DNA of 64,000 nucleotides from Chitinophaga sancti (lineage in GTDB: Bacteria; Bacteroidota; Bacteroidia; Chitinophagales; Chitinophagaceae): the NCBI RefSeq assembly GCF_034087045.1, contig NZ_CP139247.1, positions 4,552,001 through 4,616,000 of the forward strand. The letters run 5' to 3'. The notes below the pieces were generated by a model. The model was not told where the DNA came from, ran no database searches, and saw only the letters and a program-made list of their open reading frames with translations. A program made the translations under genes and the position numbers. Positions 1-64,000 of the stretch are shown here, piece by piece (positions within the stretch are counted from its first letter, which is position 1; each line of letters begins with the position of its first letter).

Positions 1-608
1 TCAAAGCCATGCAGGCGATAGCAGACAGGCTACTGGATCCAACCTTCCATACGGCATTGTCCGGCTCCAGCCGTGACTATGCAGAAAGTTCTTCCAATAT
101 CGTATTTGCCTTCCTGCTTGCGTTGGTATTGATCTATCTGGTACTCGCCGCACAGTTTGAAAGCTTTATCGATCCGTTCACCATCATGCTCACGGTGCCG
201 CTGGCATTGGCAGGTGCATTGCTGAGCCTGTGGATCTTTGGCCAGACATTGAATATCTTCTCCGAAATCGGTATGATCATGTTGATTGGACTGGTCACGA
301 AGAATGGTATCCTGATCGTAGAGTTTACAAACCAGAAGCGTGAGATGGGTATGAACAAACATGATGCGGTAGTAGAGGCGGCATCACAACGTCTGCGTCC
401 GATCCTCATGACATCGCTGGCTACGGCATTGGGTGCATTGCCTCTGGCCATGAGCCTGGGAGCGGCATCCACAAGTCGTGTACCATTGGGGATCGTGGTA
501 GTGGGTGGTATTGTGTTCTCACTGATCCTGACCCTGTTCGTGATTCCGGCAATATATACCTTTGTGAGTAGTAAGCACAAGGCACACATACCTGATGTGG
601 CAGAATAA
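1..608 (+). CDS. RND efflux pump inner-membrane subunit, C-terminal part (partial)
   Basis: The gene enters from the left edge; the first whole codon is at base 3 and about 200 C-terminal residues are visible. They match the last transmembrane block of AcrB/MexB-type RND exporters: a helix starting near SSNIVFAFLLALVLIYLVLAAQF, the segment GLVTKNGILIVEF, and two final hydrophobic helices. Such trimers pump drugs or other small molecules out by proton antiport, working with a periplasmic adaptor and an outer-membrane channel. The channel gene follows directly (start 619). The substrate cannot be told from this fragment. Family assignment is firm; HAE1 (drug) class is likelier than heavy-metal class but is an inference. 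Confidence 0.93.
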   Translation, partial: KAMQAIADRLLDPTFHTALSGSSRDYAESSSNIVFAFLLALVLIYLVLAAQFESFIDPFTIMLTVPLALAGALLSLWIFGQTLNIFSEIGMIMLIGLVTKNGILIVEFTNQKREMGMNKHDAVVEAASQRLRPILMTSLATALGALPLAMSLGAASTSRVPLGIVVVGGIVFSLILTLFVIPAIYTFVSSKHKAHIPDVAE

Positions 609-618
609 AACAAAATTC

Positions 619-1920
619 ATGAAAAGATTTATTATATATCTAACCTTTTTCTCACTTCCGAGGCTGCTGCATGCGCAGCAGCTCACACTGAAGGATGCTG
701 TGAATATTGCTTTAAATAAAAACTTAGGCATTAAGATCGCGGAGAATAATGTGAAGATTGCGGAGCAAAATAACAACTACGGTATAGCTGGTGGTATGCC
801 TGTAATCAGTGCTTCCGGCTCCGATGTAGAACAGCTCACCAGTCTTGAGCAGAAGTACGCAAACGCTGCGAACAACAAATCGAGCAATAACGTCCGCTCT
901 AACGAACTCTCTGCCAGCCTGGGCGCCACCGTTCCAATTTACAGCGGTAGTAAGATCTCCAATGCCAGCAAACGTCTGGATGTTGCTGAGTCTATGAGCA
1001 ATGACTACCTCAAATCCCGCGTTGCGTACATCACCTACAATGTGATGATTAAATATTACGACATCATTCGGCAGGAGAGCTATGCGGCCACTCTGGAACG
1101 CTCACTGGAAGTATCCCGTCAGAAACTGGATATCGTAAAAGCACAGCAAAGTGTGGGCGTGGCCAACAATGCAGACCTCTTTCAGGCCCAGGTAGATCTG
1201 AACACACAAATGCAAAACCTGCAGGCGCAGCAACTGGTGATCGATCAGGCCAAAACCGATTTACTGACTGTCCTGACCTTAAAACAAGACTCGCTCATTC
1301 AGATCAAAGACACCATTATCGTAGCCACGGATCTCCAGCTGGCACCCATCCTCCAATCCATGGAGCAACATCCTGACCTGATTGCCGCAGGCAAACAGGT
1401 GCAGATCGATCAGTACCTTGAAAGGGAAACGGCTGCATATCGCTATCCTTCTCTGACAGGCAATGCCGGCTATAATTATAATTATACCAAGAACAGTGAT
1501 GGATTCTCCTTATTGAACCAGAACTATGGTCCATATGTCGGTGTAGGTGTAAATATCCCGATCTTCAATGGTTCTGTTTACAAAAGGAGACAGGAAATCG
1601 CTGGTATCAATACCTCCAATGACAAGTTGATCAGGGATACGCTCGGCATCAACTACACCGGCAATATTGTCAAGAGCTGGCAGGCGTATAATAATAACCT
1701 GCAGCAATTACAAACTGCCAAAGACAACTACGATCTGTCAGGAAAATTGCTGGATCTTGTCCTGCAGCGTTTTCAACTCAAGCAAGCGACGATCATTGAT
1801 GTCAAAACCGCGCAACAAAGCTTCGAAAATGCCGGTTATCTTTTAATAAACGTAAGCTTCGCCGCAAAATCTGCGGAGATCAGGTTGAAATATTACGGCA
1901 ATCAACTCAGCCAGCTATAA
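619..1920 (+). CDS. TolC-family outer-membrane efflux protein
   Basis: A 433-residue protein with an N-terminal signal peptide (MKRFIIYLTF, cleavage near LHA-QQ) followed by the duplicated alpha-helical repeats of TolC channels: long coiled stretches around residues 40-75, 120-220 and 330-400. It forms the outer-membrane exit duct for the RND pump encoded just upstream. An in-frame ATG at 595 overlaps the end of the pump gene, but it would put eight polar residues before the signal peptide, so the ATG at 619 is chosen. The two genes are almost certainly cotranscribed; a strong hairpin terminator follows at 1987. Family assignment is secure and substrate is unknown. Confidence 0.92.
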   Translation: MKRFIIYLTFFSLPRLLHAQQLTLKDAVNIALNKNLGIKIAENNVKIAEQNNNYGIAGGMPVISASGSDVEQLTSLEQKYANAANNKSSNNVRSNELSASLGATVPIYSGSKISNASKRLDVAESMSNDYLKSRVAYITYNVMIKYYDIIRQESYAATLERSLEVSRQKLDIVKAQQSVGVANNADLFQAQVDLNTQMQNLQAQQLVIDQAKTDLLTVLTLKQDSLIQIKDTIIVATDLQLAPILQSMEQHPDLIAAGKQVQIDQYLERETAAYRYPSLTGNAGYNYNYTKNSDGFSLLNQNYGPYVGVGVNIPIFNGSVYKRRQEIAGINTSNDKLIRDTLGINYTGNIVKSWQAYNNNLQQLQTAKDNYDLSGKLLDLVLQRFQLKQATIIDVKTAQQSFENAGYLLINVSFAAKSAEIRLKYYGNQLSQL

Positions 1921-1986
1921 CGCTGTCGCTGTCATTTATCTGCTGCCTGTACCTGCTGTCGCAAGCCAGCAGGTACAGGCCCCGCG

Positions 1987-2025
1987 AAAAAGAACGCCTG
2001 GACCGAAGGTCAAGGCGTTCTTTTT
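1987..2025 (+). terminator. Intrinsic terminator after the efflux operon
   Basis: An A-run leads into a hairpin (arms AAGAACGCCTGGACC and GGTCAAGGCGTTCTT around a GAA loop, one mismatch) followed by T5. The core AACGCCTGGACC recurs in the terminator at 3729, on the other side of bshC. Confidence 0.85.
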
Positions 2026-2119
2026 CGCCCACCTCCCAACTTACCACTCATGAAATATCCCCCAAATTATCCCCCTTTTCCCCTAAATTCGTGCATTCAA
2101 AAGATCATTTGAGTGTAGT

Positions 2120-3712
2120 ATGGAGCAACCTGTAAGCAATATAACGTATAGTCAGACGGGGTATTTCAATCAACTAGTAATCGACTTTCTGGCAGATCAT
2201 CCGCATCTCCGTCCCTTTTACAAACATTCTTCCCTATCCCCTGATTTTGAAGCCGCTATCGCCGCCAAAAAATCCCAGCCACAAAACCGTGGGGTATTAG
2301 TCTCCTCCCTGCAGGAACAATACAAGGGCCTTCATATCACTGATCACGTCAAAAACAACATCAATGCCTTAGGCTCGGCGAATACCTTCACTATTACCAC
2401 CGCTCACCAGCCTAACATCTTCACGGGCTACCTCTATTTTGTATACAAGATCCTGCAAGCCATCAAGCTTGCCAGCCAGTTGCAAGACAAGTACCCGCAA
2501 TATAAATTCGTCCCTGTTTACTACATGGGCAGTGAAGATGCTGACCTCGACGAACTCGGCCACATCTACCTCGCCGGCAAAAATATCAACTGGGCCACCT
2601 CCCAGCAAGGCGCCGTAGGCCGCATGCAGCCCGAAGGCTTCGCCGATCTCTTCACCACCATCGAGTCCGCCCTTGGTTACGGCCCTTACACCGCTGAACT
2701 TATGGACATGATGAAAAAGGCTTACCTCGAACACGAAAACATCCAGGAAGCCACCTTATACCTTGTAAATGAACTCTTTGGCCGTTTCGGTCTTGTTGTG
2801 CTAGTCCCTGACAGCCCGGCGCTGAAGCGACTCTACATCCCCGTCATGCGGGATGAGTTGCTGCACCAGCATTCCCATAAAATCGTTAATGAGACCCTCA
2901 CCCGGCTCTCTCAACATTATAAAGTACAGGCCAATCCCCGCGAAATCAACCTGTTCTACCTGACCCCGACCTCCCGCGAACGCATCGTTCAGATAGGTGA
3001 TACCTGGAAAGTGCTGCACATGCCGGTCGAGTTCACCCGCGACACGCTGGAAAAGGAATTACAGGAACACCCGGAGCGATTCAGCCCGAACGTTATATTA
3101 AGAGGCCTCTACCAGGAAACCATCCTTCCAAATATCGCCTTTATCGGCGGGGGAGGGGAGATCGCCTACTGGATTGAATTACAGGACCTCTTCGCCCATT
3201 ACAAAGTTCCATTCCCGGTACTGCTATTGCGCAACTCCTTCCTGCTGGCAGATATGCCCTCCTTAGCCCGTTTAAACAAACTGGGCCTGGAAGTCCCGGA
3301 TCTGTTCAGGGATGTAGAATCATTGGTCAACGATTTTGTACAAAAACATACCAATGCCGCACTGGTCTTAAAAGATGAATACACGGCGATCGAAAAGCTT
3401 TTTGATGAATTGTCTTTAAAAGCAGATATTGATATTACCCTGGTGAAATCAGTGGAATCAGAGCGATCCAAAGCGATAAAATCCATTGGTAAGCTGGAAC
3501 ATAAGTTCCTCCGTGCAGAGAAAAAGAAATTCGCCTGGCAGACGGACCAGATCCGGGTACTCAAACAGAAGTTATTCCCGGCTAATAGTCTACAGGAGCG
3601 TAAAGAGAACTTTATGCCCTGGTATATTCAGCAGGGACCGGGTTTCTTTGATCTGATCCTGGAACATCTGGATCCAATCACCGATCAATTCGGGATTATT
3701 TATACGGATTAA
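2120..3712 (+). CDS. bshC: Bacillithiol biosynthesis cysteine-adding enzyme BshC
   Basis: A 530-residue cytosolic protein matching BshC in length and pattern: the N-terminal nucleotide-binding-like core has TTAHQPNIFTGYLYFVYK near residues 93-110 and YYMGSEDADLDELGHI near 134-150, with FIGGGGEIAYWIEL near 340 and a C-terminal coiled-coil near 430-500. BshC performs the last step of bacillithiol synthesis, joining cysteine to glucosaminyl-malate. Bacillithiol is the main low-molecular-weight thiol in many Bacillota and Bacteroidota. The gene stands alone between two related terminators. A weak promoter-like TAAATTCG lies at 2084. No bshA or bshB is in the window. The thiol link to the CoA-disulfide-reductase-like gene at 45397 is suggestive only. 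Confidence 0.95.
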   Translation: MEQPVSNITYSQTGYFNQLVIDFLADHPHLRPFYKHSSLSPDFEAAIAAKKSQPQNRGVLVSSLQEQYKGLHITDHVKNNINALGSANTFTITTAHQPNIFTGYLYFVYKILQAIKLASQLQDKYPQYKFVPVYYMGSEDADLDELGHIYLAGKNINWATSQQGAVGRMQPEGFADLFTTIESALGYGPYTAELMDMMKKAYLEHENIQEATLYLVNELFGRFGLVVLVPDSPALKRLYIPVMRDELLHQHSHKIVNETLTRLSQHYKVQANPREINLFYLTPTSRERIVQIGDTWKVLHMPVEFTRDTLEKELQEHPERFSPNVILRGLYQETILPNIAFIGGGGEIAYWIELQDLFAHYKVPFPVLLLRNSFLLADMPSLARLNKLGLEVPDLFRDVESLVNDFVQKHTNAALVLKDEYTAIEKLFDELSLKADIDITLVKSVESERSKAIKSIGKLEHKFLRAEKKKFAWQTDQIRVLKQKLFPANSLQERKENFMPWYIQQGPGFFDLILEHLDPITDQFGIIYTD

Positions 3713-3728
3713 ATTTTCTTGCCCCTCG

Positions 3729-3767
3729 AAAAAAAACGCCTGGACCTTTGGTCCAGGCGTTTTTTTT
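3729..3767. terminator. Bidirectional intrinsic terminator between bshC and the FUSC gene
   Basis: A perfect stem (AAAAACGCCTGGACC / GGTCCAGGCGTTTTT) with a TTT loop sits between convergent genes. A-run before and T-run after let it work on both strands. It shares its stem core with the terminator at 1987. Confidence 0.88.
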
Positions 3768-3777
3768 GATAATTCTG

Positions 3778-6012
3778 CTAACTATTCTGCTCCAACGTCT
3801 TCTTCATATCCTTCAACAAACTCATCACCGCATGTAACTGATCCCTCACTTGCTTCACCTCCAATATCTCCTGCCTCAACACCGTATCCCCCTGCCCATT
3901 ATTCACCTCCTCCTGCCTCTTCTGATACATCGCCTCCAACTTCATATCCAACGTCTCAAACGCCTCCACAGTCGCCGGCGGCGCCACCACTTTCTCCCCA
4001 GGCCGCTCCAACATCTCCAATATACAACTAAAATACGCCTGCAGATTATTACTCAACAACTTATACTCCGGCTGATGAAACCTCACCCCATTATGCGTCG
4101 TCCCATAATTCGCCAACGCCGCTATATGCGAAATAATCGAATTATTCACCACCACAAAATGATACACCTGCGACCCATTCTTTTGCTTACTCTTCGGCTC
4201 TGACAGCATTCGCTGAAACGCTGACATCAGGTTCGCCGCACTCACATTCGAATCCTTCCTTGCCAACTTATAATCATTCACCACAAAAGTCTCCTGTGTA
4301 TACAAATGCATCACCTGCTCAAAATAATTCGCATTACTCTTCACCATCTTTATCATATGACTCGGCAACGTATTCTTCTCCCAACTCGGCCACAACAACA
4401 AATTCGCAAAGAACGCGATCGTTCCCCCAATCGTTGTGTCCATCACTCTCCAACCCACATTATAAAAATGTGCCGGATGCAGAAAATGTAACAGGAATAT
4501 CACAAACGGCGTCACAAAAAACACACTCAATGTATACTGGTGCGTCATAAAACTATACGCTCCCAGAATACACAGCAACATAAATATAAATATCACTGTA
4601 TTGTTCATCGTAAAGAACAGGATCACCGCCGCAAAGAGCGCCCCCGCCACTGTTCCGTATATCCTTTGATAACTACGGGCTTTCGTAATACTAAAACCTG
4701 GTTTCAATATCACCACTATTGTCAGCAATATCCAGTAGATCCTGTCCAGGTGAAATAACTGGCCGATCACATACCCCGTCACCGCCGCCAGACTTACACG
4801 CAGTGCATGCCTGAATATATGCGACTGAAAAGTCAGGTTATTAAAGAATGTCTCCGCATCATACTGCCCATGGTTCGTAAAACTGGATAATTGTAATCTT
4901 GGATCAATAATCTCATCCTTCACCCTTTCCAGCCTTGTAAGCCGGTGCAGGTTATAGATCCTTTGCGCCATATCCGCCAGGTTATGCAGGATATTTGACA
5001 GCACCAGCAATCGTGACCGCTCTTTAACTGTTGGTAAAGTTTTCCTGATATCATCCACAGCCGTCTGCACTTTTACAATCTCATACCGCAGGTTCGCCTT
5101 CGGCAAAGATCGTTGTCCGGCCGCTACTGCTTCGCCTATAATCTTCAACTCGCCTGCAAACTCCAATATCAGTGTATGAAATTTATCCAGCACCCCCGCC
5201 CCGTCAAATGACTCATGCAAGGCCTGGTAATCCGTCTGCGCCGCCATAATCTGCTCCTGCAGGTCCACCATATCGAGGAAGATCAGCACTAATGCCTTAT
5301 TAATACTGGTCGTACCTTCCTGGTGAGAACGCCTTTTTAATAACAACTCTCTCACCGCCTCCTGTTTCTCACTCACCACGACTTGCTGTGCCAGTACATC
5401 TTTATAAATTTCTTCAATTTTATCACCAGCATCCGGCTCATAAAACCGCGCCCTTGCCAGTAAATAATCCGCCGTTTCCGTAATACACTCAGAGAGCATC
5501 TGTTGTACACTTAAATAAGGCCGTATCTGCCAGAGTAACAGTGCCAGGAGCCCATACCAAACTGCACCTAATAATATATAGAGACTGTGAATGACTGCTT
5601 CGTAGGGGGACACCGCCTTTTCCCCCAGTATAGATACCATCACCAGCATACAGGCGATCCCGATATTCCCCCCTCTGTTGCCATAAATAAGCAACATGGA
5701 GTTCATAAAACAACACGCCAGTATATAAAAGGTCATCAATACCGGGTACGGCATAATGAGAGAGGTAGTAATGGCGGTAAACCAGATGAAACCGATGGCA
5801 ATTAGCGTCCCGTTTCGCTTATGAATGGCAGTTCCTGGTACGTCCGAGAGGGCAGTAGCGAGGGCGCCGAGCGAAATGACGATCCCGAGCGGGAGGTTGC
5901 CCAGCATCGAGCAGACTACAGAAGGCACGACCACACTGATGGTGGTACGCAAACCGGTACTAAAATGATAGCTGTAGATGAAATTCCTGACTTCCTGGAT
6001 CCAATGCCGCAT
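3778..6012 (-). CDS. FUSC-family (YccS/YhfK-like) inner-membrane protein
   Basis: A 744-residue protein with the two-block layout of fusaric-acid-resistance-like proteins: about six transmembrane helices at residues 20-170, a soluble helical region at 180-390, a second block of about six helices at 395-525, and a C-terminal cytoplasmic tail rich in charged helices. The second block starts HALRVSLAAVTGYVIGQLF and contains WILLTIVVILKPGFSITKARSYQRIYGT, the typical FUSC signature. Relatives are proposed aromatic-acid or drug exporters, but most, including YccS, have no proven substrate. It is monocistronic, convergent with bshC. Codon use at its 3' end looks C-rich compared with smc, though not enough to claim transfer. 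Confidence 0.85.
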   Translation of the reverse strand: MRHWIQEVRNFIYSYHFSTGLRTTISVVVPSVVCSMLGNLPLGIVISLGALATALSDVPGTAIHKRNGTLIAIGFIWFTAITTSLIMPYPVLMTFYILACCFMNSMLLIYGNRGGNIGIACMLVMVSILGEKAVSPYEAVIHSLYILLGAVWYGLLALLLWQIRPYLSVQQMLSECITETADYLLARARFYEPDAGDKIEEIYKDVLAQQVVVSEKQEAVRELLLKRRSHQEGTTSINKALVLIFLDMVDLQEQIMAAQTDYQALHESFDGAGVLDKFHTLILEFAGELKIIGEAVAAGQRSLPKANLRYEIVKVQTAVDDIRKTLPTVKERSRLLVLSNILHNLADMAQRIYNLHRLTRLERVKDEIIDPRLQLSSFTNHGQYDAETFFNNLTFQSHIFRHALRVSLAAVTGYVIGQLFHLDRIYWILLTIVVILKPGFSITKARSYQRIYGTVAGALFAAVILFFTMNNTVIFIFMLLCILGAYSFMTHQYTLSVFFVTPFVIFLLHFLHPAHFYNVGWRVMDTTIGGTIAFFANLLLWPSWEKNTLPSHMIKMVKSNANYFEQVMHLYTQETFVVNDYKLARKDSNVSAANLMSAFQRMLSEPKSKQKNGSQVYHFVVVNNSIISHIAALANYGTTHNGVRFHQPEYKLLSNNLQAYFSCILEMLERPGEKVVAPPATVEAFETLDMKLEAMYQKRQEEVNNGQGDTVLRQEILEVKQVRDQLHAVMSLLKDMKKTLEQNS

Positions 6013-6404
6013 GTAGAAATTAATATTTACAAAGATATGAATTCAAAGATTAAACCATTCCGGCTGAAATGGACCGCAACTACCTCCTCCTCAATGGCGT
6101 CCGCCAAAAAAACCTTCATTCCCGCAGCCGCAGGCCATTTATAATTTTTCATAAAATAGAAAAAATCCCTAATTTGTGTCCCCTGTTAGTCCTTACCATA
6201 TCGGCTAACCCATCATTATATTCAACTTAAGCAATGATCTTCAGCAACCTGTCTGAAATTTATACACAACTGTGTATAATTAAATTTCCCCCGACATGTC
6301 TATCTATTATAAATTACTGCTTTCTTTGAACAAATAATGACCTGGAAACATAATTGTGCTGTGAATGGTTAAAATCTGATACGCCAAATCAGAGAAATCA
6401 TAGT
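6013..6404. other. Intergenic region between divergent FUSC and smc genes
   Basis: About 390 bases of AT-rich sequence with no open frame that resembles a protein and no clear hairpin. It must contain the promoters of the two divergent genes. Only the smc -7 element just to the right is recognisable. Confidence 0.5.
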
Positions 6405-6412
6405 TATCTTTG
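6405..6412 (+). promoter_or_regulatory. Bacteroidota -7 promoter element of smc
   Basis: TATCTTTG matches the TAnnTTTG consensus and lies 31 bases before the GTG start of smc. No convincing -33 TTG is present at the usual spacing, so this is a single-element match. Confidence 0.5.
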
Positions 6413-6442
6413 ACGGCTTAAAAAAAACAAAGAGGAGCAATT

Positions 6443-9400
6443 GTGCGTTTAAAAACATTAGAAATCAAAGGCTTCAAAAGTTTTGCAGACAAGACTGTCT
6501 TACACTTCGACGAGGGTGTAACCGGGGTTATAGGCCCCAACGGCTGTGGCAAAAGTAATATTATCGACTCCATCCGATGGGTTATCGGTGAGCATAAGAT
6601 CTCCAATCTCCGCTCTGAAAACCAATCAGGCCTGGTGTTCAACGGCTCCAAAACCCGCTCCGCCAGCGGGATGGCTGAAGTAAGCCTCACGTTTGAGAAT
6701 ACCCGCAATGTACTCCCTACTGAGTTTACCACTGTCACTATCACCCGCAAATTCTACAAGAACGGCGATTCCGAATACCGCCTCAATGACGTAGCGTGCC
6801 GACTCAAAGACATCCATAATCTCTTTATGGATACAGGTGTCAGTACCGACTCCTATGCCATTATCGAACTCGGAATGGTGGATGATATCATCAAAGATAA
6901 AGAGAACTCCCGCCGCCGCATGCTTGAGCAAGCCGCCGGTATCTCCATCTACAAAACCCGTAAAAAAGAAGCAAAATCCAAACTCGACGCCACCGAAGGG
7001 GATCTGAACCGTATTGAGGACCTGTTATTTGAAATCAACAACAACCTCAAAACCCTCGAAGCCCAGGCCCGAAAAGCAGAACGCTTCTACGAAATCAAGA
7101 AAGAATACCGCGAAGTCTCTATAGAACTGGCCAAAGCTGCCCTCGAAGGCTTTAATGTCGAATTTAAAGACCTCACCGACCAGCAACAAGCCGAATCAGA
7201 CAAAAAACTGGCCCTGGAAGCCGACATCACCAAAGATGAAGCCTCCGTCGAAGAAGATAAACTCCACTTCGTAGCCAAAGAACGCGAACTCTCTGTCCTC
7301 CAAAAATCCTTCAACGAACTGGTAGCCACCATCCGTACCAAGGAAAACGACAAGAACCTCGCTACACAACAACTCACTTACTTAAAGGAAAGAGAACGCA
7401 ATATCAGCCACTTCCTAGCCAACGCTGAGGGACAGCTGCAAGGCCTCACCGACTCCATCGCATTTACTGAAAACCAGGTTACTGAAGAACAGGACGTGTT
7501 CGACTCCCTCCAGGATCAACTGGAAGGCCTGCAGGACATGGTCGATGAGAAAAAGGAATCCTTTAACCAAAAGAAACTGGCCCTCGAAACCCTCCGCCGC
7601 GATCAGCAACAATGGCAACGCCAGCAGTTCGAAGCAGAGAAAAAAGTGGCCGTAGCCGATACCTCGGTACAAAACCTGGTACGCAGCATCCAACAGCTGC
7701 AGGAAGAAAAAACCAACCGCCAGCTGCAGATCACGCAACTGGAAGAAGAAAAGGCCTCCCTCCAGGATACCCTGCTGGATAGCAAAGCTGACCTGGAAGA
7801 TATGGTCGCTTTCCAGGAAGAGACCAAAGGCAAGATCCTCAGCACCCAGGGCGAAATCGAAGGACTCCGCGATAAACTCGTGGATGAAAACCGTACCCTC
7901 GATCAGAAAAAGAACGAGTACGACCTGCTGAAATCACTGGTTGACAGTCTGGAAGGCTACCCCGACAGTATCAAATTCCTCAAGAAAAATACCGACTGGA
8001 ACAATAAGGCACCCATACTAAGCGATATCTTCTTCTGTCGTGAAGACTACCGCACCTGCGTGGAGAACCTGCTCGAACCTTACCTGAACTATTACGTAGT
8101 CAACAACGCCGCCGAAGCCATTCAGGCCATTAACCTCCTCGATGACTACAAAAAGGGTAAAGCCAACTTCTTTATCCTCGACCAGTTCCATCATCAGGGC
8201 GGGCAGCTCTTTACCCCAGCCAATACCATCCCGGCACTGGATGTGGTAGAGATCGACGAACGTTACAAAGGTCTCGGCAACTACCTCCTGGGCAAAGTAT
8301 TCATCGCTGACAATGTAACCGGTATCGAATGGGACCAGCTTGCTGACCAGGATGTACTCGTGATCGAAAAGAGCGGACGCATCGTACGTGGTAAATACAA
8401 CATGAGCGGTGGTAGCGTGGGCGCTTTCGAAGGTAAAAAACTCGGTCGTGCCAAGAACCTCGAAAAACTGGATGAAGAGATCCGTGCACTGGAAACCATC
8501 GTCGCTACCCTGCGGGAACAGATACAGGAAAAGCACAACCAGGTACTCGGCTTCAACACCCAGCTGAATGAAAACAAGATCAACCAGCAGCGGGAGAAGA
8601 TCAACCAGCTGAACAACCAGGTGTTTGGTCTCCAGAACAGGATCGAGAACTTCCGTCACCTGATCGATTCCGGCGATAAACGACTGGCCGAAATGCAGCA
8701 ATCCCTGGAACAAAACCAGGAAAGCATAGCCGGTGTAAGAGAAGAACTGGAAGATCTGAACGAAAAGGTACACGCCCTGCACGACAGCATTATCAACGCA
8801 GAACGTGCTGCCAGCGACGCCGAAGCCCAGTTCAACCAGGCGAACGTACAGTTCAACAACCAGAACTTACAGCAAACCCGCCAGCAATCCAAAGTAGCGG
8901 CCCTGCGCCAGGAACTGGATTTCAAACGTAAACAACTGACCGATCTGCACAACCAGATCACCAGCAATAAATCCCAGCTGGAAGACGCCGTGGCCAACAT
9001 CGCCGCTGCCGAAGACAAACTGGGCACTGCCGAAGATGGGCTCGTAGAACTCTTCCGCCGCAAGGAAACAGAGGAGAAGGAACTGAACGAAAAAGACCAG
9101 GAATACTATAACTTCCGTAACCAGTTGCAGGAAAAGGAAACCAGTCTTCGTACCCGCACCCGTGCGCGTGAGGAACTGGACCGCCAGCTCACCGTGATCA
9201 AAGACAAGGTGAACGAACTGAAGTTACAACTGGCCTCCATGAAGGAGCGTTTAAGTGTAGAATTCAAGGTAAATCTTGATGAAATCATCGACGAACAACG
9301 TAGCTCCGTATTGCCGGCAGATGAATTGCAGGGTAGTGCTGAGCGACTCAAGAAGCGGCTGGAAAACATGGGTGAGATCAACCCTACGGCAATTGAAGCC

Positions 9401-9973
9401 TACCAGGAGATGAAGAAACGTTATGAGTTCATTCTGGAACAAAAGAATGACCTTGTGACCGCCAAAGAATCTCTGATGGCTACCATCCAGGAAGTAGAAG
9501 CGACCGCCAACCAGAAATTCCTCGAAACCTTTAACCAGGTGAAGGAAAACTTTGTTAGAGTGTTTAAGGCGCTGTTTACAGAAGAAGACCAGTGTGACAT
9601 GATCCTGAGTGATCCTGAAAACCTGGCAGACACAGGAATTGAAATCATCGCAAAACCGAAAGGAAAGCGTCCGGCAGCCATTACACAGCTGAGTGGGGGA
9701 GAGAAGACCCTGACGGCAACAGCACTGCTGTTTGCTATCTACCTGATCAAACCAGCCCCGTTCTGTATATTGGATGAGGTGGATGCGCCGCTGGATGATG
9801 CGAATGTTGGGAAGTTTACTAATATGATTCGTAAATTTTCGGATAATTCACAGTTTATCATTGTGACGCATAATAAGCAGACGATGGCATCGGTAGATGT
9901 GATTTATGGTGTGACGATGCAGGAACCAGGTGTAAGTAAACTTGTTCCTGTGGATTTCAGGAGTCTGAATTAG
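6443..9973 (+). CDS. smc: Chromosome segregation ATPase SMC
   Basis: A 1176-residue full-length SMC. The Walker A motif GPNGCGKSNI is at residues 31-40, long coiled coils run about 165-505 and 665-1000, the hinge (starting near GYPDSIKFL) is about 506-660, and the C-terminal ABC signature LSGGEKTL (near 1082) and Walker B FCILDEVDAPLD (near 1107) complete the head. The homodimer with ScpAB organises and separates replicated chromosomes. The start is GTG, preceded by the purine-rich AGAGGAG at 6431-6437; the neighbouring TTG is out of frame, which decides the start. No scpA or scpB is nearby. Assignment is secure. Confidence 0.97.
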   Translation: MRLKTLEIKGFKSFADKTVLHFDEGVTGVIGPNGCGKSNIIDSIRWVIGEHKISNLRSENQSGLVFNGSKTRSASGMAEVSLTFENTRNVLPTEFTTVTITRKFYKNGDSEYRLNDVACRLKDIHNLFMDTGVSTDSYAIIELGMVDDIIKDKENSRRRMLEQAAGISIYKTRKKEAKSKLDATEGDLNRIEDLLFEINNNLKTLEAQARKAERFYEIKKEYREVSIELAKAALEGFNVEFKDLTDQQQAESDKKLALEADITKDEASVEEDKLHFVAKERELSVLQKSFNELVATIRTKENDKNLATQQLTYLKERERNISHFLANAEGQLQGLTDSIAFTENQVTEEQDVFDSLQDQLEGLQDMVDEKKESFNQKKLALETLRRDQQQWQRQQFEAEKKVAVADTSVQNLVRSIQQLQEEKTNRQLQITQLEEEKASLQDTLLDSKADLEDMVAFQEETKGKILSTQGEIEGLRDKLVDENRTLDQKKNEYDLLKSLVDSLEGYPDSIKFLKKNTDWNNKAPILSDIFFCREDYRTCVENLLEPYLNYYVVNNAAEAIQAINLLDDYKKGKANFFILDQFHHQGGQLFTPANTIPALDVVEIDERYKGLGNYLLGKVFIADNVTGIEWDQLADQDVLVIEKSGRIVRGKYNMSGGSVGAFEGKKLGRAKNLEKLDEEIRALETIVATLREQIQEKHNQVLGFNTQLNENKINQQREKINQLNNQVFGLQNRIENFRHLIDSGDKRLAEMQQSLEQNQESIAGVREELEDLNEKVHALHDSIINAERAASDAEAQFNQANVQFNNQNLQQTRQQSKVAALRQELDFKRKQLTDLHNQITSNKSQLEDAVANIAAAEDKLGTAEDGLVELFRRKETEEKELNEKDQEYYNFRNQLQEKETSLRTRTRAREELDRQLTVIKDKVNELKLQLASMKERLSVEFKVNLDEIIDEQRSSVLPADELQGSAERLKKRLENMGEINPTAIEAYQEMKKRYEFILEQKNDLVTAKESLMATIQEVEATANQKFLETFNQVKENFVRVFKALFTEEDQCDMILSDPENLADTGIEIIAKPKGKRPAAITQLSGGEKTLTATALLFAIYLIKPAPFCILDEVDAPLDDANVGKFTNMIRKFSDNSQFIIVTHNKQTMASVDVIYGVTMQEPGVSKLVPVDFRSLN

Positions 9974-10068
9974 AGGGAGAAATTGAAAGAGCCAAAGAAA
10001 GATGATCGATTTTACAAGTTCCTTTTTGTGAAATAAGCAGTAGGAGCTTTTTAATCCGGTAGTTTTTC

Positions 10069-10160
10069 AAACTTTTAGATTTCAGATCTACTCGCTTTTA
10101 GGTCTATTAACTTACAGATCTATCAACTTTTAGATTTCCTAACTTTTAGATTTCAGATCT
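10069..10160. repeat. Short direct repeats upstream of the DUF4259 gene
   Basis: The 14-base word AACTTTTAGATTTC occurs at 10070, 10125 and 10141, twice extended to AACTTTTAGATTTCAGATCT (spacing 71 bases), with weaker variants near 10095 and 10109. The array lies between the smc stop and the promoter region of the next gene. It could be a regulator-binding array or a degenerate tandem repeat. Confidence 0.75.
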
Positions 10161-10202
10161 CTGCACTAACTTTACGCAACCAAACAAAAAACTTACATAG
10201 CT

Positions 10203-10598
10203 ATGGGCACATGGGGTACCAGAAATTTTGAAAATGATGGTTCACTAGACTGGGTATTTGAAATGATTGATGCTAAGGATGGAGGCTTGATCTCTGATAC
10301 CTTGCAGTTCTCATTGAACAAAGACGGTCTCCTCGACACTTCTGAATGCGAAGACGCATTGGCAGCCGCTGAAACAGTAGCCGCGCTTACAGGTAAACCC
10401 AGTGAAGATTATCCTGAAACTCCACTGGAAAAGCTGGATTCTTTAAACGTTCTGGCTACCCTGGCATTAAGAAAACTGGCGGTTTCAGTGATTGAAAAGA
10501 TCAAGCTGAATTCTGAAATGAAGCAGACGTATACAGAGAGTGGAGAGGTAGAAGCGTGGTTTGCTGTACAGGATGAGCTGATTAGAAGACTGAGCTAA
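10203..10598 (+). CDS. DUF4259 domain protein
   Basis: A 131-residue soluble protein beginning MGTWGTRNFENDGSLDWV, the hallmark of the DUF4259 family (MGxWGxxxFxNDxAxDW). Members are small cytosolic proteins of unknown function, frequently annotated only by this domain. The rest is acidic and helical, with no catalytic motif that I recognise. A near-consensus -7 element TAACTTTA is at 10167 and the upstream region holds an AACTTTTAGATTTC repeat array. A clear terminator follows at 10623, so the gene is a single transcription unit. Confidence 0.85.
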   Translation: MGTWGTRNFENDGSLDWVFEMIDAKDGGLISDTLQFSLNKDGLLDTSECEDALAAAETVAALTGKPSEDYPETPLEKLDSLNVLATLALRKLAVSVIEKIKLNSEMKQTYTESGEVEAWFAVQDELIRRLS

Positions 10599-10622
10599 TT
10601 ACAACCTGCAAAATACCTAATT

Positions 10623-10657
10623 AAAAGCCTCCCGGATGCTAATTCCGGGAGGCTTTA
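10623..10657. terminator. Intrinsic terminator between convergent genes
   Basis: The stem AAAGCCTCCCGGA / TCCGGGAGGCTTT is perfect, with flanking A and T stretches. It lies between the DUF4259 gene and the convergent nucleoside transporter. Confidence 0.85.
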
Positions 10658-10714
10658 TCTATTTACGCTTAAAAGGAGTTAAATTTCTTAACTGATTATT
10701 TTAATTAAACTTAC

Positions 10715-11977
10715 TTAGATCAAAATCCCCGCTATCGTCGCTGACAAATAAGAAGCGAGCGTTCCACAAAACAACGCCTTCATCCCCAACGCTGCCAAAT
10801 CCCCTCTTCTCTCTGGCGCTAACACACCAATACCCCCAATCTGCATCCCCACACTACTAAAATTAGCAAACCCACAAATTGCCACACTCACAATCAACAA
10901 CCCCTTAGAAGATACCACTGGGATCGTCTTATCCGTCAAATGCTTAAATGCAATAAACTCATTTACCGTCAGCTTCTGTCCCAGCAAGGTCGCCACATTA
11001 TTTACATCCCCATTCGGTACACCCATCGCCCAAGCCACCGGATAGAACAACTTCCCAAATATGTAATTCAGGCTCAAATCAAATCCCGGATTGAAAATAT
11101 GCCCGATCTTCAGCAACCCCCAGTCTAAAAACGCAATCAACGCAATAAACCCAATGATCATGGCAATCACATTCATCGCAATCTTAAACCCATCACTCGC
11201 ACCATGTGAAATCGCATCAATCACATTTACATAATGACTCTTCACATCCAGCTTCACAACGCCCATGGTCTGTGATTCCTCCGTTTCCGGAAACACAATC
11301 TTCGATATCACCAACGCTCCCGGCGCCGCCATCAGACTCGCCGTGATCAGCATCGGTGCCAGGTCCATGCCCGCAGCCAATCCCATATTGGAATACACCA
11401 CTAGGATACCCCCCGCTATACACGCCAGGCTACCACTCATCGATGCCAGCAACTCACTCTTGGTCATATATGGCAAATAAGGACGGATCATTACCTGGGC
11501 TTCAATCTGCCCCACAAACGCACTTGCCACATTGCTCAACGCCTCCGCACCACTCACCCGCATAATCACATTCATTGCCCTGGCTATCACTGCCACTATC
11601 CGCTGCATAATTCCAAAGTGATAGAATATCGCCACCAGCGAACACACTAGAATGATCGCAGCAGTTACGTTGAACGCAAACACAAAACCACTCTGGGCAT
11701 AATCACTGACCGTATCAGGGGTAGGTTTCACCGCAATGCCTGCATACACAAAAGCCACACCTTCACGGGCAAACTGTTCCAGCTTACCCATCGCTTTACC
11801 TAATAACTGGAAAAATCTGAAAACCGGTGGTACCTTGAATACCAGCAGGGCAATTATTATCTGCAGGCCAATACCACTCAATACAAGACGGAAATTGATC
11901 TTCTTTTTGTTGTTGGAAAATAAGTAAGCAAGTCCCAGGATGAGTAAAATACCAAAAAGGCCCTGAAAACGTCCCAT
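10715..11977 (-). CDS. Concentrative nucleoside transporter, NupC/CNT family
   Basis: A 420-residue polytopic membrane protein. It has the CNT layout: an N-terminal three-helix module (MGRFQGLFGILLILGLAYLF), a gate region with GAEALSNVASAFVGQIEAQVMIRPYL near residues 143-168 (the conserved substrate and sodium site), and a core with SGSLACIAGGILVVYSNMG and GFANFSSVGMQIGG near 370-385. CNT proteins import nucleosides with sodium or protons. It is a single gene without nucleoside catabolic neighbours, so the preferred nucleoside cannot be stated. Its upstream region (11978-12232) holds no other feature that I can identify. Confidence 0.93.
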   Translation of the reverse strand: MGRFQGLFGILLILGLAYLFSNNKKKINFRLVLSGIGLQIIIALLVFKVPPVFRFFQLLGKAMGKLEQFAREGVAFVYAGIAVKPTPDTVSDYAQSGFVFAFNVTAAIILVCSLVAIFYHFGIMQRIVAVIARAMNVIMRVSGAEALSNVASAFVGQIEAQVMIRPYLPYMTKSELLASMSGSLACIAGGILVVYSNMGLAAGMDLAPMLITASLMAAPGALVISKIVFPETEESQTMGVVKLDVKSHYVNVIDAISHGASDGFKIAMNVIAMIIGFIALIAFLDWGLLKIGHIFNPGFDLSLNYIFGKLFYPVAWAMGVPNGDVNNVATLLGQKLTVNEFIAFKHLTDKTIPVVSSKGLLIVSVAICGFANFSSVGMQIGGIGVLAPERRGDLAALGMKALFCGTLASYLSATIAGILI

Positions 11978-12232
11978 AAGCTAATTTAGATCTAGTAAGG
12001 AGCGAAGGTAAAAAACATTAAGGAAATTTATAGGGGGATTTTGGTGGTAGTTAAGAGGTTTACACCTATAAAAAAGGTGATTTTAGTTGGGGAATGAATG
12101 AAGTGGGAATAAGGGTAATATATAGAATTAAATCACATGTGATAAGGAGCGAATTCCCCTTTGCCCCCTATCAAAAATGCGCCTTATAAATTTAATTTTA
12201 TATCTAAATTGTAATTTCAATCGATTACATAA

Positions 12233-14617
12233 ATGAAAAACTGGACACTTTTCCTGGCAGCCGCCTACTGGCTCTCCGCCTGTACAAGCCCAGGACCGGC
12301 AAAAGATCAACAATCAGATTCCACGGCCATGAGAAAAAAACTCGGCCCATCCCCCGTACTGGATGCTACTACTGCTATCTCACACATGCAGGTGGAAAAG
12401 GGACTCGAAGTACAACTCGTAGCGTCGGAACCGTTGATCACAACACCGGTAGCTATGACCTTCGATGACAAAGGGCGTATGTGGGTAGTCGAAATGATGG
12501 GATATATGCCCGATACCGTAGGTACGGGTGAGGATGTGCCCAACGGCAAAGTGGTGATCTTAGAAGATACTACCCATGACGGAATTGCCGACACCCGCAA
12601 AGTACTCTTGGACTCGTTGATCCTGCCTCGTGCTATCTGTCTTGTTCCCGGTGGCTTTCTGCTGGCCGAACCACCCAAACTCTGGTTCGTCCCGGTCAAA
12701 AACGACATCGCCGGCAAGCGCGTCCTGATCGATGACAAATACACCGAAGGTGGCAACGTTGAGCACCAGCCAAATGGCCTGCTCCGCGCTATGGACAACT
12801 GGATCTACAATGCAAAATCAGATAAACGCTACCGCCAGATCAATGGCAAATGGGTGAAACAGGATACCCACTTCCGTGGTCAGTGGGGGGTGAGCCAGGA
12901 TAACTTTGGACGTCTTTTCTCTAACAATAACTCGGAAAACGTACTCGGCGATTACTTTCCACCCGGACTTGGCGCCCGCAATCCTAACCAGAAAACAATT
13001 GCTGGTTACGACGAGAAGATCGTGCCCGACAACCGGGTCTATCCCATTCACCCGACACCCGGCGTGAACCGTGGCTATATGAAAGGGATCCTCGACGATA
13101 GTCTACGCCTGGTGGAAATGACCGCTGCCTGTAGTCCCCTCGTTTACAGGGGTAGTCTCTTAGGCAAGGAATACGACAACAACATCTTTGTCGCTGAGCC
13201 CTGCGGTAACCTGATCAAACGCAACATCATCCAGGATAGCGGCTATATTGTAAAAGGTCGGCAGGCCTACCAGAAAAAGGAATTCCTCGCCAGCGATGAT
13301 GAGCGTTTCCGCCCGGTAAGTCTCTACGACGCTCCCGATGGCGCCCTTTATATCGTCGATATGTACCGTGGCATCATCCAGCATAAAACATACCTGACGC
13401 CGTATCTCAAAGACGAGATCAAAAGCCGGAACCTCACCAACCCACTCAATTGTGGTCGTATCTACCGCATTGTCCCTGCCGGCGCCAAAATGAAGCCGAT
13501 GGCACTGGACAATAATCCTGACAAGCTCTTTGCGCTGTTAGAGAATCCCAACGGTTGGATCAGGGATAAGGCACAACAGATGATCGTTGATCATCGTTAT
13601 ACCCAGCTCATTCCACATTTAAAAGAACGCCTGCATCAGGAAGGGAATACCTACGGCGCTATTCATGCTTTATGGACACTGGAAGGTTTAGGAGCGTTAT
13701 CATATAATGAAATTGATTTCCTGCTACACCAGAAAAATCCTTATCTGCAGGCCGCAGCAATTTCCGCGCTGCCATCGGTAAAATCTCCTGGAGCGATTGC
13801 TGCTTTAAGATCTGGTCCGGCTACCACCGCTATAGCATCTCCTGGAGCGACTACTGCATTGAGATCTGGTTCAGCTACCACCACTTTAATATCTAATGAA
13901 GTTGCTACCACTTTAGCACCTCCCGCAGCTACCGCTACCTTAACATCGTTAGAGAATAATGTATTCCTCGCGCCATACATCGCGTTGGTGTTGCCTTACC
14001 TCCCTAACAGTTCCGACCTGCAAACAAAACTAATGACCCACTATGCAAACGACCGTTATGTAGCAGATGCGATCATCAATAATAACAGCGGCAAAGAATC
14101 CCAACTCTTATCTCAACTAATAAAAATAAATCCTGATACCACCCTTGCCATGCGTCGTCATCTCGAAGCCATCATCAAAGATATCGAGACACATCGCAAA
14201 GCAAAGATCACCGACGCCCTTGTCAAAGAATACCCAAAAGGCGCCAAACTTTTCGCCAATATCTGCCAGACCTGCCACGGAAAAGATGGAGAAGGTATCA
14301 AATCACTCGCCCCTCCGCTCAACCAGTCGCAGCTCGTTACCGGCGATAAGAAACGACTGATTTCCATAGTGTTATATGGCCTTACCGGACCTATTGATGT
14401 AAATGGAAAACACTACAAAGCGCCCGAAATCAGTGCCGATATGCCCGGCATAGGTAGCAATGACGAATTCAATGATCAGGACATCGCCGAAGTGCTTAGC
14501 TTCATCAGAAATTGTTGGAGTAACCAGGCACCGAAGGTAACGGAGAAGGATATACAGGAGGTAAGGAAGAAGTATAAAGGCAGACAAAAGCCGTTCACCA
14601 TAGAAGAGCTGAACTAA
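12233..14617 (+). CDS. Lipoprotein with sorbosone-dehydrogenase-like propeller, HEAT-like region and cytochrome c domain
   Basis: A 794-residue fusion. A lipoprotein signal ends in the lipobox LSAC (Cys17). Residues 50-420 resemble the beta-propeller of PVC-type membrane-bound dehydrogenases (DUF7133; VEKGLEVQLVASEPLITTPVAMTFDDKGRMWV near 62-90). Residues 430-640 are helical and HEAT-like. The C-terminus is a class I cytochrome c with CQTCH at 678-682 and a likely distal Met in ADMPGIG. Such proteins probably oxidise sugars or polyols at the outer membrane and pass electrons to the haem; the substrate is unknown. A three-unit, 18-residue tandem repeat interrupts the HEAT-like region. Family level is fairly sure, reaction is not. 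Confidence 0.85.
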   Translation: MKNWTLFLAAAYWLSACTSPGPAKDQQSDSTAMRKKLGPSPVLDATTAISHMQVEKGLEVQLVASEPLITTPVAMTFDDKGRMWVVEMMGYMPDTVGTGEDVPNGKVVILEDTTHDGIADTRKVLLDSLILPRAICLVPGGFLLAEPPKLWFVPVKNDIAGKRVLIDDKYTEGGNVEHQPNGLLRAMDNWIYNAKSDKRYRQINGKWVKQDTHFRGQWGVSQDNFGRLFSNNNSENVLGDYFPPGLGARNPNQKTIAGYDEKIVPDNRVYPIHPTPGVNRGYMKGILDDSLRLVEMTAACSPLVYRGSLLGKEYDNNIFVAEPCGNLIKRNIIQDSGYIVKGRQAYQKKEFLASDDERFRPVSLYDAPDGALYIVDMYRGIIQHKTYLTPYLKDEIKSRNLTNPLNCGRIYRIVPAGAKMKPMALDNNPDKLFALLENPNGWIRDKAQQMIVDHRYTQLIPHLKERLHQEGNTYGAIHALWTLEGLGALSYNEIDFLLHQKNPYLQAAAISALPSVKSPGAIAALRSGPATTAIASPGATTALRSGSATTTLISNEVATTLAPPAATATLTSLENNVFLAPYIALVLPYLPNSSDLQTKLMTHYANDRYVADAIINNNSGKESQLLSQLIKINPDTTLAMRRHLEAIIKDIETHRKAKITDALVKEYPKGAKLFANICQTCHGKDGEGIKSLAPPLNQSQLVTGDKKRLISIVLYGLTGPIDVNGKHYKAPEISADMPGIGSNDEFNDQDIAEVLSFIRNCWSNQAPKVTEKDIQEVRKKYKGRQKPFTIEELN
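13784..13945 (+). repeat. In-frame 54-bp tandem repeat inside the dehydrogenase/cytochrome gene
   Basis: Three 54-bp units begin at 13784, 13838 and 13892. The first two are close copies and the third is degenerate. They encode SPGAIAALRSGPATTAIA, SPGATTALRSGSATTTLI and a weaker version starting SNEVATTLAPP. The Ala/Thr/Ser-rich insert looks like a recent expansion in a linker of the HEAT-like region. Confidence 0.85.
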
Positions 14618-14690
14618 GCATTAAAGAGCTAAACTAAAATAAGCTAAGCTGAACTAAGCAATAAAGAACTAAACTAAGCATAGAATATCT
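14608..14690. repeat. 40-bp direct repeat spanning the stop codon
   Basis: GCTGAACTAAGCA occurs at 14608 and 14648, each followed by a similar AxTAAAGAxCTAAACTAA stretch. The first copy contains the TAA stop (14615-14617) of the upstream gene, so the repeat arose from the 3' end of the coding sequence. Shorter AACTAA-like fragments continue to about 14690. Confidence 0.75.
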
Positions 14691-14706
14691 AAACTATCTA
14701 TCTCTG

Positions 14707-14748
14707 ATTTTAATTGTGGTTGGACGCCAGTCCAACCACAATTAAAAT
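14707..14748. terminator. Perfect 19-bp inverted repeat, probable bidirectional terminator
   Basis: Arms 14707-14725 and 14730-14748 are perfect complements around a GCCA loop, and their ends are A/T-rich. It is the first of two strong hairpins between convergent genes. Confidence 0.7.
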
Positions 14749-14754
14749 CCCCTC

Positions 14755-14797
14755 AAAAAAGATGGGCTGATTGCGTAGCAATCAGCCCATCTTTTTT
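14755..14797. terminator. Perfect 20-bp stem bidirectional terminator
   Basis: Arms 14755-14774 and 14778-14797 pair perfectly around GTA, with A6 at one end and T6 at the other. It can stop transcription arriving from either convergent gene. Confidence 0.9.
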
Positions 14798-14818
14798 GCA
14801 ATTATTTAAAGAAGAAAA

Positions 14819-16000
14819 CTACTTCGCCATCAATTCCTCATCAGAAAAAACAACATCCGTATAATCCTTAATCTCATTATAAACCGTATCCCTCTCCACC
14901 GGCCTTCTTCCCGCCTGCTTAATCAACATCGCCAACTGCGCCGTATTCATACTCGGATTCTGCTCTTCAGCACCCGCCATTGAATAAATCTTCGTCGTAT
15001 CATCTATCGTTCCATCCAGGTCATTCACCCCAAATGACAGCGTTAATTGCGCACTCTGCCTGCCCAACATCGGCCAGTATGCCTTCAAATGCGGGAAGTT
15101 ATCCATATACAAACGAGCTATCGCATACAAACGAAGATCCTCAATCACAGAAACCTCACCCACATGCTCCATCTCATTATCCTTATTCCTGAATTTCAAA
15201 GGAATAAACGTATTAAACCCATGTGTCTCATCCTGCAACTGCCTCAATCTCTCCATATGATCCACCCTATGCCAATACTGCTCAATATGCCCATATAACA
15301 TAGTCGCATTCGTATGCATGCCTAAATTATGCGCCGCTCTATGAATATTCAACCATCCATCCGCATCCACCTTATCATGACAGATCTGCGCCCGGATATC
15401 CGCATTAAAGATCTCCGCACCACCACCAGGCAATGATTGTAACCCGGCATCATGCAGCTTCTTCATCCCTTCTTCCACACTCAACTTCGCTTTGCGGAAC
15501 ATATAATCCAACTCCACCGCTGTAAACCCTTTCAAATGCAGATCAGGTCTATGCGCCCTGATCTTCTGCAGCAGCTCCACAAAGAAATCCAGGTTCATCT
15601 TTGGATGCACCCCACCCACTATATGCACTTCCGTCACCGGCTGCCCGTCATACTTCTTCACAATATCCAGCATCTGATCAATGCTCAATTCCCAACCCTC
15701 TTCCTTATGCTTATAAAGCTTTGAATATGAACAGAATTTACAAGTGAAAATACAAACGTTCGTCGGCTCGATATGGAAGTTCCTGTTGAAATAGGTCTTA
15801 TCCCCATGCATACGTACCCTCACGAAATTGGCCAGCGCGCCCACATAGCCCAGCTCGCCCTTTTCAAACAGCAGTATACCCTCATCAGTAGTCAACCGCT
15901 CACGCGCGATCACCTTTTCACCAATGGTCTTCAATGCTTTATCCAGCCTGGAATCCTGCAACAGCGTTTCTACTGCAGGATAATCGTTTTGAGTTATCAT
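14819..16000 (-). CDS. mqnE: Aminofutalosine synthase MqnE (radical SAM)
   Basis: A 393-residue radical SAM enzyme with the cluster motif C83-x3-C87-x2-C90 (CIFTCKFC), VGGVHPK near 128, LPGGGAEIF near 194 and a C-terminal region typical of MqnE rather than MqnC. MqnE joins 3-[(1-carboxyvinyl)oxy]benzoate to the ribose of SAM, an early step of the futalosine route to menaquinone. Menaquinone is the usual respiratory quinone of this phylum. The start ATG lies two bases after the stop of the upstream metalloprotease gene on the same strand, so the two may share a transcript although their functions are unrelated. No other mqn gene is in the window. Confidence 0.94.
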   Translation of the reverse strand: MITQNDYPAVETLLQDSRLDKALKTIGEKVIARERLTTDEGILLFEKGELGYVGALANFVRVRMHGDKTYFNRNFHIEPTNVCIFTCKFCSYSKLYKHKEEGWELSIDQMLDIVKKYDGQPVTEVHIVGGVHPKMNLDFFVELLQKIRAHRPDLHLKGFTAVELDYMFRKAKLSVEEGMKKLHDAGLQSLPGGGAEIFNADIRAQICHDKVDADGWLNIHRAAHNLGMHTNATMLYGHIEQYWHRVDHMERLRQLQDETHGFNTFIPLKFRNKDNEMEHVGEVSVIEDLRLYAIARLYMDNFPHLKAYWPMLGRQSAQLTLSFGVNDLDGTIDDTTKIYSMAGAEEQNPSMNTAQLAMLIKQAGRRPVERDTVYNEIKDYTDVVFSDEELMAK

Positions 16001-16002
16001 CT

Positions 16003-18153
16003 CTAATTCACTTTTATTATCTTATAAGTCTTTGCCTTACTATTTCGGTAAATTAACTTTACAAAATAAACACCATTTGGCTCATTTACCAAATCAAAAG
16101 TGAAACGATTGCTGCCATCGATATTGGAGCCGCGCTGTTTAGCGATCAACTGCCCCGAAGTATTATAAACGCCTATAAAATCCAGGTTGTCCGGCACCTC
16201 CAGGAAGGTCACATACACCTGCCCCGAAGTCGGAACCGGCCCTACTGCAATACCCTTTTCCTTCAGGTAAGCCGGGGTAGACCGGGTTATGATATTGATA
16301 TTATCCAGGTAAATATTGTTCTCCGCATTGCTCACATTTCTGAATACCACCCTGAATTGCCCTTTCTTGATGATAGGAGTCAGGTTGATGGAGTCCCTGC
16401 GCCACTGGGCAGCCGTAGGTACAAACTCAGAAGTCATTGGTGTGGTGGTCGTTACCAGCGTCTTACCCCATTTATTATACAGGGTATCGTAGGTCTGTGA
16501 ACAGTCGGAAGTGGTCATTACCAGCAGACTATCCCACAAATCATTTGTACTGCTATTCACATCGGAGTAAGTAGCCGCCGCCACATCGAAGAAGAGGAAA
16601 ATAGAATCCGCGCCGCTTGGATCGATGGTCGGTGTGCGGATATCGTCTATCTCACCATTTACATCGTAAGCGAGGTTGCGCATCTCAATCGCGTAGTAAC
16701 TGCTATCGCCACGGGTTACCGCCGTCCTTTCCCAGGTATAGGAACCATCCGGGTTTGAGATCTCCCAGCCTGCAGGAGGGAAGGTGGAGCTTTCGAAACC
16801 TTCTTTCAGCGGGAACGTAATATTGTTATAATAACTTGTAGTCGTCCATGCAGTGTCGTTGGTCGCATCGTCATCTGCGGAGCCATTCGGCAGGGTCGTG
16901 AAGGCTTTCAGTATATGCTCGCCTACATCGAGTGTGCTGTTCGTCAGACTCACAGTATCCGTTTTCAAAGCGGCCAGACTACCCGTCCATGCAGTCGTGT
17001 ACACGGTACCATCGTCTACCTGGTAGTTGATATTTACTTTGGTCAGCGTTGTCAAACCAAAGTTTTTCAGGATCACAGTAGGGGTAATGCTCGCATCACA
17101 CTGTTGGTTGTACGGGGTGATCACGGATTCCACTTCGGCATCCAGTGTTTTCAGATTCAGTGGCGTACAGCCGTCGGAGGTAAGGAGCGAAGCCCTGTCG
17201 TCGGTGAGGGTAGCACGGATCACGTCTACCTGGTCTGAGGTAAAAAGCACCAGGCAGGCATCATCAGAATAGTCCATGTAGTTTTCAAACATATACCCCG
17301 GATTGCTGGTCGCACACTGGTCAACCTGTGGCCATGCCGGACAGCCATAAGTGGCCTTTGCCTGTTTAGGGGTATCGTCGATACCGTCATCTGCCGCACA
17401 GGCATCTTCATCTCCCCATATGTGACGGAGGTTGAAGTAGTGACCTATTTCGTGCGTGGCAGTACGGCCTTTATTATAGGGAGAGGCAGCGGTACCCGTA
17501 GTACCGAAACCAGTATAATCAATTACAACGCCCTGCTGGTTGTCTGCATACAATCCAGGGAAAGTAGCGACCCCCAGGTACCCGCTTTCCAGGTGACATA
17601 CCCAGATGTTCAGGTATTTAGTGCCATCCCATTGGTCAGCGCCACTGGAACTGGCAAACTTTACGGCCTTGGCAGCGGAAGTAATGCTAAAACTTGATTT
17701 TGTGGTAGTTACGCGTTCTATCCCACTTGTTACTTCACCTGATGGGGTTCGCTGCGCCAGACAAAACTGGATCTTGGCGTCTCCAACCAGTGTTTTCCAT
17801 ACACTCGGCAGAATGCTGGTATCGGTGTTCAATGCAGCATAATCCCTGTTCAGTACATCGATCTGTGATTGTACCTGTGCGTCGGTAACGGCAGATGGGT
17901 TTTGCAGTACAATGTGAACGACTACCGGAATGGTAACGGTGTTGTATGTAGCGGTCGTTTTGGCCTCTGCTCTGGTTAATTTGATAGCAGAAATCTTTGA
18001 GCGGTTGCGTGCTTCAATCTTATCACGAAGTACCTGCAGGGATGGATTTTCCTTGATCTGTTCCTGAACAGCTATTTCGGTGCCACACTGACGTTGGGCC
18101 CAGGCAGGTAATGATAGGAAGACGGTTAGGATAAAAAGGGTAAAATTGCGCAA
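16003..18153 (-). CDS. Secreted M43-family zinc metalloprotease with T9SS sorting domain
   Basis: A 716-residue protein with a signal peptide (residues 1-19, ending AWA-Q) and an M43 (pappalysin/cytophagalysin) catalytic domain. The zinc motif is H234-E-x2-H238-x5-H244 (HEIGHYFNLRH). A CARDB-like stretch follows near 340-440, then a MAM-like or jelly-roll region near 450-630, and the last 75 residues match a type IX secretion C-terminal domain (AVGPVPTSGQVYVTF, GVYFVKL, KTYKIIKV). It is likely secreted by T9SS and degrades external protein. The start is TTG: an in-frame TGA lies two codons upstream and the signal peptide begins immediately, leaving no other choice. A near-promoter TAACTTTC is at 18165-18172. 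Confidence 0.9.
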   Translation of the reverse strand: MRNFTLFILTVFLSLPAWAQRQCGTEIAVQEQIKENPSLQVLRDKIEARNRSKISAIKLTRAEAKTTATYNTVTIPVVVHIVLQNPSAVTDAQVQSQIDVLNRDYAALNTDTSILPSVWKTLVGDAKIQFCLAQRTPSGEVTSGIERVTTTKSSFSITSAAKAVKFASSSGADQWDGTKYLNIWVCHLESGYLGVATFPGLYADNQQGVVIDYTGFGTTGTAASPYNKGRTATHEIGHYFNLRHIWGDEDACAADDGIDDTPKQAKATYGCPAWPQVDQCATSNPGYMFENYMDYSDDACLVLFTSDQVDVIRATLTDDRASLLTSDGCTPLNLKTLDAEVESVITPYNQQCDASITPTVILKNFGLTTLTKVNINYQVDDGTVYTTAWTGSLAALKTDTVSLTNSTLDVGEHILKAFTTLPNGSADDDATNDTAWTTTSYYNNITFPLKEGFESSTFPPAGWEISNPDGSYTWERTAVTRGDSSYYAIEMRNLAYDVNGEIDDIRTPTIDPSGADSIFLFFDVAAATYSDVNSSTNDLWDSLLVMTTSDCSQTYDTLYNKWGKTLVTTTTPMTSEFVPTAAQWRRDSINLTPIIKKGQFRVVFRNVSNAENNIYLDNINIITRSTPAYLKEKGIAVGPVPTSGQVYVTFLEVPDNLDFIGVYNTSGQLIAKQRGSNIDGSNRFTFDLVNEPNGVYFVKLIYRNSKAKTYKIIKVN

Positions 18154-18447
18154 AGTTCAAGTTTGAAAGTTAAAATTAGCGGCTGTTGTCCGAAAATTCG
18201 GGGAAAGTTACAATCTTTTGTCACACACTTTAAAGATATTTTTCAAAAATTAGGGAGTCATTTTGAATGTATTCCTAACTATTTATAGGAGGAAATTATT
18301 CAAAAAGGGACCCATAATTTCAGGAAAGTCCTTCTGTAACAATTGATTGGCTCTCGACTGTTTGACCGCGATTTTTTCAAATTGTTTAAACGCATTCCTG
18401 GTATATTTCGTATTTATTGGAATTTTGAACAAATACACAATAAAAAC

Positions 18448-18506
18448 ATTCATGACTAAGGGAGTTCTCCAACAGGGTATGAAAACCATTTTCAATAAAA
18501 AAGGGC
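18448..18506 (+). repeat. Dispersed terminator-linked repeat, copy A
   Basis: The segment reads ATTCATGACTAAGGGA, then CAACAGGG, then TATGAAAACCATTTTC, then an A-run that forms the left side of the next terminator. Similar copies lie at 28655, 47487 and 47548. This copy has no coding gene upstream on the same strand, so it may be a stand-alone small RNA. A promoter-like TTG-N17-TATATTTC lies at about 18382-18409. Confidence 0.7.
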
Positions 18507-18528
18507 GACTCACCAGAGCCGCCCTTTT
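18497..18528 (+). terminator. Intrinsic terminator joined to repeat copy A
   Basis: The hairpin AAAAGGGCG-CTC / GAG-CGCCCTTTT has flanking A6 and T4. It overlaps the A-run that ends repeat copy A and lies between it and the convergent trxA. Confidence 0.85.
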
Positions 18529-18548
18529 ACTAAATTTATTTCCAAAGA

Positions 18549-18866
18549 TTACAGGTTCGCCTGAATCTTCTTTTCCAATACTGAACGAGGGGCTGCACCT
18601 ACTTGCTTATCAACTACCTGGCCATTCTTAATGAAAAGGATCGCAGGAATACTTGTAATTCCATAATTGATAGACAACTGAGGATTCTGGTCAACATTTA
18701 CTTTACCAACATTAACCTTACCTGCGTAATCTTTAGAGAGCTCTTCGATCACTGGACCGATAGCGCGACAAGGACCACACCATTCTGCCCAGAAATCAAT
18801 TACGCTCAATTTATCTGAGCTCAACACTTCGTTTTGGAAGTTGGAATCAGTGAATTCTAATGCCAT
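18549..18866 (-). CDS. trxA: Thioredoxin
   Basis: A 105-residue classical thioredoxin with the active site W29-C30-G-P-C33 and the cis-proline loop (SIPAIL, near 75). It has no signal peptide, so it acts in the cytosol, reducing disulfides with electrons from thioredoxin reductase. It is a single gene. The 265-base region upstream (18867-19131) separates it from dnaE on the same strand and holds no other gene that I can see. Confidence 0.96.
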   Translation of the reverse strand: MALEFTDSNFQNEVLSSDKLSVIDFWAEWCGPCRAIGPVIEELSKDYAGKVNVGKVNVDQNPQLSINYGITSIPAILFIKNGQVVDKQVGAAPRSVLEKKIQANL

Positions 18867-19131
18867 GTTATTAGTATTTATAAAAATTTTTAAATTCCTG
18901 TAATTTATTATGCAAGAATCAAACCGGGCGCAAATTACTGCTTTTTTGGCATGTTCTGCAAATCGTTATATCGATTATTTACGATGCAAGTTAAATCATT
19001 TTTATTCGCCTACTTATTGATAGTATCTATATGAGTATCAACTTCCGGCGAATTGGTTCTTTTGTCCGCATTATTGGTTATTTCTCTATCCTGCACTGAA
19101 ATACTTACGTTTATAACGTATTTAAAGTTTC

Positions 19132-22100
19132 TTATTTCGCCGTTTCTATATACACATCCAGATCAGGCTGTTTCGATAAGAAATGCGCCAGCTCATCATT
19201 CATCTCAATATGCTTATTAAATGTATGCATCTTCACCTGCAGATCATTATCCCTATCCACCAACTGTAAGAACAACTCACTCGACCCCGGGTACTTATTA
19301 ATATTATCTACTAAAAAGTCCACCAGGTCACGCGTGATGAACTTCGGCATCGTCACTAACCCCACCTTCTTCGTATGCGTCTTCTTCACTTCCTGCAATA
19401 ACTGTATACTCCCCACCTTAAACTCATACTCACTATCATTAAATCGTCTTGCTTTAAACCCTCCATTGATAAACAGGCACAACCCGGTTTTCAAATAAGG
19501 CGCAAACCGGATAAAGTCCTCACTCCACAGTGCGAACTCAAACTTCCCGCTATAATCCTCTACCGTCATAATGCCAAACTGTCTGTTGTTTCGGGATATA
19601 CGCTCCTGCGCCCCCGTTACATATACCGCCAGCCTGAAGTTCTTTTCACGGCCTGGCTTACCACCCCCCGGAGCTGTAATCTCCGCTTGATATTCAACCA
19701 GTTCCGATACCTTATTCATATTATAGAACCTGCTCTCAAATCGATAATCATCCAGCGGATGCCCGGAAATATAGATCCCCGTCACCTCTCTCTCATTATT
19801 CAGCTTCAGGATCAATGGCCAGGGATCGCAATTTGGCAGTTTCGGGGGCTCTATCGCCGGCATATCTTCATCGCCAAACAAACTACCAATATTAGAAGAC
19901 CCTGCAGTTACCTGGTTCCCGAATTTCACAATCTTATCCAATCCCGTCGTCATATCATTCTCCGGCTTGAAGAAATACTGTGCTCTATGCAACGCCGGGA
20001 AACAGTCAAACGCGCCGGACATCGCCAGGGCTTCCAGCGATTTCTTATTTACTGCACGTTGGTTCACCCGCTTGATCAGGTCAAAGATATCCTTGAAGAT
20101 GCCCTCTTTTTTACGCTCTTCCAGGATGTTCTCTACCGCTGCTTCACCCACACCTTTTAAACCTGCCAGACCAAAACGGATCTGCCCCATTTTGTTCACC
20201 GCAAAACCCTTGAAAGATTCATTCACATCCGGCGGCAATACGTCAATACCCATACGCTTGGCTTCTTCCATGAAGAAGGTGATCTTTTCAATATTGCTCG
20301 CACAGTTCAGTACCGCCGCCATGTACTCAGCAGGGTAGTGGGCCTTCAGGTACGCCGTCTGGTACGCCACAAATGCATAACAGGTAGAGTGCGATTTGTT
20401 GAACGCATAGGATGCAAATGCCTCCCAGTCCGTCCACACCTTCTCACATATCTTCAGATCATGGCCGTTTTTTTCACAACCGTCCATGAACTGTTTCTTC
20501 ATTTTATCCAGTACCGCCTTCTGTTTCTTACCCATGGCTTTACGGAGTATGTCCGCATCACCTTTGGAGAAGTTCGCCAGCTTCTGGCTCAGCAGCATTA
20601 CCTGCTCCTGGTATACTGAGATACCATACGTATCACGCATGTATTCCTCCATCTCCGGCAGGTCATACACCGTCTCTTCCAGGCCATGTTTACGACGAAT
20701 GAACAATGGAATATACTCCAGTGGTCCCGGACGGTACAAGGCGTTCATCGCAATCAGGTCATCAAATCTATCGGGCTTCAACTCACGGAGGTACTTCTGC
20801 ATACCGGGCGACTCGAACTGGAACGTTGCGTTCGTCTCACCCTTCTGGTACAACTCGTAAGTACGCGCATCATCCAGCGGAATATCGTCGATAGAGATTT
20901 CGACCCCGTGGTTCATTTTGATCAGCTCCAGCGCACCCTTGATGATGGTCAGGGTCTTCAGACCCAAAAAGTCCATCTTGATTACACCGGCGCTTTCAAT
21001 GATACTACCTTCAAACTGTGTCACCAGCAGATCAGAATCCTTCGCTGTAGACACCGGTATCAGGTCGTACAGATCCTTTGGCGCAATGATAATACCCGCC
21101 GCATGGATACCTGTATTTCGCACGGACCCTTCCAGTACGCAGGCCTCGCGGAGCACTTCGCCCTGCAGGTCGTCGCCTTTGATGATCTCGCGGAGTTTTC
21201 TTACGTTTTCAAGATCTTCGGGTCCGAGTCCCTCTTTCTCTGCCAGGCTCTTCTCGCCCTCATCGATCGGGGCGTTGAAGATTCGGTCCAGCTGGATACC
21301 CGGTTTATCGGGTACCATCTTGGCCAGCATATTGGATTCTACCAGTGGCAGGTCCATCACACGGGCCACGTCTTTGATACTCATTTTGGCAGCCATGGTA
21401 CCATAGGTAATGATCTGCGCTACCTGGTTCTTGCCATATTTGTCTACCACATAGTCAATCACTTTCTGACGGCCTTCATCATCGAAGTCCGTATCAATAT
21501 CGGGCATGCTCTTACGTTCCGGATTCAGGAAACGCTCGAACAGGAGGTTATACTTAATCGGATCAATATTGGTAATCCCAATGGAATACGCCACAGCCGA
21601 TCCCGCAGCCGATCCACGGCCGGGACCGATAAATACCCCCAGATCGCGACCTGCCTTGATAAAGTCAGATACGATGAGGAAGTAACCGGCAAACCCCATG
21701 TTCTCAATTACCTGTAGTTCGAAGTTCAGACGTTCTTCCACTTCTGCCGTAATCTCCGTATACTTCTTACGGGCACCTTCCATGGTCAGGTGGCGCAGGT
21801 ACTGATCCTGCGTAAAGAAGCCCGGAGGGATCGGGAAGTTGGGGAGCAGGATGTCTTTTTTCAGGTCCAGCAGTTCCACCTTGTCCACGATCTCATTGGT
21901 ATTGTCAATGGCCTGTGGCAGGTCGTGGAAGAGACGTGACATCTCGTCCGTGGTCTTGAAATAAAACTCGTCGTTATAGAATGCGAAGCGGGTATTTTTC
22001 TTACCCCCTTCATCTTCGTTAAATTCTTTGTTGGTCGGGGTAGATTTTTTCTCACCAGTGTTGATACAGAGCAGGATATCGTGTGCGTTCGCATCTTCCT

Positions 22101-22770
22101 TGTCCACATAGTGGGAGTCGTTCGATGCGATCACTTTTACATTGTATTTCTCTGCAAATTTCAGGAGCACCACATTCACTTTTTCCTGTTCAGGAATACC
22201 ATGGCGCTGCATTTCCACATAGAAATCTTCCCCAAAGATGTCCAGCCACCATCTGAATTCCTTTTCGCCGGCCTCTTCTCCATGTTTCAGGATGGCGCGG
22301 GGAACAGAGGCACCGAGACAACAAGTAGTGGCAATCAGACCTTTATGATATTGGAGAACGAGTTCTTTGTCAATACGGGGATATTTACCGTACAGCCCCT
22401 CAATGTACCCGAGTGAGCAAAGTTTGATGAGGTTGCGGTAACCTTCTTCATTCTTGGCGAGTAACACCTGGTGGTTACGGATGTCTTTCTCATCACGGGT
22501 GAAGGCGCGTTTAAACCTGTTTTCTACCACGTAGAATTCACACCCTACGATGGGCTTTACTTTCAGACGCTTATCTTTTGGATCTTCAGGGTTGAGTCGA
22601 TGGTTATATGCTTCTGCCACAAACTGGAATACGCCGAACATGTTTCCGTGGTCTGTAATGGCAAGGGCTGGCTGGTTGCTGGCCATTGCTTTTTTATACA
22701 GTGACTTGATATCTGCGGCTCCATCCAGCAGGGAGTACTGAGTATGAACGTGTAAGTGGGAGAAATTCAT
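19132..22770 (-). CDS. dnaE: DNA polymerase III alpha subunit
   Basis: A 1212-residue replicative polymerase. The PHP domain opens with FSHLHVHTQYSLLDGAA and ITDHGNMFG. The C-family polymerase palm includes GPGRGSAAGSAVAYSIG near residue 390 and the catalytic PDIDTDFDD near 421-429. The helix-hairpin-helix domain lies near 860-900 (GLAGLKGVGEAAVENIL), and an OB-fold region with VTGIYISGHPLDDY begins near 1005. It copies the chromosome as part of the Pol III holoenzyme. A perfect TAACTTTG element sits 27 bases before the ATG. The length is normal and assignment is secure. Confidence 0.97.
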   Translation of the reverse strand: MNFSHLHVHTQYSLLDGAADIKSLYKKAMASNQPALAITDHGNMFGVFQFVAEAYNHRLNPEDPKDKRLKVKPIVGCEFYVVENRFKRAFTRDEKDIRNHQVLLAKNEEGYRNLIKLCSLGYIEGLYGKYPRIDKELVLQYHKGLIATTCCLGASVPRAILKHGEEAGEKEFRWWLDIFGEDFYVEMQRHGIPEQEKVNVVLLKFAEKYNVKVIASNDSHYVDKEDANAHDILLCINTGEKKSTPTNKEFNEDEGGKKNTRFAFYNDEFYFKTTDEMSRLFHDLPQAIDNTNEIVDKVELLDLKKDILLPNFPIPPGFFTQDQYLRHLTMEGARKKYTEITAEVEERLNFELQVIENMGFAGYFLIVSDFIKAGRDLGVFIGPGRGSAAGSAVAYSIGITNIDPIKYNLLFERFLNPERKSMPDIDTDFDDEGRQKVIDYVVDKYGKNQVAQIITYGTMAAKMSIKDVARVMDLPLVESNMLAKMVPDKPGIQLDRIFNAPIDEGEKSLAEKEGLGPEDLENVRKLREIIKGDDLQGEVLREACVLEGSVRNTGIHAAGIIIAPKDLYDLIPVSTAKDSDLLVTQFEGSIIESAGVIKMDFLGLKTLTIIKGALELIKMNHGVEISIDDIPLDDARTYELYQKGETNATFQFESPGMQKYLRELKPDRFDDLIAMNALYRPGPLEYIPLFIRRKHGLEETVYDLPEMEEYMRDTYGISVYQEQVMLLSQKLANFSKGDADILRKAMGKKQKAVLDKMKKQFMDGCEKNGHDLKICEKVWTDWEAFASYAFNKSHSTCYAFVAYQTAYLKAHYPAEYMAAVLNCASNIEKITFFMEEAKRMGIDVLPPDVNESFKGFAVNKMGQIRFGLAGLKGVGEAAVENILEERKKEGIFKDIFDLIKRVNQRAVNKKSLEALAMSGAFDCFPALHRAQYFFKPENDMTTGLDKIVKFGNQVTAGSSNIGSLFGDEDMPAIEPPKLPNCDPWPLILKLNNEREVTGIYISGHPLDDYRFESRFYNMNKVSELVEYQAEITAPGGGKPGREKNFRLAVYVTGAQERISRNNRQFGIMTVEDYSGKFEFALWSEDFIRFAPYLKTGLCLFINGGFKARRFNDSEYEFKVGSIQLLQEVKKTHTKKVGLVTMPKFITRDLVDFLVDNINKYPGSSELFLQLVDRDNDLQVKMHTFNKHIEMNDELAHFLSKQPDLDVYIETAK

Positions 22771-22796
22771 GGCACAAAATTCCGTTTCTTCAGGGA

Positions 22797-22804
22797 CAAA
22801 GTTA
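22797..22804 (-). promoter_or_regulatory. -7 promoter element of dnaE
   Basis: The minus strand reads TAACTTTG, a perfect TAnnTTTG match, 27 bases before the dnaE ATG. The -33 position has CTG rather than TTG. Confidence 0.6.
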
Positions 22805-22924
22805 ATTAAAAATTATCCACAGCAGGTGAACGCGCCCGCAGCGGGGCTTCCGGTTTTTTGGCCTACAACACTTTAAAAACAATTATTATTAGTAATTTAG
22901 CTCAAATTATAATCAAAAGTACAT

Positions 22925-23575
22925 ATGGCAGGAAGAAATGGACTTATTTGGGCGCTCGGTATTTTTCTGTTAACAGTCAGTTCGTGTGCTGTTATTAAAA
23001 ATAATACTACCGCCAAAAAATCCACTACCAGCTCTTCCAGCCGTTCCCCGGAATTCCTCGAAGGCTTTACCACTTCCAGCAATGCAAAGACCACGAGTGT
23101 GAGTTATGCAAAAGTGAGTTTCTCCCAGGCCAGCAGTACTTATGTCGAAAACGCTCCTTTGTGGCAATTTAAATATGCACAGTTACTGGATGTACCCGTA
23201 GAGACGGTGCTCAATGCCAATTTGTTCTATTTTATAGAAGACTGGTGGGGCACGCCTTACCATTTAGGCGGAAAAGCGAAGACGGGTATTGATTGCAGTA
23301 ATTTTGCCAACCAGTTGTTAAACACCGTATTCAGGATCAGTTCTTCCGGTACCTCTTCAGGATTGTACGATAAGTCTAAAAAGGTAAGTGCCGGCCAGAT
23401 GAAGGCGGGAGACCTGGTGTTTTTTAAGATCAACCAGGCGCAGGTATCGCATGTAGGGGTGTACCTGGATAATTCTAAATTTGTACATGCTTCTACAAGT
23501 TCAGGGGTGATGATCAGTGATCTGAACGAAACTTATTGGAAGAAGTATTTTGTAGGTGCAGGGAGAATGAACTAA
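22925..23575 (+). CDS. NlpC/P60-family lipoprotein, probable peptidoglycan hydrolase
   Basis: A 216-residue lipoprotein with lipobox TVSSC (Cys21), a Ser/Thr-rich linker to about residue 70, and an NlpC/P60 domain. The catalytic residues are Cys124 (GIDCSNFAN), His176 (VSHVGVYLD) and His188 (FVHAS). These enzymes cut the bond between D-Glu and diaminopimelate in peptide stems. The protein would sit on the inner face of the outer membrane or the outer face of the inner membrane. It is divergent from dnaE and followed by the glycan gene block. The family is sure; the exact bond is inferred. Confidence 0.92.
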   Translation: MAGRNGLIWALGIFLLTVSSCAVIKNNTTAKKSTTSSSSRSPEFLEGFTTSSNAKTTSVSYAKVSFSQASSTYVENAPLWQFKYAQLLDVPVETVLNANLFYFIEDWWGTPYHLGGKAKTGIDCSNFANQLLNTVFRISSSGTSSGLYDKSKKVSAGQMKAGDLVFFKINQAQVSHVGVYLDNSKFVHASTSSGVMISDLNETYWKKYFVGAGRMN

Positions 23576-23693
23576 TAATTACCTTTGCGAAAATGTAACC
23601 AAATATAGATGCCTTTTAAACCGACTACCTAAATCGGTACTCTAATTGCTTATTTCCACCTACAATTGTTAAAATTAAATTTGTTACTACTGC

Positions 23694-24584
23694 ATGCTGT
23701 CAATCATTATCTGTTCCATCGATCCTGAGCGGGTTCGAACGGTCACTGCAAATATCCATGCTACCATTGGCGTGGAACATGAAGTGATCATCATTAATAA
23801 TGCAAAAGAGTTAGGTGGAATGGGGGCCGGTTATAACACCGGTGCGGCCCGTGCCAGATACGATACCATCTGCTTTATGCATGATGACATTGAATTCCTG
23901 AAAGCTGACTGGGGCCAATGTGTACTTTCCCATTTTAAATCTGATGCCAACCTCGGCCTGATCGGTATTGCCGGCAGCCGGTACAAAAGCAAAACCATCT
24001 CCGGCTGGTGGACGAACCAGGCTACGGCTGATTGCTGTAATATCTACCAACGTAATCTTAAAGGCAAAGACAGGAAGTTCCTGCTGCGCCCGGCGGGAAA
24101 GAACGGGGTGATTGTGCCTGTGAAAAGTCTGGATGGGGTATGGTTATGTACCCGCAAGCGCATATGGGAGGAGTTTCCGTTTAATACAGCTGACCTGAAA
24201 GGGTTTCATTTTTACGACCTGGATATCAGTTTGAGAATATCAGAGATATATACCGTGGGGGTAGTGTACGATATAGACCTTGTGCATTTTTCCAAAGGGA
24301 ATTTTGGAGACGAGTGGGTGAGGGGAGCGATCTCCTTTCACGAAGAGGTGAATAAAGTAGCATTGCCAGTAAGTCTGGATACGCCTGCAGAAAATGCAGA
24401 AGCGCATGTGTGTAAGTCGTGGCTGAGGAGATTAAGGATTGAAAAGATCAGCTGGGAGAATAGGAAGTTGTGGGTGAAGGCGGGGCATGCAATGGATTTC
24501 CCCGGTTTGTGGGGAACAGTGGCAGGTTTTTATTTCCCTTATCTGAAGCAGGCGAAGATGAAATTGAAGGAATTGATTTCTTAA
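23694..24584 (+). CDS. Glycosyltransferase, family 2-like (StrF-type)
   Basis: A 296-residue protein with a GT-A nucleotide-sugar fold: LSIIICSIDPERV at the start, IIINNAKELGGMGAGYN near 32-48, and the acidic DxD-like motif HDDIEF near 62. The pattern MHDDIEF with GVWLCTRKRIW resembles the StrF-like glycosyltransferase family, which has unusually short N-terminal regions. There is no transmembrane helix. It opens a glycan cluster, but its gene end overlaps the convergent flippase gene by four bases, so the cluster is not one operon. Donor and acceptor are unknown. Confidence 0.82.
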   Translation: MLSIIICSIDPERVRTVTANIHATIGVEHEVIIINNAKELGGMGAGYNTGAARARYDTICFMHDDIEFLKADWGQCVLSHFKSDANLGLIGIAGSRYKSKTISGWWTNQATADCCNIYQRNLKGKDRKFLLRPAGKNGVIVPVKSLDGVWLCTRKRIWEEFPFNTADLKGFHFYDLDISLRISEIYTVGVVYDIDLVHFSKGNFGDEWVRGAISFHEEVNKVALPVSLDTPAENAEAHVCKSWLRRLRIEKISWENRKLWVKAGHAMDFPGLWGTVAGFYFPYLKQAKMKLKELIS

Positions 24585-26080
24585 CGATTTATCAGTTTTC
24601 CCATACGTTTCTTTACCGTTTCAAACACCTGCATCACGTCCTCGGATACCCTCAGTTGCAACAGCAACAGTGCATACACTGCTGTAAACACTGTAGATCT
24701 TACAATTAATCCCATCAGTGGATCGTGCAGGTGGATAGTGTAAGCCACTGGTACATACACTACTATCGGTATCAGTAAGGCTAGTATTGTCTTCTTTGTA
24801 AACGGTTGTAAATTATAGACCTTATACAAAAACACATACCTGATAAAATTAAAAATAGTCCTTGATATCAGGGTAGCCAGCGCTGCCCCGATCATTCCCA
24901 TATGCTTGATCAGGAAATAAGTCAGCGGCAGGGTGAGTAACAACAGGATAATATTCGAATACAATTCAAATTTCCACCTTCGGGAAGTAAGGATAATTGC
25001 ACTGTTCATACCTGTGCCCAACTCAATCACCTGGTAAAGTCCCAGGTAAAACATCACGGGCTTCCCCAAATGATAAATGGGATCCGGTTTTACCCAATCC
25101 AGCAAATCATCCCAGTTCAGCATGATCATCGCAAAAATAAAACTGGATACGATGAGCAGGTTCAATGAAGTCTTTTTATAAATCCGATCCAGCTTCAGGA
25201 TATCTCTATCCTTCCAGGCCTGGGAAATAGGGCCTGCTGCCATACTGAGTGCCGCCCTGTAAGGCACTACAATGAAGTTCGAAATATACTGTGTATTAAT
25301 GAACACCGATGTGAAACTCAACCCCATCAGGCTCGAAATGATAATACCATCCATGGTAGTACTCATCAGGGAAATCACGTTACTCCCCAGTACAAACAAT
25401 GCATATGGCACTATCCTCTTCCACAATCGCTTGGTGAGTTTGCTGATCCGGAACGACATTTTTAATTGCCTGATACATAGCAGGTAAATGATCAGCGCCG
25501 CAAAGATGGCAAAATACTGAAAGCTGAATAGATCGGCGTACAGTGGGAATGTAAGCACTCCACCGATGAACAGCAGGTTCAGTATGGTATTCATCCCCCT
25601 GAACAGTACTTCTTTCAGCAAATTGGCCACATGCCCTTTCTGAATGGTCCAGGTCTGTGCTTCCAGCACCTGGAACAGTGTGAGGAACAACATGAGTGGG
25701 AATACCAGGTAAAAATATTCTACCAGCAATGGCGCTTTTCCAATGAACTTCTTGATAATAAAGGGTTTCAGGAACGTGCTGAAACTCATGAATACGATCA
25801 GGCAGCCAATCAGGGAAAGGACAAATGAGATGGTGACCAGCTCACTTTTATTCTCCTTATGAAAGTTTTTGTAATAAGGGAAAAACTTGACCACCACACT
25901 GTTTGTACCCAGCAGGGCAAAACTGCTCGAAAGCACCGCAATGTCAAGCAGTACGCGGGTTAAACCAGTTTGGTCAGGTTGAAAATATTTGGCATAAAGG
26001 TAAGTATTCAGCGCTCCTAATAAGAATCCGGCATAAATGAAAACTGTAGTGATGATACCTTTTTTCCTGATGGTACTCAT
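24581..26080 (-). CDS. Polysaccharide flippase-like membrane protein (MOP superfamily)
   Basis: A 499-residue protein with 12-14 predicted transmembrane helices in the pattern of Wzx/RfbX exporters (first helix IITTVFIYAGFLLGALNTYLYAKYF). Members flip lipid-linked glycan repeat units across the inner membrane. It lies between glycosyltransferase genes, which supports this role. It overlaps the end of the convergent glycosyltransferase gene by four bases and is divergent from the next one. No Wzy polymerase is clear in the window; substrate is unknown. Confidence 0.87.
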   Translation of the reverse strand: MSTIRKKGIITTVFIYAGFLLGALNTYLYAKYFQPDQTGLTRVLLDIAVLSSSFALLGTNSVVVKFFPYYKNFHKENKSELVTISFVLSLIGCLIVFMSFSTFLKPFIIKKFIGKAPLLVEYFYLVFPLMLFLTLFQVLEAQTWTIQKGHVANLLKEVLFRGMNTILNLLFIGGVLTFPLYADLFSFQYFAIFAALIIYLLCIRQLKMSFRISKLTKRLWKRIVPYALFVLGSNVISLMSTTMDGIIISSLMGLSFTSVFINTQYISNFIVVPYRAALSMAAGPISQAWKDRDILKLDRIYKKTSLNLLIVSSFIFAMIMLNWDDLLDWVKPDPIYHLGKPVMFYLGLYQVIELGTGMNSAIILTSRRWKFELYSNIILLLLTLPLTYFLIKHMGMIGAALATLISRTIFNFIRYVFLYKVYNLQPFTKKTILALLIPIVVYVPVAYTIHLHDPLMGLIVRSTVFTAVYALLLLQLRVSEDVMQVFETVKKRMGKLINR

Positions 26081-26232
26081 ATATTAAAAGCCCGCTGTAT
26101 TTTTTAAAGTGATCCAAAATCCTTTGCTACCAAAAATTAAAGGTATTCATAATTTCGGATTATTATATCTTGCGGTCTGTCAACAAATTTGATGCCTTAA
26201 GTATAAGAGGTATTTTTAAAGAGAACCTGAAC

Positions 26233-27189
26233 ATGATGAACCCGGAACAGATAAAAGTCTCGATATGTATTCCTGCTTATAAACAGGTAGATTACCTGCG
26301 TCGTTTACTCGATTCATTAGTGACACAAACGATGAAGAACCTGGAAGTAGTAATTACAGACGATAGTCCAGATCATACCGTAGAGCAGGTGGTAAATGAG
26401 TATGTGCAGAAGTTACCCATCCGCTACTATAGAAATGTGCCTGCCAGGGGGATGCCGGGCAACTGGAATACCTGCCTGGATCTGGCAAAGGGAGATTATA
26501 TCAAGATCATGCACGATGACGACTGGTTTATGCATCCGCATTCCCTGGAAACCCTCTGCAAGGCGCTGGATGACCATCCCACACACGATTTCGCTTATTC
26601 CGCTTTCTATAATTACTATCTTTTTACCGGTGAAAAAAAGGAAATGACCTCCCCGGGGTGGTTCAGGAAAGCCTTTGCAAAAGCACCGGTAAATGTATTG
26701 TTTGATAATCTGGTAGGTCCGCCAAGTGTGGTCATTCATCGTAACAAACCTGCTTATCGCTATGACGAAAAGGTACGCTGGACGGTGGATGTAGACTTCT
26801 ACATCCGATTGCTGAATATGCATCCGGGGTTTACATATATTCCGGAACCATTGTGCTATGTGGGTATGGGTAAGGAGCAGATTACCGAAGAGGTACATGG
26901 GGTGAAAGAAGTGTTTATCCCTGAATATTTTTATGTGTTGCAGAAGATGGGGGATGGGCCTTTCAGAAGTATATTGGTATACGACTTTTTCTGGCGCCTG
27001 ATGAGAAATATGAAAATAAAAGGTGTAATGGATATCCGCAACGCGGGCTATGAAGGGCCTTTGCCACTTGTCACGAATTATGTGTTGAGGTGGCAGCGTA
27101 TCTTCCCTGCGGGATGGTTGAAGTTCGGGCCATTGTCTAAACTGACGATGGGATTTTCTTTTTTATTTGCACCTAAACCTAAAGTGTAA
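26233..27189 (+). CDS. Family 2 glycosyltransferase
   Basis: A 319-residue GT2 enzyme: KVSICIPAYKQVDYLRRLLDSL at the N-terminus, ITDDSPD near 43, and the metal-binding MHDDDWF near 97-103. The open frame reaches back to a TTG at 26170, but conserved GT2 sequence begins just after the ATG pair at 26233/26236, so 26233 is chosen. Three bases separate its stop from the next glycosyltransferase start, so the two are cotranscribed. It probably adds a sugar to a surface glycan; the donor is unknown. Confidence 0.88.
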   Translation: MMNPEQIKVSICIPAYKQVDYLRRLLDSLVTQTMKNLEVVITDDSPDHTVEQVVNEYVQKLPIRYYRNVPARGMPGNWNTCLDLAKGDYIKIMHDDDWFMHPHSLETLCKALDDHPTHDFAYSAFYNYYLFTGEKKEMTSPGWFRKAFAKAPVNVLFDNLVGPPSVVIHRNKPAYRYDEKVRWTVDVDFYIRLLNMHPGFTYIPEPLCYVGMGKEQITEEVHGVKEVFIPEYFYVLQKMGDGPFRSILVYDFFWRLMRNMKIKGVMDIRNAGYEGPLPLVTNYVLRWQRIFPAGWLKFGPLSKLTMGFSFLFAPKPKV

Positions 27190-27192
27190 TTC

Positions 27193-28197
27193 ATGCAGCT
27201 GTCTGTCATTATTGTAAATTATAATAGCCATGGCCTGATCAATGATTGTATTGATACGATTGTGAGTCAGACAAAGGAGATTAGTTATGAAGTCATCGTA
27301 GTAGATAATCAGTCGGCTGCTGGTAGTTTAGCACAGATTGTATCAAAGCATCCGTTTGTTAAACCTATTGAGATGGGCTATAATGGCGGATATTCAAGGG
27401 CGAATAATGCGGGGTTGCGGGCGGCTGCAGGCGACTATTTACTGTTACTGAATCCTGATACATTGATCCTGAACGGCGCCCTGGATAAATGTGTGCAACG
27501 CTTCAGCACCAGTGATTTTGCGGCTTGTGGGGTACAGCAGTTGAATGCGGACCATACCACCCAAATCTCTGGTAATTACTTTATGATAGGGGGACTGAAT
27601 CATTTATTGCCTTTACCTTATTGGGGCAAGGTATTACGATGGGTCGCTTTTAAGATGAAGACGAAAGTGCCGAATGTACAACAGGCAAGCAGTGTGCACG
27701 AAGTAGATTGGATCAGTGGAGCGTTTTTGATGATTAAGAGAAGTACGTTGGAAAAAGCGGGCTATATGGATGAAGATTTCTTTTTGTATGCAGAAGAAGT
27801 AGAGTGGTGTAGCAGGATAAAAAAGATCGGTCAACTCGCCATTTTCGGTGATATCAATATTGTCCATTTACAGGGCGAGACGACGGGTGAGGCTTTTGAT
27901 TCGGCAGACAAAGGCTACCAGGGTTTATTTGACCGAAAAGCCCTGCAGGTAATGCTTTCCAATCATGTAAGAGTACGGAAACAGTTCGGCGTATTCTGGT
28001 TTTTGTTTTTATTATTGAATTATTCCTTTGCGGTGCCGGTGTTCTTTTTTGGTAGCATCATAGAGAACTTATTGAAGGGCCGTAATCCGTTTAAATATAT
28101 GCCGCAGGTGTGGGGACTAACAAAGAATGTTTTTGCTTTGTGGCAATTCAGTCCGATCATTATCAGGAATAAACCGCATTTTTATAAGGTATTGTAG
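27193..28197 (+). CDS. Family 2 glycosyltransferase (rhamnosyltransferase-like)
   Basis: A 334-residue GT2 protein with QLSVIIVNYNSHGLINDCI at the start, VVDNQSAAG near 35, the LLLNPDTLI motif near 79-87 (a DxD variant), and VDWISGAFLMIKRS plus DEDFFLYAEEVEWCSRIKK near 170-210. This combination is typical of WbbL-like rhamnosyltransferases and relatives. The C-terminus has a hydrophobic segment (FGVFWFLFLLLNYSFAVPVFFFG) that may anchor it to the membrane. It is in an operon with the preceding enzyme. Confidence 0.88.
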   Translation: MQLSVIIVNYNSHGLINDCIDTIVSQTKEISYEVIVVDNQSAAGSLAQIVSKHPFVKPIEMGYNGGYSRANNAGLRAAAGDYLLLLNPDTLILNGALDKCVQRFSTSDFAACGVQQLNADHTTQISGNYFMIGGLNHLLPLPYWGKVLRWVAFKMKTKVPNVQQASSVHEVDWISGAFLMIKRSTLEKAGYMDEDFFLYAEEVEWCSRIKKIGQLAIFGDINIVHLQGETTGEAFDSADKGYQGLFDRKALQVMLSNHVRVRKQFGVFWFLFLLLNYSFAVPVFFFGSIIENLLKGRNPFKYMPQVWGLTKNVFALWQFSPIIIRNKPHFYKVL

Positions 28198-28201
28198 GCA
28201 C

Positions 28202-28645
28202 ATGAAAGCTAAACTTGTTTTTGTATTGCTGTTGGGTATTGCCAGTGTTTCTTCTGTTTTTGCGCAAACATCCGTGAAGGTGGTGCATGAATATTATAAC
28301 GATGTTTACGGAAAGTTCAATGCGGATGTGGTCAGGGTGCTTCACCTGGTGAGGGATACGGCTATGATAGCACCGACCCTAAAGCAGTTTTTTTATAAAA
28401 GAGCGGATAATGGCAACAAACTCACTCTCGATTACCAGCTTTATGAAGATTCCAGGATTATTTCTGTACAAATAACCGGTCAGACCCGGGATGTGGTTAC
28501 CTTATATGCCGCCCTTTACGACAGGAAAATAAAAAAGAAGAAACCGCCTAAAGGATATGTAATAAAAAACGATGAGTGGGTACGTATTCAAGCAGATGAT
28601 CAGGAAAATACAAGCAGGATAATCATACAGGCAATCATCTATTAG
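28202..28645 (+). CDS. Small secreted protein of unknown function
   Basis: A 147-residue protein with a signal peptide (MKAKLVFVLLLGIASVSSVFA-Q). The mature part is basic and mixed alpha/beta, with a KKKKPPKG loop near 113. I do not recognise the family. It starts four bases after the stop of the glycosyltransferase upstream and probably shares its mRNA. Longer in-frame extension upstream overlaps that gene and is rejected because the signal peptide starts at 28202. A terminator-linked repeat follows ten bases after its stop. Confidence 0.7.
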   Translation: MKAKLVFVLLLGIASVSSVFAQTSVKVVHEYYNDVYGKFNADVVRVLHLVRDTAMIAPTLKQFFYKRADNGNKLTLDYQLYEDSRIISVQITGQTRDVVTLYAALYDRKIKKKKPPKGYVIKNDEWVRIQADDQENTSRIIIQAIIY

Positions 28646-28654
28646 ATATAAATG

Positions 28655-28712
28655 CATTTATGAAAAAGGGAATTCATCAACAGGTATGAAAACCATTTCT
28701 ACTAAAAAAAGG
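28655..28712 (+). repeat. Dispersed terminator-linked repeat, copy B
   Basis: CATTTATGAAAAAGGGAATT, then CATCAACAGG, then TATGAAAACCATTTCT and an A-run. It lies in the 3' untranslated region of the preceding operon and runs directly into a terminator. Compared with copy A, one base is missing after CAACAGG, which breaks the peptide frame kept in the other copies. Confidence 0.75.
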
Positions 28713-28740
28713 AGATCACTTTCGGCGATCTCCTTTTTTA
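28704..28740 (+). terminator. Intrinsic terminator joined to repeat copy B
   Basis: A7-GGAGATC / GATCTCC-T7 hairpin. It ends the glycosyltransferase operon and faces the convergent YfhO gene. Confidence 0.9.
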
Positions 28741-28825
28741 GTAGAACTTTTTATTCAGGCTTATTCATGTAAGCTCTTTTATTTAAATTCCTTTACTCGG
28801 GCTTATTCATTCAAGCTTTTTTATT

Positions 28826-31294
28826 TTAAGCGACCACTTTCTTCTTCCTGAACTCCATTACCACCGCGCCAATCAACAACAACATCACTATCAGAGAACT
28901 AAAGAACCCAATCTGATCCCCTAAATAGTAACTCTTCGGATGGAACTTAAACACAATCTCATGTTTTCCTGCCGGTACAGACAACCCTCTCAGTGCATAA
29001 TCCACTCTCACATACTCCGTCTCCACACCATCAATATACGCTTTCCAGCCCTCCTTATAATACACCTCACTAAACACTGCAAATTGTGGCGTAGCCGCAT
29101 TGGAAGTATAACTTATCTGATCCACATCATTCTTCACCAAAGCGATGGTCGCAGCCGAATCGTACACTGGTTGTGCTTTCACCGCAGCTTTAAAACGCTG
29201 ATCGATCACCACAGAATCCTTTGTATTCAGATTGTCCAGCGCCTTCATTTCCGCATCAGCATTCGGTACCCACACGATATCTTTTACAAACCATGCATTC
29301 CCCAACGCCTGCGGATTCCTTTGTACCACAGGCTGTCCCTGCTGACCCGGTGCCACGATATACTTTGCATTCAGCATATTCAGCACATTGATATTATTCC
29401 TGCTGATCTGATTCTCAATCAGGTCCTGGTACAATATTAGCTTTGCCGCATGATATCCACCCACTGAATTATGAAAATAAGAAGTCATCGCATCGCTAAA
29501 CGGATCACCTTTCGTTACATTAAACACCCTGAAATAAGGATCTTTATCTTCTGCAATCTGCTGATCGGCAGGTGAAGGACTGAAGTTACCCTGGTACTTG
29601 GATTCCTCTACATAATTATCGGAATTCAGGTAACGGGTATCTACCTGCAGTAAATCAAACAACACCAGTACGATTAGACCACCAGCCAGCCACTGCATCC
29701 TGATTTTATCTTTCAGGTAATACCAGATCAGTCCAAATGCCAGCGCAAACAAAATGATTGCTCTGAACACATCACTTCTATACAGGGATGCTCTGTCCGC
29801 ATGCAATGCACGCATCAGCTGATTTGCAATATCATCACTACCTCCCGCCATCTGCTTGAACTGCTGTGCCATCATCTGATCTGAATTATTAGACCAGCCC
29901 AGGGTTACAGACAGTACTAACAGCACGCCTAAAATCACACCCATCACGATGCCTGAGCGCTTCAGGTTCGCTACCAGGTCTGCTTTCTTCAATGTAGGAT
30001 CCAGCAAAGCCTGCAGACCCAGCACCGCCAGTATGACCAGTGTCAGCTGTGGGATAATCAGCACCATGCTTGGCGCTCTGAATTTATTGTAGAACGGCAG
30101 GTAGTCAAACAGCGCATAGTTGAAGAAAGCCAGGTTACTACCATAGCTCATGAGGACTGCCAATATAGAAATCGCGAGGATCCACCATTTATGCCATGAC
30201 CTGATCAGTCTGAAACTAAAGATCGCGAGGAAGCAGATCACAATACCCAGGTACACCGGACCGGAAGTACCCGGTTGTTCACCCCAGTAAAGCGGCCATG
30301 CTTTGATCATCTGGTTGGCCTGTTGGTCAGGCACGCCCAGTGATTTCAGTGTCTTATAGGTCTCGGAACTTTCTGTCAGTTCGCCCTGTGAGCTACCACC
30401 ATACAGGTTCGGTACTACGAACGTAAACGTCTCGAAAATACCATAGCTCCAGCGGAACGCATATTCCTTATCCAGGCCACTGCCTTTGGTATCGGCAGCT
30501 TTCTGTGTGAGTTCTGATTTACCACCACGAATGGTCTCTTTGGAGTATTCGTAGGTCGTCCACATAGCCATGGTATTTACCGCCATACTTAAACCTGTAG
30601 CGGCTATAACCAGCACCCCGGTAATAATGAGGTGTTTATAATCCTTTGCACGGATGGTATATATGGCAAATACAACCCCCAGTACGGCCAGCAGCAACAG
30701 GAAGTAGTAAGTTACCTGCATGTGGTTCGAAGCTATGAGGAGGGACATGAACAGTGCAGTGACTGCCACCCCTTTGATGTATTTCTTTTGCGTGAGCATG
30801 ATAATACCCGCCAGAACAGCAGGCAGGTAACCGATGGCCATCATCTTGGTGTCGTGACCCGCACCTATGATAATGGGGTCATAACTGGAATAGGCATAGG
30901 CGACAGCACCGAGAAGGCCGATCCAGGAGCGGACACCCAGTACCATACAAAGTAGGTAGAAGGAGAGGCCCGCGAGAAAGAAGAAGTTGATCGGTTTAGG
31001 CATCCAGAGTGTGAATACCTTTCCGAGGTCGGAAATGTTGAAGGGCTCGCGGCTTTCCAATACGATCTGGTAGGAAGGCATCCCGCCGAACATACTGTTG
31101 GTCCATAGAGGGGCTTCGCCATGGGCGGCTTTGTAATCAAGCGATTGCTTGGCCATAGCCTGCCATTGGATATTATCGCCCTGTGTCAGGACCTGTCCGT
31201 CCAGCACTGGTTTACAATAGATGATTGCCAGCAACAGGAGTATCCCGATTGCGATGATATGTGGCAGAAATTTCTTGAACCAATCAGGTTTCAT
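28826..31294 (-). CDS. YfhO-family membrane protein
   Basis: An 822-residue protein with about 12 transmembrane helices. It begins like YfhO/GT-C type proteins (IIAIGILLLLAIIYCKPVLDGQVLTQGDN, then NSMFGGMPSYQI) and has a periplasmic C-terminal domain with EVYYKEGWKAYIDG near 740 and a final helix. The GT-C fold suggests transfer of sugars from lipid carriers on the outer face of the inner membrane; in Bacillus, YfhO acts in lipoteichoic acid glycosylation, but the role in Bacteroidota is not proven. Context among glycosyltransferases fits. Confidence 0.85.
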   Translation of the reverse strand: MKPDWFKKFLPHIIAIGILLLLAIIYCKPVLDGQVLTQGDNIQWQAMAKQSLDYKAAHGEAPLWTNSMFGGMPSYQIVLESREPFNISDLGKVFTLWMPKPINFFFLAGLSFYLLCMVLGVRSWIGLLGAVAYAYSSYDPIIIGAGHDTKMMAIGYLPAVLAGIIMLTQKKYIKGVAVTALFMSLLIASNHMQVTYYFLLLLAVLGVVFAIYTIRAKDYKHLIITGVLVIAATGLSMAVNTMAMWTTYEYSKETIRGGKSELTQKAADTKGSGLDKEYAFRWSYGIFETFTFVVPNLYGGSSQGELTESSETYKTLKSLGVPDQQANQMIKAWPLYWGEQPGTSGPVYLGIVICFLAIFSFRLIRSWHKWWILAISILAVLMSYGSNLAFFNYALFDYLPFYNKFRAPSMVLIIPQLTLVILAVLGLQALLDPTLKKADLVANLKRSGIVMGVILGVLLVLSVTLGWSNNSDQMMAQQFKQMAGGSDDIANQLMRALHADRASLYRSDVFRAIILFALAFGLIWYYLKDKIRMQWLAGGLIVLVLFDLLQVDTRYLNSDNYVEESKYQGNFSPSPADQQIAEDKDPYFRVFNVTKGDPFSDAMTSYFHNSVGGYHAAKLILYQDLIENQISRNNINVLNMLNAKYIVAPGQQGQPVVQRNPQALGNAWFVKDIVWVPNADAEMKALDNLNTKDSVVIDQRFKAAVKAQPVYDSAATIALVKNDVDQISYTSNAATPQFAVFSEVYYKEGWKAYIDGVETEYVRVDYALRGLSVPAGKHEIVFKFHPKSYYLGDQIGFFSSLIVMLLLIGAVVMEFRKKKVVA

Positions 31295-31377
31295 ATAGTT
31301 ATGTACTTGTTTATGAGTGCGTAAAGGTAATATATTATGGAATATATAATAAGTTGGTGATGGTGGGTGGTAATCCT

Positions 31378-32313
31378 TTACGAATGCGCCTCCGGCAAAT
31401 GTACCGGTTCCCAGAACCCTTTCAATACATCAATCCTGAACTGAATCACCGGCCATGACTTCGCCGGCCTTCCCTGCAATAAATAATACCCCCCAATCAC
31501 TACCGAAGCACCCAGCTTAAATAAGTACTCTATCCCTTTCTTAAAAGTCGCCCCGCCACCTTTCTCCTTCATCCTCACCTTTTCCCCACGGCCAATCCCG
31601 GAAGCCACCCTGTACATATACTCAGCCGTTAACTTCTTCACTTCCACCACATGATGTACAATCACCGTCGGATCATACCAGATCACGCCACCTCTCTCAA
31701 TCAGTTTATAAAAGAACTCCTTTCCTTCACCACCAATCCTCAAAGTCCCTTTCACCCCCGGCAAACTGGTATTAAACCCTTTCACCGCAAAGAAATCCTC
31801 CCTTTTCACAATCATATTAGATTCCAATGGATAACGCCCGTTGTCGAACGGCTTCGTCTCCGGACTATAATCAAAATTCCCCACCAGGGAAGATACATAA
31901 TGCGACATCCACTTTGGCTCAGCAGGTATATATCTTGGAATAATGCGTCCGCCGAGACCGGTGGCCTCCGGATGCGTATCAAAGAAAGTAATGATATTCT
32001 GCAAATACCCCGGCATGGCCACAGCATCGTCATCCATACAGCAGATCAATTTGCCGGTAGACAGTTCCGCCCCGGTATTACGGGCGTACGAAGCGCCCTG
32101 ACGTTTTTCCAGGTGGTAGGAGAGCTGCATATCCGGGTGGGTAGCAATGTATTCCCTTACTTTTTCGGCAGTATTATCCTGGCTGTTATTGTCCACCACA
32201 ATCACCTCATACAGTTTCTTGTCAAGGTCCTGCTGGTATAGGCTATCGATGGCCTGTATAATATAGGCCTCCCTGTTATAAGAGCATATGACTATGGAAA
32301 TGGCAATTTGCAT
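31378..32313 (-). CDS. Family 2 glycosyltransferase
   Basis: A 311-residue GT2 enzyme with ISIVICSYNREAYIIQAIDSL at the start, VVDNNSQDNTAEKV near 38, ARNTGAELSTGKLICCMDDDAV near 77-98 (DDD metal site), and LRIGGEGKEFFYKLIERGG near 190-210. It has no clear membrane helix except a weak one near 270. It is transcribed in the same direction as the YfhO gene, 83 bases upstream of it, and may be in the same operon. It is the last glycan gene of the block. Confidence 0.88.
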   Translation of the reverse strand: MQIAISIVICSYNREAYIIQAIDSLYQQDLDKKLYEVIVVDNNSQDNTAEKVREYIATHPDMQLSYHLEKRQGASYARNTGAELSTGKLICCMDDDAVAMPGYLQNIITFFDTHPEATGLGGRIIPRYIPAEPKWMSHYVSSLVGNFDYSPETKPFDNGRYPLESNMIVKREDFFAVKGFNTSLPGVKGTLRIGGEGKEFFYKLIERGGVIWYDPTVIVHHVVEVKKLTAEYMYRVASGIGRGEKVRMKEKGGGATFKKGIEYLFKLGASVVIGGYYLLQGRPAKSWPVIQFRIDVLKGFWEPVHLPEAHS

Positions 32314-32419
32314 GGGCAGTTGTGTTTTTTCGAATTCTGGTCAGCACAGAATAAACCATGCCAATCACAAATTTTTTTTGAAGAAAGCAAAATAACTGTA
32401 ATTTATCCGAAATTTCAAC

Positions 32420-32701
32420 ATGGACAGGTTACGATTCTTTTTAAAACTGGCTTTTATCTGCAACCTGTTTTTCGTGCTTGCTGAGGTGTCCCGATACCTT
32501 GATATAAAGGATAATTTTGGCGAATTATTGAAATTCGTGCTGCCGATGGGGATGTTTGTGGCGTTTCCGCTGAATCTGATCACTTTGATCATCGCGGTTA
32601 TTATGCTGGTCAGACATAAGCTGAGCGTGGCCCAGCTGCCACCGTTCGTATTTATTATAAATCTTCTTATCTTACTTCTTCAATTCTACTTCCTTTTCTG
32701 A
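32420..32701 (+). CDS. Small three-helix membrane protein
   Basis: A 93-residue protein that is almost entirely hydrophobic, with three likely transmembrane helices (residues 8-25, 37-62, 70-92). No family is recognised. Its TGA stop overlaps the ATG of the next gene (TGATG), which means translational coupling. It may assist the queuosine-precursor transporter or simply share its mRNA. Confidence 0.72.
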   Translation: MDRLRFFLKLAFICNLFFVLAEVSRYLDIKDNFGELLKFVLPMGMFVAFPLNLITLIIAVIMLVRHKLSVAQLPPFVFIINLLILLLQFYFLF

Positions 32702-33483
32702 TGATAAACAATTTACTGAAAGATAAGCCGACGAAACTATTCCTGATCTTCTGTAGTTTCTTCGTGGCGAATGCATTGATAGCTGAGTGTATAGGTGGTA
32801 AGATCTTCTCTCTTGAGAGGCTTTTAGGCCTGCCGGTGCATACCTTCACAATTTTCGGGTATCCCGGGTTGTCATTCAATCTTACCTGTGGGGTGTTGTT
32901 ATGGCCATTAGAGTTTGTGCTGACGGATGTGGTGAATGAGTATTTCGGGCCTAAGGCCGTAAGAAGGATCTCTTATATTGCTGTGGGGCTAATTTCTTAT
33001 GCTTTCCTCATGTTTTATATCGCGATCAAGGTGCCGCCGGCTGACTGGTGGCTGGGTTCCAGCGCACAGGATGGGGTACCGAATATGCAGGATGCATTTG
33101 GAAGTATATTCGGTCAGGGCATGTGGATCATCTTTGCGAGTATCATGGCGTTTTTGGTGAGCCAGATTGTGGATGTGACGGTGTTTCATCGTATTAAGAG
33201 AGCCACAGGGGAGAAACATGTGTGGCTGAGGGCTACGGGATCTACTATAATTAGTCAGCTGGTGGATAGTTTTATCGTATTATTTATAGCTTTTAAAATA
33301 GGGAAAGACTGGAGCTGGCAGCAGGTGTTGGCGATTTGTGTGGTGAATTATACGTATAAATTTGTTATGGCGATTGCGCTAACCCCGTTAATTTACTTTT
33401 TAGAGGGACGGGTGGAAAAATATTTGGGCAAGGAGACGACGGTCAGGATGAAGGCGGCTGCTATGGGGAAGGAAGAGGCATAA
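32701..33483 (+). CDS. Queuosine precursor transporter (YhhQ/VUT family)
   Basis: A 260-residue protein with six to seven helices and family landmarks: FVANALIAECIGGKIF near 20-35, WPLEFVLTDVVNEYFGPKAVRRISY near 70-95, and SQLVDSFIVLFIAFKIG near 190. YhhQ imports queuosine precursors such as preQ0 or preQ1 used for tRNA modification. It is coupled to the small membrane protein upstream. No que or tgt gene is nearby, so this rests on family similarity. Confidence 0.9.
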   Translation: MINNLLKDKPTKLFLIFCSFFVANALIAECIGGKIFSLERLLGLPVHTFTIFGYPGLSFNLTCGVLLWPLEFVLTDVVNEYFGPKAVRRISYIAVGLISYAFLMFYIAIKVPPADWWLGSSAQDGVPNMQDAFGSIFGQGMWIIFASIMAFLVSQIVDVTVFHRIKRATGEKHVWLRATGSTIISQLVDSFIVLFIAFKIGKDWSWQQVLAICVVNYTYKFVMAIALTPLIYFLEGRVEKYLGKETTVRMKAAAMGKEEA

Positions 33484-33485
33484 GG

Positions 33486-33590
33486 GAAGAGGAATAAGGA
33501 AATGTGATAAGGAAACGGGAATGAGGGAATAGATGTAAGTGAAGAGGTATAAAGAAATGTGTCAAGGAAATGGGATTAAGGAAAGGGGCG
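33486..33590. repeat. Purine-rich 55-bp degenerate tandem repeat
   Basis: GAAGAGGAATAAGGAAATGT at 33486 recurs as GAAGAGGTATAAAGAAATGT at 33541, each followed by a purine-rich AAGGAAA-GGGA stretch. It lies just after the stop of the queuosine transporter. The AAGG/GGAA words suggest origin by local slippage. Confidence 0.7.
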
Positions 33591-33627
33591 AGGCGCCCCT
33601 GCTTTCATCATTTGTATGGTCTGTACC

Positions 33628-34083
33628 CTACGGATATTTCGTCTTCACCAACGTAGCCACCACCTTATCTATCGGCAAATGTACTGCCTCCGCAGAAAAA
33701 TCTTCCCAATCAATCCACCGGGCAGCTTCCACATCTGTCACACCTTCCGGTACTTCAAAATCAAATGGCTTTTTCGATAAAGGCGCTACAAATGGCGATA
33801 GTGGCGTGACAAGATAATAAATTGAAATAATCTGTGTCTCATTGTCAAACGCAGAGATCTGGAAAAAGTCGGTCGTATACAAATGCTCGACCACAGCTAC
33901 ATCCTGATTCAACTCTTCTTTCCATTCCCGTACAATACATTCCAGCGTTCCTTCGCCAAACTCCATCCCACCACCTGGAAATTTCGTAAAATAATTCCCC
34001 TTTATATATTCGTCACTAACCAGTACTTGTTTTTTGTCATTGATCATAATGCCATAAACCCGTACGTTGAACATAGCTGCCAT
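33628..34083 (-). CDS. NUDIX hydrolase
   Basis: A 151-residue protein with a NUDIX box (GGGMEFGEGTLE...REWKEEL, about residues 39-62) fitting Gx5Ex7REUxEE. It would hydrolyse a nucleoside diphosphate linked to another group; substrate is unknown. The open frame extends upstream to 34356, but conserved sequence starts at MAAMFNVRVYGIMIND (34083), and a perfect TACATTTG promoter element lies inside the longer frame, so 34083 is chosen. It is monocistronic. Confidence 0.87.
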   Translation of the reverse strand: MAAMFNVRVYGIMINDKKQVLVSDEYIKGNYFTKFPGGGMEFGEGTLECIVREWKEELNQDVAVVEHLYTTDFFQISAFDNETQIISIYYLVTPLSPFVAPLSKKPFDFEVPEGVTDVEAARWIDWEDFSAEAVHLPIDKVVATLVKTKYP

Positions 34084-34103
34084 ATAAAAAATGTTGTATA
34101 GGG

Positions 34104-34111
34104 CAAATGTA
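34104..34111 (-). promoter_or_regulatory. -7 promoter element of the NUDIX gene
   Basis: The minus strand reads TACATTTG, a perfect TAnnTTTG, 20 bases before the ATG at 34083. A TTG is found 24 bases upstream of it, slightly farther than the usual spacing. Confidence 0.65.
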
Positions 34112-34240
34112 GGGTAAAAAAATAGTTTGTTTATACAAGCCGACCACTCATGCAGGCAGGGCGTTCCGGAATCATTGGCAAGCATATATACCCTGGATAT
34201 AGCATAGCTTCGATATAGAATCGTAATCAAGATGTAACCC

Positions 34241-34286
34241 AAAAAGGGCAACTCAATATCCCTGAATATTGAGTTGCCTTTTTTGA
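34241..34286. terminator. Intrinsic terminator between SDR remnant and NUDIX gene
   Basis: GGCAACTCAATAT / ATATTGAGTTGCC forms a 13-bp stem with A5 and T6 flanks, so it can act on both strands. Confidence 0.85.
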
Positions 34287-34363
34287 GTAGCCTTATAACG
34301 AAAGTATTGCGTCGAAGAAGCATCGAAGGAGCACCAAAGAAGCGTCGGGGAATCATCCAAGAA

Positions 34364-34828
34364 TCACCTAATATTTACCAACGCAACATCGAAGCTACAC
34401 CTAAGGCTGCCCCCCTCCACCTGCCGCTCATCTGCATCCGGCTGCTCATCCGGCAGGTAATTGATCACTACATCCGCGCCTTCGCGCGCATACGCAATCG
34501 CCGCCGCTGGGCCCATCCCGGAATCCCCACCAGTAATCAATGCTTTACGGCCTGCCAGTCTGCCACTTCCTTTATATGACGCCTCCCCATGATCCGGTTT
34601 CGGTATCATCTTCGAAGCCAATGCCGGCCATGGCTGTGACTGCGGTTGAAAAGTAGGCTTAGGGTATTTATTGAGCGGATTTTCCAATCCGGTAGCATGA
34701 TTATTCGCCACAGAAGGTGCTGAAGGCATAGAACCTGACCTGGAGATTACCGGACTGACGGCCATAGCAGCAATGCTGGCGCCCAGTCCGGTTGCCATCT
34801 GCCTGCGCGTGTAATTATTCTGATTCAT
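34364..34828 (-). pseudogene. Truncated short-chain dehydrogenase with twin-arginine leader
   Basis: The frame encodes a leader with twin arginine (TRRQMATGLGASIAAMAV), the linker PKPDHGEASYKGSGRLAGRKA and the start of a Rossmann fold (ALITGGDSGMGPAAAIAYAREGADVVINYL), as in YghA-like SDR oxidoreductases of about 300 or more residues. Family similarity stops at DEQPDADE (about 34427). The next 20 codons are unrelated, then a stop. The catalytic Ser-Tyr-Lys region is absent, so no dehydrogenase activity is possible. The missing part is not found in the following 700 bases. Confidence 0.85.
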
Positions 34829-34900
34829 ATGGTTAAAGATTACTAAAGAGGAACAACCCCGATGCTAAACCCATAAACCATTGATCCATATGTTATTATA

Positions 34901-34934
34901 AAAGAGGCCGCAGAGGATACCCCTGCGGCCTTCT
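34901..34934 (-). terminator. Intrinsic terminator after corA
   Basis: On the minus strand, GAAGGCCGCAGG / CCTCTGCGGCCTC forms a strong stem followed by TTTT. It lies 19 bases past the corA stop. Confidence 0.85.
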
Positions 34935-34952
34935 ATACACATATTATGGCAA

Positions 34953-35891
34953 CTAAAACCATTTCTTCTTCATAAAGTACCAACTGATGATCACCGAAAT
35001 AATAATCGAAATCATCACCGGTATATAAAACGCATGTGCATTCCGCTGAAACGGAATATCCACATTCATCCCATAAATACTCGCAACCAGCATAGGAAAC
35101 GTCAGCACGATCGTAATCGAAGTCAGCCGTTTCATCACAATATTCAGGTTATTCGAAATGATACTTGCAAATGCATCCATAGAACTACCCATGATATTCG
35201 TATATACATTCGCCATTTCAAGGGCCTGGGAAGTATCTACGATCAGGTCATGCAGGAACTCCTTTTCATCTTCATTCAACCCGAGAATGTTGGTTCGCTC
35301 AAGTTTCATGAGCAACAACTCATTGCTCCGCAGTGCTGTCACAAAGTACACTAGGCTTTTCTGAATCCGCATGATGTACAGCAGCTCCTCATTTCGGTTA
35401 CTGTCGTAGAGTTTCTGTTCTAATACATTTCTGCGCTGGTTGATCTCTTTCAGGTAGTCGAGGAAGTTCATAACTACTTTCTCAAAGATCTTCAGCACCA
35501 TCATATTCCGCTTTTCAGGATGACGGTTATGGAAGGTGTTGAGGAACTTATTGATGGCAGCGTTGTCGAAAGAATTGACTGTCAGGATCTGGTTATGCGT
35601 CAGAATGATCACAATTGGAATCGTGATATAATAAGCATCGCTTTCATTGAAAGAATTGTTCTCCGTCGGGGTTTTGATAACGATGAGTTTCACATTATCC
35701 TCAATCTCATAGCGGGACCTTTCATCAATATCCAGGGAGTCGGTGAGGAAGTCGAGCGGGATATCCAGCTCTTCAGAGAGCTGTTCAAACTCGGCCTGCT
35801 TTAGGGGAGGGGTAATATTCACCCATACTCCGTTTTCAGGGGTTTTAATCTCAACTGTCCGTGCGTCTATATTTTTGAAGTATTGGATCAT
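34953..35891 (-). CDS. corA: CorA-type magnesium/cobalt channel
   Basis: A 312-residue protein with a soluble alpha/beta N-terminal domain, a long stalk helix near 150-245, two C-terminal helices and the signature Y-G274-M-N between them (SIYGMNVDIPF). The basic C-terminus MKKKWF is typical. It forms a pentameric channel for Mg2+ uptake in the inner membrane. It is a single gene with its own terminator. Confidence 0.94.
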   Translation of the reverse strand: MIQYFKNIDARTVEIKTPENGVWVNITPPLKQAEFEQLSEELDIPLDFLTDSLDIDERSRYEIEDNVKLIVIKTPTENNSFNESDAYYITIPIVIILTHNQILTVNSFDNAAINKFLNTFHNRHPEKRNMMVLKIFEKVVMNFLDYLKEINQRRNVLEQKLYDSNRNEELLYIMRIQKSLVYFVTALRSNELLLMKLERTNILGLNEDEKEFLHDLIVDTSQALEMANVYTNIMGSSMDAFASIISNNLNIVMKRLTSITIVLTFPMLVASIYGMNVDIPFQRNAHAFYIPVMISIIISVIISWYFMKKKWF

Positions 35892-35939
35892 CCGGGCGCA
35901 AAGGTAGAATAATTAGTAAGAAAGCATATTGCTTAATTA

Positions 35940-36876
35940 TTAATTAACAGCGTGCTCTGCCAGACGGGCGGTTTTGTGGCGGGTCAAAAATCGCGGGTAT
36001 CGGATTTTGCGGGCGGGTATGGATGGTGGGTTTATTTGTGGGAGGGTGGTGGTTTCTTTTAGAATAACGGATAGCGGAACGATACATTCAGCGATGGTAA
36101 GCGCCTTTTCTTCTAAAAAGGAATTGAGCGGAAGGGTGTTTTCAAGTATTGAAGTTGTTACGGCAAACGAAGTTTGCGGTCCCTTGCCTCCGGATATTGC
36201 AGTCTCCTCCAAAATCGCCGGCAGCGAAACCATACATTCGTTCAAACTCAACGTACTCTCCTTTAGCATTGCCACCGTAGAACCTGTCAAACTTAGTGAA
36301 CTTTCCTTTAGCATTTCCTCTGCAGGCCCTGTCAAACTCAACGTACTTTCCTCTAGCATTTCCTCTGTAGACCCTGTCAAACTTAGTGAACTTTCCTTTG
36401 GCATTTCCTCTGTAGACCCTGTCAAACTCACCGTACTCTCCTTTATCATTTGCTCTGCAGCCCCTGTCAAACTCACCGTACTCTCCTTTATCATTTCCTC
36501 TGTAGCCCCTGTCAAACTCACCGAACTTTCCTTTATCATTTCCTCTGTAGCCCCTGTCAAACTCAATACCGGTTCCCCCAATAACAACGAAGGTTCCCAC
36601 ACCCACGGCACCAATACCGTACACCCATATGTCCCTCTTACAGGACGTAACTCCCTCTCCCTCAAAGCCGCAGGCATCAACACAACACATTCAGCCTCTT
36701 CCTTCTTTAAACCCAAAGGCTGCAACACCGCACATCCTGATATTCCACCCACCCGGTACAACGACCGCTTTTCCAATACTGAAGGCAACAGCACACTACA
36801 CCCGGCTATCTCACATAGTCGAATCATAGATCTCTCTTTCAAAAACAAAGGTAAAAGTACCGTACAACCAGCTACT
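35940..36876. repeat. Degenerate tandem array downstream of dapF (66-bp and 45-bp units)
   Basis: Units of exactly 66 bp are seen next to dapF (equivalent GG positions at 36784, 36850 and 36916, the last inside dapF). They pass into 48-, 63- and 66-bp units, then a block of 45-bp units. The word [GT]TCAAACT occurs at 36241, 36286, 36331, 36376, 36421, 36466, 36511 and 36556, exactly 45 apart. Weaker long units resume to about 36050. All spacings are multiples of three. The unit closest to dapF resembles the last 66 bases of dapF itself. Nothing else is in this 940-base stretch. Confidence 0.9.
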
Positions 36877-36995
36877 TTATTTAGCCGGTATATCGATCTC
36901 TCCTTCAAATACAAGGGTAGCAGGACCACACAACCAGATGTCTTCATAAGCTCGTTCGCCGGTTTTGGTAAAACGTACTTCCAGTCCACCGCCAA
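35940..36995 (-). CDS. Candidate repeat protein read from the dapF-derived array, overlapping dapF
   Basis: A 351-codon frame starts inside dapF in a different frame (118-base overlap) and runs through the whole array. It encodes units like GC-x-VLLP-x2-LKERS-x2-RL (22 residues), repeated about four times, then seven 15-residue units SLTGATEEMIKESSV and variants, then two more ECxVxLP units. There is no signal peptide and no known domain. The opposite strand is also open for 427 codons, because all units are multiples of three, so openness alone is weak evidence. It may be a new gene born from repeat growth, or non-coding. Confidence 0.3.
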   Translation of the reverse strand: MAVDWKYVLPKPANELMKTSGCVVLLPLYLKERSIYRLNKVAGCTVLLPLFLKERSMIRLCEIAGCSVLLPSVLEKRSLYRVGGISGCAVLQPLGLKKEEAECVVLMPAALRERELRPVRGTYGCTVLVPWVWEPSLLLGEPVLSLTGATEEMIKESSVSLTGATEEMIKESTVSLTGAAEQMIKESTVSLTGSTEEMPKESSLSLTGSTEEMLEESTLSLTGPAEEMLKESSLSLTGSTVAMLKESTLSLNECMVSLPAILEETAISGGKGPQTSFAVTTSILENTLPLNSFLEEKALTIAECIVPLSVILKETTTLPQINPPSIPARKIRYPRFLTRHKTARLAEHAVN

Positions 36996-37668
36996 GGGTC
37001 TGAACAGGAACGGTATAAGTCTTCTCTTCCGTGCCGGAAGTCATCAGCGCAGCGGCAGTAACGCCAGTTCCGCACGAGTAGGTTTCATCTTCCACACCTC
37101 TTTCATAAGTACGAACAAAAATGCCATTATCAATAGGCTGAACAAAATTTACATTCGTTCCCACCGCTTTAAAACGCTCATTATAGCGGATCTGTCTGCC
37201 TTCTTCAAATACATCCAGGGCTTTCACATCCTCCACGAACTTTACAAAGTGTGGTGAACCGGTATTCAGGTAAAAATAAAGATTACCTACTTCCACGCCA
37301 TTCACATCCTGCATTTTCAGGTTTACCCAATCAGTACCTTTCATGGTCGCTTCATGCGGACCGTCAATAGCTATAAATCTCAGCACTTCGCTATCTAATC
37401 CCATTTTACGGGCAAAAGCCACCAGGCAACGGCCCCCATTGCCACACATGCTACTTTCCCGGCCGTCAGCATTGTAATACTTCATACCAAAGTCATAGCC
37501 TTCCTGCCTGTTCAATAGCATCAAACCATCTGCACCGATGCCAAAGCGGCGGTCACAGAGAAAATGCACCTGTTCTTCAGTGAGAAAATCATATTGGCCA
37601 TTGCGATTGTCCATAATGACGAAGTCATTGCCGGTCCCCTGGTATTTGTAAAAATGTATTGCTGACAT
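36877..37668 (-). CDS. dapF: Diaminopimelate epimerase
   Basis: A 263-residue enzyme with both catalytic cysteines: Cys75 in SSMCGNGGRC and Cys199 in TYSCGTGV. It begins FYKYQGTGNDFVIMDN, the usual DapF start. It turns LL- into meso-diaminopimelate for lysine and peptidoglycan synthesis. The length is normal and the enzyme looks intact, even though its 3' end seeds a repeat array and its 5' flank carries an 87-bp duplication. The predicted transcription start almost touches the ATG, so the mRNA may be nearly leaderless. Confidence 0.96.
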   Translation of the reverse strand: MSAIHFYKYQGTGNDFVIMDNRNGQYDFLTEEQVHFLCDRRFGIGADGLMLLNRQEGYDFGMKYYNADGRESSMCGNGGRCLVAFARKMGLDSEVLRFIAIDGPHEATMKGTDWVNLKMQDVNGVEVGNLYFYLNTGSPHFVKFVEDVKALDVFEEGRQIRYNERFKAVGTNVNFVQPIDNGIFVRTYERGVEDETYSCGTGVTAAALMTSGTEEKTYTVPVQTLGGGLEVRFTKTGERAYEDIWLCGPATLVFEGEIDIPAK

Positions 37669-37675
37669 AATAAAG

Positions 37676-37706
37676 CAAATGTAATCATATTGAAGATATT
37701 ATACAA
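37676..37706 (-). promoter_or_regulatory. dapF promoter (TTG-N20-TACATTTG)
   Basis: The minus strand has TTG (37706-37704), 20 bases, then TACATTTG (37683-37676), the same geometry as the fabV promoter. The -7 element ends only 7 bases before the dapF ATG. The -33 TTG lies in the first unit of the 87-bp repeat. Confidence 0.75.
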
Positions 37707-37878
37707 CCATCCGGTAAGCACAGGTATAGCAGTCCATCCGGTATTCATGCCTACATTCGGTAGATGTACAAAATGGTACTACAGCACTTGTAACCATCTG
37801 GTAAGCATAGGTATAGCAGTCCATCCGGTATTCATGCCTACATTCGGTAGATGTACAAAATGGTACAACAGCACTGAA
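37705..37878. repeat. 87-bp tandem duplication upstream of dapF
   Basis: Two copies start at 37705 and 37792 and differ at only a few bases. The word GGTATAGCAGTCCATCCGGT is shared. On the plus strand each copy encodes IAVHPVFMPTFGR, whose HP-x4-T pattern recalls the plus-strand translation of the array on the other side of dapF (NTAHPDIPPTR, STLHPAISHSR), so both arrays may belong to one family. Confidence 0.88.
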
Positions 37879-38006
37879 TTTTAAAACCAGGGAAATAAGA
37901 CTATTCCCCCGGTCGTATTTAAACCTACAACTGTTACACTAGTGTTCCTAGCTAACAAAGCTCTTTAGTGGTGATTTAAACCGTTAAACATTTAACTGTA
38001 TGGGCA
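37879..38006. other. Intergenic sequence between the repeat and marR
   Basis: About 130 AT-rich bases. The palindrome-like stretch AAACCGTTAAACATTTAACTG at 37978-37998 resembles the TTAA words near marR. No gene is seen. Confidence 0.3.
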
Positions 38007-38009
38007 AAA

Positions 38010-38038
38010 AAAAGCATTACCCTTCCTGTAATGTTTTT
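38010..38038 (-). terminator. Intrinsic terminator overlapping the marR stop codon
   Basis: On the minus strand, AAACATTA / TAATGCTTT surround a short loop and are followed by T8. The TAA stop of marR lies inside the right arm. Confidence 0.65.
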
Positions 38039-38457
38039 ATAATCGTTTGAAAAATGCCCGTCGCTTTCGCCAGATCGTCTTTTGACACATTTCGTACTGC
38101 ATCTGCCATCAGTTCATTCAGCAATGGCTCCACAATGCTGCGCATTTTTTTGCCTTCGGCTGTAAGAATGATGATCTTATTTCTACGATCGGCAATGTCT
38201 TCCCTGCGTTCCAAAAATCCCCTTTTAGTCATATTATCCAGCAGGTACACAATACTCACTTTGTCTTTTGAAATAGCGTCGGCGATCTCCTGTTGTTTCA
38301 CGCCGTCTTTTTTCCAAAGTACGCGCATGACCTGCAGCATCTCAGTGGTTAGTGGAATATCATTTTCTTTGAAAGCCGCACGTATCCGCGCTTTGAAAGC
38401 CCCCTTTAATATCCCGAGTGAATCCGTAAAATCTGAAAACGTCTGATTTTTAGTCAT
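38017..38457 (-). CDS. MarR-family transcriptional regulator
   Basis: A 146-residue winged-helix protein. The recognition helix region is DGVKQQEIADAISKDKVSIVYLLDNMTKRGFLERREDIADRRNKIIILT (residues about 53-102), with the wing Asp-Arg-Arg typical of MarR. It probably represses its own gene and the divergent tlpA-like gene: a short inverted repeat lies at 38486 between them. The ligand is unknown; MarR relatives often sense phenolics or oxidants. Confidence 0.88.
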   Translation of the reverse strand: MTKNQTFSDFTDSLGILKGAFKARIRAAFKENDIPLTTEMLQVMRVLWKKDGVKQQEIADAISKDKVSIVYLLDNMTKRGFLERREDIADRRNKIIILTAEGKKMRSIVEPLLNELMADAVRNVSKDDLAKATGIFQTIIKTLQEG

Positions 38458-38485
38458 GCGGGGGCTAAGTTAAGGTTTTAATGGT

Positions 38486-38500
38486 TAAGTGTTTAACTTA
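38486..38500. promoter_or_regulatory. Possible MarR operator
   Basis: TAAGT-GTTTA-ACTTA is a perfect 5-bp inverted repeat 28 bases upstream of the marR start, in the divergent promoter region. TTAAG words recur at 38466 and 38577. The binding protein is inferred from position alone. Confidence 0.4.
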
Positions 38501-38587
38501 TTTTTGGAGATTTACCGGCAAGGCGATCATGCAGTAGAATTGTTCTGTACCAATTGCAGGATGGCAGATATTCTGTAACTTAACACT

Positions 38588-39049
38588 ATGTCTTTACTAC
38601 CCGTTTTATTTTACCTGACCTTCGCTATCGGCACCGTACAACCCGATGTTGTTTTCAAAGATGAAAATAACAAAGAAATATCCCTGAATGCCCTCAAAGG
38701 CAAAGTTGTTTTTATCAACTTCTGGGCTACCTGGTGCGGACCTTGCAAACAGGAACTACCCTCTATTCACAAGCTGAAACAGGCATTCAGAGATAATAAT
38801 AAAATTGTGTTCCTCTTTGTAGACGTAGATGGTGATCTGGCAAAATCAAAAGCATTTATGAAACGACATAAGTATGACCTGCCGGTGTATGCGCCTAAAA
38901 GTCCGATACCTTCCAACTTCCTGGGAAATGCAGTGCCCACCACTGTGATCCTTGACAAGAAAGGGCGTATGGTAGGCCATATTGAAGGAAGTATGGATTA
39001 TTCTACCAAAGAGGTGATAAAAGGATTGAAAGATCTTACTGATTCGTAA
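38588..39049 (+). CDS. TlpA-like thiol-disulfide oxidoreductase
   Basis: A 153-residue thioredoxin-fold protein with an N-terminal hydrophobic leader (SLLPVLFYLTFAIG), the active site WATWC50-GP-C53K and cis-Pro AVPTTVIL near 119. The leader implies export to the periplasm, where TlpA/ResA-type proteins reduce disulfides, often for cytochrome maturation. It is divergent from marR, so it may be its target. Confidence 0.9.
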   Translation: MSLLPVLFYLTFAIGTVQPDVVFKDENNKEISLNALKGKVVFINFWATWCGPCKQELPSIHKLKQAFRDNNKIVFLFVDVDGDLAKSKAFMKRHKYDLPVYAPKSPIPSNFLGNAVPTTVILDKKGRMVGHIEGSMDYSTKEVIKGLKDLTDS

Positions 39050-39172
39050 ATTCCTTCTATCAGAAGTGTGTCCCAGGTACACCTTCAATATATCTCCGGC
39101 TATCTTTTTACTTGTTGATGTATGCCCTGCATGTGTGCATTATAACAAAAGATACAGACGGATCAGGCGCAG

Positions 39173-39376
39173 CTGCCTTCGGTGGCGTGGTGTGCGGGGC
39201 AGTTGAATTTGTCCACGAATTATTTTGAAGATTGGGACGGTCTCCACAGGAGTATATATACAGGATAAGGTGTTTGAGATGGCGCATCAGTTAGGGTGTA
39301 AATATCCGGCACATTTTACGACGCTGTTAAACAGAAGATAGAAGTGACGCCAATGTAGTTTAGAAAGATGATTTAA
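39173..39376 (+). pseudogene. Decayed AraC-family DNA-binding domain
   Basis: Pieces of an AraC helix-turn-helix domain can be read in shifting frames: LPSVAWCAGQLNLSTNYFED, then LGRSPQEYI, then FEMAHQLGCKYPAHFTTLLN, then EVTPM and FRKMI before TAA at 39374. At least three frameshifts and one stop are needed to join them. The rest of the gene is missing to the left, where 39050-39172 shows nothing clear. It lies just before an intact AraC gene. Confidence 0.75.
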
Positions 39377-39399
39377 AGAATGCCCTGCAAGAAGAAAAA

Positions 39400-40191
39400 A
39401 TGAATCAGATGAGTATACCCGTTGTATTGAAAGAAGGGGATTTTCAGGTATATCGCTTTGATGGCGGGTTAGAAAATAAACCTGCTCATAGAAGGAATGA
39501 TCATTTCCTGTTTATATTTCAGCAGACAGGTAGAAGTGTGCTGCTTGTAGATGAGGTTGAGCTGATCTTATCTGGTAAAATGGTATTGTGTATTAGCCCC
39601 GGCCAGGTGCATGAAACAATAGCTGTCAGTAAAAATACCACCGCATGGCTTGTAACAGCAGGAGTGGAGCATATTAAATTTTATTTCCCCTATGCACCGC
39701 TTCCTGTAGAAGATGAAGTAGCGGAACATCTTGGAGAATGCTTTACCTTATTATATAAAATGAATCCTTCTTTTTCAGCCGTCAGAATATCCCTATTGGA
39801 TGCCTGTATCGGAATGATCGCTGCCATCTATCATACAGCTGTTCCTGCTGCTGATGTGACCTCCCGCAGGCGGGAAATTTCTGAAGCCTTTAAACGGCTT
39901 TTATTGCTTTATTTCAGAGAAATGAAAAGCGCCGGCGATTATGCGGCTAAATTATACATCACCCCTTCATATTTAAATGAAGTAGTAAAAGAAACAACTG
40001 GCTCCCCTGTAAGTTTTTGGGTACAACAGGCAGTTGTAGCAGAAGCAAAGCGGTTATTATCAGGTACTGATCTGTCGATCAAAGAAATCGCCTTTTCTAT
40101 CGGGTACAATGACCAGGGATACTTTACCCGATACTTTACAAATGCTACCGGAGAACCGCCTCTGGCATTTAGATCCCGGAACCGCAAATAA
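39400..40191 (+). CDS. AraC-family transcriptional regulator
   Basis: A 263-residue regulator. The N-terminal cupin-like sensor is residues 1-130 (HFLFIFQQTGRSVLLVDEVELIL, ISPGQVHE). The double helix-turn-helix is about residues 165-262: AAKLYITPSYLNEVVKETTG, and IKEIAFSIGYNDQGYFTRYF near 228-247. It probably activates the SDR gene 70 bases downstream or itself. Inducer is unknown. Confidence 0.9.
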   Translation: MNQMSIPVVLKEGDFQVYRFDGGLENKPAHRRNDHFLFIFQQTGRSVLLVDEVELILSGKMVLCISPGQVHETIAVSKNTTAWLVTAGVEHIKFYFPYAPLPVEDEVAEHLGECFTLLYKMNPSFSAVRISLLDACIGMIAAIYHTAVPAADVTSRRREISEAFKRLLLLYFREMKSAGDYAAKLYITPSYLNEVVKETTGSPVSFWVQQAVVAEAKRLLSGTDLSIKEIAFSIGYNDQGYFTRYFTNATGEPPLAFRSRNRK

Positions 40192-40261
40192 TCCATAGCG
40201 CACCATAATTCATCCATTCTATATTGTTCCGCCTATGCCCACCTTTGCCTAAAATATTTAC

Positions 40262-41008
40262 ATGGGCAATTCTTTTAAATTGAAGCAATACCTGGTTCCT
40301 GGTGCCTTTGCATTGGTAACAGGTGCTACTGATGGTATTGGGAAAGCAATAGCGGTTGAACTGGCGAAAACCGGGTTTAATCTGGTCATCCACGGAAGAA
40401 ATAAGGAGAAATTTGAGCTGGTAAAACAGGAGTTGATAGCTGTCAATCCTGCGTGTAAGGTGATTCCTTTCATGCATGGTGAATGGAACCTCCCTGCTGA
40501 AATTCCCTTAACCGTATTGGTGAATAATGTAGGTGTTGGGCCAATAGAACGCTTTATCACCAGTCAGGATATAGAAAGTACAATAGCATTGAATGTAACT
40601 TTCCCTACAAAATTAACAAGGTATGTATTACCCCTGATGAAGGCCCCGGGGTTGATATTAAATATATCTTCTTATGCAGCCCTGATGCCACCTCCTTACC
40701 TGGCTGTATATGCCGGTACAAAGGCATACAATAATGCTTTCTCCATTGCCCTGGCGCGTGAACTGAAAAATGTGAAAGTTATGTCATTGATTGTCGGCAG
40801 CGTACATACGGCGTCCAATAAAAAGCCAGTGACCTTTATGCGGCCGTCTGCGGCTACTTTTGCGAAGCATGTATTAAAAAAAGTGGGATCTGGAAAGAAA
40901 AGGATCATCCCTTACTGGCCCCATGCATTGCAGATATTCCTGATTTCGTTATTGCCGGAAAGATGGATAGATAAAGCTACAAAGGCGGCCATGGAGAAAG
41001 AAATATAA
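40262..41008 (+). CDS. Short-chain dehydrogenase/reductase
   Basis: A 248-residue SDR with the NAD(P) motif TGATDGIG (residues 20-27), NNVG near 87, and the catalytic Ser (ISSYA) with Y-x3-K (YAGTKAY, near 153-157). The C-terminus has a hydrophobic stretch (HALQIFLISLLPERW), like 17-beta-hydroxysteroid dehydrogenase 12-type SDRs, which suggests membrane association. It lies directly after the AraC gene. Substrate is unknown, possibly a 3-ketoacyl or hydrophobic ketone. Confidence 0.9.
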   Translation: MGNSFKLKQYLVPGAFALVTGATDGIGKAIAVELAKTGFNLVIHGRNKEKFELVKQELIAVNPACKVIPFMHGEWNLPAEIPLTVLVNNVGVGPIERFITSQDIESTIALNVTFPTKLTRYVLPLMKAPGLILNISSYAALMPPPYLAVYAGTKAYNNAFSIALARELKNVKVMSLIVGSVHTASNKKPVTFMRPSAATFAKHVLKKVGSGKKRIIPYWPHALQIFLISLLPERWIDKATKAAMEKEI

Positions 41009-41034
41009 TCCAGCCCGGCAGAAGACAGGCTGTT

Positions 41035-41083
41035 TTCCCTTCTAATTATTGTTATTTATACGAATGGCGAAGGTAGAAGGGAA
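41035..41083. repeat. 10-bp inverted repeat after the SDR gene
   Basis: TTCCCTTCTA (41035-41044) and TAGAAGGGAA (41074-41083) are perfect complements 29 bases apart. It could end transcription weakly or stabilise the 3' end. It has no T-run, so it is not a standard terminator. Confidence 0.5.
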
Positions 41084-41267
41084 TTCTGTGGAAATTCTGT
41101 AGAAATAAAAAAAACACCAACCTGGGCTTGTCATATTTTAATTATTATTCATGTTCCTATACCCGTAACGCACCACCCTCGTCAATCTCCACCTGGCACG
41201 GCAATGGAATCATTTGTGCAAAAATATTTTGTTTACCTTAACTTGCAGGGATTTTTAACTTTAATGT

Positions 41268-41885
41268 ATGACAAGTCCAATTGAGATTACACCCGCTGTG
41301 CAACAACTGATCGATCGTGTAGGGTCAGAATATGACTACGAAATTATTCCTGTACAACCACAGGTAGTGGATGGTGGTCGCATGGTACCCGGGTGGGCGG
41401 TATGGCTGAGTGAGTTTATCTGCGAAGCAGCACCAACAGAAGTGTGGGAGAATGAAAATGGCGATCTGATGGCTGTGACACCCGCTCCCGCGTCGATCGC
41501 ACAAATGATGTTCATTCCTGATAACAATATTAATGGGGATGAAAAGCATGTTCGTGTCAGCACCAGTAATAACCCATTGGTAGATCACCTGATCGCATTG
41601 GCAAATCTGAAGGATTTTCTTGTGCAATATGGAACCGTGCTGGAAGATGGTAAAGTGAATTTCAATACCTATACCGGTAATGTATATAACCATTACGATG
41701 CCCTGTTCAATAACCTGCTGCTCTTCCTGTCAGAAGGAAAGAAGATAGGGGCCAAGTGCTATTGTGGAAGTATGAAACCATATAGTCAATGTCATGGTAA
41801 AAACCTGCCTGCAGCTATTGAAGAAGATAAGAAAGCAGTGAAGAAGTTCAACGATGCACTGAAGGACGACGAAGTGAAGGAATAG
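41268..41885 (+). CDS. SEC-C motif protein of unknown function
   Basis: A 205-residue soluble protein. The N-terminal part is acidic with no known domain. The C-terminus carries a SEC-C-type zinc motif: CYCGSMKPYSQCH (residues about 163-175), where Cys-x-Cys...Cys-His binds zinc as in the SecA tail. A lysine-rich tail follows. Zinc binding is likely; function is unknown. Confidence 0.8.
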   Translation: MTSPIEITPAVQQLIDRVGSEYDYEIIPVQPQVVDGGRMVPGWAVWLSEFICEAAPTEVWENENGDLMAVTPAPASIAQMMFIPDNNINGDEKHVRVSTSNNPLVDHLIALANLKDFLVQYGTVLEDGKVNFNTYTGNVYNHYDALFNNLLLFLSEGKKIGAKCYCGSMKPYSQCHGKNLPAAIEEDKKAVKKFNDALKDDEVKE

Positions 41886-42017
41886 CTTTTCCCGGTTCAT
41901 ATAAATTGTAAGAGTAAGGTACTGATCACCATCAGGCCGGGAGGTGATGCCTGTTATATATAAGTAAGGAGGGTGGACAATACTTTTATCAGTTATACAA
42001 GGTCAATATTTTAAACT

Positions 42018-44117
42018 ATGCGCAGTTTTTATCTATCATGCCTATGTGCGCTCCTGTGCGTGCTTTCAGTCAATGCACAGGAGTTGCGATCACCAGATGG
42101 GAATTTCATTTTAGCGTTTAAAGTGAACAACGGGGTGCCTGTTTATACATTACAGTATAAAGGTAAGACCGTGATCAATGAAAGTAAACTGGGTTTTGAA
42201 CTCAAACAACTGGGTTCATTCAGTAAGGACTTTTCCATTAAGGGGATTGCTTCCAAATCGGAAGACCAGACCTGGCAACCGGTTTGGGGACAGCAAAAAG
42301 ACATCAGGGATCTTCACAATGAATTGTTCGTACAGCTTACACAGGCGGCTACTGGCAGAGAACTGGATATCCGCTTCCGGTTATTCAATGATGGGTTGGG
42401 TTTCAGGTATGAATTCCCTGTTCAACCAAATCTGCGCCATCTCAGTATCCAGAATGAAGTGACTGAGTTTAACCTGGCTAAAGATTATAAGGCCTTCTGG
42501 CTGCCGGGTGATTACGATACAAATGAGTTTGAAACGGTCACGTCTAAAATCTCAGAGATCCATTCACTGATTGACAAGGCGAGAGAGCGAATGGCCGCCA
42601 ATTCTCCAACGCCCAATCTGGCGGTGCAAACACCCCTTATGCTGAAATCAGATGATGGCTTGTATGTAAATATTCATGAAGCGGCATTGGTAGATTTTCC
42701 GGCTATGTGTCTGAATGTGGATGACCAGCATTTTATCTTTAGTGCACACCTGACTCCGGATAAACTGGGCAACAGGGGATTTGTGCAGACAGGGAAAACC
42801 AGTCCATGGAGAACGGTAATCGTGAGTGATGATGCGCGGCAGATACTGGCGTCTACAATGATACTGAACCTGAATGAGCCTTGTGCCATTAAAGATCCCA
42901 GCTGGATCCACCCTGTGAAGTATGTAGGTGTGTGGTGGGAATACTTTACCGGTGGTGGTTCTACCTGGCAGTATACTGATAACCAGGATATCATCATTGG
43001 TAAAACAGATTACAAGACATTAAAACCTAATGGACATCATGGTGCAAATACTGCTCATGTAAAAGAGATGATTGATTTTGCGGCAACGAATGGTTTTGAT
43101 GCTGTGCTGGTGGAAGGTTGGAATGAAGGTTGGGAAGATGGTACGGCAAATGCAAAGGAACATATCTATAGTTTTACGAAAGCATATCCTGACTTTGATG
43201 TACAGGAGTTGCACAAGTATGCTGCTTCAAAGAATGTGAAGATTATTATGCATCATGAAACGACTTCTTCCGTAACGGATTACGAACGTCAGCTGGAAGA
43301 TGCATTTCAATTCATGGTAGACAATGGTTATAATTCCGTGAAGACAGGTTATGTAGGACCTATTCAGCCACATAGCGAATACCACGATGGACAGTATATG
43401 GTGAACCATTACCTGCATGTGGCGCAGCTGGCGGCTAAGTATAAAATAATGGTAGACTCTCACGAGGCAGTGCGTCCCACTGGTTTATGCCGTACCTGGC
43501 CGAACTGGTTAGCACAGGAATCTGCAAGAGGAACTGAGTTTGAGTCTTTTGGTGGAAACAGACCGGACCATACCTGTGTGCTGCCATTTACAAGATTGAT
43601 GGGTGGACCAATGGATTATACACCAGGCATCTTTGAAGGGAATCTGGAAGTGTATGGTAAGAATAAGGCAAAGCTGAGCACTACACTGGTAAAACAACTG
43701 GCGCTGTATGTAACTATGTATAGCCCGTTGCAGATGGCGGCGGATCTGCCTGCGAATTATAATAAGTTTGCCGATGCATTCCAGTTTATTAAAGATGTAG
43801 CGGTAGACTGGGATAATACTTATGTGCTGGAAGCAGAGCCGGGAGATTATATCACGATTGCACGGAAGGCAAAGGCAAAAGAGGAGTGGTACATTGGTGG
43901 TATTACGGATGAAAATGCACGCGAGGCAATGATTAAATTTGATTTTTTACCGGCAGGGAAGAAGTATACGGCGACTGTGTATGCAGATGATAAAGATATC
44001 AGCTGGAAAGTAAATCCACAGAAGTATACGATTAAGAAAATGGTAGTGACGAATAAGACGGTATTGAAGCAAAAGCTGGCACCAGGTGGAGGTGTGGCGA
44101 TAAGTGTAAAACCGTAA
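42018..44117 (+). CDS. Glycoside hydrolase family 97, SusB-like alpha-glucosidase
   Basis: A 699-residue enzyme with a signal peptide (ending VNA-Q), an N-terminal beta-sandwich to about 265, a TIM barrel about 270-600 and a C-terminal beta domain. Four glutamates line up with SusB of Bacteroides thetaiotaomicron at a constant offset of 25: E366 (LVEGWNEGW), E414 (HHET), E483 (DSHEAV) and E507 (GTEFES), corresponding to SusB E391, E439, E508 and E532. Gly444 in KTGYVG occupies the place of the nucleophile Asp of retaining members. It should therefore be an inverting alpha-glucosidase acting on starch-type oligosaccharides in the periplasm. It is isolated; no SusC/SusD pair is nearby. Confidence 0.93.
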   Translation: MRSFYLSCLCALLCVLSVNAQELRSPDGNFILAFKVNNGVPVYTLQYKGKTVINESKLGFELKQLGSFSKDFSIKGIASKSEDQTWQPVWGQQKDIRDLHNELFVQLTQAATGRELDIRFRLFNDGLGFRYEFPVQPNLRHLSIQNEVTEFNLAKDYKAFWLPGDYDTNEFETVTSKISEIHSLIDKARERMAANSPTPNLAVQTPLMLKSDDGLYVNIHEAALVDFPAMCLNVDDQHFIFSAHLTPDKLGNRGFVQTGKTSPWRTVIVSDDARQILASTMILNLNEPCAIKDPSWIHPVKYVGVWWEYFTGGGSTWQYTDNQDIIIGKTDYKTLKPNGHHGANTAHVKEMIDFAATNGFDAVLVEGWNEGWEDGTANAKEHIYSFTKAYPDFDVQELHKYAASKNVKIIMHHETTSSVTDYERQLEDAFQFMVDNGYNSVKTGYVGPIQPHSEYHDGQYMVNHYLHVAQLAAKYKIMVDSHEAVRPTGLCRTWPNWLAQESARGTEFESFGGNRPDHTCVLPFTRLMGGPMDYTPGIFEGNLEVYGKNKAKLSTTLVKQLALYVTMYSPLQMAADLPANYNKFADAFQFIKDVAVDWDNTYVLEAEPGDYITIARKAKAKEEWYIGGITDENAREAMIKFDFLPAGKKYTATVYADDKDISWKVNPQKYTIKKMVVTNKTVLKQKLAPGGGVAISVKP

Positions 44118-44183
44118 GTTGTATCATCAATAACAGGAAGACCATGAGAATTGTATAATTCTTTCTATCAGGTACCAGTATAA

Positions 44184-44220
44184 AAAGGGGGCGTCAAAAC
44201 TTCAGGACGCCCCCTTTTTT
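44184..44220 (+). terminator. Intrinsic terminator after the GH97 gene
   Basis: AAAAAGGGGGCGTC / GACGCCCCCTTTTT forms a GC-rich stem with a T-run, 67 bases past the stop. Confidence 0.9.
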
Positions 44221-44241
44221 AGTTACCCCCGATAGGAACAG

Positions 44242-44349
44242 CTAGTCTTTTTTTAACTTTATTTCTGAAATGATAGTGGCGCCAAAAATCAGCAAACCAA
44301 CTACCATAATCCCAGGAGTGTTTAACTGGCGGGCTATTTCAAGGGCATT
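44242..44349 (-). pseudogene. C-terminal tail of a membrane protein, possibly an EamA-type transporter
   Basis: About 35 minus-strand codons read NALEIARQLNTPGIMVVGLL followed by a hydrophobic helix end and a KLKKD-stop tail. This looks like the last transmembrane helix of a transporter. No start codon or upstream part exists; the frame runs into unrelated sequence at about 44350. The EamA assignment is a guess from the look of the helix. Confidence 0.4.
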
Positions 44350-44484
44350 ATTTTAGGAAAGCTGGAAAAAGGGGTTACTATTTCAAATGGAAAGATCCAA
44401 AAGTATCCGAACTTCGATGCAAATGCCATACGATTAGGTGTGGCCCCTTCTACAGAGCAGAAGGTTATAACGATGAGTATATAG
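44326..44484 (+). pseudogene. C-terminal tail of a protein, possibly an aminotransferase-like regulator
   Basis: About 50 plus-strand codons read LEKGVTISNGKIQKYPNFD, then ANAIRLGVAPSTEQKV and a stop. The pattern recalls the C-terminal end of PLP-fold (MocR-like) regulators. There is no start codon in frame after the TAA at 44321. It points away from the transporter tail, as if the middle of a divergent pair had been lost. Confidence 0.35.
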
Positions 44485-44486
44485 CA

Positions 44487-44969
44487 TTAAAACTGAATTG
44501 TCATATCATGCCAAATCGCTCCGCCATGTACGGATGTAGAAACCCCAAGGTCCCTGAACCCAAACTTTTCATAAAAAGGCACAAGATATTCTTTGCATGT
44601 CAGCGTGACACCCGCTCTTTCCTGCTCCTTTGCTTTATTTATAAAATGACGGATCAGTTGTCCGGCATACCCCTGGTTCCTGAAATCAGGAGATACGGCA
44701 AGGCCAAATATGCTTTGCCATTTCCCCTCTTCGTTGTGCAGGTGAGCGTCGGCGAACATCTCATCTACAATGGTTTCATTGTCAGTCACCATACCATTGA
44801 TGAAACCCACCAGCTGGCTTTCGGTTTCCAATACCCAGAAATGGCCGGGGAAAAACTCGAGTCGTTTGATGAATGACTCGCGGGATGCGGCTTCGTTAGG
44901 AGGGAAGCAGATGTGTTCAAGCGCGGTGATCTTATCTAAGTCGGTTAGGGTTGCGATTCTGAATTTCAT
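44487..44969 (-). CDS. GNAT-family N-acetyltransferase
   Basis: A 160-residue GNAT protein: [16 protein letters not shown] at the start, the acetyl-CoA loop motif [19 protein letters not shown] near 98-116 (Q/RxxGxG/A) and [11 protein letters not shown] near 137. An ATG at 44999 would extend it by ten residues, but it starts inside the neighbouring ynfA remnant and the conserved start is MKFRIATL at 44969. Its ATG overlaps the stop of the ynfA frame by four bases. Acceptor substrate is unknown. Confidence 0.87.
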
Positions 44970-45288
44970 ATGTTTCTCGGTGCATAAAAGATAATACAAA
45001 CGCCAATCAATGCAATAATTGCTCCAATAATGTCATACCTGTCTGGTCGGACCCCATCTGTTGTCCAGGCCCATAATAAAGACAGAACAATGAAAATTCC
45101 ACCATAGATTGCATATATCCTCGCAAAATTGGCTATCTGTAAAAGTCGCGACCATGCCATATAATACCAGGATAATTCCTCCTGCAATCCCATACCATAA
45201 GGGTTGCCCTTCCCGTATCCAGAGCCGGATGAGGTAGCCGCCTCTTTCACAGCTACCTGCCAGTAAAAAGATACCTATAGATTTTCAT
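44966..45288 (-). pseudogene. ynfA: Frameshifted ynfA (UPF0060) gene
   Basis: The C-terminal half reads [20 protein letters not shown] then [13 protein letters not shown], diagnostic of YnfA-type four-helix membrane proteins. The N-terminal half is in another frame: [18 protein letters not shown], then [20 protein letters not shown]. The two frames need a shift at about 45125-45150. A TGA also precedes the first piece, so a second shift close to the ATG at 45288 is required. The gene is probably inactive unless these are sequencing errors. Confidence 0.8.
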
Positions 45289-45396
45289 ACTGCCATTACA
45301 TATATATCACTATTGTCAATTTAGTCACACAGCACGCTCTTTCGGATTGTAATATCAGGTTATGTATTCACTCAGGCAGCTACTTCCGGGAACTTC

Positions 45397-47034
45397 TTAA
45401 CTTTCATTCACGCAGGTCTTCCATGTCCTGTATCCGCCAGACATATTCCAAACCCTGTTAAACCCATTTTGCAATAACACACGCTGCGCTAAATATCCTC
45501 TTAATCCTGCCTCGCAATAGATATAAATATCTTTATCAATCGGTATAGACGATAGCTTATTTCGTATCTCATCTACCGGAATATTAATAGATCCCTTTAC
45601 ATTCCCCATTTCATATTCATCCGCTGTGCGCACATCAATCAATACATCCTCATAGAAATCCAGGTTCTCCAGGTCATCCCAGTATATCACCTGCAATCGC
45701 TTCAGTAGTATGTTTTCTGCCACCATACCCGCTATATTGATGGGATCTTTTGCAGAAGAATATGGAGGCGCATATGCATGCTCAAATTCAACCAGATCGT
45801 ATATGGTCTTCTTTTGCTGGATCAGGGATGAGAAGATATCCAGTCTTTTATCCACTCCATCATAGCCTGCAATCTGCGCACCGAATAACTGCCCGTCGGC
45901 CGGGGAAAAAGTGATCTGAATCGTCATCTGTCTGGAACCCGGGTAATACCCTGCATGAGATACACCATGTGTGGTAGATACAATATGCTCTATATTAGCC
46001 GCTTTCAGGTGTTTGGAGGCAAGCCCTGTAGCACCCACTGTCATATCAAAAACCTTTACAATGGCGGTATTGATAGAACCATTGTATCGTTGCACATTAC
46101 CATGTACCAGGTTGTTCGCACAAATCCGTCCCTGCTTACTCGCCGGTCCTGCAAGGAAGGTATTCATAGAAATCCCTGTCACGGGGTTTTCGAACTCGAT
46201 CACATCGCCCACAGCATAGATGTTTGGATCAGAGGTTTGCAGGTACTCATTGACAATAACCCCTTTGCCTGTTTTTAAGCCAGCTGCTTTCGCCAGTTGC
46301 AGATCGGGTTTCACACCGATGGACAAAATTACCATATCGGCGTTGATCACATCCCGGTTATTCAATACTACTTCATTTTTATTGAATGAAGTCACGGCGG
46401 TGTTTAAATGTAAGGTGATACCCTTTTTACGGATATGTTGCTGGATGATCGCTGCAATAGGAAAATCGACCGGCGCCAGTATCTGCGCACCCATTTCAAC
46501 AATCTCTACCTGTATGCCCAGTCCATGAATATTCTCCGCCATTTCAAGACCAATAAAACCCGCACCTACAATCACTACTTTCTTAATATTCGCCTGTGAA
46601 ATGTGAGTTTTGATTTTATCTGTATCATTGACATTTCTCAATGTAAAAATGCCTTCATTATCGATGCCGGGCAGGGGAGGGCGTATTGGTTCCGCACCTA
46701 CGGAAAGAACTAATTTGTCATAGGTCTCCTCGTATTTTTTACCCGAAGGCTGGTGAAATACTTTCACAGTTTTATTGTGGGGATCGATATCCGTCACAGT
46801 AGAATTGACCCGCACATCGATATTAAAACGTTTTGAAAATGAGGTAGCCGTTTGTACAAACAGTTTATTCCTGTCTTTGATCACATCACCGATATAGTAA
46901 GGTAGTCCGCAGTTCGCATAGGAAATGTACCCTCCTTTTTCAAATATAACAATTTCAGCATGCTCATCTAATCTTCTTAACCGGGCGGCAGTTGATGCGC
47001 CTCCTGCTACTGCGCCAATAATCAGATACTTCAT
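45397..47034 (-). CDS. CoA-disulfide-reductase-like flavoprotein with C-terminal rhodanese domain
   Basis: A 545-residue CoADR-RHD-type protein. The N-terminal FAD-binding motif is GAVAGGASTAARLRRL (7-22) and the redox Cys42 is in SYANCGLPY. The NAD(P)H site GAGFIGLEMAENI is near 157-169, and a dimerisation domain spans about 330-440. The rhodanese domain is about 455-540 with active-site C507-EAGLRG. Relatives reduce CoA disulfide, CoA persulfide or polysulfide. A perfect promoter element and a Crp/Fnr-like palindrome lie upstream, so oxygen, nitric oxide or sulfur control is plausible. Confidence 0.9.
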   Translation of the reverse strand: MKYLIIGAVAGGASTAARLRRLDEHAEIVIFEKGGYISYANCGLPYYIGDVIKDRNKLFVQTATSFSKRFNIDVRVNSTVTDIDPHNKTVKVFHQPSGKKYEETYDKLVLSVGAEPIRPPLPGIDNEGIFTLRNVNDTDKIKTHISQANIKKVVIVGAGFIGLEMAENIHGLGIQVEIVEMGAQILAPVDFPIAAIIQQHIRKKGITLHLNTAVTSFNKNEVVLNNRDVINADMVILSIGVKPDLQLAKAAGLKTGKGVIVNEYLQTSDPNIYAVGDVIEFENPVTGISMNTFLAGPASKQGRICANNLVHGNVQRYNGSINTAIVKVFDMTVGATGLASKHLKAANIEHIVSTTHGVSHAGYYPGSRQMTIQITFSPADGQLFGAQIAGYDGVDKRLDIFSSLIQQKKTIYDLVEFEHAYAPPYSSAKDPINIAGMVAENILLKRLQVIYWDDLENLDFYEDVLIDVRTADEYEMGNVKGSINIPVDEIRNKLSSIPIDKDIYIYCEAGLRGYLAQRVLLQNGFNRVWNMSGGYRTWKTCVNES

Positions 47035-47078
47035 AAATTAAAATGGTGGTTTTTAATTAAATAGTTTTCATCTGGAGA

Positions 47079-47086
47079 CAAAACTA
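47079..47086 (-). promoter_or_regulatory. -7 promoter element of the CoADR-RHD gene
   Basis: The minus strand reads TAGTTTTG, a perfect TAnnTTTG, 45 bases before the ATG. No -33 TTG is seen at the normal distance, which fits activator-dependent expression. Confidence 0.65.
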
Positions 47087-47108
47087 TCATCAGGCGAAGA
47101 TGGTGAAA

Positions 47109-47122
47109 GTAACTTTTGTTAC
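47109..47122. promoter_or_regulatory. Palindrome GTAAC-N4-GTTAC, possible Crp/Fnr-family site
   Basis: The perfect inverted repeat GTAACTTTTGTTAC is centred about 42 bases before the transcription start expected from the -7 element. That is the usual position of a class II Crp/Fnr activator. Confidence 0.5.
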
Positions 47123-47453
47123 ATAGGGCTATAATCCTGTTGTCTAATGACTTTTATCATTATGTGATATTAGATTATGCCCAAAATCAGGACTTCGGAA
47201 AAGTTTGCCGGGAAAAATTATGATTCACGGTTTGTAATAACCCTAGCCATGGCAGGTGGTTGTACCATTATTAGGACTGGTAGTGCGGGTGTTTTTATTG
47301 TTGGGAAACGGGTAATCTGGGATTTCGGTTAATCTTCGTCATATAATGCCGCCTGTTTTTTCTGCAGGATTTGAATTTTCTGTTTGGAGCGGGGATTATG
47401 TTGGGTGCTGGTTTCATGTCAAATCATAATGCTGTTTTACCTGAGGAGCTGCT
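47123..47453. other. Intergenic region with weak open frames
   Basis: The stretch holds a 51-codon plus-strand frame at 47177-47332 (starting MPKIRTSEKFAGK) and a minus-strand frame ending at 47329 that reads STQHNPRSKQKIQILQKK before QAALYDED and a stop, without a start codon. Neither matches a family I know. The latter may be the tail of a lost gene. Confidence 0.25.
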
Positions 47454-47497
47454 ATAAAAAAAAGGGAATATCATACATTGATACACCCTTTTTTTTC
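47454..47497 (-). terminator. Intrinsic terminator joined to repeat copy C2
   Basis: On the minus strand, A8-GGGTGTATCA pairs with TGATATTCCC-T8 with minor mismatches. It follows copy C2 directly. Confidence 0.85.
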
Positions 47498-47546
47498 GGA
47501 AAATGGTTTTCATCCCCCGTTGGTGAATAACCTCTTTCATGAATGT
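47487..47546 (-). repeat. Dispersed terminator-linked repeat, copy C2
   Basis: Minus strand: ACATTCATGAAAGAGG, TTATTCACCAACGGGG, then GATGAAAACCATTTTC and an A-run. It is the full-length form and runs into a terminator. In frame it encodes FMKEVIHQRGMKTIFRKKR, parallel to FMTKGVLQQGMKTIFNKKG in copy A. Confidence 0.75.
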
Positions 47547-47547
47547 T

Positions 47548-47588
47548 TTTTTCGGAAAATGGTTTTCATTCCCTCTTTCCTGAATGTT
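47548..47588 (-). repeat. Dispersed terminator-linked repeat, copy C1 (shortened)
   Basis: Minus strand: AAACATTCAGGAAAGAGG then GAATGAAAACCATTTTC and CGAAAAAAA. It lacks the CAACAGG middle section and is followed at once by copy C2, so it has no terminator of its own. It starts five bases after the stop of the nucleosidase gene. Confidence 0.7.
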
Positions 47589-47592
47589 TTTA

Positions 47593-48177
47593 TTATTTGA
47601 TCTGTAGCAACTCCCCATACGCCACAGCGGCCTTGTGCACCTGCACCAGCCAGTCCTCCGCCGCGTTATCATCTGCACCATCAGAGATGTATTTCAAGCA
47701 AAGAAAAGGTATCTTTTCTTTCATGGCAATCATCGCTATCGCATACGATTCCATATCAACCACATTATAAGCAGTAACGGAATGTCCCATTTCAAAATTA
47801 TCTCCCGTACCACAAATACCTTCATTCACTCCATCCATTTTTAAACCGTACTCAAGCAATGGCGGCATTCCTGAAAACGGCGTTTCATACAACTCATATC
47901 CCAGACCTCTTACATCCATATCACGCTGTATAAATTTTGTACAGCAAACCACTTCACCTCTCTGAAAGAAACTGCTTCCCGCAGATCCCAGGTTTACAAT
48001 CAATGCCGGTCTTTTGATCTGTATCGCTTTCGTCAGTTCGTAGGCGGCATTTACCTTCCCAATCCCTGTGATCAGTGTATGATGACTTTCGAATACTTCT
48101 GCTGCTTCCGCTGCCAGTGCAAAAGAGAACAATACATTTTCAAGAGGAAAAGAATATTCCTGGTTAATTTGAATCAT
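47593..48177 (-). CDS. Nucleosidase of the MTAN/phosphorylase superfamily
   Basis: A 194-residue protein with the purine-nucleoside phosphorylase fold: LITGIGKVNAAYELTKAI near 35, VNLGSAGSS near 61, GTGDNF near 122, the ribose-binding VVDMESYAIA near 139 and the catalytic Asp in YISDGADDN near 163. Similar enzymes hydrolyse 5'-methylthioadenosine and S-adenosylhomocysteine. It is shorter than typical MTAN (about 230), so the substrate is not certain. It is followed by two terminator-linked repeats. Confidence 0.85.
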   Translation of the reverse strand: MIQINQEYSFPLENVLFSFALAAEAAEVFESHHTLITGIGKVNAAYELTKAIQIKRPALIVNLGSAGSSFFQRGEVVCCTKFIQRDMDVRGLGYELYETPFSGMPPLLEYGLKMDGVNEGICGTGDNFEMGHSVTAYNVVDMESYAIAMIAMKEKIPFLCLKYISDGADDNAAEDWLVQVHKAAVAYGELLQIK

Positions 48178-48338
48178 CGGGTGCTATTAGTTAGGGCGCA
48201 AAGGTACCATTTAGCCCCGTACAATGCAAACCCTTCGAAAGTAGCATTGTCATCTGACCACAATCAGTAAAATAATGCAGGTCACTCTTCCTTCCCCGGA
48301 TAAAATTTAATAATTTCGCAGCAACTATCACCCTCCAT

Positions 48339-48722
48339 TTGAGAAAAGCGGCCGTCATATTAAGTCCTCTCCTGTTTATCATCGTCTTCCTGGGAAGTAT
48401 GAAGAACTCGATATTATATGCGGTGTATGAATATGATACTAAGCTCTTTGTCGAAGCTTTTTGCGAAAATAAAGATAAGCCGGAGTTACATTGTAATGGT
48501 AAATGTCAGCTTGCAAAGATGCAGAAAGAACAGCGGGATAATGAAACAGAACGCTTATTAAAAGAACTGCAATCAGAGGCATTGGCCTGCCCCATCCCAT
48601 CCGGTATTGACTTTGCAAAACAGGAAGTGGATGAATTCACCGAAAAGACTTATCCTGTCTTTACACATCCTAAATATTCTTATCTCTTTAGCGATCCGCG
48701 TAAGAAACCCCCACAAGCATAA
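48339..48722 (+). CDS. Small Cys-containing membrane-anchored protein, first gene of the probable copper operon
   Basis: A 127-residue protein with an N-terminal hydrophobic segment (residues 4-20). A soluble part contains the cysteines C42, C52 and C56 (FCENKDKPELHCNGKCQL) and a further Cys near 84. The start is TTG; the next in-frame ATG (M21) would cut the hydrophobic segment. A near-consensus element TAATTTCG is at 48311. I do not know the family. Its position before a metal-motif lipoprotein and an OprC-like receptor suggests that its cysteines bind metal or act in redox, which is inference. Confidence 0.7.
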   Translation: MRKAAVILSPLLFIIVFLGSMKNSILYAVYEYDTKLFVEAFCENKDKPELHCNGKCQLAKMQKEQRDNETERLLKELQSEALACPIPSGIDFAKQEVDEFTEKTYPVFTHPKYSYLFSDPRKKPPQA

Positions 48723-48906
48723 GCTACTTTACTTTCACGACTGTATTTGTTTGCAATGAATTTCATCGCCAGGAACTTCATTGTCATGAATTCTTCACAA
48801 TGAATTTCTTTCCTGAAAACTGAATGCCTTGTGCATAAATGTGCGTGCTTTTACAAAAAGACCGCATATAAGGGCCTATCTATGTATACTATCAAAAACA
48901 ACAATA

Positions 48907-49722
48907 ATGAACTTACTTAAATCTGTATTCATAATATTTGCTTTTTCCACCTTTGTATCCTGTACTAAAAATGACGACCCTGTAGTTACAAACGACCTCG
49001 ATGGCTTAACACTTGTAACAACGCTTTCAAATACTACCCATAAGATAGCACTCTATACTTCCAGTGGAAAATTCCAAACCGGTTACAATGCTACTTATGT
49101 TCAGGTAAAAACCACAGCGGGCACCGTTGTAAACAACGCAAGCATATCATGGACACCCACCATGCATATGATGGGTAAGACTCATTCCTGTCCGGCTTCT
49201 GCCATTTCCAACAACAAAGGCTACCTTGTATTCCAAATGGCTGGTACTGACGATGAATACTGGACCCTTACAATAGATTACACCATCGGCAATATAGCCT
49301 ATACCGTCACAGATACCATCGCAGTCTCCGAATCCGCCAAACGGGTAGTAGAAACCTTCACCGGTAGTGACAATAATACCTATGTATTAGCATTGGTCAA
49401 CCCAACTACCCCAGCCGTCGCTGTCAATGACATCTCCATGGTTTTGTACAAAATGGAATCTATGACCAGTTTCGTCATAGTAGATGGCTACACCATCAAA
49501 ATAGATCCAAGAATGACCAGCATGGGCAACCATACTTCTCCCAATAATGTAAACCTGACGCAGGGAACAGATAAGATGTATTATGGCAAACTTAGTCTGA
49601 CGATGACAGGTTACTGGAAAATCAATTTACAACTGCAGGACGCCAGCGAAACGATCGTAAAAGGTGAAGCTGTCACCGATACTAACGAAGGTAGCAGTAT
49701 CTATTTTGAATTGGAATTCTAA
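48907..49722 (+). CDS. Lipoprotein with two Met-Met-His motif domains, probable copper-binding
   Basis: A 271-residue lipoprotein (lipobox FVSC, Cys19). Two similar beta-rich halves of about 110 residues each carry a metal-like motif: M86-H-M-M89-G-x2-H93-x-CP and M203-x2-M206-G-x-H209-x-SP. The halves resemble FixH/YtkA-like immunoglobulin-type domains. Met and His side chains in this spacing are typical of Cu(I)/Cu(II) sites outside the cytoplasm. It would sit on the outer membrane and could pass copper to or from the receptor encoded next. The frame is open back to 48829, but the lipoprotein signal begins at 48907. Copper is inferred, not shown. Confidence 0.72.
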   Translation: MNLLKSVFIIFAFSTFVSCTKNDDPVVTNDLDGLTLVTTLSNTTHKIALYTSSGKFQTGYNATYVQVKTTAGTVVNNASISWTPTMHMMGKTHSCPASAISNNKGYLVFQMAGTDDEYWTLTIDYTIGNIAYTVTDTIAVSESAKRVVETFTGSDNNTYVLALVNPTTPAVAVNDISMVLYKMESMTSFVIVDGYTIKIDPRMTSMGNHTSPNNVNLTQGTDKMYYGKLSLTMTGYWKINLQLQDASETIVKGEAVTDTNEGSSIYFELEF

Positions 49723-49753
49723 ACCAGCATTAGAGATTGCCTTGAAAGGGAAA

Positions 49754-49797
49754 TGATAGCAATGAGCATTTCGTAAATGAAATGCTCAGTGTTATCA
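49754..49797 (+). promoter_or_regulatory. Hairpin between lipoprotein and receptor genes
   Basis: TGAGCATTTC and GAAATGCTCA form a perfect 10-bp stem around six bases, extended by TGATA/TATCA outside. No T-run follows, so it may be a processing or stability element within the operon mRNA rather than a terminator. Confidence 0.55.
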
Positions 49798-49850
49798 TCC
49801 AACCGGGTTAAGTGAGGTTAAAGTTATTGCTTATCATTCAAACTGGTTGT

Positions 49851-51785
49851 ATGCATAAATTTTTTATACTTTGTATCGCCTTATTGTCCGCCATCACCGC
49901 GTATTCACAAACCGACAGCATAAAAACCGACCTGCTCAAAGAAGTCGTTATCATTCATAAACGTTCCTTATCTGATAAAACAGACAAGCCGCTTTCCTCC
50001 CTGGATAAATATCTTGAAAAATCCGACATCGTCAACATGATCAGACGTGGCGCATACGCATGGGAACCTTACCTGAATGGTATGAGTTCAGAACGTAGCG
50101 TAGTCACCATCGATGGCATGCGGATCTACGCCGCCTGTACCGACAAAATGGACCCGGTTACTTCCTATGTAGAAACGACCAACCTCTCTTCAATAAACGT
50201 ACATAGTGCCGGTGGACCCGCCATTTCAGGGACGATGGACCTCGTAAGAAAAAAGGGCACCTTTGGGGAAAAAGAACGTTCCGGTATGGCATTTGCCGGC
50301 TTTGAAACCAACGGTAGTCAGCGGGTGATTGGAGGTGCGTTGTCCTTCACACAGCCAACATTATTCACTAATGTAGATTTCACTTACCGTCATGCGGACA
50401 ATTACAAAGCCGGTGGGGGAGAAGAAGTGTTATACTCCCAATATACCAAATACAATCTATCCGCGATTGCAGGATACAAGCTCAACGAACATGCACAACT
50501 GGAAGCTTCCCTCATCTACGACCGTGCAGTAAATGTAGGCTACCCTGCACTCACGATGGATGTAGGGCTGGCCAGGGGGATCATTGCATCCGTTGCTTAT
50601 ATTCGTCATGGATGGCAAACTAAAATATACTACAACACCATCACCCATGTGATGGATGACAGTAAACGTCCTGTCGTTGCTATCCGCATGGATATGCCCG
50701 GTTGGAGTAAGACCGCAGGCTTCTATTCCACCATACAAAAAATGACAAAAAACCATCACTGGAAAGCAAACATAAACGGTCATTTCAACAAATCACTCGC
50801 TGATATGACCATGTATTCCAGCACAGCAGGCGAGAAAGACATGTACATGCTTACCTGGCCCGGGGTACTTACATATTATGGAGAGATCTCCGGCGAAGAT
50901 AATTACACGCTCTCTTCAAAATGGCATACAACATTCAATGGGGGAGTGGGTATCCAGAACAATGTAGTAGATAACCAACAGGGGTATGAAAGCCTGACAA
51001 TCTTCTATCCCAACATGGACCGCAGCCGTACCCGTCTTCTCAAAAGGCTTTCCACCGGGTTTAGTTACGATCACAAAAAATGGCAATACACCATTGGTGC
51101 TGCCTATGGAGAACGCGCACCCAGTGTGTCTGAAGGCTATGGATATTATTTATACAATAGTTTTGATCAATATGATTACATCGGCAACCCTGGCATGAAG
51201 AATGAGAAATCCATTAGCCTGAACACCGCTTTGCTATTCCGCACGTCCCGATTTTCTGCAAAAGTTTCCGGCTCTTATTTTCACCTGATGGATTATATTA
51301 TAGGGAAGCCCAATTCAGGCTTAAGTGCAATGACCATTGGTGCAGCAGGTGTGAAGGTATACGAACAATTGGCCTATGCCAATATTTTCAATTGCGCCCT
51401 TGATGCAGATTATAAATTTAGTACACACTTTAGCTGGACAAATAAAGTAAGTTATCGCAGGGGAACAGGTGAGCATATTAAGCACCTCCCATTAATACAA
51501 CCATTCACCTATAGCTCCGGACTCACATTCCGTCAAAAATCCTTCTCAGCAAATATCACTGCCAATGGTGCTGCTGCGCAGGATAAATATAATCCTGAAT
51601 TTGGAGAACAGGCTTTGCCCGGGTATACTATTTTTAACCTATCCGCATCTTACCAGTTTAATTCCCTGCTATTAAAAGCAGGCGCCGAGAATATGCTTGA
51701 TAAGAATTACACCACCTTTGCAGATTGGAATCGTATTCCGCGAATGGGGCGTAATGTGTTTGTGAATGTAATCTGGAGTTTTTAG
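49851..51785 (+). CDS. TonB-dependent receptor with OprC-type CxxxM-HxM motif, probable copper importer
   Basis: A 644-residue outer-membrane receptor: signal peptide (ending AYS-Q), plug domain about 45-145 and a 22-strand barrel ending in the aromatic residue F (VNVIWSF). The plug has C96-T-D-K-M100 and the barrel has H266-V-M268. The pair CxxxM and HxM is the copper site described for Pseudomonas OprC, which imports copper. There is no carboxypeptidase-like N-terminal domain, unlike SusC-type proteins. An alternative GTG at 49812 precedes the signal peptide and is rejected. It is third in an operon with two putative metal-binding proteins. Confidence 0.85.
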   Translation: MHKFFILCIALLSAITAYSQTDSIKTDLLKEVVIIHKRSLSDKTDKPLSSLDKYLEKSDIVNMIRRGAYAWEPYLNGMSSERSVVTIDGMRIYAACTDKMDPVTSYVETTNLSSINVHSAGGPAISGTMDLVRKKGTFGEKERSGMAFAGFETNGSQRVIGGALSFTQPTLFTNVDFTYRHADNYKAGGGEEVLYSQYTKYNLSAIAGYKLNEHAQLEASLIYDRAVNVGYPALTMDVGLARGIIASVAYIRHGWQTKIYYNTITHVMDDSKRPVVAIRMDMPGWSKTAGFYSTIQKMTKNHHWKANINGHFNKSLADMTMYSSTAGEKDMYMLTWPGVLTYYGEISGEDNYTLSSKWHTTFNGGVGIQNNVVDNQQGYESLTIFYPNMDRSRTRLLKRLSTGFSYDHKKWQYTIGAAYGERAPSVSEGYGYYLYNSFDQYDYIGNPGMKNEKSISLNTALLFRTSRFSAKVSGSYFHLMDYIIGKPNSGLSAMTIGAAGVKVYEQLAYANIFNCALDADYKFSTHFSWTNKVSYRRGTGEHIKHLPLIQPFTYSSGLTFRQKSFSANITANGAAAQDKYNPEFGEQALPGYTIFNLSASYQFNSLLLKAGAENMLDKNYTTFADWNRIPRMGRNVFVNVIWSF

Positions 51786-51878
51786 GGCTGAATCCTAATA
51801 ACGCCCCCCAAAATCTCCCGCCACCGCCCATCCCCCGAAGAAATTCCCCCCTTTCCCCCTCCAAATCCCCCTCACCCC

Positions 51879-51909
51879 TTGTAACTTCTCCCCGAAGAGC
51901 CTACATTTG
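51879..51909 (+). promoter_or_regulatory. fabV promoter (TTG-N20-TACATTTG)
   Basis: TTG (51879-51881), 20 bases, TACATTTG (51902-51909): a full Bacteroidota promoter. The transcription start is expected near 51916, which rules out the upstream in-frame TTG at 51907 as a start codon. Confidence 0.85.
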
Positions 51910-51939
51910 CACCAGGAACTGAACCTGATATCAAATTTT

Positions 51940-53121
51940 ATGATCATTGAACCTAAAATGCGTGGCTTTATTTGCCTGACAGCCCACCCTGTTGGTTGTG
52001 CTGAAAATGTAAGGAGACAAATAAGCTATGTTAAATCTGAAAAACTCCCAGAAGGGCCCCAAAAGGTACTGGTAATAGGCGCCTCTACCGGTTTCGGGCT
52101 TTCGTCCAGAATTACTGCTGCTTTCGGCTGCGGGGCCTCCACAATCGGTGTTTTCTTTGAAAAAGAACCTCAGGAAGGTAAAACTGCTACTGCCGGATAT
52201 TATAATTCAGTGGCTTTTCATGAGGAAGCCAACCGTGCAGGCATATATGCCAAAAGTATCAATGGCGATGCTTTCTCAAATGAAATTAAGCAACAGACCA
52301 TTGACTTGATTAAAAAGGATCTGGGAACAGTCGACCTGGTTATCTATAGCCTGGCTTCCCCCGTGCGCAAGCATCCGGAAACAGAAGTATTACATCGTTC
52401 CGTATTAAAACCTATAAATCAGAGTTACCAGAACAAAACCGTTGATTTCCACACCGGTATTGTTACAAATGTGTCTATTGAACCTGCAACTGGCGACGAT
52501 ATTACCAATACCATCTCCGTAATGGGTGGTGAAGACTGGCAGTTGTGGTTAGAAGCTTTGCAGGCTGCAGGTGCGTTGGCGCCTGATGTTAAGACCGTTG
52601 CCTACTCCTATATCGGACCTGAACTCACTAACCCGGTATACCGTCATGGTACCATCGGTAGAGCCAAGGACCACCTGGAAGCAACAGCCGTAAAAATTAC
52701 AGAACTGTTGAAACCCCTTAATGGTAGTGCAGTTGTATCTGTAAACAAAGCCCTGGTGACCCAGTCCAGTTCTGCAATTCCTGTAGTACCACTGTATATT
52801 TCCCTCCTGTATAAACTCATGAAGGAAAAAGGTATTCACGAAGGAACCATCGAACAAATGGCCCGCCTGTTCAAAGATCACCTGTACGCAGCGAACCCGG
52901 TTGCCCTCGACAACCAGGGTCGTATCCGTATCGATGACTGGGAACTCCGTCCTGATGTACAGGCCGAAGTAGCTGAGCTGTGGAAAGAAGTATCTACTGA
53001 GACCATCTCCCAGATCGGTGACCTGGCTGGTTATAAAGAAGATTTCCTGAACCTGTTTGGATTCAATGTGCCTGGGGTAGATTATACCGCTGAGGTAGAT
53101 GAGATGGCATTGATCAAATAA
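51940..53121 (+). CDS. fabV: Trans-2-enoyl-ACP/CoA reductase FabV
   Basis: A 393-residue enzyme starting MIIEPKMRGFICLTAHPVGC, the FabV signature. It has the NAD motif VLVIGASTGFGLSSR (near 43-57), YSLASPVR near 146 and Y-x8-K in TVAYSYIGPELTNPVY-type context near 225-245. FabV is an SDR-superfamily enoyl reductase of fatty acid synthesis that is naturally less sensitive to triclosan than FabI. It is monocistronic with a strong promoter and terminator. Confidence 0.95.
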   Translation: MIIEPKMRGFICLTAHPVGCAENVRRQISYVKSEKLPEGPQKVLVIGASTGFGLSSRITAAFGCGASTIGVFFEKEPQEGKTATAGYYNSVAFHEEANRAGIYAKSINGDAFSNEIKQQTIDLIKKDLGTVDLVIYSLASPVRKHPETEVLHRSVLKPINQSYQNKTVDFHTGIVTNVSIEPATGDDITNTISVMGGEDWQLWLEALQAAGALAPDVKTVAYSYIGPELTNPVYRHGTIGRAKDHLEATAVKITELLKPLNGSAVVSVNKALVTQSSSAIPVVPLYISLLYKLMKEKGIHEGTIEQMARLFKDHLYAANPVALDNQGRIRIDDWELRPDVQAEVAELWKEVSTETISQIGDLAGYKEDFLNLFGFNVPGVDYTAEVDEMALIK

Positions 53122-53139
53122 GGGCGCTATAAAATAATG

Positions 53140-53173
53140 AAGGCTTGGTAATCAATGGTTACCAAGCCTTTTG
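53140..53173 (+). terminator. Intrinsic terminator after fabV
   Basis: AAGGCTTGGTAA / TTACCAAGCCTT is a perfect 12-bp stem with a TTTT tail. Confidence 0.88.
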
Positions 53174-53251
53174 TATATAAATATTTTTATAGCCTCCCAT
53201 AAACCAGGTTAGGTCGCCTTGAGTGAAATCTAGCCTGTACCAGGTATAAGC

Positions 53252-54139
53252 TTAGCTGACAACCAACACCGCTTTCCCCGGTATGCCTCCTTTTTTCACT
53301 TCATCATAAGCCATTTTGAAATCATGCCAGTCATAGGTCTTGCTGATGTGGACCTGTAAACCACTATCTGCCAACAACGCTGGATTAGGTTTCAAAAGCA
53401 ACAATTTATACCGCCCGCCTGAAAAAAGAGACCCGATCATTTCCTTTGGACCGGGAGATGTATTGACATAAACACCTTTTTTCTTCAGTATCCTTTTCGC
53501 TGCCTTGTAATTGATCTTCCCGGAAAAATCAATGACTGTGTCAAAGGTTTTGGTACCTATATTTTGATGCTGATAGTTAATAACGACATCACTTCCCAAC
53601 CTGGTTACCAGCTCAACACCAGAAGGCCCCACCACAGCAGTCACGATGGCACCTGCCTTCTTAGCCAGTTGAATCGCTAATGGACCAATACCGCCTCCGG
53701 CACCGTTAATGAGCACCTCCATACCCGGTTGTAATTTTAGTAATTGATGAAAGATCTGCAATGCTGCACCACCGGCTACCGGAAGTGCTGCCGCTTCTTC
53801 AAAAGAGAGCCCTGAAGGCTTACGCGCAATGTCGTTCGGCTTTACAGCTACGTATTGCGCCAGCGCTCCTCCTTTAAATATACTGGCGATGCCAAATACT
53901 TCTTCTCCCTTTTTATAGATGCCATTACCCTGTTCCACAATCCCTGAAAAGTCGATCCCTACTGATTTTGGAAACTTACTTCCGCTCATTAGTTTCATCT
54001 CACCCTGCCATATTTTCCAGTCAAGCGGGTTGATAGAGACGGCTTTTACCTTCACAATGATCTCTCCCTCAGGCATTGGAGCCTCTGTCATTTGGAGTAC
54101 TTCTGTTCCTCCAAATTGATGGTATGTTATCTTTTTCAT
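53252..54139 (-). CDS. Zinc-independent MDR oxidoreductase (quinone-oxidoreductase type)
   Basis: A 295-residue medium-chain reductase. The N-terminal GroES-like domain contains VKAVSINPLDWKIWQG near 33-48 and the substrate-facing SVGIDFSGIV near 60. The Rossmann domain contains LINGAGGGIGPLAIQLAKKAGA near 143-164. No zinc ligands are seen. It reduces quinones or enones with NADPH. Its ATG overlaps the stop of the Old Yellow Enzyme remnant (ATGA), so the two were translationally coupled; both classes act on activated alkenes or quinones. Confidence 0.9.
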   Translation of the reverse strand: MKKITYHQFGGTEVLQMTEAPMPEGEIIVKVKAVSINPLDWKIWQGEMKLMSGSKFPKSVGIDFSGIVEQGNGIYKKGEEVFGIASIFKGGALAQYVAVKPNDIARKPSGLSFEEAAALPVAGGAALQIFHQLLKLQPGMEVLINGAGGGIGPLAIQLAKKAGAIVTAVVGPSGVELVTRLGSDVVINYQHQNIGTKTFDTVIDFSGKINYKAAKRILKKKGVYVNTSPGPKEMIGSLFSGGRYKLLLLKPNPALLADSGLQVHISKTYDWHDFKMAYDEVKKGGIPGKAVLVVS

Positions 54140-54402
54140 AAGCTCAAATAATCCGTGTAACCCACAGGACCGGGGGTATAAAGTGTATTATAACCGGGTT
54201 GATTTAAAGGTGCGTTTGCAGCAATTCGTTTTTCTAAACCTTCGGTAATGATCAAACCGGCACCACTTCTTTGTGTATAATAATCCGCCATCAATTGGTT
54301 GGGCAAATTATCGATAGCCCGGCTACGTGTCATGGGAGCCATGACCAGGTGATTCTTCAGTTGTAAAGCGCCTTTATGGTAAGGCATCAGCAATTTGTTC
54401 AT
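54136..54402 (-). pseudogene. Old Yellow Enzyme gene with internal deletion
   Basis: The frame encodes 88 residues. The first 55 match the start of alkene reductases (LKNHLVMAPMTRSRA, YYTQRSGAGLIITEG). The last 33 match their C-terminus (KRIAANAPLNQPG, YTPGPVGYTDYLSL). About 270 residues of barrel, including the FMN and substrate sites, are missing, but the frame is kept. No flavoprotein activity can remain. The stop still overlaps the next gene's ATG, so the coupling has been preserved. Confidence 0.85.
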
Positions 54403-54481
54403 GTTGTTATCGTGTTTTTGATAACACAAAGTTGCTTCCTCCTGAAAGGTTAAAATAGTTGCTTTTGATAGAAAAATAGTC

Positions 54482-55462
54482 CTATCCGCCGGTCGCGTAT
54501 TTTTTAGGCTTTAAACCATGGTACTTTTCAAAAAGGCGTCCAAAGTGACTAAGATTGGCAAAACCCAGCTGGTAGCCGGCTTCCGAAACGGATAACCCAC
54601 TATGTTTGAGCAGGAATGCGGCTTCTTCCATACGCGCCTGCTGGTAAAAGTTATATATCGTATCTCCAAATACCTGTTTAAAGATGTCTTTCATCTTTGT
54701 TTCTCCAAACCCTGCCATTTTTGCCAGTTCCGGTAGACTGGGTGGAACGGAAAGGTCGGCAAGAATAGCTGTCCTGATCATTAGGAGCTTTTCTACGTCG
54801 TCTTTATGAACAAGGTGATAGTTAACTACCTCCCGATTTTGCAGCTTCTCAAAAACAAGATAAAGCAGCTCCTGAACTTTCAACCGATAATAAAAATTTC
54901 CCAGTTCATTATCTTCCCTGGCATCCGTCACCTGCCTGATGAGCTTATTAATTTCAACAGTCATGCTTTCATAATACAAAAAACCAGGGGCGGCATTCAA
55001 TATAGTTTCTACCACATTGTTTGGCTTATTAATACCGAGCAATTCCTTCAAAGCATTTTTCATAATCCCAACAACAAGAAAGTGAATATCTGTATTAGCA
55101 GGAAAACGAATCTGAGAATGCAGGTCGGTGGAAGCAATTTGAATAGCATAAGCACTGCTTCGTGAAAGGGGATTTGGAGTACCATCAGTATTTACGCTGG
55201 CAGTAGCTTCATTACTATGAAAGATAACGCTAACCAAATCGTTCGGCTCGTCGCTGGCTACCCTGCTCAGAATAATATCCTGGTTGAGTTTATATCTGTG
55301 AACGATGAGTTTGAGGCCGGGTGATAAAGAAATTCTTCTGATGCTACCAGTACCCATCACCGGTGGGAGGATCAACCGGTCGCCTTCCAGTGGAACGTTG
55401 AACTTTTTAGCGAAGTGAGTAAGAAAGTCGAATTGTGGGTTAGGTACAAATTCAAAAAACAT
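54482..55462 (-). CDS. AraC-family transcriptional regulator
   Basis: A 326-residue regulator with a non-conserved N-terminal sensor (1-220). The C-terminal double helix-turn-helix (about 228-324) has LPELAKMAGFGETKMKDIFKQVFG and VSEAGYQLGFANLSHFGRLFEKYHGLKP. It lies upstream of, and reads toward, the Old Yellow Enzyme remnant and the MDR gene, so it may control them. A GNAT gene precedes it by four bases in the same direction. Confidence 0.9.
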   Translation of the reverse strand: MFFEFVPNPQFDFLTHFAKKFNVPLEGDRLILPPVMGTGSIRRISLSPGLKLIVHRYKLNQDIILSRVASDEPNDLVSVIFHSNEATASVNTDGTPNPLSRSSAYAIQIASTDLHSQIRFPANTDIHFLVVGIMKNALKELLGINKPNNVVETILNAAPGFLYYESMTVEINKLIRQVTDAREDNELGNFYYRLKVQELLYLVFEKLQNREVVNYHLVHKDDVEKLLMIRTAILADLSVPPSLPELAKMAGFGETKMKDIFKQVFGDTIYNFYQQARMEEAAFLLKHSGLSVSEAGYQLGFANLSHFGRLFEKYHGLKPKKYATGG

Positions 55463-55466
55463 AAGA

Positions 55467-55937
55467 CTATATCAATTTGTAAATAAACTCTTCAATTTCC
55501 GCCTGCCGTGCATTAGCAAATCCTTTATCGGTGCCGGTTTTAACAAACCCACATTTTTCCAATACCCGCTGTGAACCAATATTATCAAATGCTGTGCGTC
55601 CGTAAACCGGTCTGGTTTTTATAATGGATAAAAGTTGGGTCAGTGCTTTTGTCGCTATTCCTTGTGCCCAGTACTTTTTATTTATCCAGTAAGTAATTTC
55701 CGCATGTCCTGCCACATCAAACTGAGCGATACTGCCTGCAATAACGCCATCCACGATGATGGTATACATATTGATTGTGGGGTCATTCAGGCATTTCCCG
55801 TATTTCTGCAGGTAGGCGGTTTTGTCTGTCGGATCTTTTGAAGTAAACGCGGCTAAGTAGTTAGCTTCCTGATCCAACTGGAAGAGAAAGAAATGGTCTA
55901 AATCGGTAATTGCTGTTTTTTGTAAGGTGATTACCAT
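55467..55937 (-). CDS. GNAT-family N-acetyltransferase (RimJ-like)
   Basis: A 156-residue GNAT protein with GSIAQFDVAGHAEITYWINKKYWAQGIATKALTQLL (near 68-103) and the end FDNIGSQRVLEKCGFVKTGTDKG, as in RimJ/RimL-type acetyltransferases. The acetyl-CoA motif is QGIATKA. The acceptor could be a protein N-terminus or small molecule. It is four bases before the AraC gene, so they are cotranscribed. Confidence 0.88.
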   Translation of the reverse strand: MVITLQKTAITDLDHFFLFQLDQEANYLAAFTSKDPTDKTAYLQKYGKCLNDPTINMYTIIVDGVIAGSIAQFDVAGHAEITYWINKKYWAQGIATKALTQLLSIIKTRPVYGRTAFDNIGSQRVLEKCGFVKTGTDKGFANARQAEIEEFIYKLI

Positions 55938-56000
55938 AGCACGGATTTATACGAAGATATTGTAATTTTTGGCAGCGTATTTGTTATTATAAGTATCACT

Positions 56001-56516
56001 ATGAAAAACCTGATCATCTATATCATCATTGTATTCCCCCTGTTCTCCTGCAATAAGAACGGCGCTATCGCATTTAGGGACTCCATCACTCAGAAGGAAC
56101 ACGATATATCAGATATGCTGATCAGTAAGAACGGCCTTGAATCCCGTAAACTGGAATACCTGATAGCGGAGGATTTCGATCAGGCACTGGCGATAACAGA
56201 TAGTCAGCAGGTCGTATTTGATAAGATTATCCAGGAATTAAAGAGGGTAAATGCGGATCAATTTTCAGGAGGCGATCACCTGAAACAGGCAGCTGTTGAG
56301 TATCATATGGCATTGAAGGAATTATATCTTTATCCAAAGAAAGAAATTACCTGGCAGAAGAAGCTGTCAACTGCTACAAAGCAGGATAAAGATTCGTTGC
56401 AGCATGATTTGCTGGAAATATATAAAGATAAGCAGGCGTATTTTCAAAATGTATATAAAGCGAATGAAGCGTATGTGTTGGCTGTGCAAAGGTTTAATAA
56501 GGAAAATAGGTTGTAA
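56001..56516 (+). CDS. Lipoprotein of unknown function
   Basis: A 171-residue lipoprotein (FPLFSC, Cys17) whose mature part is mostly alpha-helical and charged, likely a small helical bundle. I recognise no domain. It is divergent from the GNAT gene and has no partner gene close by. Confidence 0.75.
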   Translation: MKNLIIYIIIVFPLFSCNKNGAIAFRDSITQKEHDISDMLISKNGLESRKLEYLIAEDFDQALAITDSQQVVFDKIIQELKRVNADQFSGGDHLKQAAVEYHMALKELYLYPKKEITWQKKLSTATKQDKDSLQHDLLEIYKDKQAYFQNVYKANEAYVLAVQRFNKENRL

Positions 56517-56634
56517 GGTCGTAACATATTGGCTGCTGCCCGGCTTGTTTGAGCTGCAGTAGTTGATCCGTGGGGGATCAGGCCTTTATTTTGCAAGTGG
56601 ATTTAGAGAGATCTCTACTAAAGGAACCGTCACA

Positions 56635-56907
56635 ATGACAAGAAAGGTAAACCAGATAATTGTTCCAGGTGATGTTAAACAAAGATGGTATGGCAATTAT
56701 AACTGGAATGAAGGAATGAGTGCATGGATACCAGGTTTTAGAGATGTTTTCGATGAGGACGGATTATATTTAAAAGAAAATGGGAGTGCCCGTGATTTTG
56801 GGCTTCGTGCACTTTGGCATACAACCATTTCAGGAACAATAATATTTCTTCCACTATCGTTATATTATAATAATTTTCATTTCACCCATAAGGATGTTGG
56901 AAGGTAG
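56635..56907 (+). CDS. Hypothetical protein or gene fragment
   Basis: A 90-residue frame from ATG 56635 (MTRKVNQIIVPGDVKQRWYG) with one C-terminal hydrophobic stretch (TTISGTIIFLPLSLYY). The frame is open upstream to TTG 56563 (GGSGLYFASGFREISTKG), which looks protein-like too, so the piece may be the end of a larger lost gene. The family is not recognised. Confidence 0.4.
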   Translation: MTRKVNQIIVPGDVKQRWYGNYNWNEGMSAWIPGFRDVFDEDGLYLKENGSARDFGLRALWHTTISGTIIFLPLSLYYNNFHFTHKDVGR

Positions 56908-56948
56908 ATTGTTTATTTAAAGATCCTTATTCATCTAATAGAAATGGC

Positions 56949-57281
56949 ATGAAAAAACGTATAGGTCTTGTTATTGGCATTCTTATCATACTAATATTAT
57001 TTATTGCTTATTGGTTTTACGATAATTCATATGTTTTGCTGAAACCAGTACTGACTAAGCCTACAGGGGAACCAATAATTGTTGGATATACTGATGAAAT
57101 GATCAAAAATTTTCCCGACGTATTAAAACATTATAAAGTAGAGTATAAGATAAATGACTCAGGGCATTTCCTTATCAAAGCCAAATACATGAAGGACAGA
57201 GACTATATTCTATCTATTACCGAATGTACTTTGGATAGCAACATGATGCGCGAAATTAGAAAACTGAATAAATTTAAGTAG
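56949..57281 (+). CDS. Small membrane-anchored protein of unknown function
   Basis: A 110-residue protein with one N-terminal transmembrane helix (residues 5-24: IGLVIGILIILILFIAYWFY) and a small soluble domain of mixed structure. Similar size to leader-anchored hypothetical proteins. It lies 41 bases after the preceding frame and ends shortly before a terminator, so the two may be cotranscribed. No function can be named. Confidence 0.65.
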   Translation: MKKRIGLVIGILIILILFIAYWFYDNSYVLLKPVLTKPTGEPIIVGYTDEMIKNFPDVLKHYKVEYKINDSGHFLIKAKYMKDRDYILSITECTLDSNMMREIRKLNKFK

Positions 57282-57303
57282 CAATATTGATAAGAACCAA
57301 GGT

Positions 57304-57333
57304 AAACGGCCTCATAGAGATGTGAGGCCGTTT
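57304..57333 (+). terminator. Hairpin after the small membrane protein gene
   Basis: AAACGGCCTCA / TGAGGCCGTTT forms an 11-bp stem. The T-run is short (TTT), so it is a moderate terminator. Confidence 0.65.
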
Positions 57334-57499
57334 GCCAAATTAATATCGCAAAAGCCTAACGTCTATCATTCATTCCAAAGGTTGTAAGAACAAATCCTAT
57401 AACATTCACTTCGGAATCCCCTCTCTAAACAATGGTACAACGTATCAGGATCTCCCAATACCATACATTCCTTTTCTGTACATTCGTCAAAAAAAGAAA

Positions 57500-58120
57500 A
57501 TGAAACTATTGATCATAAACGGCTCTCTCCGTGGCCCAAAGGGCAACTCCGCAGCCATTGCAAAGTATGCAGAAAATATGCTGGGCCAACAATCGGTCAC
57601 ACTAACTCTTTCGGATAAACTCCCCACCATCCGCGAAGTATATAACCTATTGGAAAGCTGCGACGGCTTTCTTGTTATCTCCGGTGTGTATTGGAACAAC
57701 TGGAGCTCACTGCTACAGCGGTTTATAGAAGTAACGACTGCTTTTGAAAATACCCCGGCTTTTTTTGGTAAGCCAATGGCTTGTGTAGTCACCATGGATT
57801 CAGTAGGAGGGATAGAAGTAGCGGCAAGATTACAAGCCGTATTTGGTGGCCTTGGATGCTGGGCCACTCCCTGTTCTACAGTCGTATTGTCCCGTGTAGG
57901 GCAGGAAGCGATTGCCGCGACTACCGGTATGGAAGATGATCCGAATGAAGATGTTTGGAGAATAGATGATCTGTCAGTCGTGCTGCACAACCTGTTGGCT
58001 GCTGCCGGCATGCCGCGAAATAGCTGGGAGGCATGGCCACATAGAGCATTACAGATTCCTGAAGGTCCATGGCCAGTGGAAGGGCTGTTGGATATGGGGA
58101 CGCCGAAGTTTCTTGAATGA
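57500..58120 (+). CDS. Flavodoxin-fold NAD(P)H-dependent oxidoreductase
   Basis: A 206-residue protein with the flavodoxin-like start KLLIINGSLRGPKGNSAAIAKYAE (phosphate-binding loop NGSxRxxxGNS) and GVYWNNWSSLLQRFIE near 62-78. These enzymes reduce quinones, azo dyes or FMN. It starts in an AT-rich region without a clear promoter and is convergent with the Lrp gene. Confidence 0.85.
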   Translation: MKLLIINGSLRGPKGNSAAIAKYAENMLGQQSVTLTLSDKLPTIREVYNLLESCDGFLVISGVYWNNWSSLLQRFIEVTTAFENTPAFFGKPMACVVTMDSVGGIEVAARLQAVFGGLGCWATPCSTVVLSRVGQEAIAATTGMEDDPNEDVWRIDDLSVVLHNLLAAAGMPRNSWEAWPHRALQIPEGPWPVEGLLDMGTPKFLE

Positions 58121-58157
58121 AGGGAATGAGTGGTTGGAAAAGTGTAATAAAGACTCC

Positions 58158-58622
58158 CTACAATGGATATGCCGTTTCACTCTTTGTCTCTGACAATACA
58201 AAAAAGCTCTGCACCGTACTGATATTAGGCAAAGCCGCCAGGTTCCTGTAAAAAGTATGATACGCATCCATATCACTCGTTGCCACCCGCAGGATAAAGT
58301 CAAAAGTCCCTGTCATCTGAAAACATTCCATCACCTCCGGGAATTTCGCTACCTCCTTCTCAAAAGTGCTCAACGTAGAAGCCGCATGGTCATGTAATAA
58401 TACATGACTGAAAGCAATCAGCTTCCTGTTTATTTTCTTCCTGTCCAGCAGCGCTACGATTTTCGTAATATACCCGCTTTCTTTCAGTTGCCGGATCCGC
58501 TCATGAATCGTAGCGACTGATTTATGTAACTGAGAAGCAATTTCCTTGTTTGTCAGTTCTGCATTCTGCTGCAGCAACCTCAAAATCTGAATATCGATAT
58601 CGTCTAACTGGTTTTTGTCCAT
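58158..58622 (-). CDS. Lrp/AsnC-family transcriptional regulator
   Basis: A 154-residue protein with an N-terminal helix-turn-helix (LDDIDIQILRLLQQNAELTNKEIASQLHKSVATIHERIRQL, 6-46) and a C-terminal RAM domain (HVLLHDHAA, VMECFQMTGTFDFILRVATSDMDAYHTFYRNL). It is divergent from the cysteine-synthase-like gene with a 157-base gap, the usual arrangement for a regulator controlling its neighbour in response to an amino acid. The open frame extends to 58739, but homology begins at MDKNQLDDID, so 58622 is chosen. Confidence 0.92.
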   Translation of the reverse strand: MDKNQLDDIDIQILRLLQQNAELTNKEIASQLHKSVATIHERIRQLKESGYITKIVALLDRKKINRKLIAFSHVLLHDHAASTLSTFEKEVAKFPEVMECFQMTGTFDFILRVATSDMDAYHTFYRNLAALPNISTVQSFFVLSETKSETAYPL

Positions 58623-58779
58623 TTTAAATTTAATAAAATCCGGACCGGAAGGTGGTGAAAGAAATAATTTCCGGAAAATAATGCAATTTTTTCGGTAAAA
58701 TCCAGAAAATTTATGGAATAATGGCCTACCGATTGACATGGTTACCGTTATTTCAGAGCTTTGTTAAAAATTATTCACC

Positions 58780-59829
58780 ATGATGGTGTCTGCAATGTCA
58801 ATGGTTGATCAACGATTTAGTGAGCTGTGGAACCTGGTGGGTAACACGCCTATGCTAAAACTCGAATATCTGTATAAAGGCCGTCCTGGCTATATATTCG
58901 TAAAATGTGAACACTATAATCTGACAGGTAGTATCAAGGATCGTATGACCCTTTATATAATGAAGCAGGCCTATATACAGGGGTTGATCAAACCTGGTGA
59001 TACCATTGTAGAGGCAACAAGTGGCAATACAGGAATTGCATTTTCTGCTATTGGCCGTGCACTGGGGCATAAGGTGATCATTATGATGCCGGATTGGCTC
59101 AGCAAAGAACGGCAGGACATTATCAGAAGTTTCGGGGCCACAGTGCGGCTGGTCAGTAAAGAGGAAGGTGGATTTCTGGGAAGTATTAAGCTGGCAGAAG
59201 AATTACAGGAGAGCAGTGATCAATATTTCCTGCCCCGTCAGTTTGAGAATGAATATAACACAGCAGCACATGCATTGAGTACCGGTCCTGAAATATGGGA
59301 ACAGCTTATGCAGGCCGGGTTACAGCCCGATGCATTTGTAGCAGGCGTAGGTACCGGGGGAACTGTAATGGGAGTGGGCAGATACCTGAAAAGTAAGGAT
59401 CCGGGTATCAGGGTACACCCCTTAGAGCCAGCGGAATCACCTACTTTAAGTACAGGGCATAAAGTGGGGAGTCATCGTATTCAGGGCATTTCGGATGAGT
59501 TTATTCCTGCTATTGTACGGTTGGACCAGTTAGATGAGATCGTACAGGCCAATGATGGTGATGCGATCATTGTAGCACAAAAGCTGGCTGCAGAACTGGG
59601 ACTGGCAGTGGGTATTTCTTCCGGGGCAAACGTAATCGGGGCGATCCGCCTGAAAGAGCAAATGGGAGAGGATGCTGTCGTGGTGACACTCTTGTGCGAT
59701 AGTAATAAAAAATACCTGAGTACGGATCTGGTGAAACCTCAGCCTTCTCAGCCATATTATGTTTCTGAGGCAGTTAGTTTTACGGGATTCCGTACCATTC
59801 CCCGACTGAGCGGATCAATAATTCATTAA
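58780..59829 (+). CDS. PLP-dependent cysteine synthase family protein
   Basis: A 349-residue fold-type II PLP enzyme. Lys53 ([10 protein letters not shown]) binds the cofactor, SGNTG (near 82-86) holds the substrate carboxylate, and [16 protein letters not shown] (near 190-205) binds the phosphate. It is similar to CysK/CysM and to cystathionine beta-synthase without its regulatory domain. It makes cysteine or a related beta-replacement product. The divergent Lrp-type regulator suggests amino-acid control. Exact substrate is unknown. Confidence 0.88.
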
Positions 59830-59860
59830 ACATATACAGAACCAATCATTAAATAGCATA

Positions 59861-59898
59861 ACGGCCTGCACTTTTCTAAGAAGCAGGCCGGTTTTTTT
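59861..59898. terminator. Intrinsic terminator between convergent genes
   Basis: ACGGCCTGC / GCAGGCCGG stem with a longer A/T-rich loop and T7, between the cysteine-synthase-like and bestrophin genes. Confidence 0.75.
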
Positions 59899-59949
59899 AT
59901 TTGAAGGAGTAGCAATATTTGAAGACGAGTTGACCATCAATATGGTTTA

Positions 59950-60810
59950 TTACATCAGGTAATAACTATCTTCCTGCATTTCATGCTCAGGAACCGCTTC
60001 CCCAATCATCTCCAGCAAATTCACTTCAATCGTCTGACTAATGGCTGTCATAGGTGTATCCGTAGGCTTATTTTCAAATGGATCCTGCATGATAATAGCC
60101 GTTCGCTCAATAGCAATAAACAAAACCGGCACGACAAATACGATAATGATTTCCATCCATTGCGTCCTGTCTTCCAGTCCAAATGGCAGAATTGTCATTA
60201 ATACATAGATCAGGAAGTGAATCAACAGACTATACGATTTTGGAAAAACAGTTTTTTTAATGCGTTCGCATTTCCCCATGGCATCGCACAACCTGGCAAT
60301 CGTGGCATCTATTTGTACCTGCCTGTTAGGGTTCAGTTGCTTTGCTGCAGCAAGCACTTCCGCATGTTTATTGAGCAAAAGGTTGGGCCAGTTACGGCTA
60401 TCGGTGTTGTATGCAGAAAGATACACCTTTACCTTTTCAGAGAAAGATAATCCTCTTAACGATTCTGAGAGTGCATAGCACCATATAATCTGGCGGTGTG
60501 CAAATTCATTTACTTCTTCAGGAAGATATGTTTTTACCTGTCGGATAAGGGTCCGGCTGTCATTGACGATGGCCCCCCAGATGAGCCTTGCTTCCCACCA
60601 GCGTTCATAAGATTGGGAGGTTCTGAAAGCGAGCAGGAGGGATACGATAGTGGCGATAAGAGAGGATACGGCAAGAGGAATGGAGATGCGTTGCAGGATA
60701 CCATAATGGTCCAGAGAACCGGCAAAGATCGCGTAGAGGGCGATGGCAAGAATGTCCCATTTGATGAGGTCGAGAAAGTAGGAGATGGAGATCCGTTTGT
60801 TCAGTAGCAT
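59950..60810 (-). CDS. Bestrophin-family channel protein
   Basis: A 286-residue protein matching the bacterial bestrophin/UPF0187 family: four main helices, with RTSQSYERWWEARLIWGAIVNDSRTLIRQ near 63-90, a conserved cytosolic helix block, and the end NLLEMIGEAVPEH. Bacterial members form pentameric ion channels, sodium-selective in Klebsiella. The natural role is unknown. It is a single gene, and no other gene lies in the 150 bases upstream. Confidence 0.92.
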   Translation of the reverse strand: MLLNKRISISYFLDLIKWDILAIALYAIFAGSLDHYGILQRISIPLAVSSLIATIVSLLLAFRTSQSYERWWEARLIWGAIVNDSRTLIRQVKTYLPEEVNEFAHRQIIWCYALSESLRGLSFSEKVKVYLSAYNTDSRNWPNLLLNKHAEVLAAAKQLNPNRQVQIDATIARLCDAMGKCERIKKTVFPKSYSLLIHFLIYVLMTILPFGLEDRTQWMEIIIVFVVPVLFIAIERTAIIMQDPFENKPTDTPMTAISQTIEVNLLEMIGEAVPEHEMQEDSYYLM

Positions 60811-60960
60811 GAAGGTAAAAACAAGTAAAGGAGGAAATTGTTTTAGTTAGAAAAATTATAACCTTCCAATTTTCCAGCCGCGGAGAGAATATCTCCATAC
60901 CTGAATTCCTTAACCTCCTTACAAAATTTAAAATAAGGGGGAATCACCTTCCCCCCAATC

Positions 60961-61809
60961 TCATACATGACCTGTAGGATGAGTAATAAATACCGGCCCC
61001 TTTAAATTACGTATAATATTATCAGCACTGCTGCTGTTAAAAAACCTTGATACCCTGCTGCGGCCATATGCTCCAAATGTACTGATCAGCTCTGTTTTTG
61101 TTTCCAGGTAGGTCTGTATAGCTTTATCTGCCTGGCCTGTCAGAATTTTGTAAGTCACATGTGCATTATATGCTTTCAGGTACTCCTGCAATTGTGTTTT
61201 TAGCGGTATCGTTTTCTCTCCTTTTTCGCAGACATATACAATCTCACAATGCCTGGTTACCAACTCAGGAAACAGCGCCGCAAATGCCCTGATCGCATAC
61301 ATGGATGAGTACGTTCCATTATAACAAAATGCCACGCCATTAGCAGCATGTGGTTCCTCAGGCAACACCATTACCGGGCATTGCGCATGGAGAAGCATGT
61401 TTTTTACAAACCCTGTTGGATTCGTATCAAACAGGAATGGGAAGGAAAGCGCTTTCCCGATAATGAGCAGATCTGCAAAACGGCTTTCAGTTATGACTTC
61501 CTCTTCTGCAATACCTTTGATTTTTTTGATAGTACAGGATAGTTCCCTTTCTTTACAATCCTTTTTCAGGGCAAGGTAATTGTCTTCAATAATCTCCTTT
61601 TTTTCAATCTCACTCTTCTTTATTGTTTCATAATATTTACCGGCCAATCCTTCAATACTACTGGCCGATAACAACTGGCCGGCACTTTTGGTGTCTTCCA
61701 GTAGCAGCAGTGTCAGGGTATGTTCGGGTAAAGAAGTAACTGTGGCGATAACGTCCAGTTGTTTTGCTGTATAGTTGACAGCATCTATGACGGCGAGCAT
61801 CTTTTTCAT
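60961..61809 (-). CDS. Universal stress protein (tandem UspA domains)
   Basis: A 282-residue protein with two UspA-like halves (about 1-148 and 155-280). The second ends GAYGRSRVSRFFNSSSADNIIRNLKGPVFITHP, similar to the ATP-binding GxxGxS...S motif. Proteins of this kind respond to starvation or oxidative stress. It is divergent from hsp20, which also fits a stress locus. Confidence 0.9.
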   Translation of the reverse strand: MKKMLAVIDAVNYTAKQLDVIATVTSLPEHTLTLLLLEDTKSAGQLLSASSIEGLAGKYYETIKKSEIEKKEIIEDNYLALKKDCKERELSCTIKKIKGIAEEEVITESRFADLLIIGKALSFPFLFDTNPTGFVKNMLLHAQCPVMVLPEEPHAANGVAFCYNGTYSSMYAIRAFAALFPELVTRHCEIVYVCEKGEKTIPLKTQLQEYLKAYNAHVTYKILTGQADKAIQTYLETKTELISTFGAYGRSRVSRFFNSSSADNIIRNLKGPVFITHPTGHV

Positions 61810-61968
61810 GATGTGAAAGTTTTAAAGTCATTGATGAGAAGGGTAGTAATTACGCTCACTACCTTTCTGTTATCATATATTAAAAAAGCACTTTATAAAT
61901 TAAACGTGGAACCCATTTTATGATCTGGCTGAAGTTAACACAATAAAGGTATTGGAATCAATGATGAA

Positions 61969-62000
61969 TATCACTTTCCAGGGTGATATGAAAGGTGATG
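61969..62000. promoter_or_regulatory. Imperfect inverted repeat in the usp/hsp20 divergent region
   Basis: ATCACTTTC and GAAAGGTGAT are complements with one bulge, 12 bases apart. It lies between two divergent stress genes and could be an operator. The rest of the 307-base region is AT-rich, with no other feature. Confidence 0.4.
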
Positions 62001-62104
62001 GAAATCATTATTTATCATATATGGGATCATTGTTTTCACTATTAAACAAGATGTACATTCATATTGTTAACTAACCAATTACAATCCCCAATAATATTAA
62101 AAAC

Positions 62105-62112
62105 AAGGAGGT
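62105..62112 (+). promoter_or_regulatory. Strong Shine-Dalgarno site of hsp20
   Basis: AAGGAGGT lies four bases before the ATG at 62117. Such a full match is uncommon in this phylum, where most starts in the window have none, and suggests rapid high-level translation. Confidence 0.7.
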
Positions 62113-62116
62113 AACT

Positions 62117-62548
62117 ATGTCTAAGGAATTAACCAAGGCAGCTCCTGTCGTGCCTGCCGTCTTCAATGAATACATTAAACCCTGGATAGATTTCTTTGAT
62201 TTTAATGGCGGCAGAATCATTACTGCTACCGTTCCGGCTGTAAATATTACAGAAGAAAAAAATAAGTTTAAACTGACCGTTGCAGCACCGGGAATGAACA
62301 AAGAAGACTTTAAGATTGGCATTGAAGGTGATGTGCTGACAATCAGCGCAGATACCGAAGAAAAGGAAGAAACCCCTGCCAGACAGGAGTATAATTACAG
62401 CAGCTTCTCCAGGAGCTTCAGACTGCCAGCGAGTGTAGTCAAAGATAGAGTGGAAGCAAAATACAATAATGGTATCCTGAAATTATACCTGCCTAAGACA
62501 GAAGAGGCCCGTAGGGCATATGGTACAATGCATATAGGTATTCAGTAA
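62117..62548 (+). CDS. Hsp20/alpha-crystallin small heat-shock protein
   Basis: A 143-residue protein with an alpha-crystallin domain (about 43-135): PAVNITEEKNKFKLTVAAPGMNKEDFKI, RQEYNYSSFSRSFRLPASV, and the end VEAKYNNGILKLYLPKTEE with A-x-x-N-N-G-I-L-x-L. It forms oligomers that hold unfolding proteins. An unusually strong ribosome site precedes it. A terminator follows at 62601. Confidence 0.95.
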   Translation: MSKELTKAAPVVPAVFNEYIKPWIDFFDFNGGRIITATVPAVNITEEKNKFKLTVAAPGMNKEDFKIGIEGDVLTISADTEEKEETPARQEYNYSSFSRSFRLPASVVKDRVEAKYNNGILKLYLPKTEEARRAYGTMHIGIQ

Positions 62549-62600
62549 TGAATCGAAAGTTGTATCAAAAGTAATTCAGTGTGTTCACTCGTTTTTTTAT

Positions 62601-62637
62601 AAAGCTGTTCCAGACTTAGGGTTGGAACAGCTTTTTT
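62601..62637 (+). terminator. Intrinsic terminator after hsp20
   Basis: AAAGCTGTTCCA / TGGAACAGCTTT stem with T6. It lies 53 bases after the stop. Confidence 0.88.
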
Positions 62638-62695
62638 GTGTTGCCAACCGGTGTGATATCGGTGAAGGTTTAATACCATCTCATTACCATAAGTA

Positions 62696-62746
62696 CATTA
62701 AAAGTACATTTCTATATCAATTCGATATTGAGGTGTACTTTTAATG
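62696..62746. promoter_or_regulatory. Long palindrome upstream of a hypothetical gene
   Basis: CATTAAAAGTAC (62696-62707) and GTACTTTTAATG (62735-62746) are perfect 12-bp complements. Inside is a second stem ATATC-AATTC-GATAT. There is no T-run. It lies about 90 bases before the next start codon and could be a regulator site or the remnant of a small palindromic element. Confidence 0.6.
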
Positions 62747-62835
62747 GCGTATTAATACTCAATTGGTAACGGAGTTGTGCTATAGTTCCGACCTAAGTTG
62801 TAATATTATTCCTGTAACCTTAAAAATTGTTTGTT

Positions 62836-63375
62836 ATGGCGATTGTTAAAGACAACATACTTCTTCAGGTTGTTCGGGGTACACTCGGCGATCAAATCAC
62901 GATTTACGAAAGGAACGGGCAGATTATTATGGCGAAAAAACGCGGCCCGTCAAAGAAAAAACCAACAAAGAAACAGCTGGAAGCCAGGTATAAAATGCAG
63001 GTAGCAGCGGCGTATGCGCGGGTGATCCTCCAGGACCCGGAAATAAAGGCGTATTATAAGTCGCTGGCCGGCCCCGGACAGAATGCTTATAATATGGCTG
63101 TAAAGGATGCTTATAAGTCTCCTGAGGTGCAGGATATCCGGTTTGAAGACACAACTGTGGTCGTGCCGGCAAAAGACGAATTCAGGGTAGCAGAAGTGGA
63201 TGTACGGGTGGTTGATGCTGCGGGTGACATCCTGGAAAGAGGAAAGGCGATTTTGGGCAGGAATGGGGTGGATTGGTATTATAAGGCAGCCAGTTTACCG
63301 GCAGGAGGTAAGGTAGTCGTTGTAGCGGTCGATTTGCCCGGAAATGAGACGGTCAGGGAGGTGAAACTGGAATAA
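62836..63375 (+). CDS. Hypothetical protein with basic N-terminal region
   Basis: A 179-residue soluble protein. Residues 30-50 are strongly basic (AKKRGPSKKKPTKKQLEAR), followed by a helix, then a beta-rich C-terminal half (VDVRVVDAAGDILERG, YYKAASLPAGGKVVVVAVD). The family is not recognised with certainty; the layout might suggest nucleic-acid binding plus an Ig-like fold. A TTG start nine bases upstream is possible, but ATG 62836 is preferred. Confidence 0.7.
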   Translation: MAIVKDNILLQVVRGTLGDQITIYERNGQIIMAKKRGPSKKKPTKKQLEARYKMQVAAAYARVILQDPEIKAYYKSLAGPGQNAYNMAVKDAYKSPEVQDIRFEDTTVVVPAKDEFRVAEVDVRVVDAAGDILERGKAILGRNGVDWYYKAASLPAGGKVVVVAVDLPGNETVREVKLE

Positions 63376-63384
63376 TCTGACCTC

Positions 63385-64000
63385 CTATTTTGGATTGAAT
63401 TCCTTTGCGCCATCTTTCAGGATCTTATTAAATGCCATTAGTGCATGTTTTCTGTAATACTTCGCAGAAAACACAATAGTCGCATGTCTTTTAAAATCAC
63501 TATGCTGAATGGGTATCGCCCGTAAAGCAGGAAATCCAAATAATGAGCTATTCATTAAAACCGTACACCAGTTTTTAGTGTCGGCCAACTGCAGGAGCGT
63601 ATTGATATCATTCACTTCCATATCTATATTCAATTGCACCCCTGTTTCTGCCACTACCTTGTCAAATAACTGGCGAATGCTGAAACCTGCTGATGGCAAA
63701 GCCAGTGTTAGTCCACCGATCTCCGTCAGTTTGATTTTTTTATTACCAGCCATCTGATGGCTTTCATGCGTGATCAATGATAGATTGGCTATAAATAACC
63801 GATGTATTTCCAGTTGCCCGTCATCATTGGTTTCCATAAATGACAACATACAATCTACTGTCCCTTTGTCCAGTTTCTGTAACAACTCGTTAGTGGATCC
63901 GAATATGATATTGACTACAATCTGGGGGTACATGCTCCTGAAAGTTGGTAATGCTTTTACCAGCAAGGCAGACAATCCATAAGTGCTCCCTATATTCAGT
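63385..64000 (-). CDS. LysR-family regulator, substrate-binding domain (partial)
   Basis: The C-terminal ~200 residues of a LysR-type regulator are visible, and the gene continues beyond the right edge (it is still open at base 64000, reading LNIGSTYGLSALLVKALPTF). The type 2 periplasmic-binding-like fold is clear: VDCMLSFMETND, GGLTLALPSAGFSIRQLF, and INTLLQLADTKNWCTVLMN. The DNA-binding part is outside the window, so the regulated gene is unknown. Confidence 0.88.
   Translation of the reverse strand, partial: LNIGSTYGLSALLVKALPTFRSMYPQIVVNIIFGSTNELLQKLDKGTVDCMLSFMETNDDGQLEIHRLFIANLSLITHESHQMAGNKKIKLTEIGGLTLALPSAGFSIRQLFDKVVAETGVQLNIDMEVNDINTLLQLADTKNWCTVLMNSSLFGFPALRAIPIQHSDFKRHATIVFSAKYYRKHALMAFNKILKDGAKEFNPK

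Follow-up and report, generated by a model that had tools for sequence, protein, structure and literature searches.

In 1984, Ohno reportedly proposed that a new protein can arise when a coding sequence with internal repeats is read in an alternative frame. The dapF locus of Chitinophaga sancti resembles that idea in having a repeat length that keeps a second frame open, from which a new protein would be made, and differs from it in that the repeats appear to have been made downstream of the old gene, with dapF left intact. Overprinted bacterial genes are already known; the dapF case would be a young protein-coding gene, with a function that we infer.

The nearest described case is the young orphan gene nog1 of Escherichia coli O157:H7, which overprints citC and has expression and phenotype data, in the excerpted account of PMC4683798. 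The dapF-tail gene would likewise overprint an older bacterial gene and is lineage restricted. On the same partial account (PMC4683798), however, nog1 lies wholly within citC in the -2 frame, whereas here the overlap is about 71 nt and the body would derive from tandem copies of the overprinted tail; the dapF-tail gene, unlike nog1, is known here from sequence alone. In E. coli, point mutation within yaaW gave rise to htgA, in phase 123/213 (PMC2268670). That pair resembles ours in the proposed overprinting and in an older gene that would change more slowly where it is overlapped, but its abstract-level account comes without repeat expansion, unlike the dapF array (PMC2268670). Mycobacterial MIRU/VNTR loci are also intergenic tandem repeats whose copy number varies between isolates; MIRUs are scattered widely and appear mobile (PMC2734929 and PMC12548453, in the parts available), whereas the dapF array stems from its own neighbour gene. 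Frame-shifted repeats have been discussed as a source of new protein states (PMC12871928, in part). Among the papers listed by our literature searches, from which most subscription papers were absent, none deals with the dapF-tail gene or with a gene that arose when an overprinted tail was amplified in tandem.

We analyzed a 64,000-nucleotide stretch of the C. sancti genome, called the window below. We put the probability at roughly 80% that the repeats following dapF form a protein-coding gene specific to this clade, one that arose de novo through overprinting combined with tandem duplication. A common ancestor of five Chitinophaga species would have copied the final 66 bp of dapF in tandem into the short gap before a corA-like gene. 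In the +1 frame, these copies would have read as an open, Cys-containing repeat, which then presumably grew longer without losing its frame and was refined by selection. Amplification of a 45-bp unit would have come later, in one sub-clade. Initiation probably occurs inside dapF, at the ATG at 36947, and the gene is probably cotranscribed with dapF. The product would be a soluble protein whose conserved, working part is a basic motif at the C terminus, with the middle repeats as a variable spacer.

The dapF locus, its carriers, and a candidate start

The dapF gene (diaminopimelate epimerase, 263 aa) lies at 36877-37668 on the reverse strand, based on the ORF list and a Pfam match to PF01678 DAP_epimerase (E 5.6e-41). 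Its 3' end both seeds the array and overlaps the new frame. The sequence-only reading had described a 351-aa ORF at 35940-36995 (-) overlapping dapF, and this ORF exists as described; it is the longest form of the new frame, starting from a TTG inside dapF. From the ATG, the putative gene occupies 35940-36947 (-), in the +1 frame relative to dapF, and would encode 335 aa, end with a TAA at 35940-35942, and overlap dapF by 71 nt. A 48-nt spacer (35892-35939, -), equal in length in the window, G014, and ATCC 35208, separates it from a 312-aa gene in the ORF list (34953-35891, -) that we take to be corA-like. The spacer contains ATTATTCTACCTTTGCG, which also precedes the corA-like gene in four non-carriers (L037, L039, L043, and L044). 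The corA-like gene is adjacent to dapF in non-carriers and appears to be its ancestral downstream neighbour. Farther along the same strand, a 154-aa ORF at 34364-34828 ends early and is perhaps a broken gene; we take it to resemble the front of an SDR-type oxidoreductase.

The gene was found in 5 of 79 genus genomes, always at dapF: the window's C. sancti genome (G000, or W), G014, [Flexibacter] sp. ATCC 35208 (G086), C. silvisoli (G031), and G081. These carriers form one branch of a 63-row dapF tree with support of 100/100; dapF itself was found in 58 of 59 relatives and in all 24 further genus members searched. A profile built on the alternative-frame protein matched 7 of the 79 genomes at E 0.01, five at dapF and two (G028 and G032) elsewhere, at E 0.007. 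A wider profile again matched seven, the same five carriers with weak additions in G035 and G013. These two, which lie away from dapF, we took as chance matches; their translations have stops in the matching frame, and in G035 (locus L158) the site is antisense to a long ORF. In the family sample, with no more than five candidates scored per genome, the window's own genome was the 1 of 394 that matched.

We surveyed the gap following dapF at 38 loci (L032-L069), 29 of which have the corA-like gene in reach, 27 of these being non-carriers. The gap is 21-149 nt in 26 of the non-carriers and 1653 nt in one. At the 13 nearest non-carrier loci, which fall together with the carriers on a larger branch of the dapF tree, it is 27 nt in nine, 30 nt in one, and 47-102 nt in three. 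Carriers have gaps of 0.5-1.0 kb (985 nt in the window, 1039 in G014, 862 and 590 in the two carriers among the 38 loci, and about 505 in G081). Among the frames listed as leaving dapF at these 38 loci, no such repeat occurs outside the two carriers, and frames of at least 900 nt continue into the next gene. The gene is restricted to its lineage, being absent from outgroups at the same site.

The open frame begins inside dapF in all five carriers, and the case for initiation there rests on start-codon positions and synonymous patterns. An ATG at offset 721 (36947) is present in four of the five; C. silvisoli lacks it and has a GTG six bases upstream. In the window there is no in-frame ATG, GTG, or TTG between offsets 760 and 820. 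The codons for GCTV (offsets 799-810) are conserved, with carriers varying there by synonymous changes only, and they precede the first start after dapF (820 in the window); a start inside dapF is therefore suggested, and the ATG at 36947 is the best candidate we can infer. Synonymous differences in dapF codons 241-263 are fewer than in the rest of the gene among four carriers (18/120, 0.15, versus 431/1319, 0.33), and the same comparison in 36 non-carriers gives 5075/9339 (0.54) in the tail versus 53952/119000 (0.45) in the rest. On the four-carrier tree, 5 of 19 tail codons changed versus 114 of 213 (p 0.02), yet 13 of 195 body windows are equally low, and codons 1-40 of carrier dapF are low as well (41/220, 0.19), so that the apparent deficit in the tail is modest. 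More than 80% of overlapping gene pairs share less than 30 bp, in the part of a review available (PMC12548453), which would make a 71-nt overlap a long one.

It is unlikely, in our estimate, that the frame is instead translated through a +1 shift that lengthens DapF, or from a start codon immediately past the dapF stop. The nucleotides ACCGGCTAAATAA around that stop are identical in carriers, the ATG is missing in C. silvisoli, and starts lie farther on in frame: GTG at offset 808 in four of five carriers and some start codon at 826 in all five. The database versions that overlap this part also begin after dapF. The conserved GCTV codons speak against a later start, since they precede it and differ only synonymously, and no known +1 slip motif was recognised. 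All nine database homologs examined use the +1 frame and begin either past the end of dapF or deeper within the protein, so that annotation appears to shorten the protein.

For the gene read from within dapF, cotranscription with dapF is plausible. A sigma-70 scan of 35800-37000 gave one promoter-like site on the gene's strand, against an expected 1.5 for the two strands together; terminator-like sites were absent from that strand over the same interval. Sigma-70 scans fit Bacteroidota promoters badly.

Frame conservation, selection, and the predicted protein

The sequence-only reading had the frame staying open, and in relatives it does: from the dapF stop to the gene end, the +1 frame has no stops in any of the five carriers. 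Over the same region the carriers have 7-9 stops in the dapF frame, dapF's own included, and 1-3 in the opposite-strand frame of a 427-aa ORF (35974-37257, +); in the window these are confined to the far end, so this frame too is mostly open. In the window, the array is also crossed by the 427-aa ORF and, in the dapF frame, by an ORF of 182 aa. Unit lengths divisible by three leave long stretches of two other frames open as well, and openness in one genome is weak evidence. Frameshifts in relatives had been named as a refuting result, and among the window, G014, and ATCC 35208 all gaps in the DNA alignment are multiples of three. In DNA-only alignments of the three distant pairs, some gaps are not (2 of 6 for C. 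silvisoli-G081, of 22 and 8, together 30; 2 of 4 for W-C. silvisoli; 2 of 7 for W-G081), with phase restored pairwise. In four of five carriers the +1 frame outscores the five other frames in codon usage, two opposite-strand frames being slightly higher in G081; its scores are intermediate (-0.05 to 0.12, where true genes average 0.22 and wrong frames -0.27).

A proposed comparison of synonymous and nonsynonymous change gave a divided answer, with a low dN/dS for C. silvisoli-G081 and values not clearly low in closer pairs. Over 142 codons of C. silvisoli-G081, in an alignment guided by the new protein itself, dN/dS is 0.133, the lowest of six frames, and changes at the three codon positions number 26/15/62. 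Aligned from DNA alone, this pair gives 32/25/58 (p 4e-4), and W-C. silvisoli gives 80/54/99 (p 1.4e-3). Whole-frame dN/dS is 0.55 for W-G014 and 0.59 for W-ATCC 35208, each still the lowest of six frames. Outside the array, the W-G014 pair has 9 synonymous and 14 nonsynonymous changes in the 5' block and 3 and 12 in the 3' block, where purifying selection is not visible. No third-position excess was found among copies within the 45-bp array. These patterns point to purifying selection on the new frame in one species pair, C. silvisoli-G081.

The predicted protein has 335, 353, 294, 197, and 175 aa in the five carriers and is laid out as six Cys repeats, a variable middle, and a basic C terminus. 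The six Cys residues, each starting a repeat in the Cys half (36600-36947, -), are invariant in the carriers. The last 60 residues have a pI of 9.9-11.5, and the highest 19-residue hydropathy is 1.55. A single-sequence homolog search returned 0 of 2677 candidates, and a first and a second family profile search, scoring 8000 and 7999 candidates, found 9 and 11 database proteins; the single name among those matched is a hypothetical protein of C. sancti. Nine of these proteins have in common the motif R-x-[IV]-RYPRFL-x-R, part of the conserved basic C-terminal segment RKIRYPRFLTRHK (35973-36011, -). Its R, RYPRFL, and R are invariant in all 14 alignment rows (5 carriers and 9 database proteins, with P0006 and P0007 nearly duplicating P0004 and P0005), and the RYPRFL codons differ only synonymously between carriers. 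Pfam gave a best E of 0.1, below the cut-off, NCBIfam no match for three proteins, and PDB a best E of 0.28; two AlphaFold predictions showed no fold, with mean pLDDT of 33 and 37. Our best guess is a soluble protein that binds a partner via the conserved basic C terminus.

An open frame could also be a passive by-product of stop-free units divisible by three, with no protein that matters, a reading we consider quite improbable. It would account for the two other frames that are open across the array in the window and for the weak or absent purifying selection in the W-G014 pair and the 45-bp array, and tandem arrays are common in this genome. It does not fit the dN/dS and third-position excess of C. 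silvisoli-G081, the +1 frame open in all five carriers, the invariant C-terminal motif, or the other gene-tail arrays, none of which (0 of 19) is open. The common frame and common protein ending suggest a gene kept by selection.

Source of the repeats

The unit adjoining dapF had been said to resemble the last 66 nt of dapF, and the likeness was recovered: at a lag of 66, 45 of the 66 positions agree; in 2000 shuffles, with the best of 40 lags taken each time, no more than 32 did. The source, unit 0, is the dapF tail itself (36876-36941, -), located by lag comparison, and it is followed by the 66-bp copies, units 1 and 2 (36744-36875, -). Unit 1 matches the tail at 45, 42, 42, 39, and 40 of 66 positions in the five carriers (shuffle maxima 32-35). 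Unit 2 matches unit 0 at 37 of 66 in the window; in C. silvisoli and G081 the likeness is gone (24 and 21 of 66). The alternative frame is still recognisable from unit 0 to unit 1, as TSGCVVLLPLYLKERSIYRLNK and VAGCTVLLPLFLKERSMIRLCE, while the dapF frame acquires stops.

Unit sizes of 66, 48, 63, and 45 bp had been listed, of which we recovered 66 and 45 and not 48 and 63; the recovered spacings are all multiples of three, as claimed. In the 5' half, with C45 left out, Cys-to-Cys spacings are 22, 22, 22, 15, and 22 residues (66, 66, 66, 45, and 66 bp), and 45-bp copies follow. These make up a variable array (36242-36565, -; TRF, 7.2 copies) of a 15-aa unit such as SLTGATEEMIKESTV. Copy number changes by whole units, with 7 in the window, 8 in G014, and 4 in ATCC 35208, and the array is absent in C. 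silvisoli and G081. Copies are more alike within a genome (85% in the window, 92% in G014) than between the two (78%), a sign of turnover. The database protein P0008 has one 45-bp-type unit, which fits a later expansion of that unit. A search of the window's own genome with 36200-36960 gave just two additional matches, one of 21 nt (E 0.24) and one of 23 nt (E 0.45); having no copies elsewhere in that genome, the array is not a MIRU-type dispersed repeat.

The gene might have come from elsewhere, as a pre-existing or imported repeat gene whose likeness to the dapF tail is due to chance or convergence. Its C-terminal part has no visible source, and unit 2 of two carriers has lost the likeness. 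That origin is very improbable, given that in each of the five carriers 39-45 of 66 positions match at a lag of precisely one unit, and that no other match occurs in the 394 family genomes, with up to five candidates scored in each.

The sequence-only reading had offered, beside gene birth by repeat expansion in an alternative frame, a non-coding structural array. As an RNA or DNA element, structural or regulatory, between dapF and the corA-like gene, this is highly improbable. Tandem repeats preceding a gene can go with its expression level, according to the available part of PMC2734929, and synonymous-site changes are few in the 3' block between the window and G014. However, the 45-bp array RNA folds worse than shuffles (z +3.08; every one of 100 shuffles did at least as well), Rfam has no match at E 1, and changes in distant pairs follow codon positions. 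Gene birth is the alternative that the data support, through a frame open in all five carriers and a dN/dS of 0.13 in one pair.

That the coding frame is the 427-aa one on the opposite strand, antisense to dapF, is barely credible: with no internal stop in the window, one each in G014 and ATCC 35208, and a C. silvisoli-G081 dN/dS of 0.30 it is mostly open, but it has two internal stops in both C. silvisoli and G081, its dN/dS exceeds that of the +1 frame in all three pairs computable for both (0.30 versus 0.13, 0.66 versus 0.55, 0.68 versus 0.59), as does its W-C. silvisoli pN (0.41 versus 0.36), and the database homologs are in the +1 frame.

Tandem arrays at other gene tails

Tandem arrays with a period of at least 10, mostly intergenic, were counted in five genomes. 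G000 has 88 over 1264 kb and G014 24 over 400 kb; G007 has 3 over 400 kb, G030 has 8 over 200 kb, and a 200-kb sample of G037 has 0. The densities are 70 per Mb in G000, 60 in G014, 40 in G030 (200 kb sampled), and 7.5 in G007; G030 shows that array density is not unique to carriers. Arrays touch a gene tail 27 times in G000 and 8 times in G014, and the period is a multiple of three in 8 of these 35.

Gene tails as a special target of duplication were considered and rejected, since in the TRF count for G000 27 of 88 arrays touch a tail versus 25.6 expected under random placement. Arrays touching a gene head number 2 of 88 versus 10.7 expected. Arrays spare gene heads and are not aimed at tails. 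By 48-nt comparison, the adjoining gap matches 14 of 550 tails versus 4 of 604 heads in G000, 19 of 756 versus 5 of 815 with G014 added, and 0 of 371 tails in G007, G030, and G037. At all 19 other tail matches in G000 and G014, both alternative frames are closed within 98 nt, while in the dapF carriers alternative-frame openness past the tail is 454-988 nt. Of 717 tails, 36 extend at least 457 nt; with six of them inspected, these are taken as mostly ordinary next genes. Tandem duplication thus supplies the material, and the dapF array stands out as open and conserved.

Other tandem arrays were also noted. Two in the window start in a gene tail: at 14599-14696 the last ~20 nt and stop of ORF 12233-14617 are repeated into the spacer, and at 33471-33588 the GGAAGAGGCATAA tail of ORF 32701-33483 is. 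Just upstream of dapF, at 37705-37875, there is a near-perfect 87-bp tandem duplication (2 copies, 96%), where the G014 and ATCC 35208 alignments overlap as if that site were single copy. At L176 (G000:C1 331665-333234), the tails of convergent genes share a 100-bp array that fills the 394-nt gap, with 402 of 407 positions identical at lag 100. At L206 (G000:C1 6136583-6137101), which has a 79-bp tail array, match coordinates make the region shorter than in G000 by 237 nt (three units) in ATCC 35208 and by about 270 nt in C. silvisoli, so that copy number varies between species.

A wider and tentative reading, about which we are more doubtful than convinced, is that this clade acts as a gene nursery: frequent tandem duplication between genes may go on copying tails into spacers, with most copies lost because their length is not divisible by three and rare in-frame copies captured as new proteins. 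If so, the dapF gene would be the first captured product seen, and others would exist in these genomes. For the new gene, its source in the dapF tail, the gap that probably preceded it (27-102 nt in the closest non-carriers), and the stages (66-bp and then 45-bp units) can be viewed side by side. The other tail arrays of the same genome would be its failed siblings, and the filter from duplication to gene may thereby become measurable.
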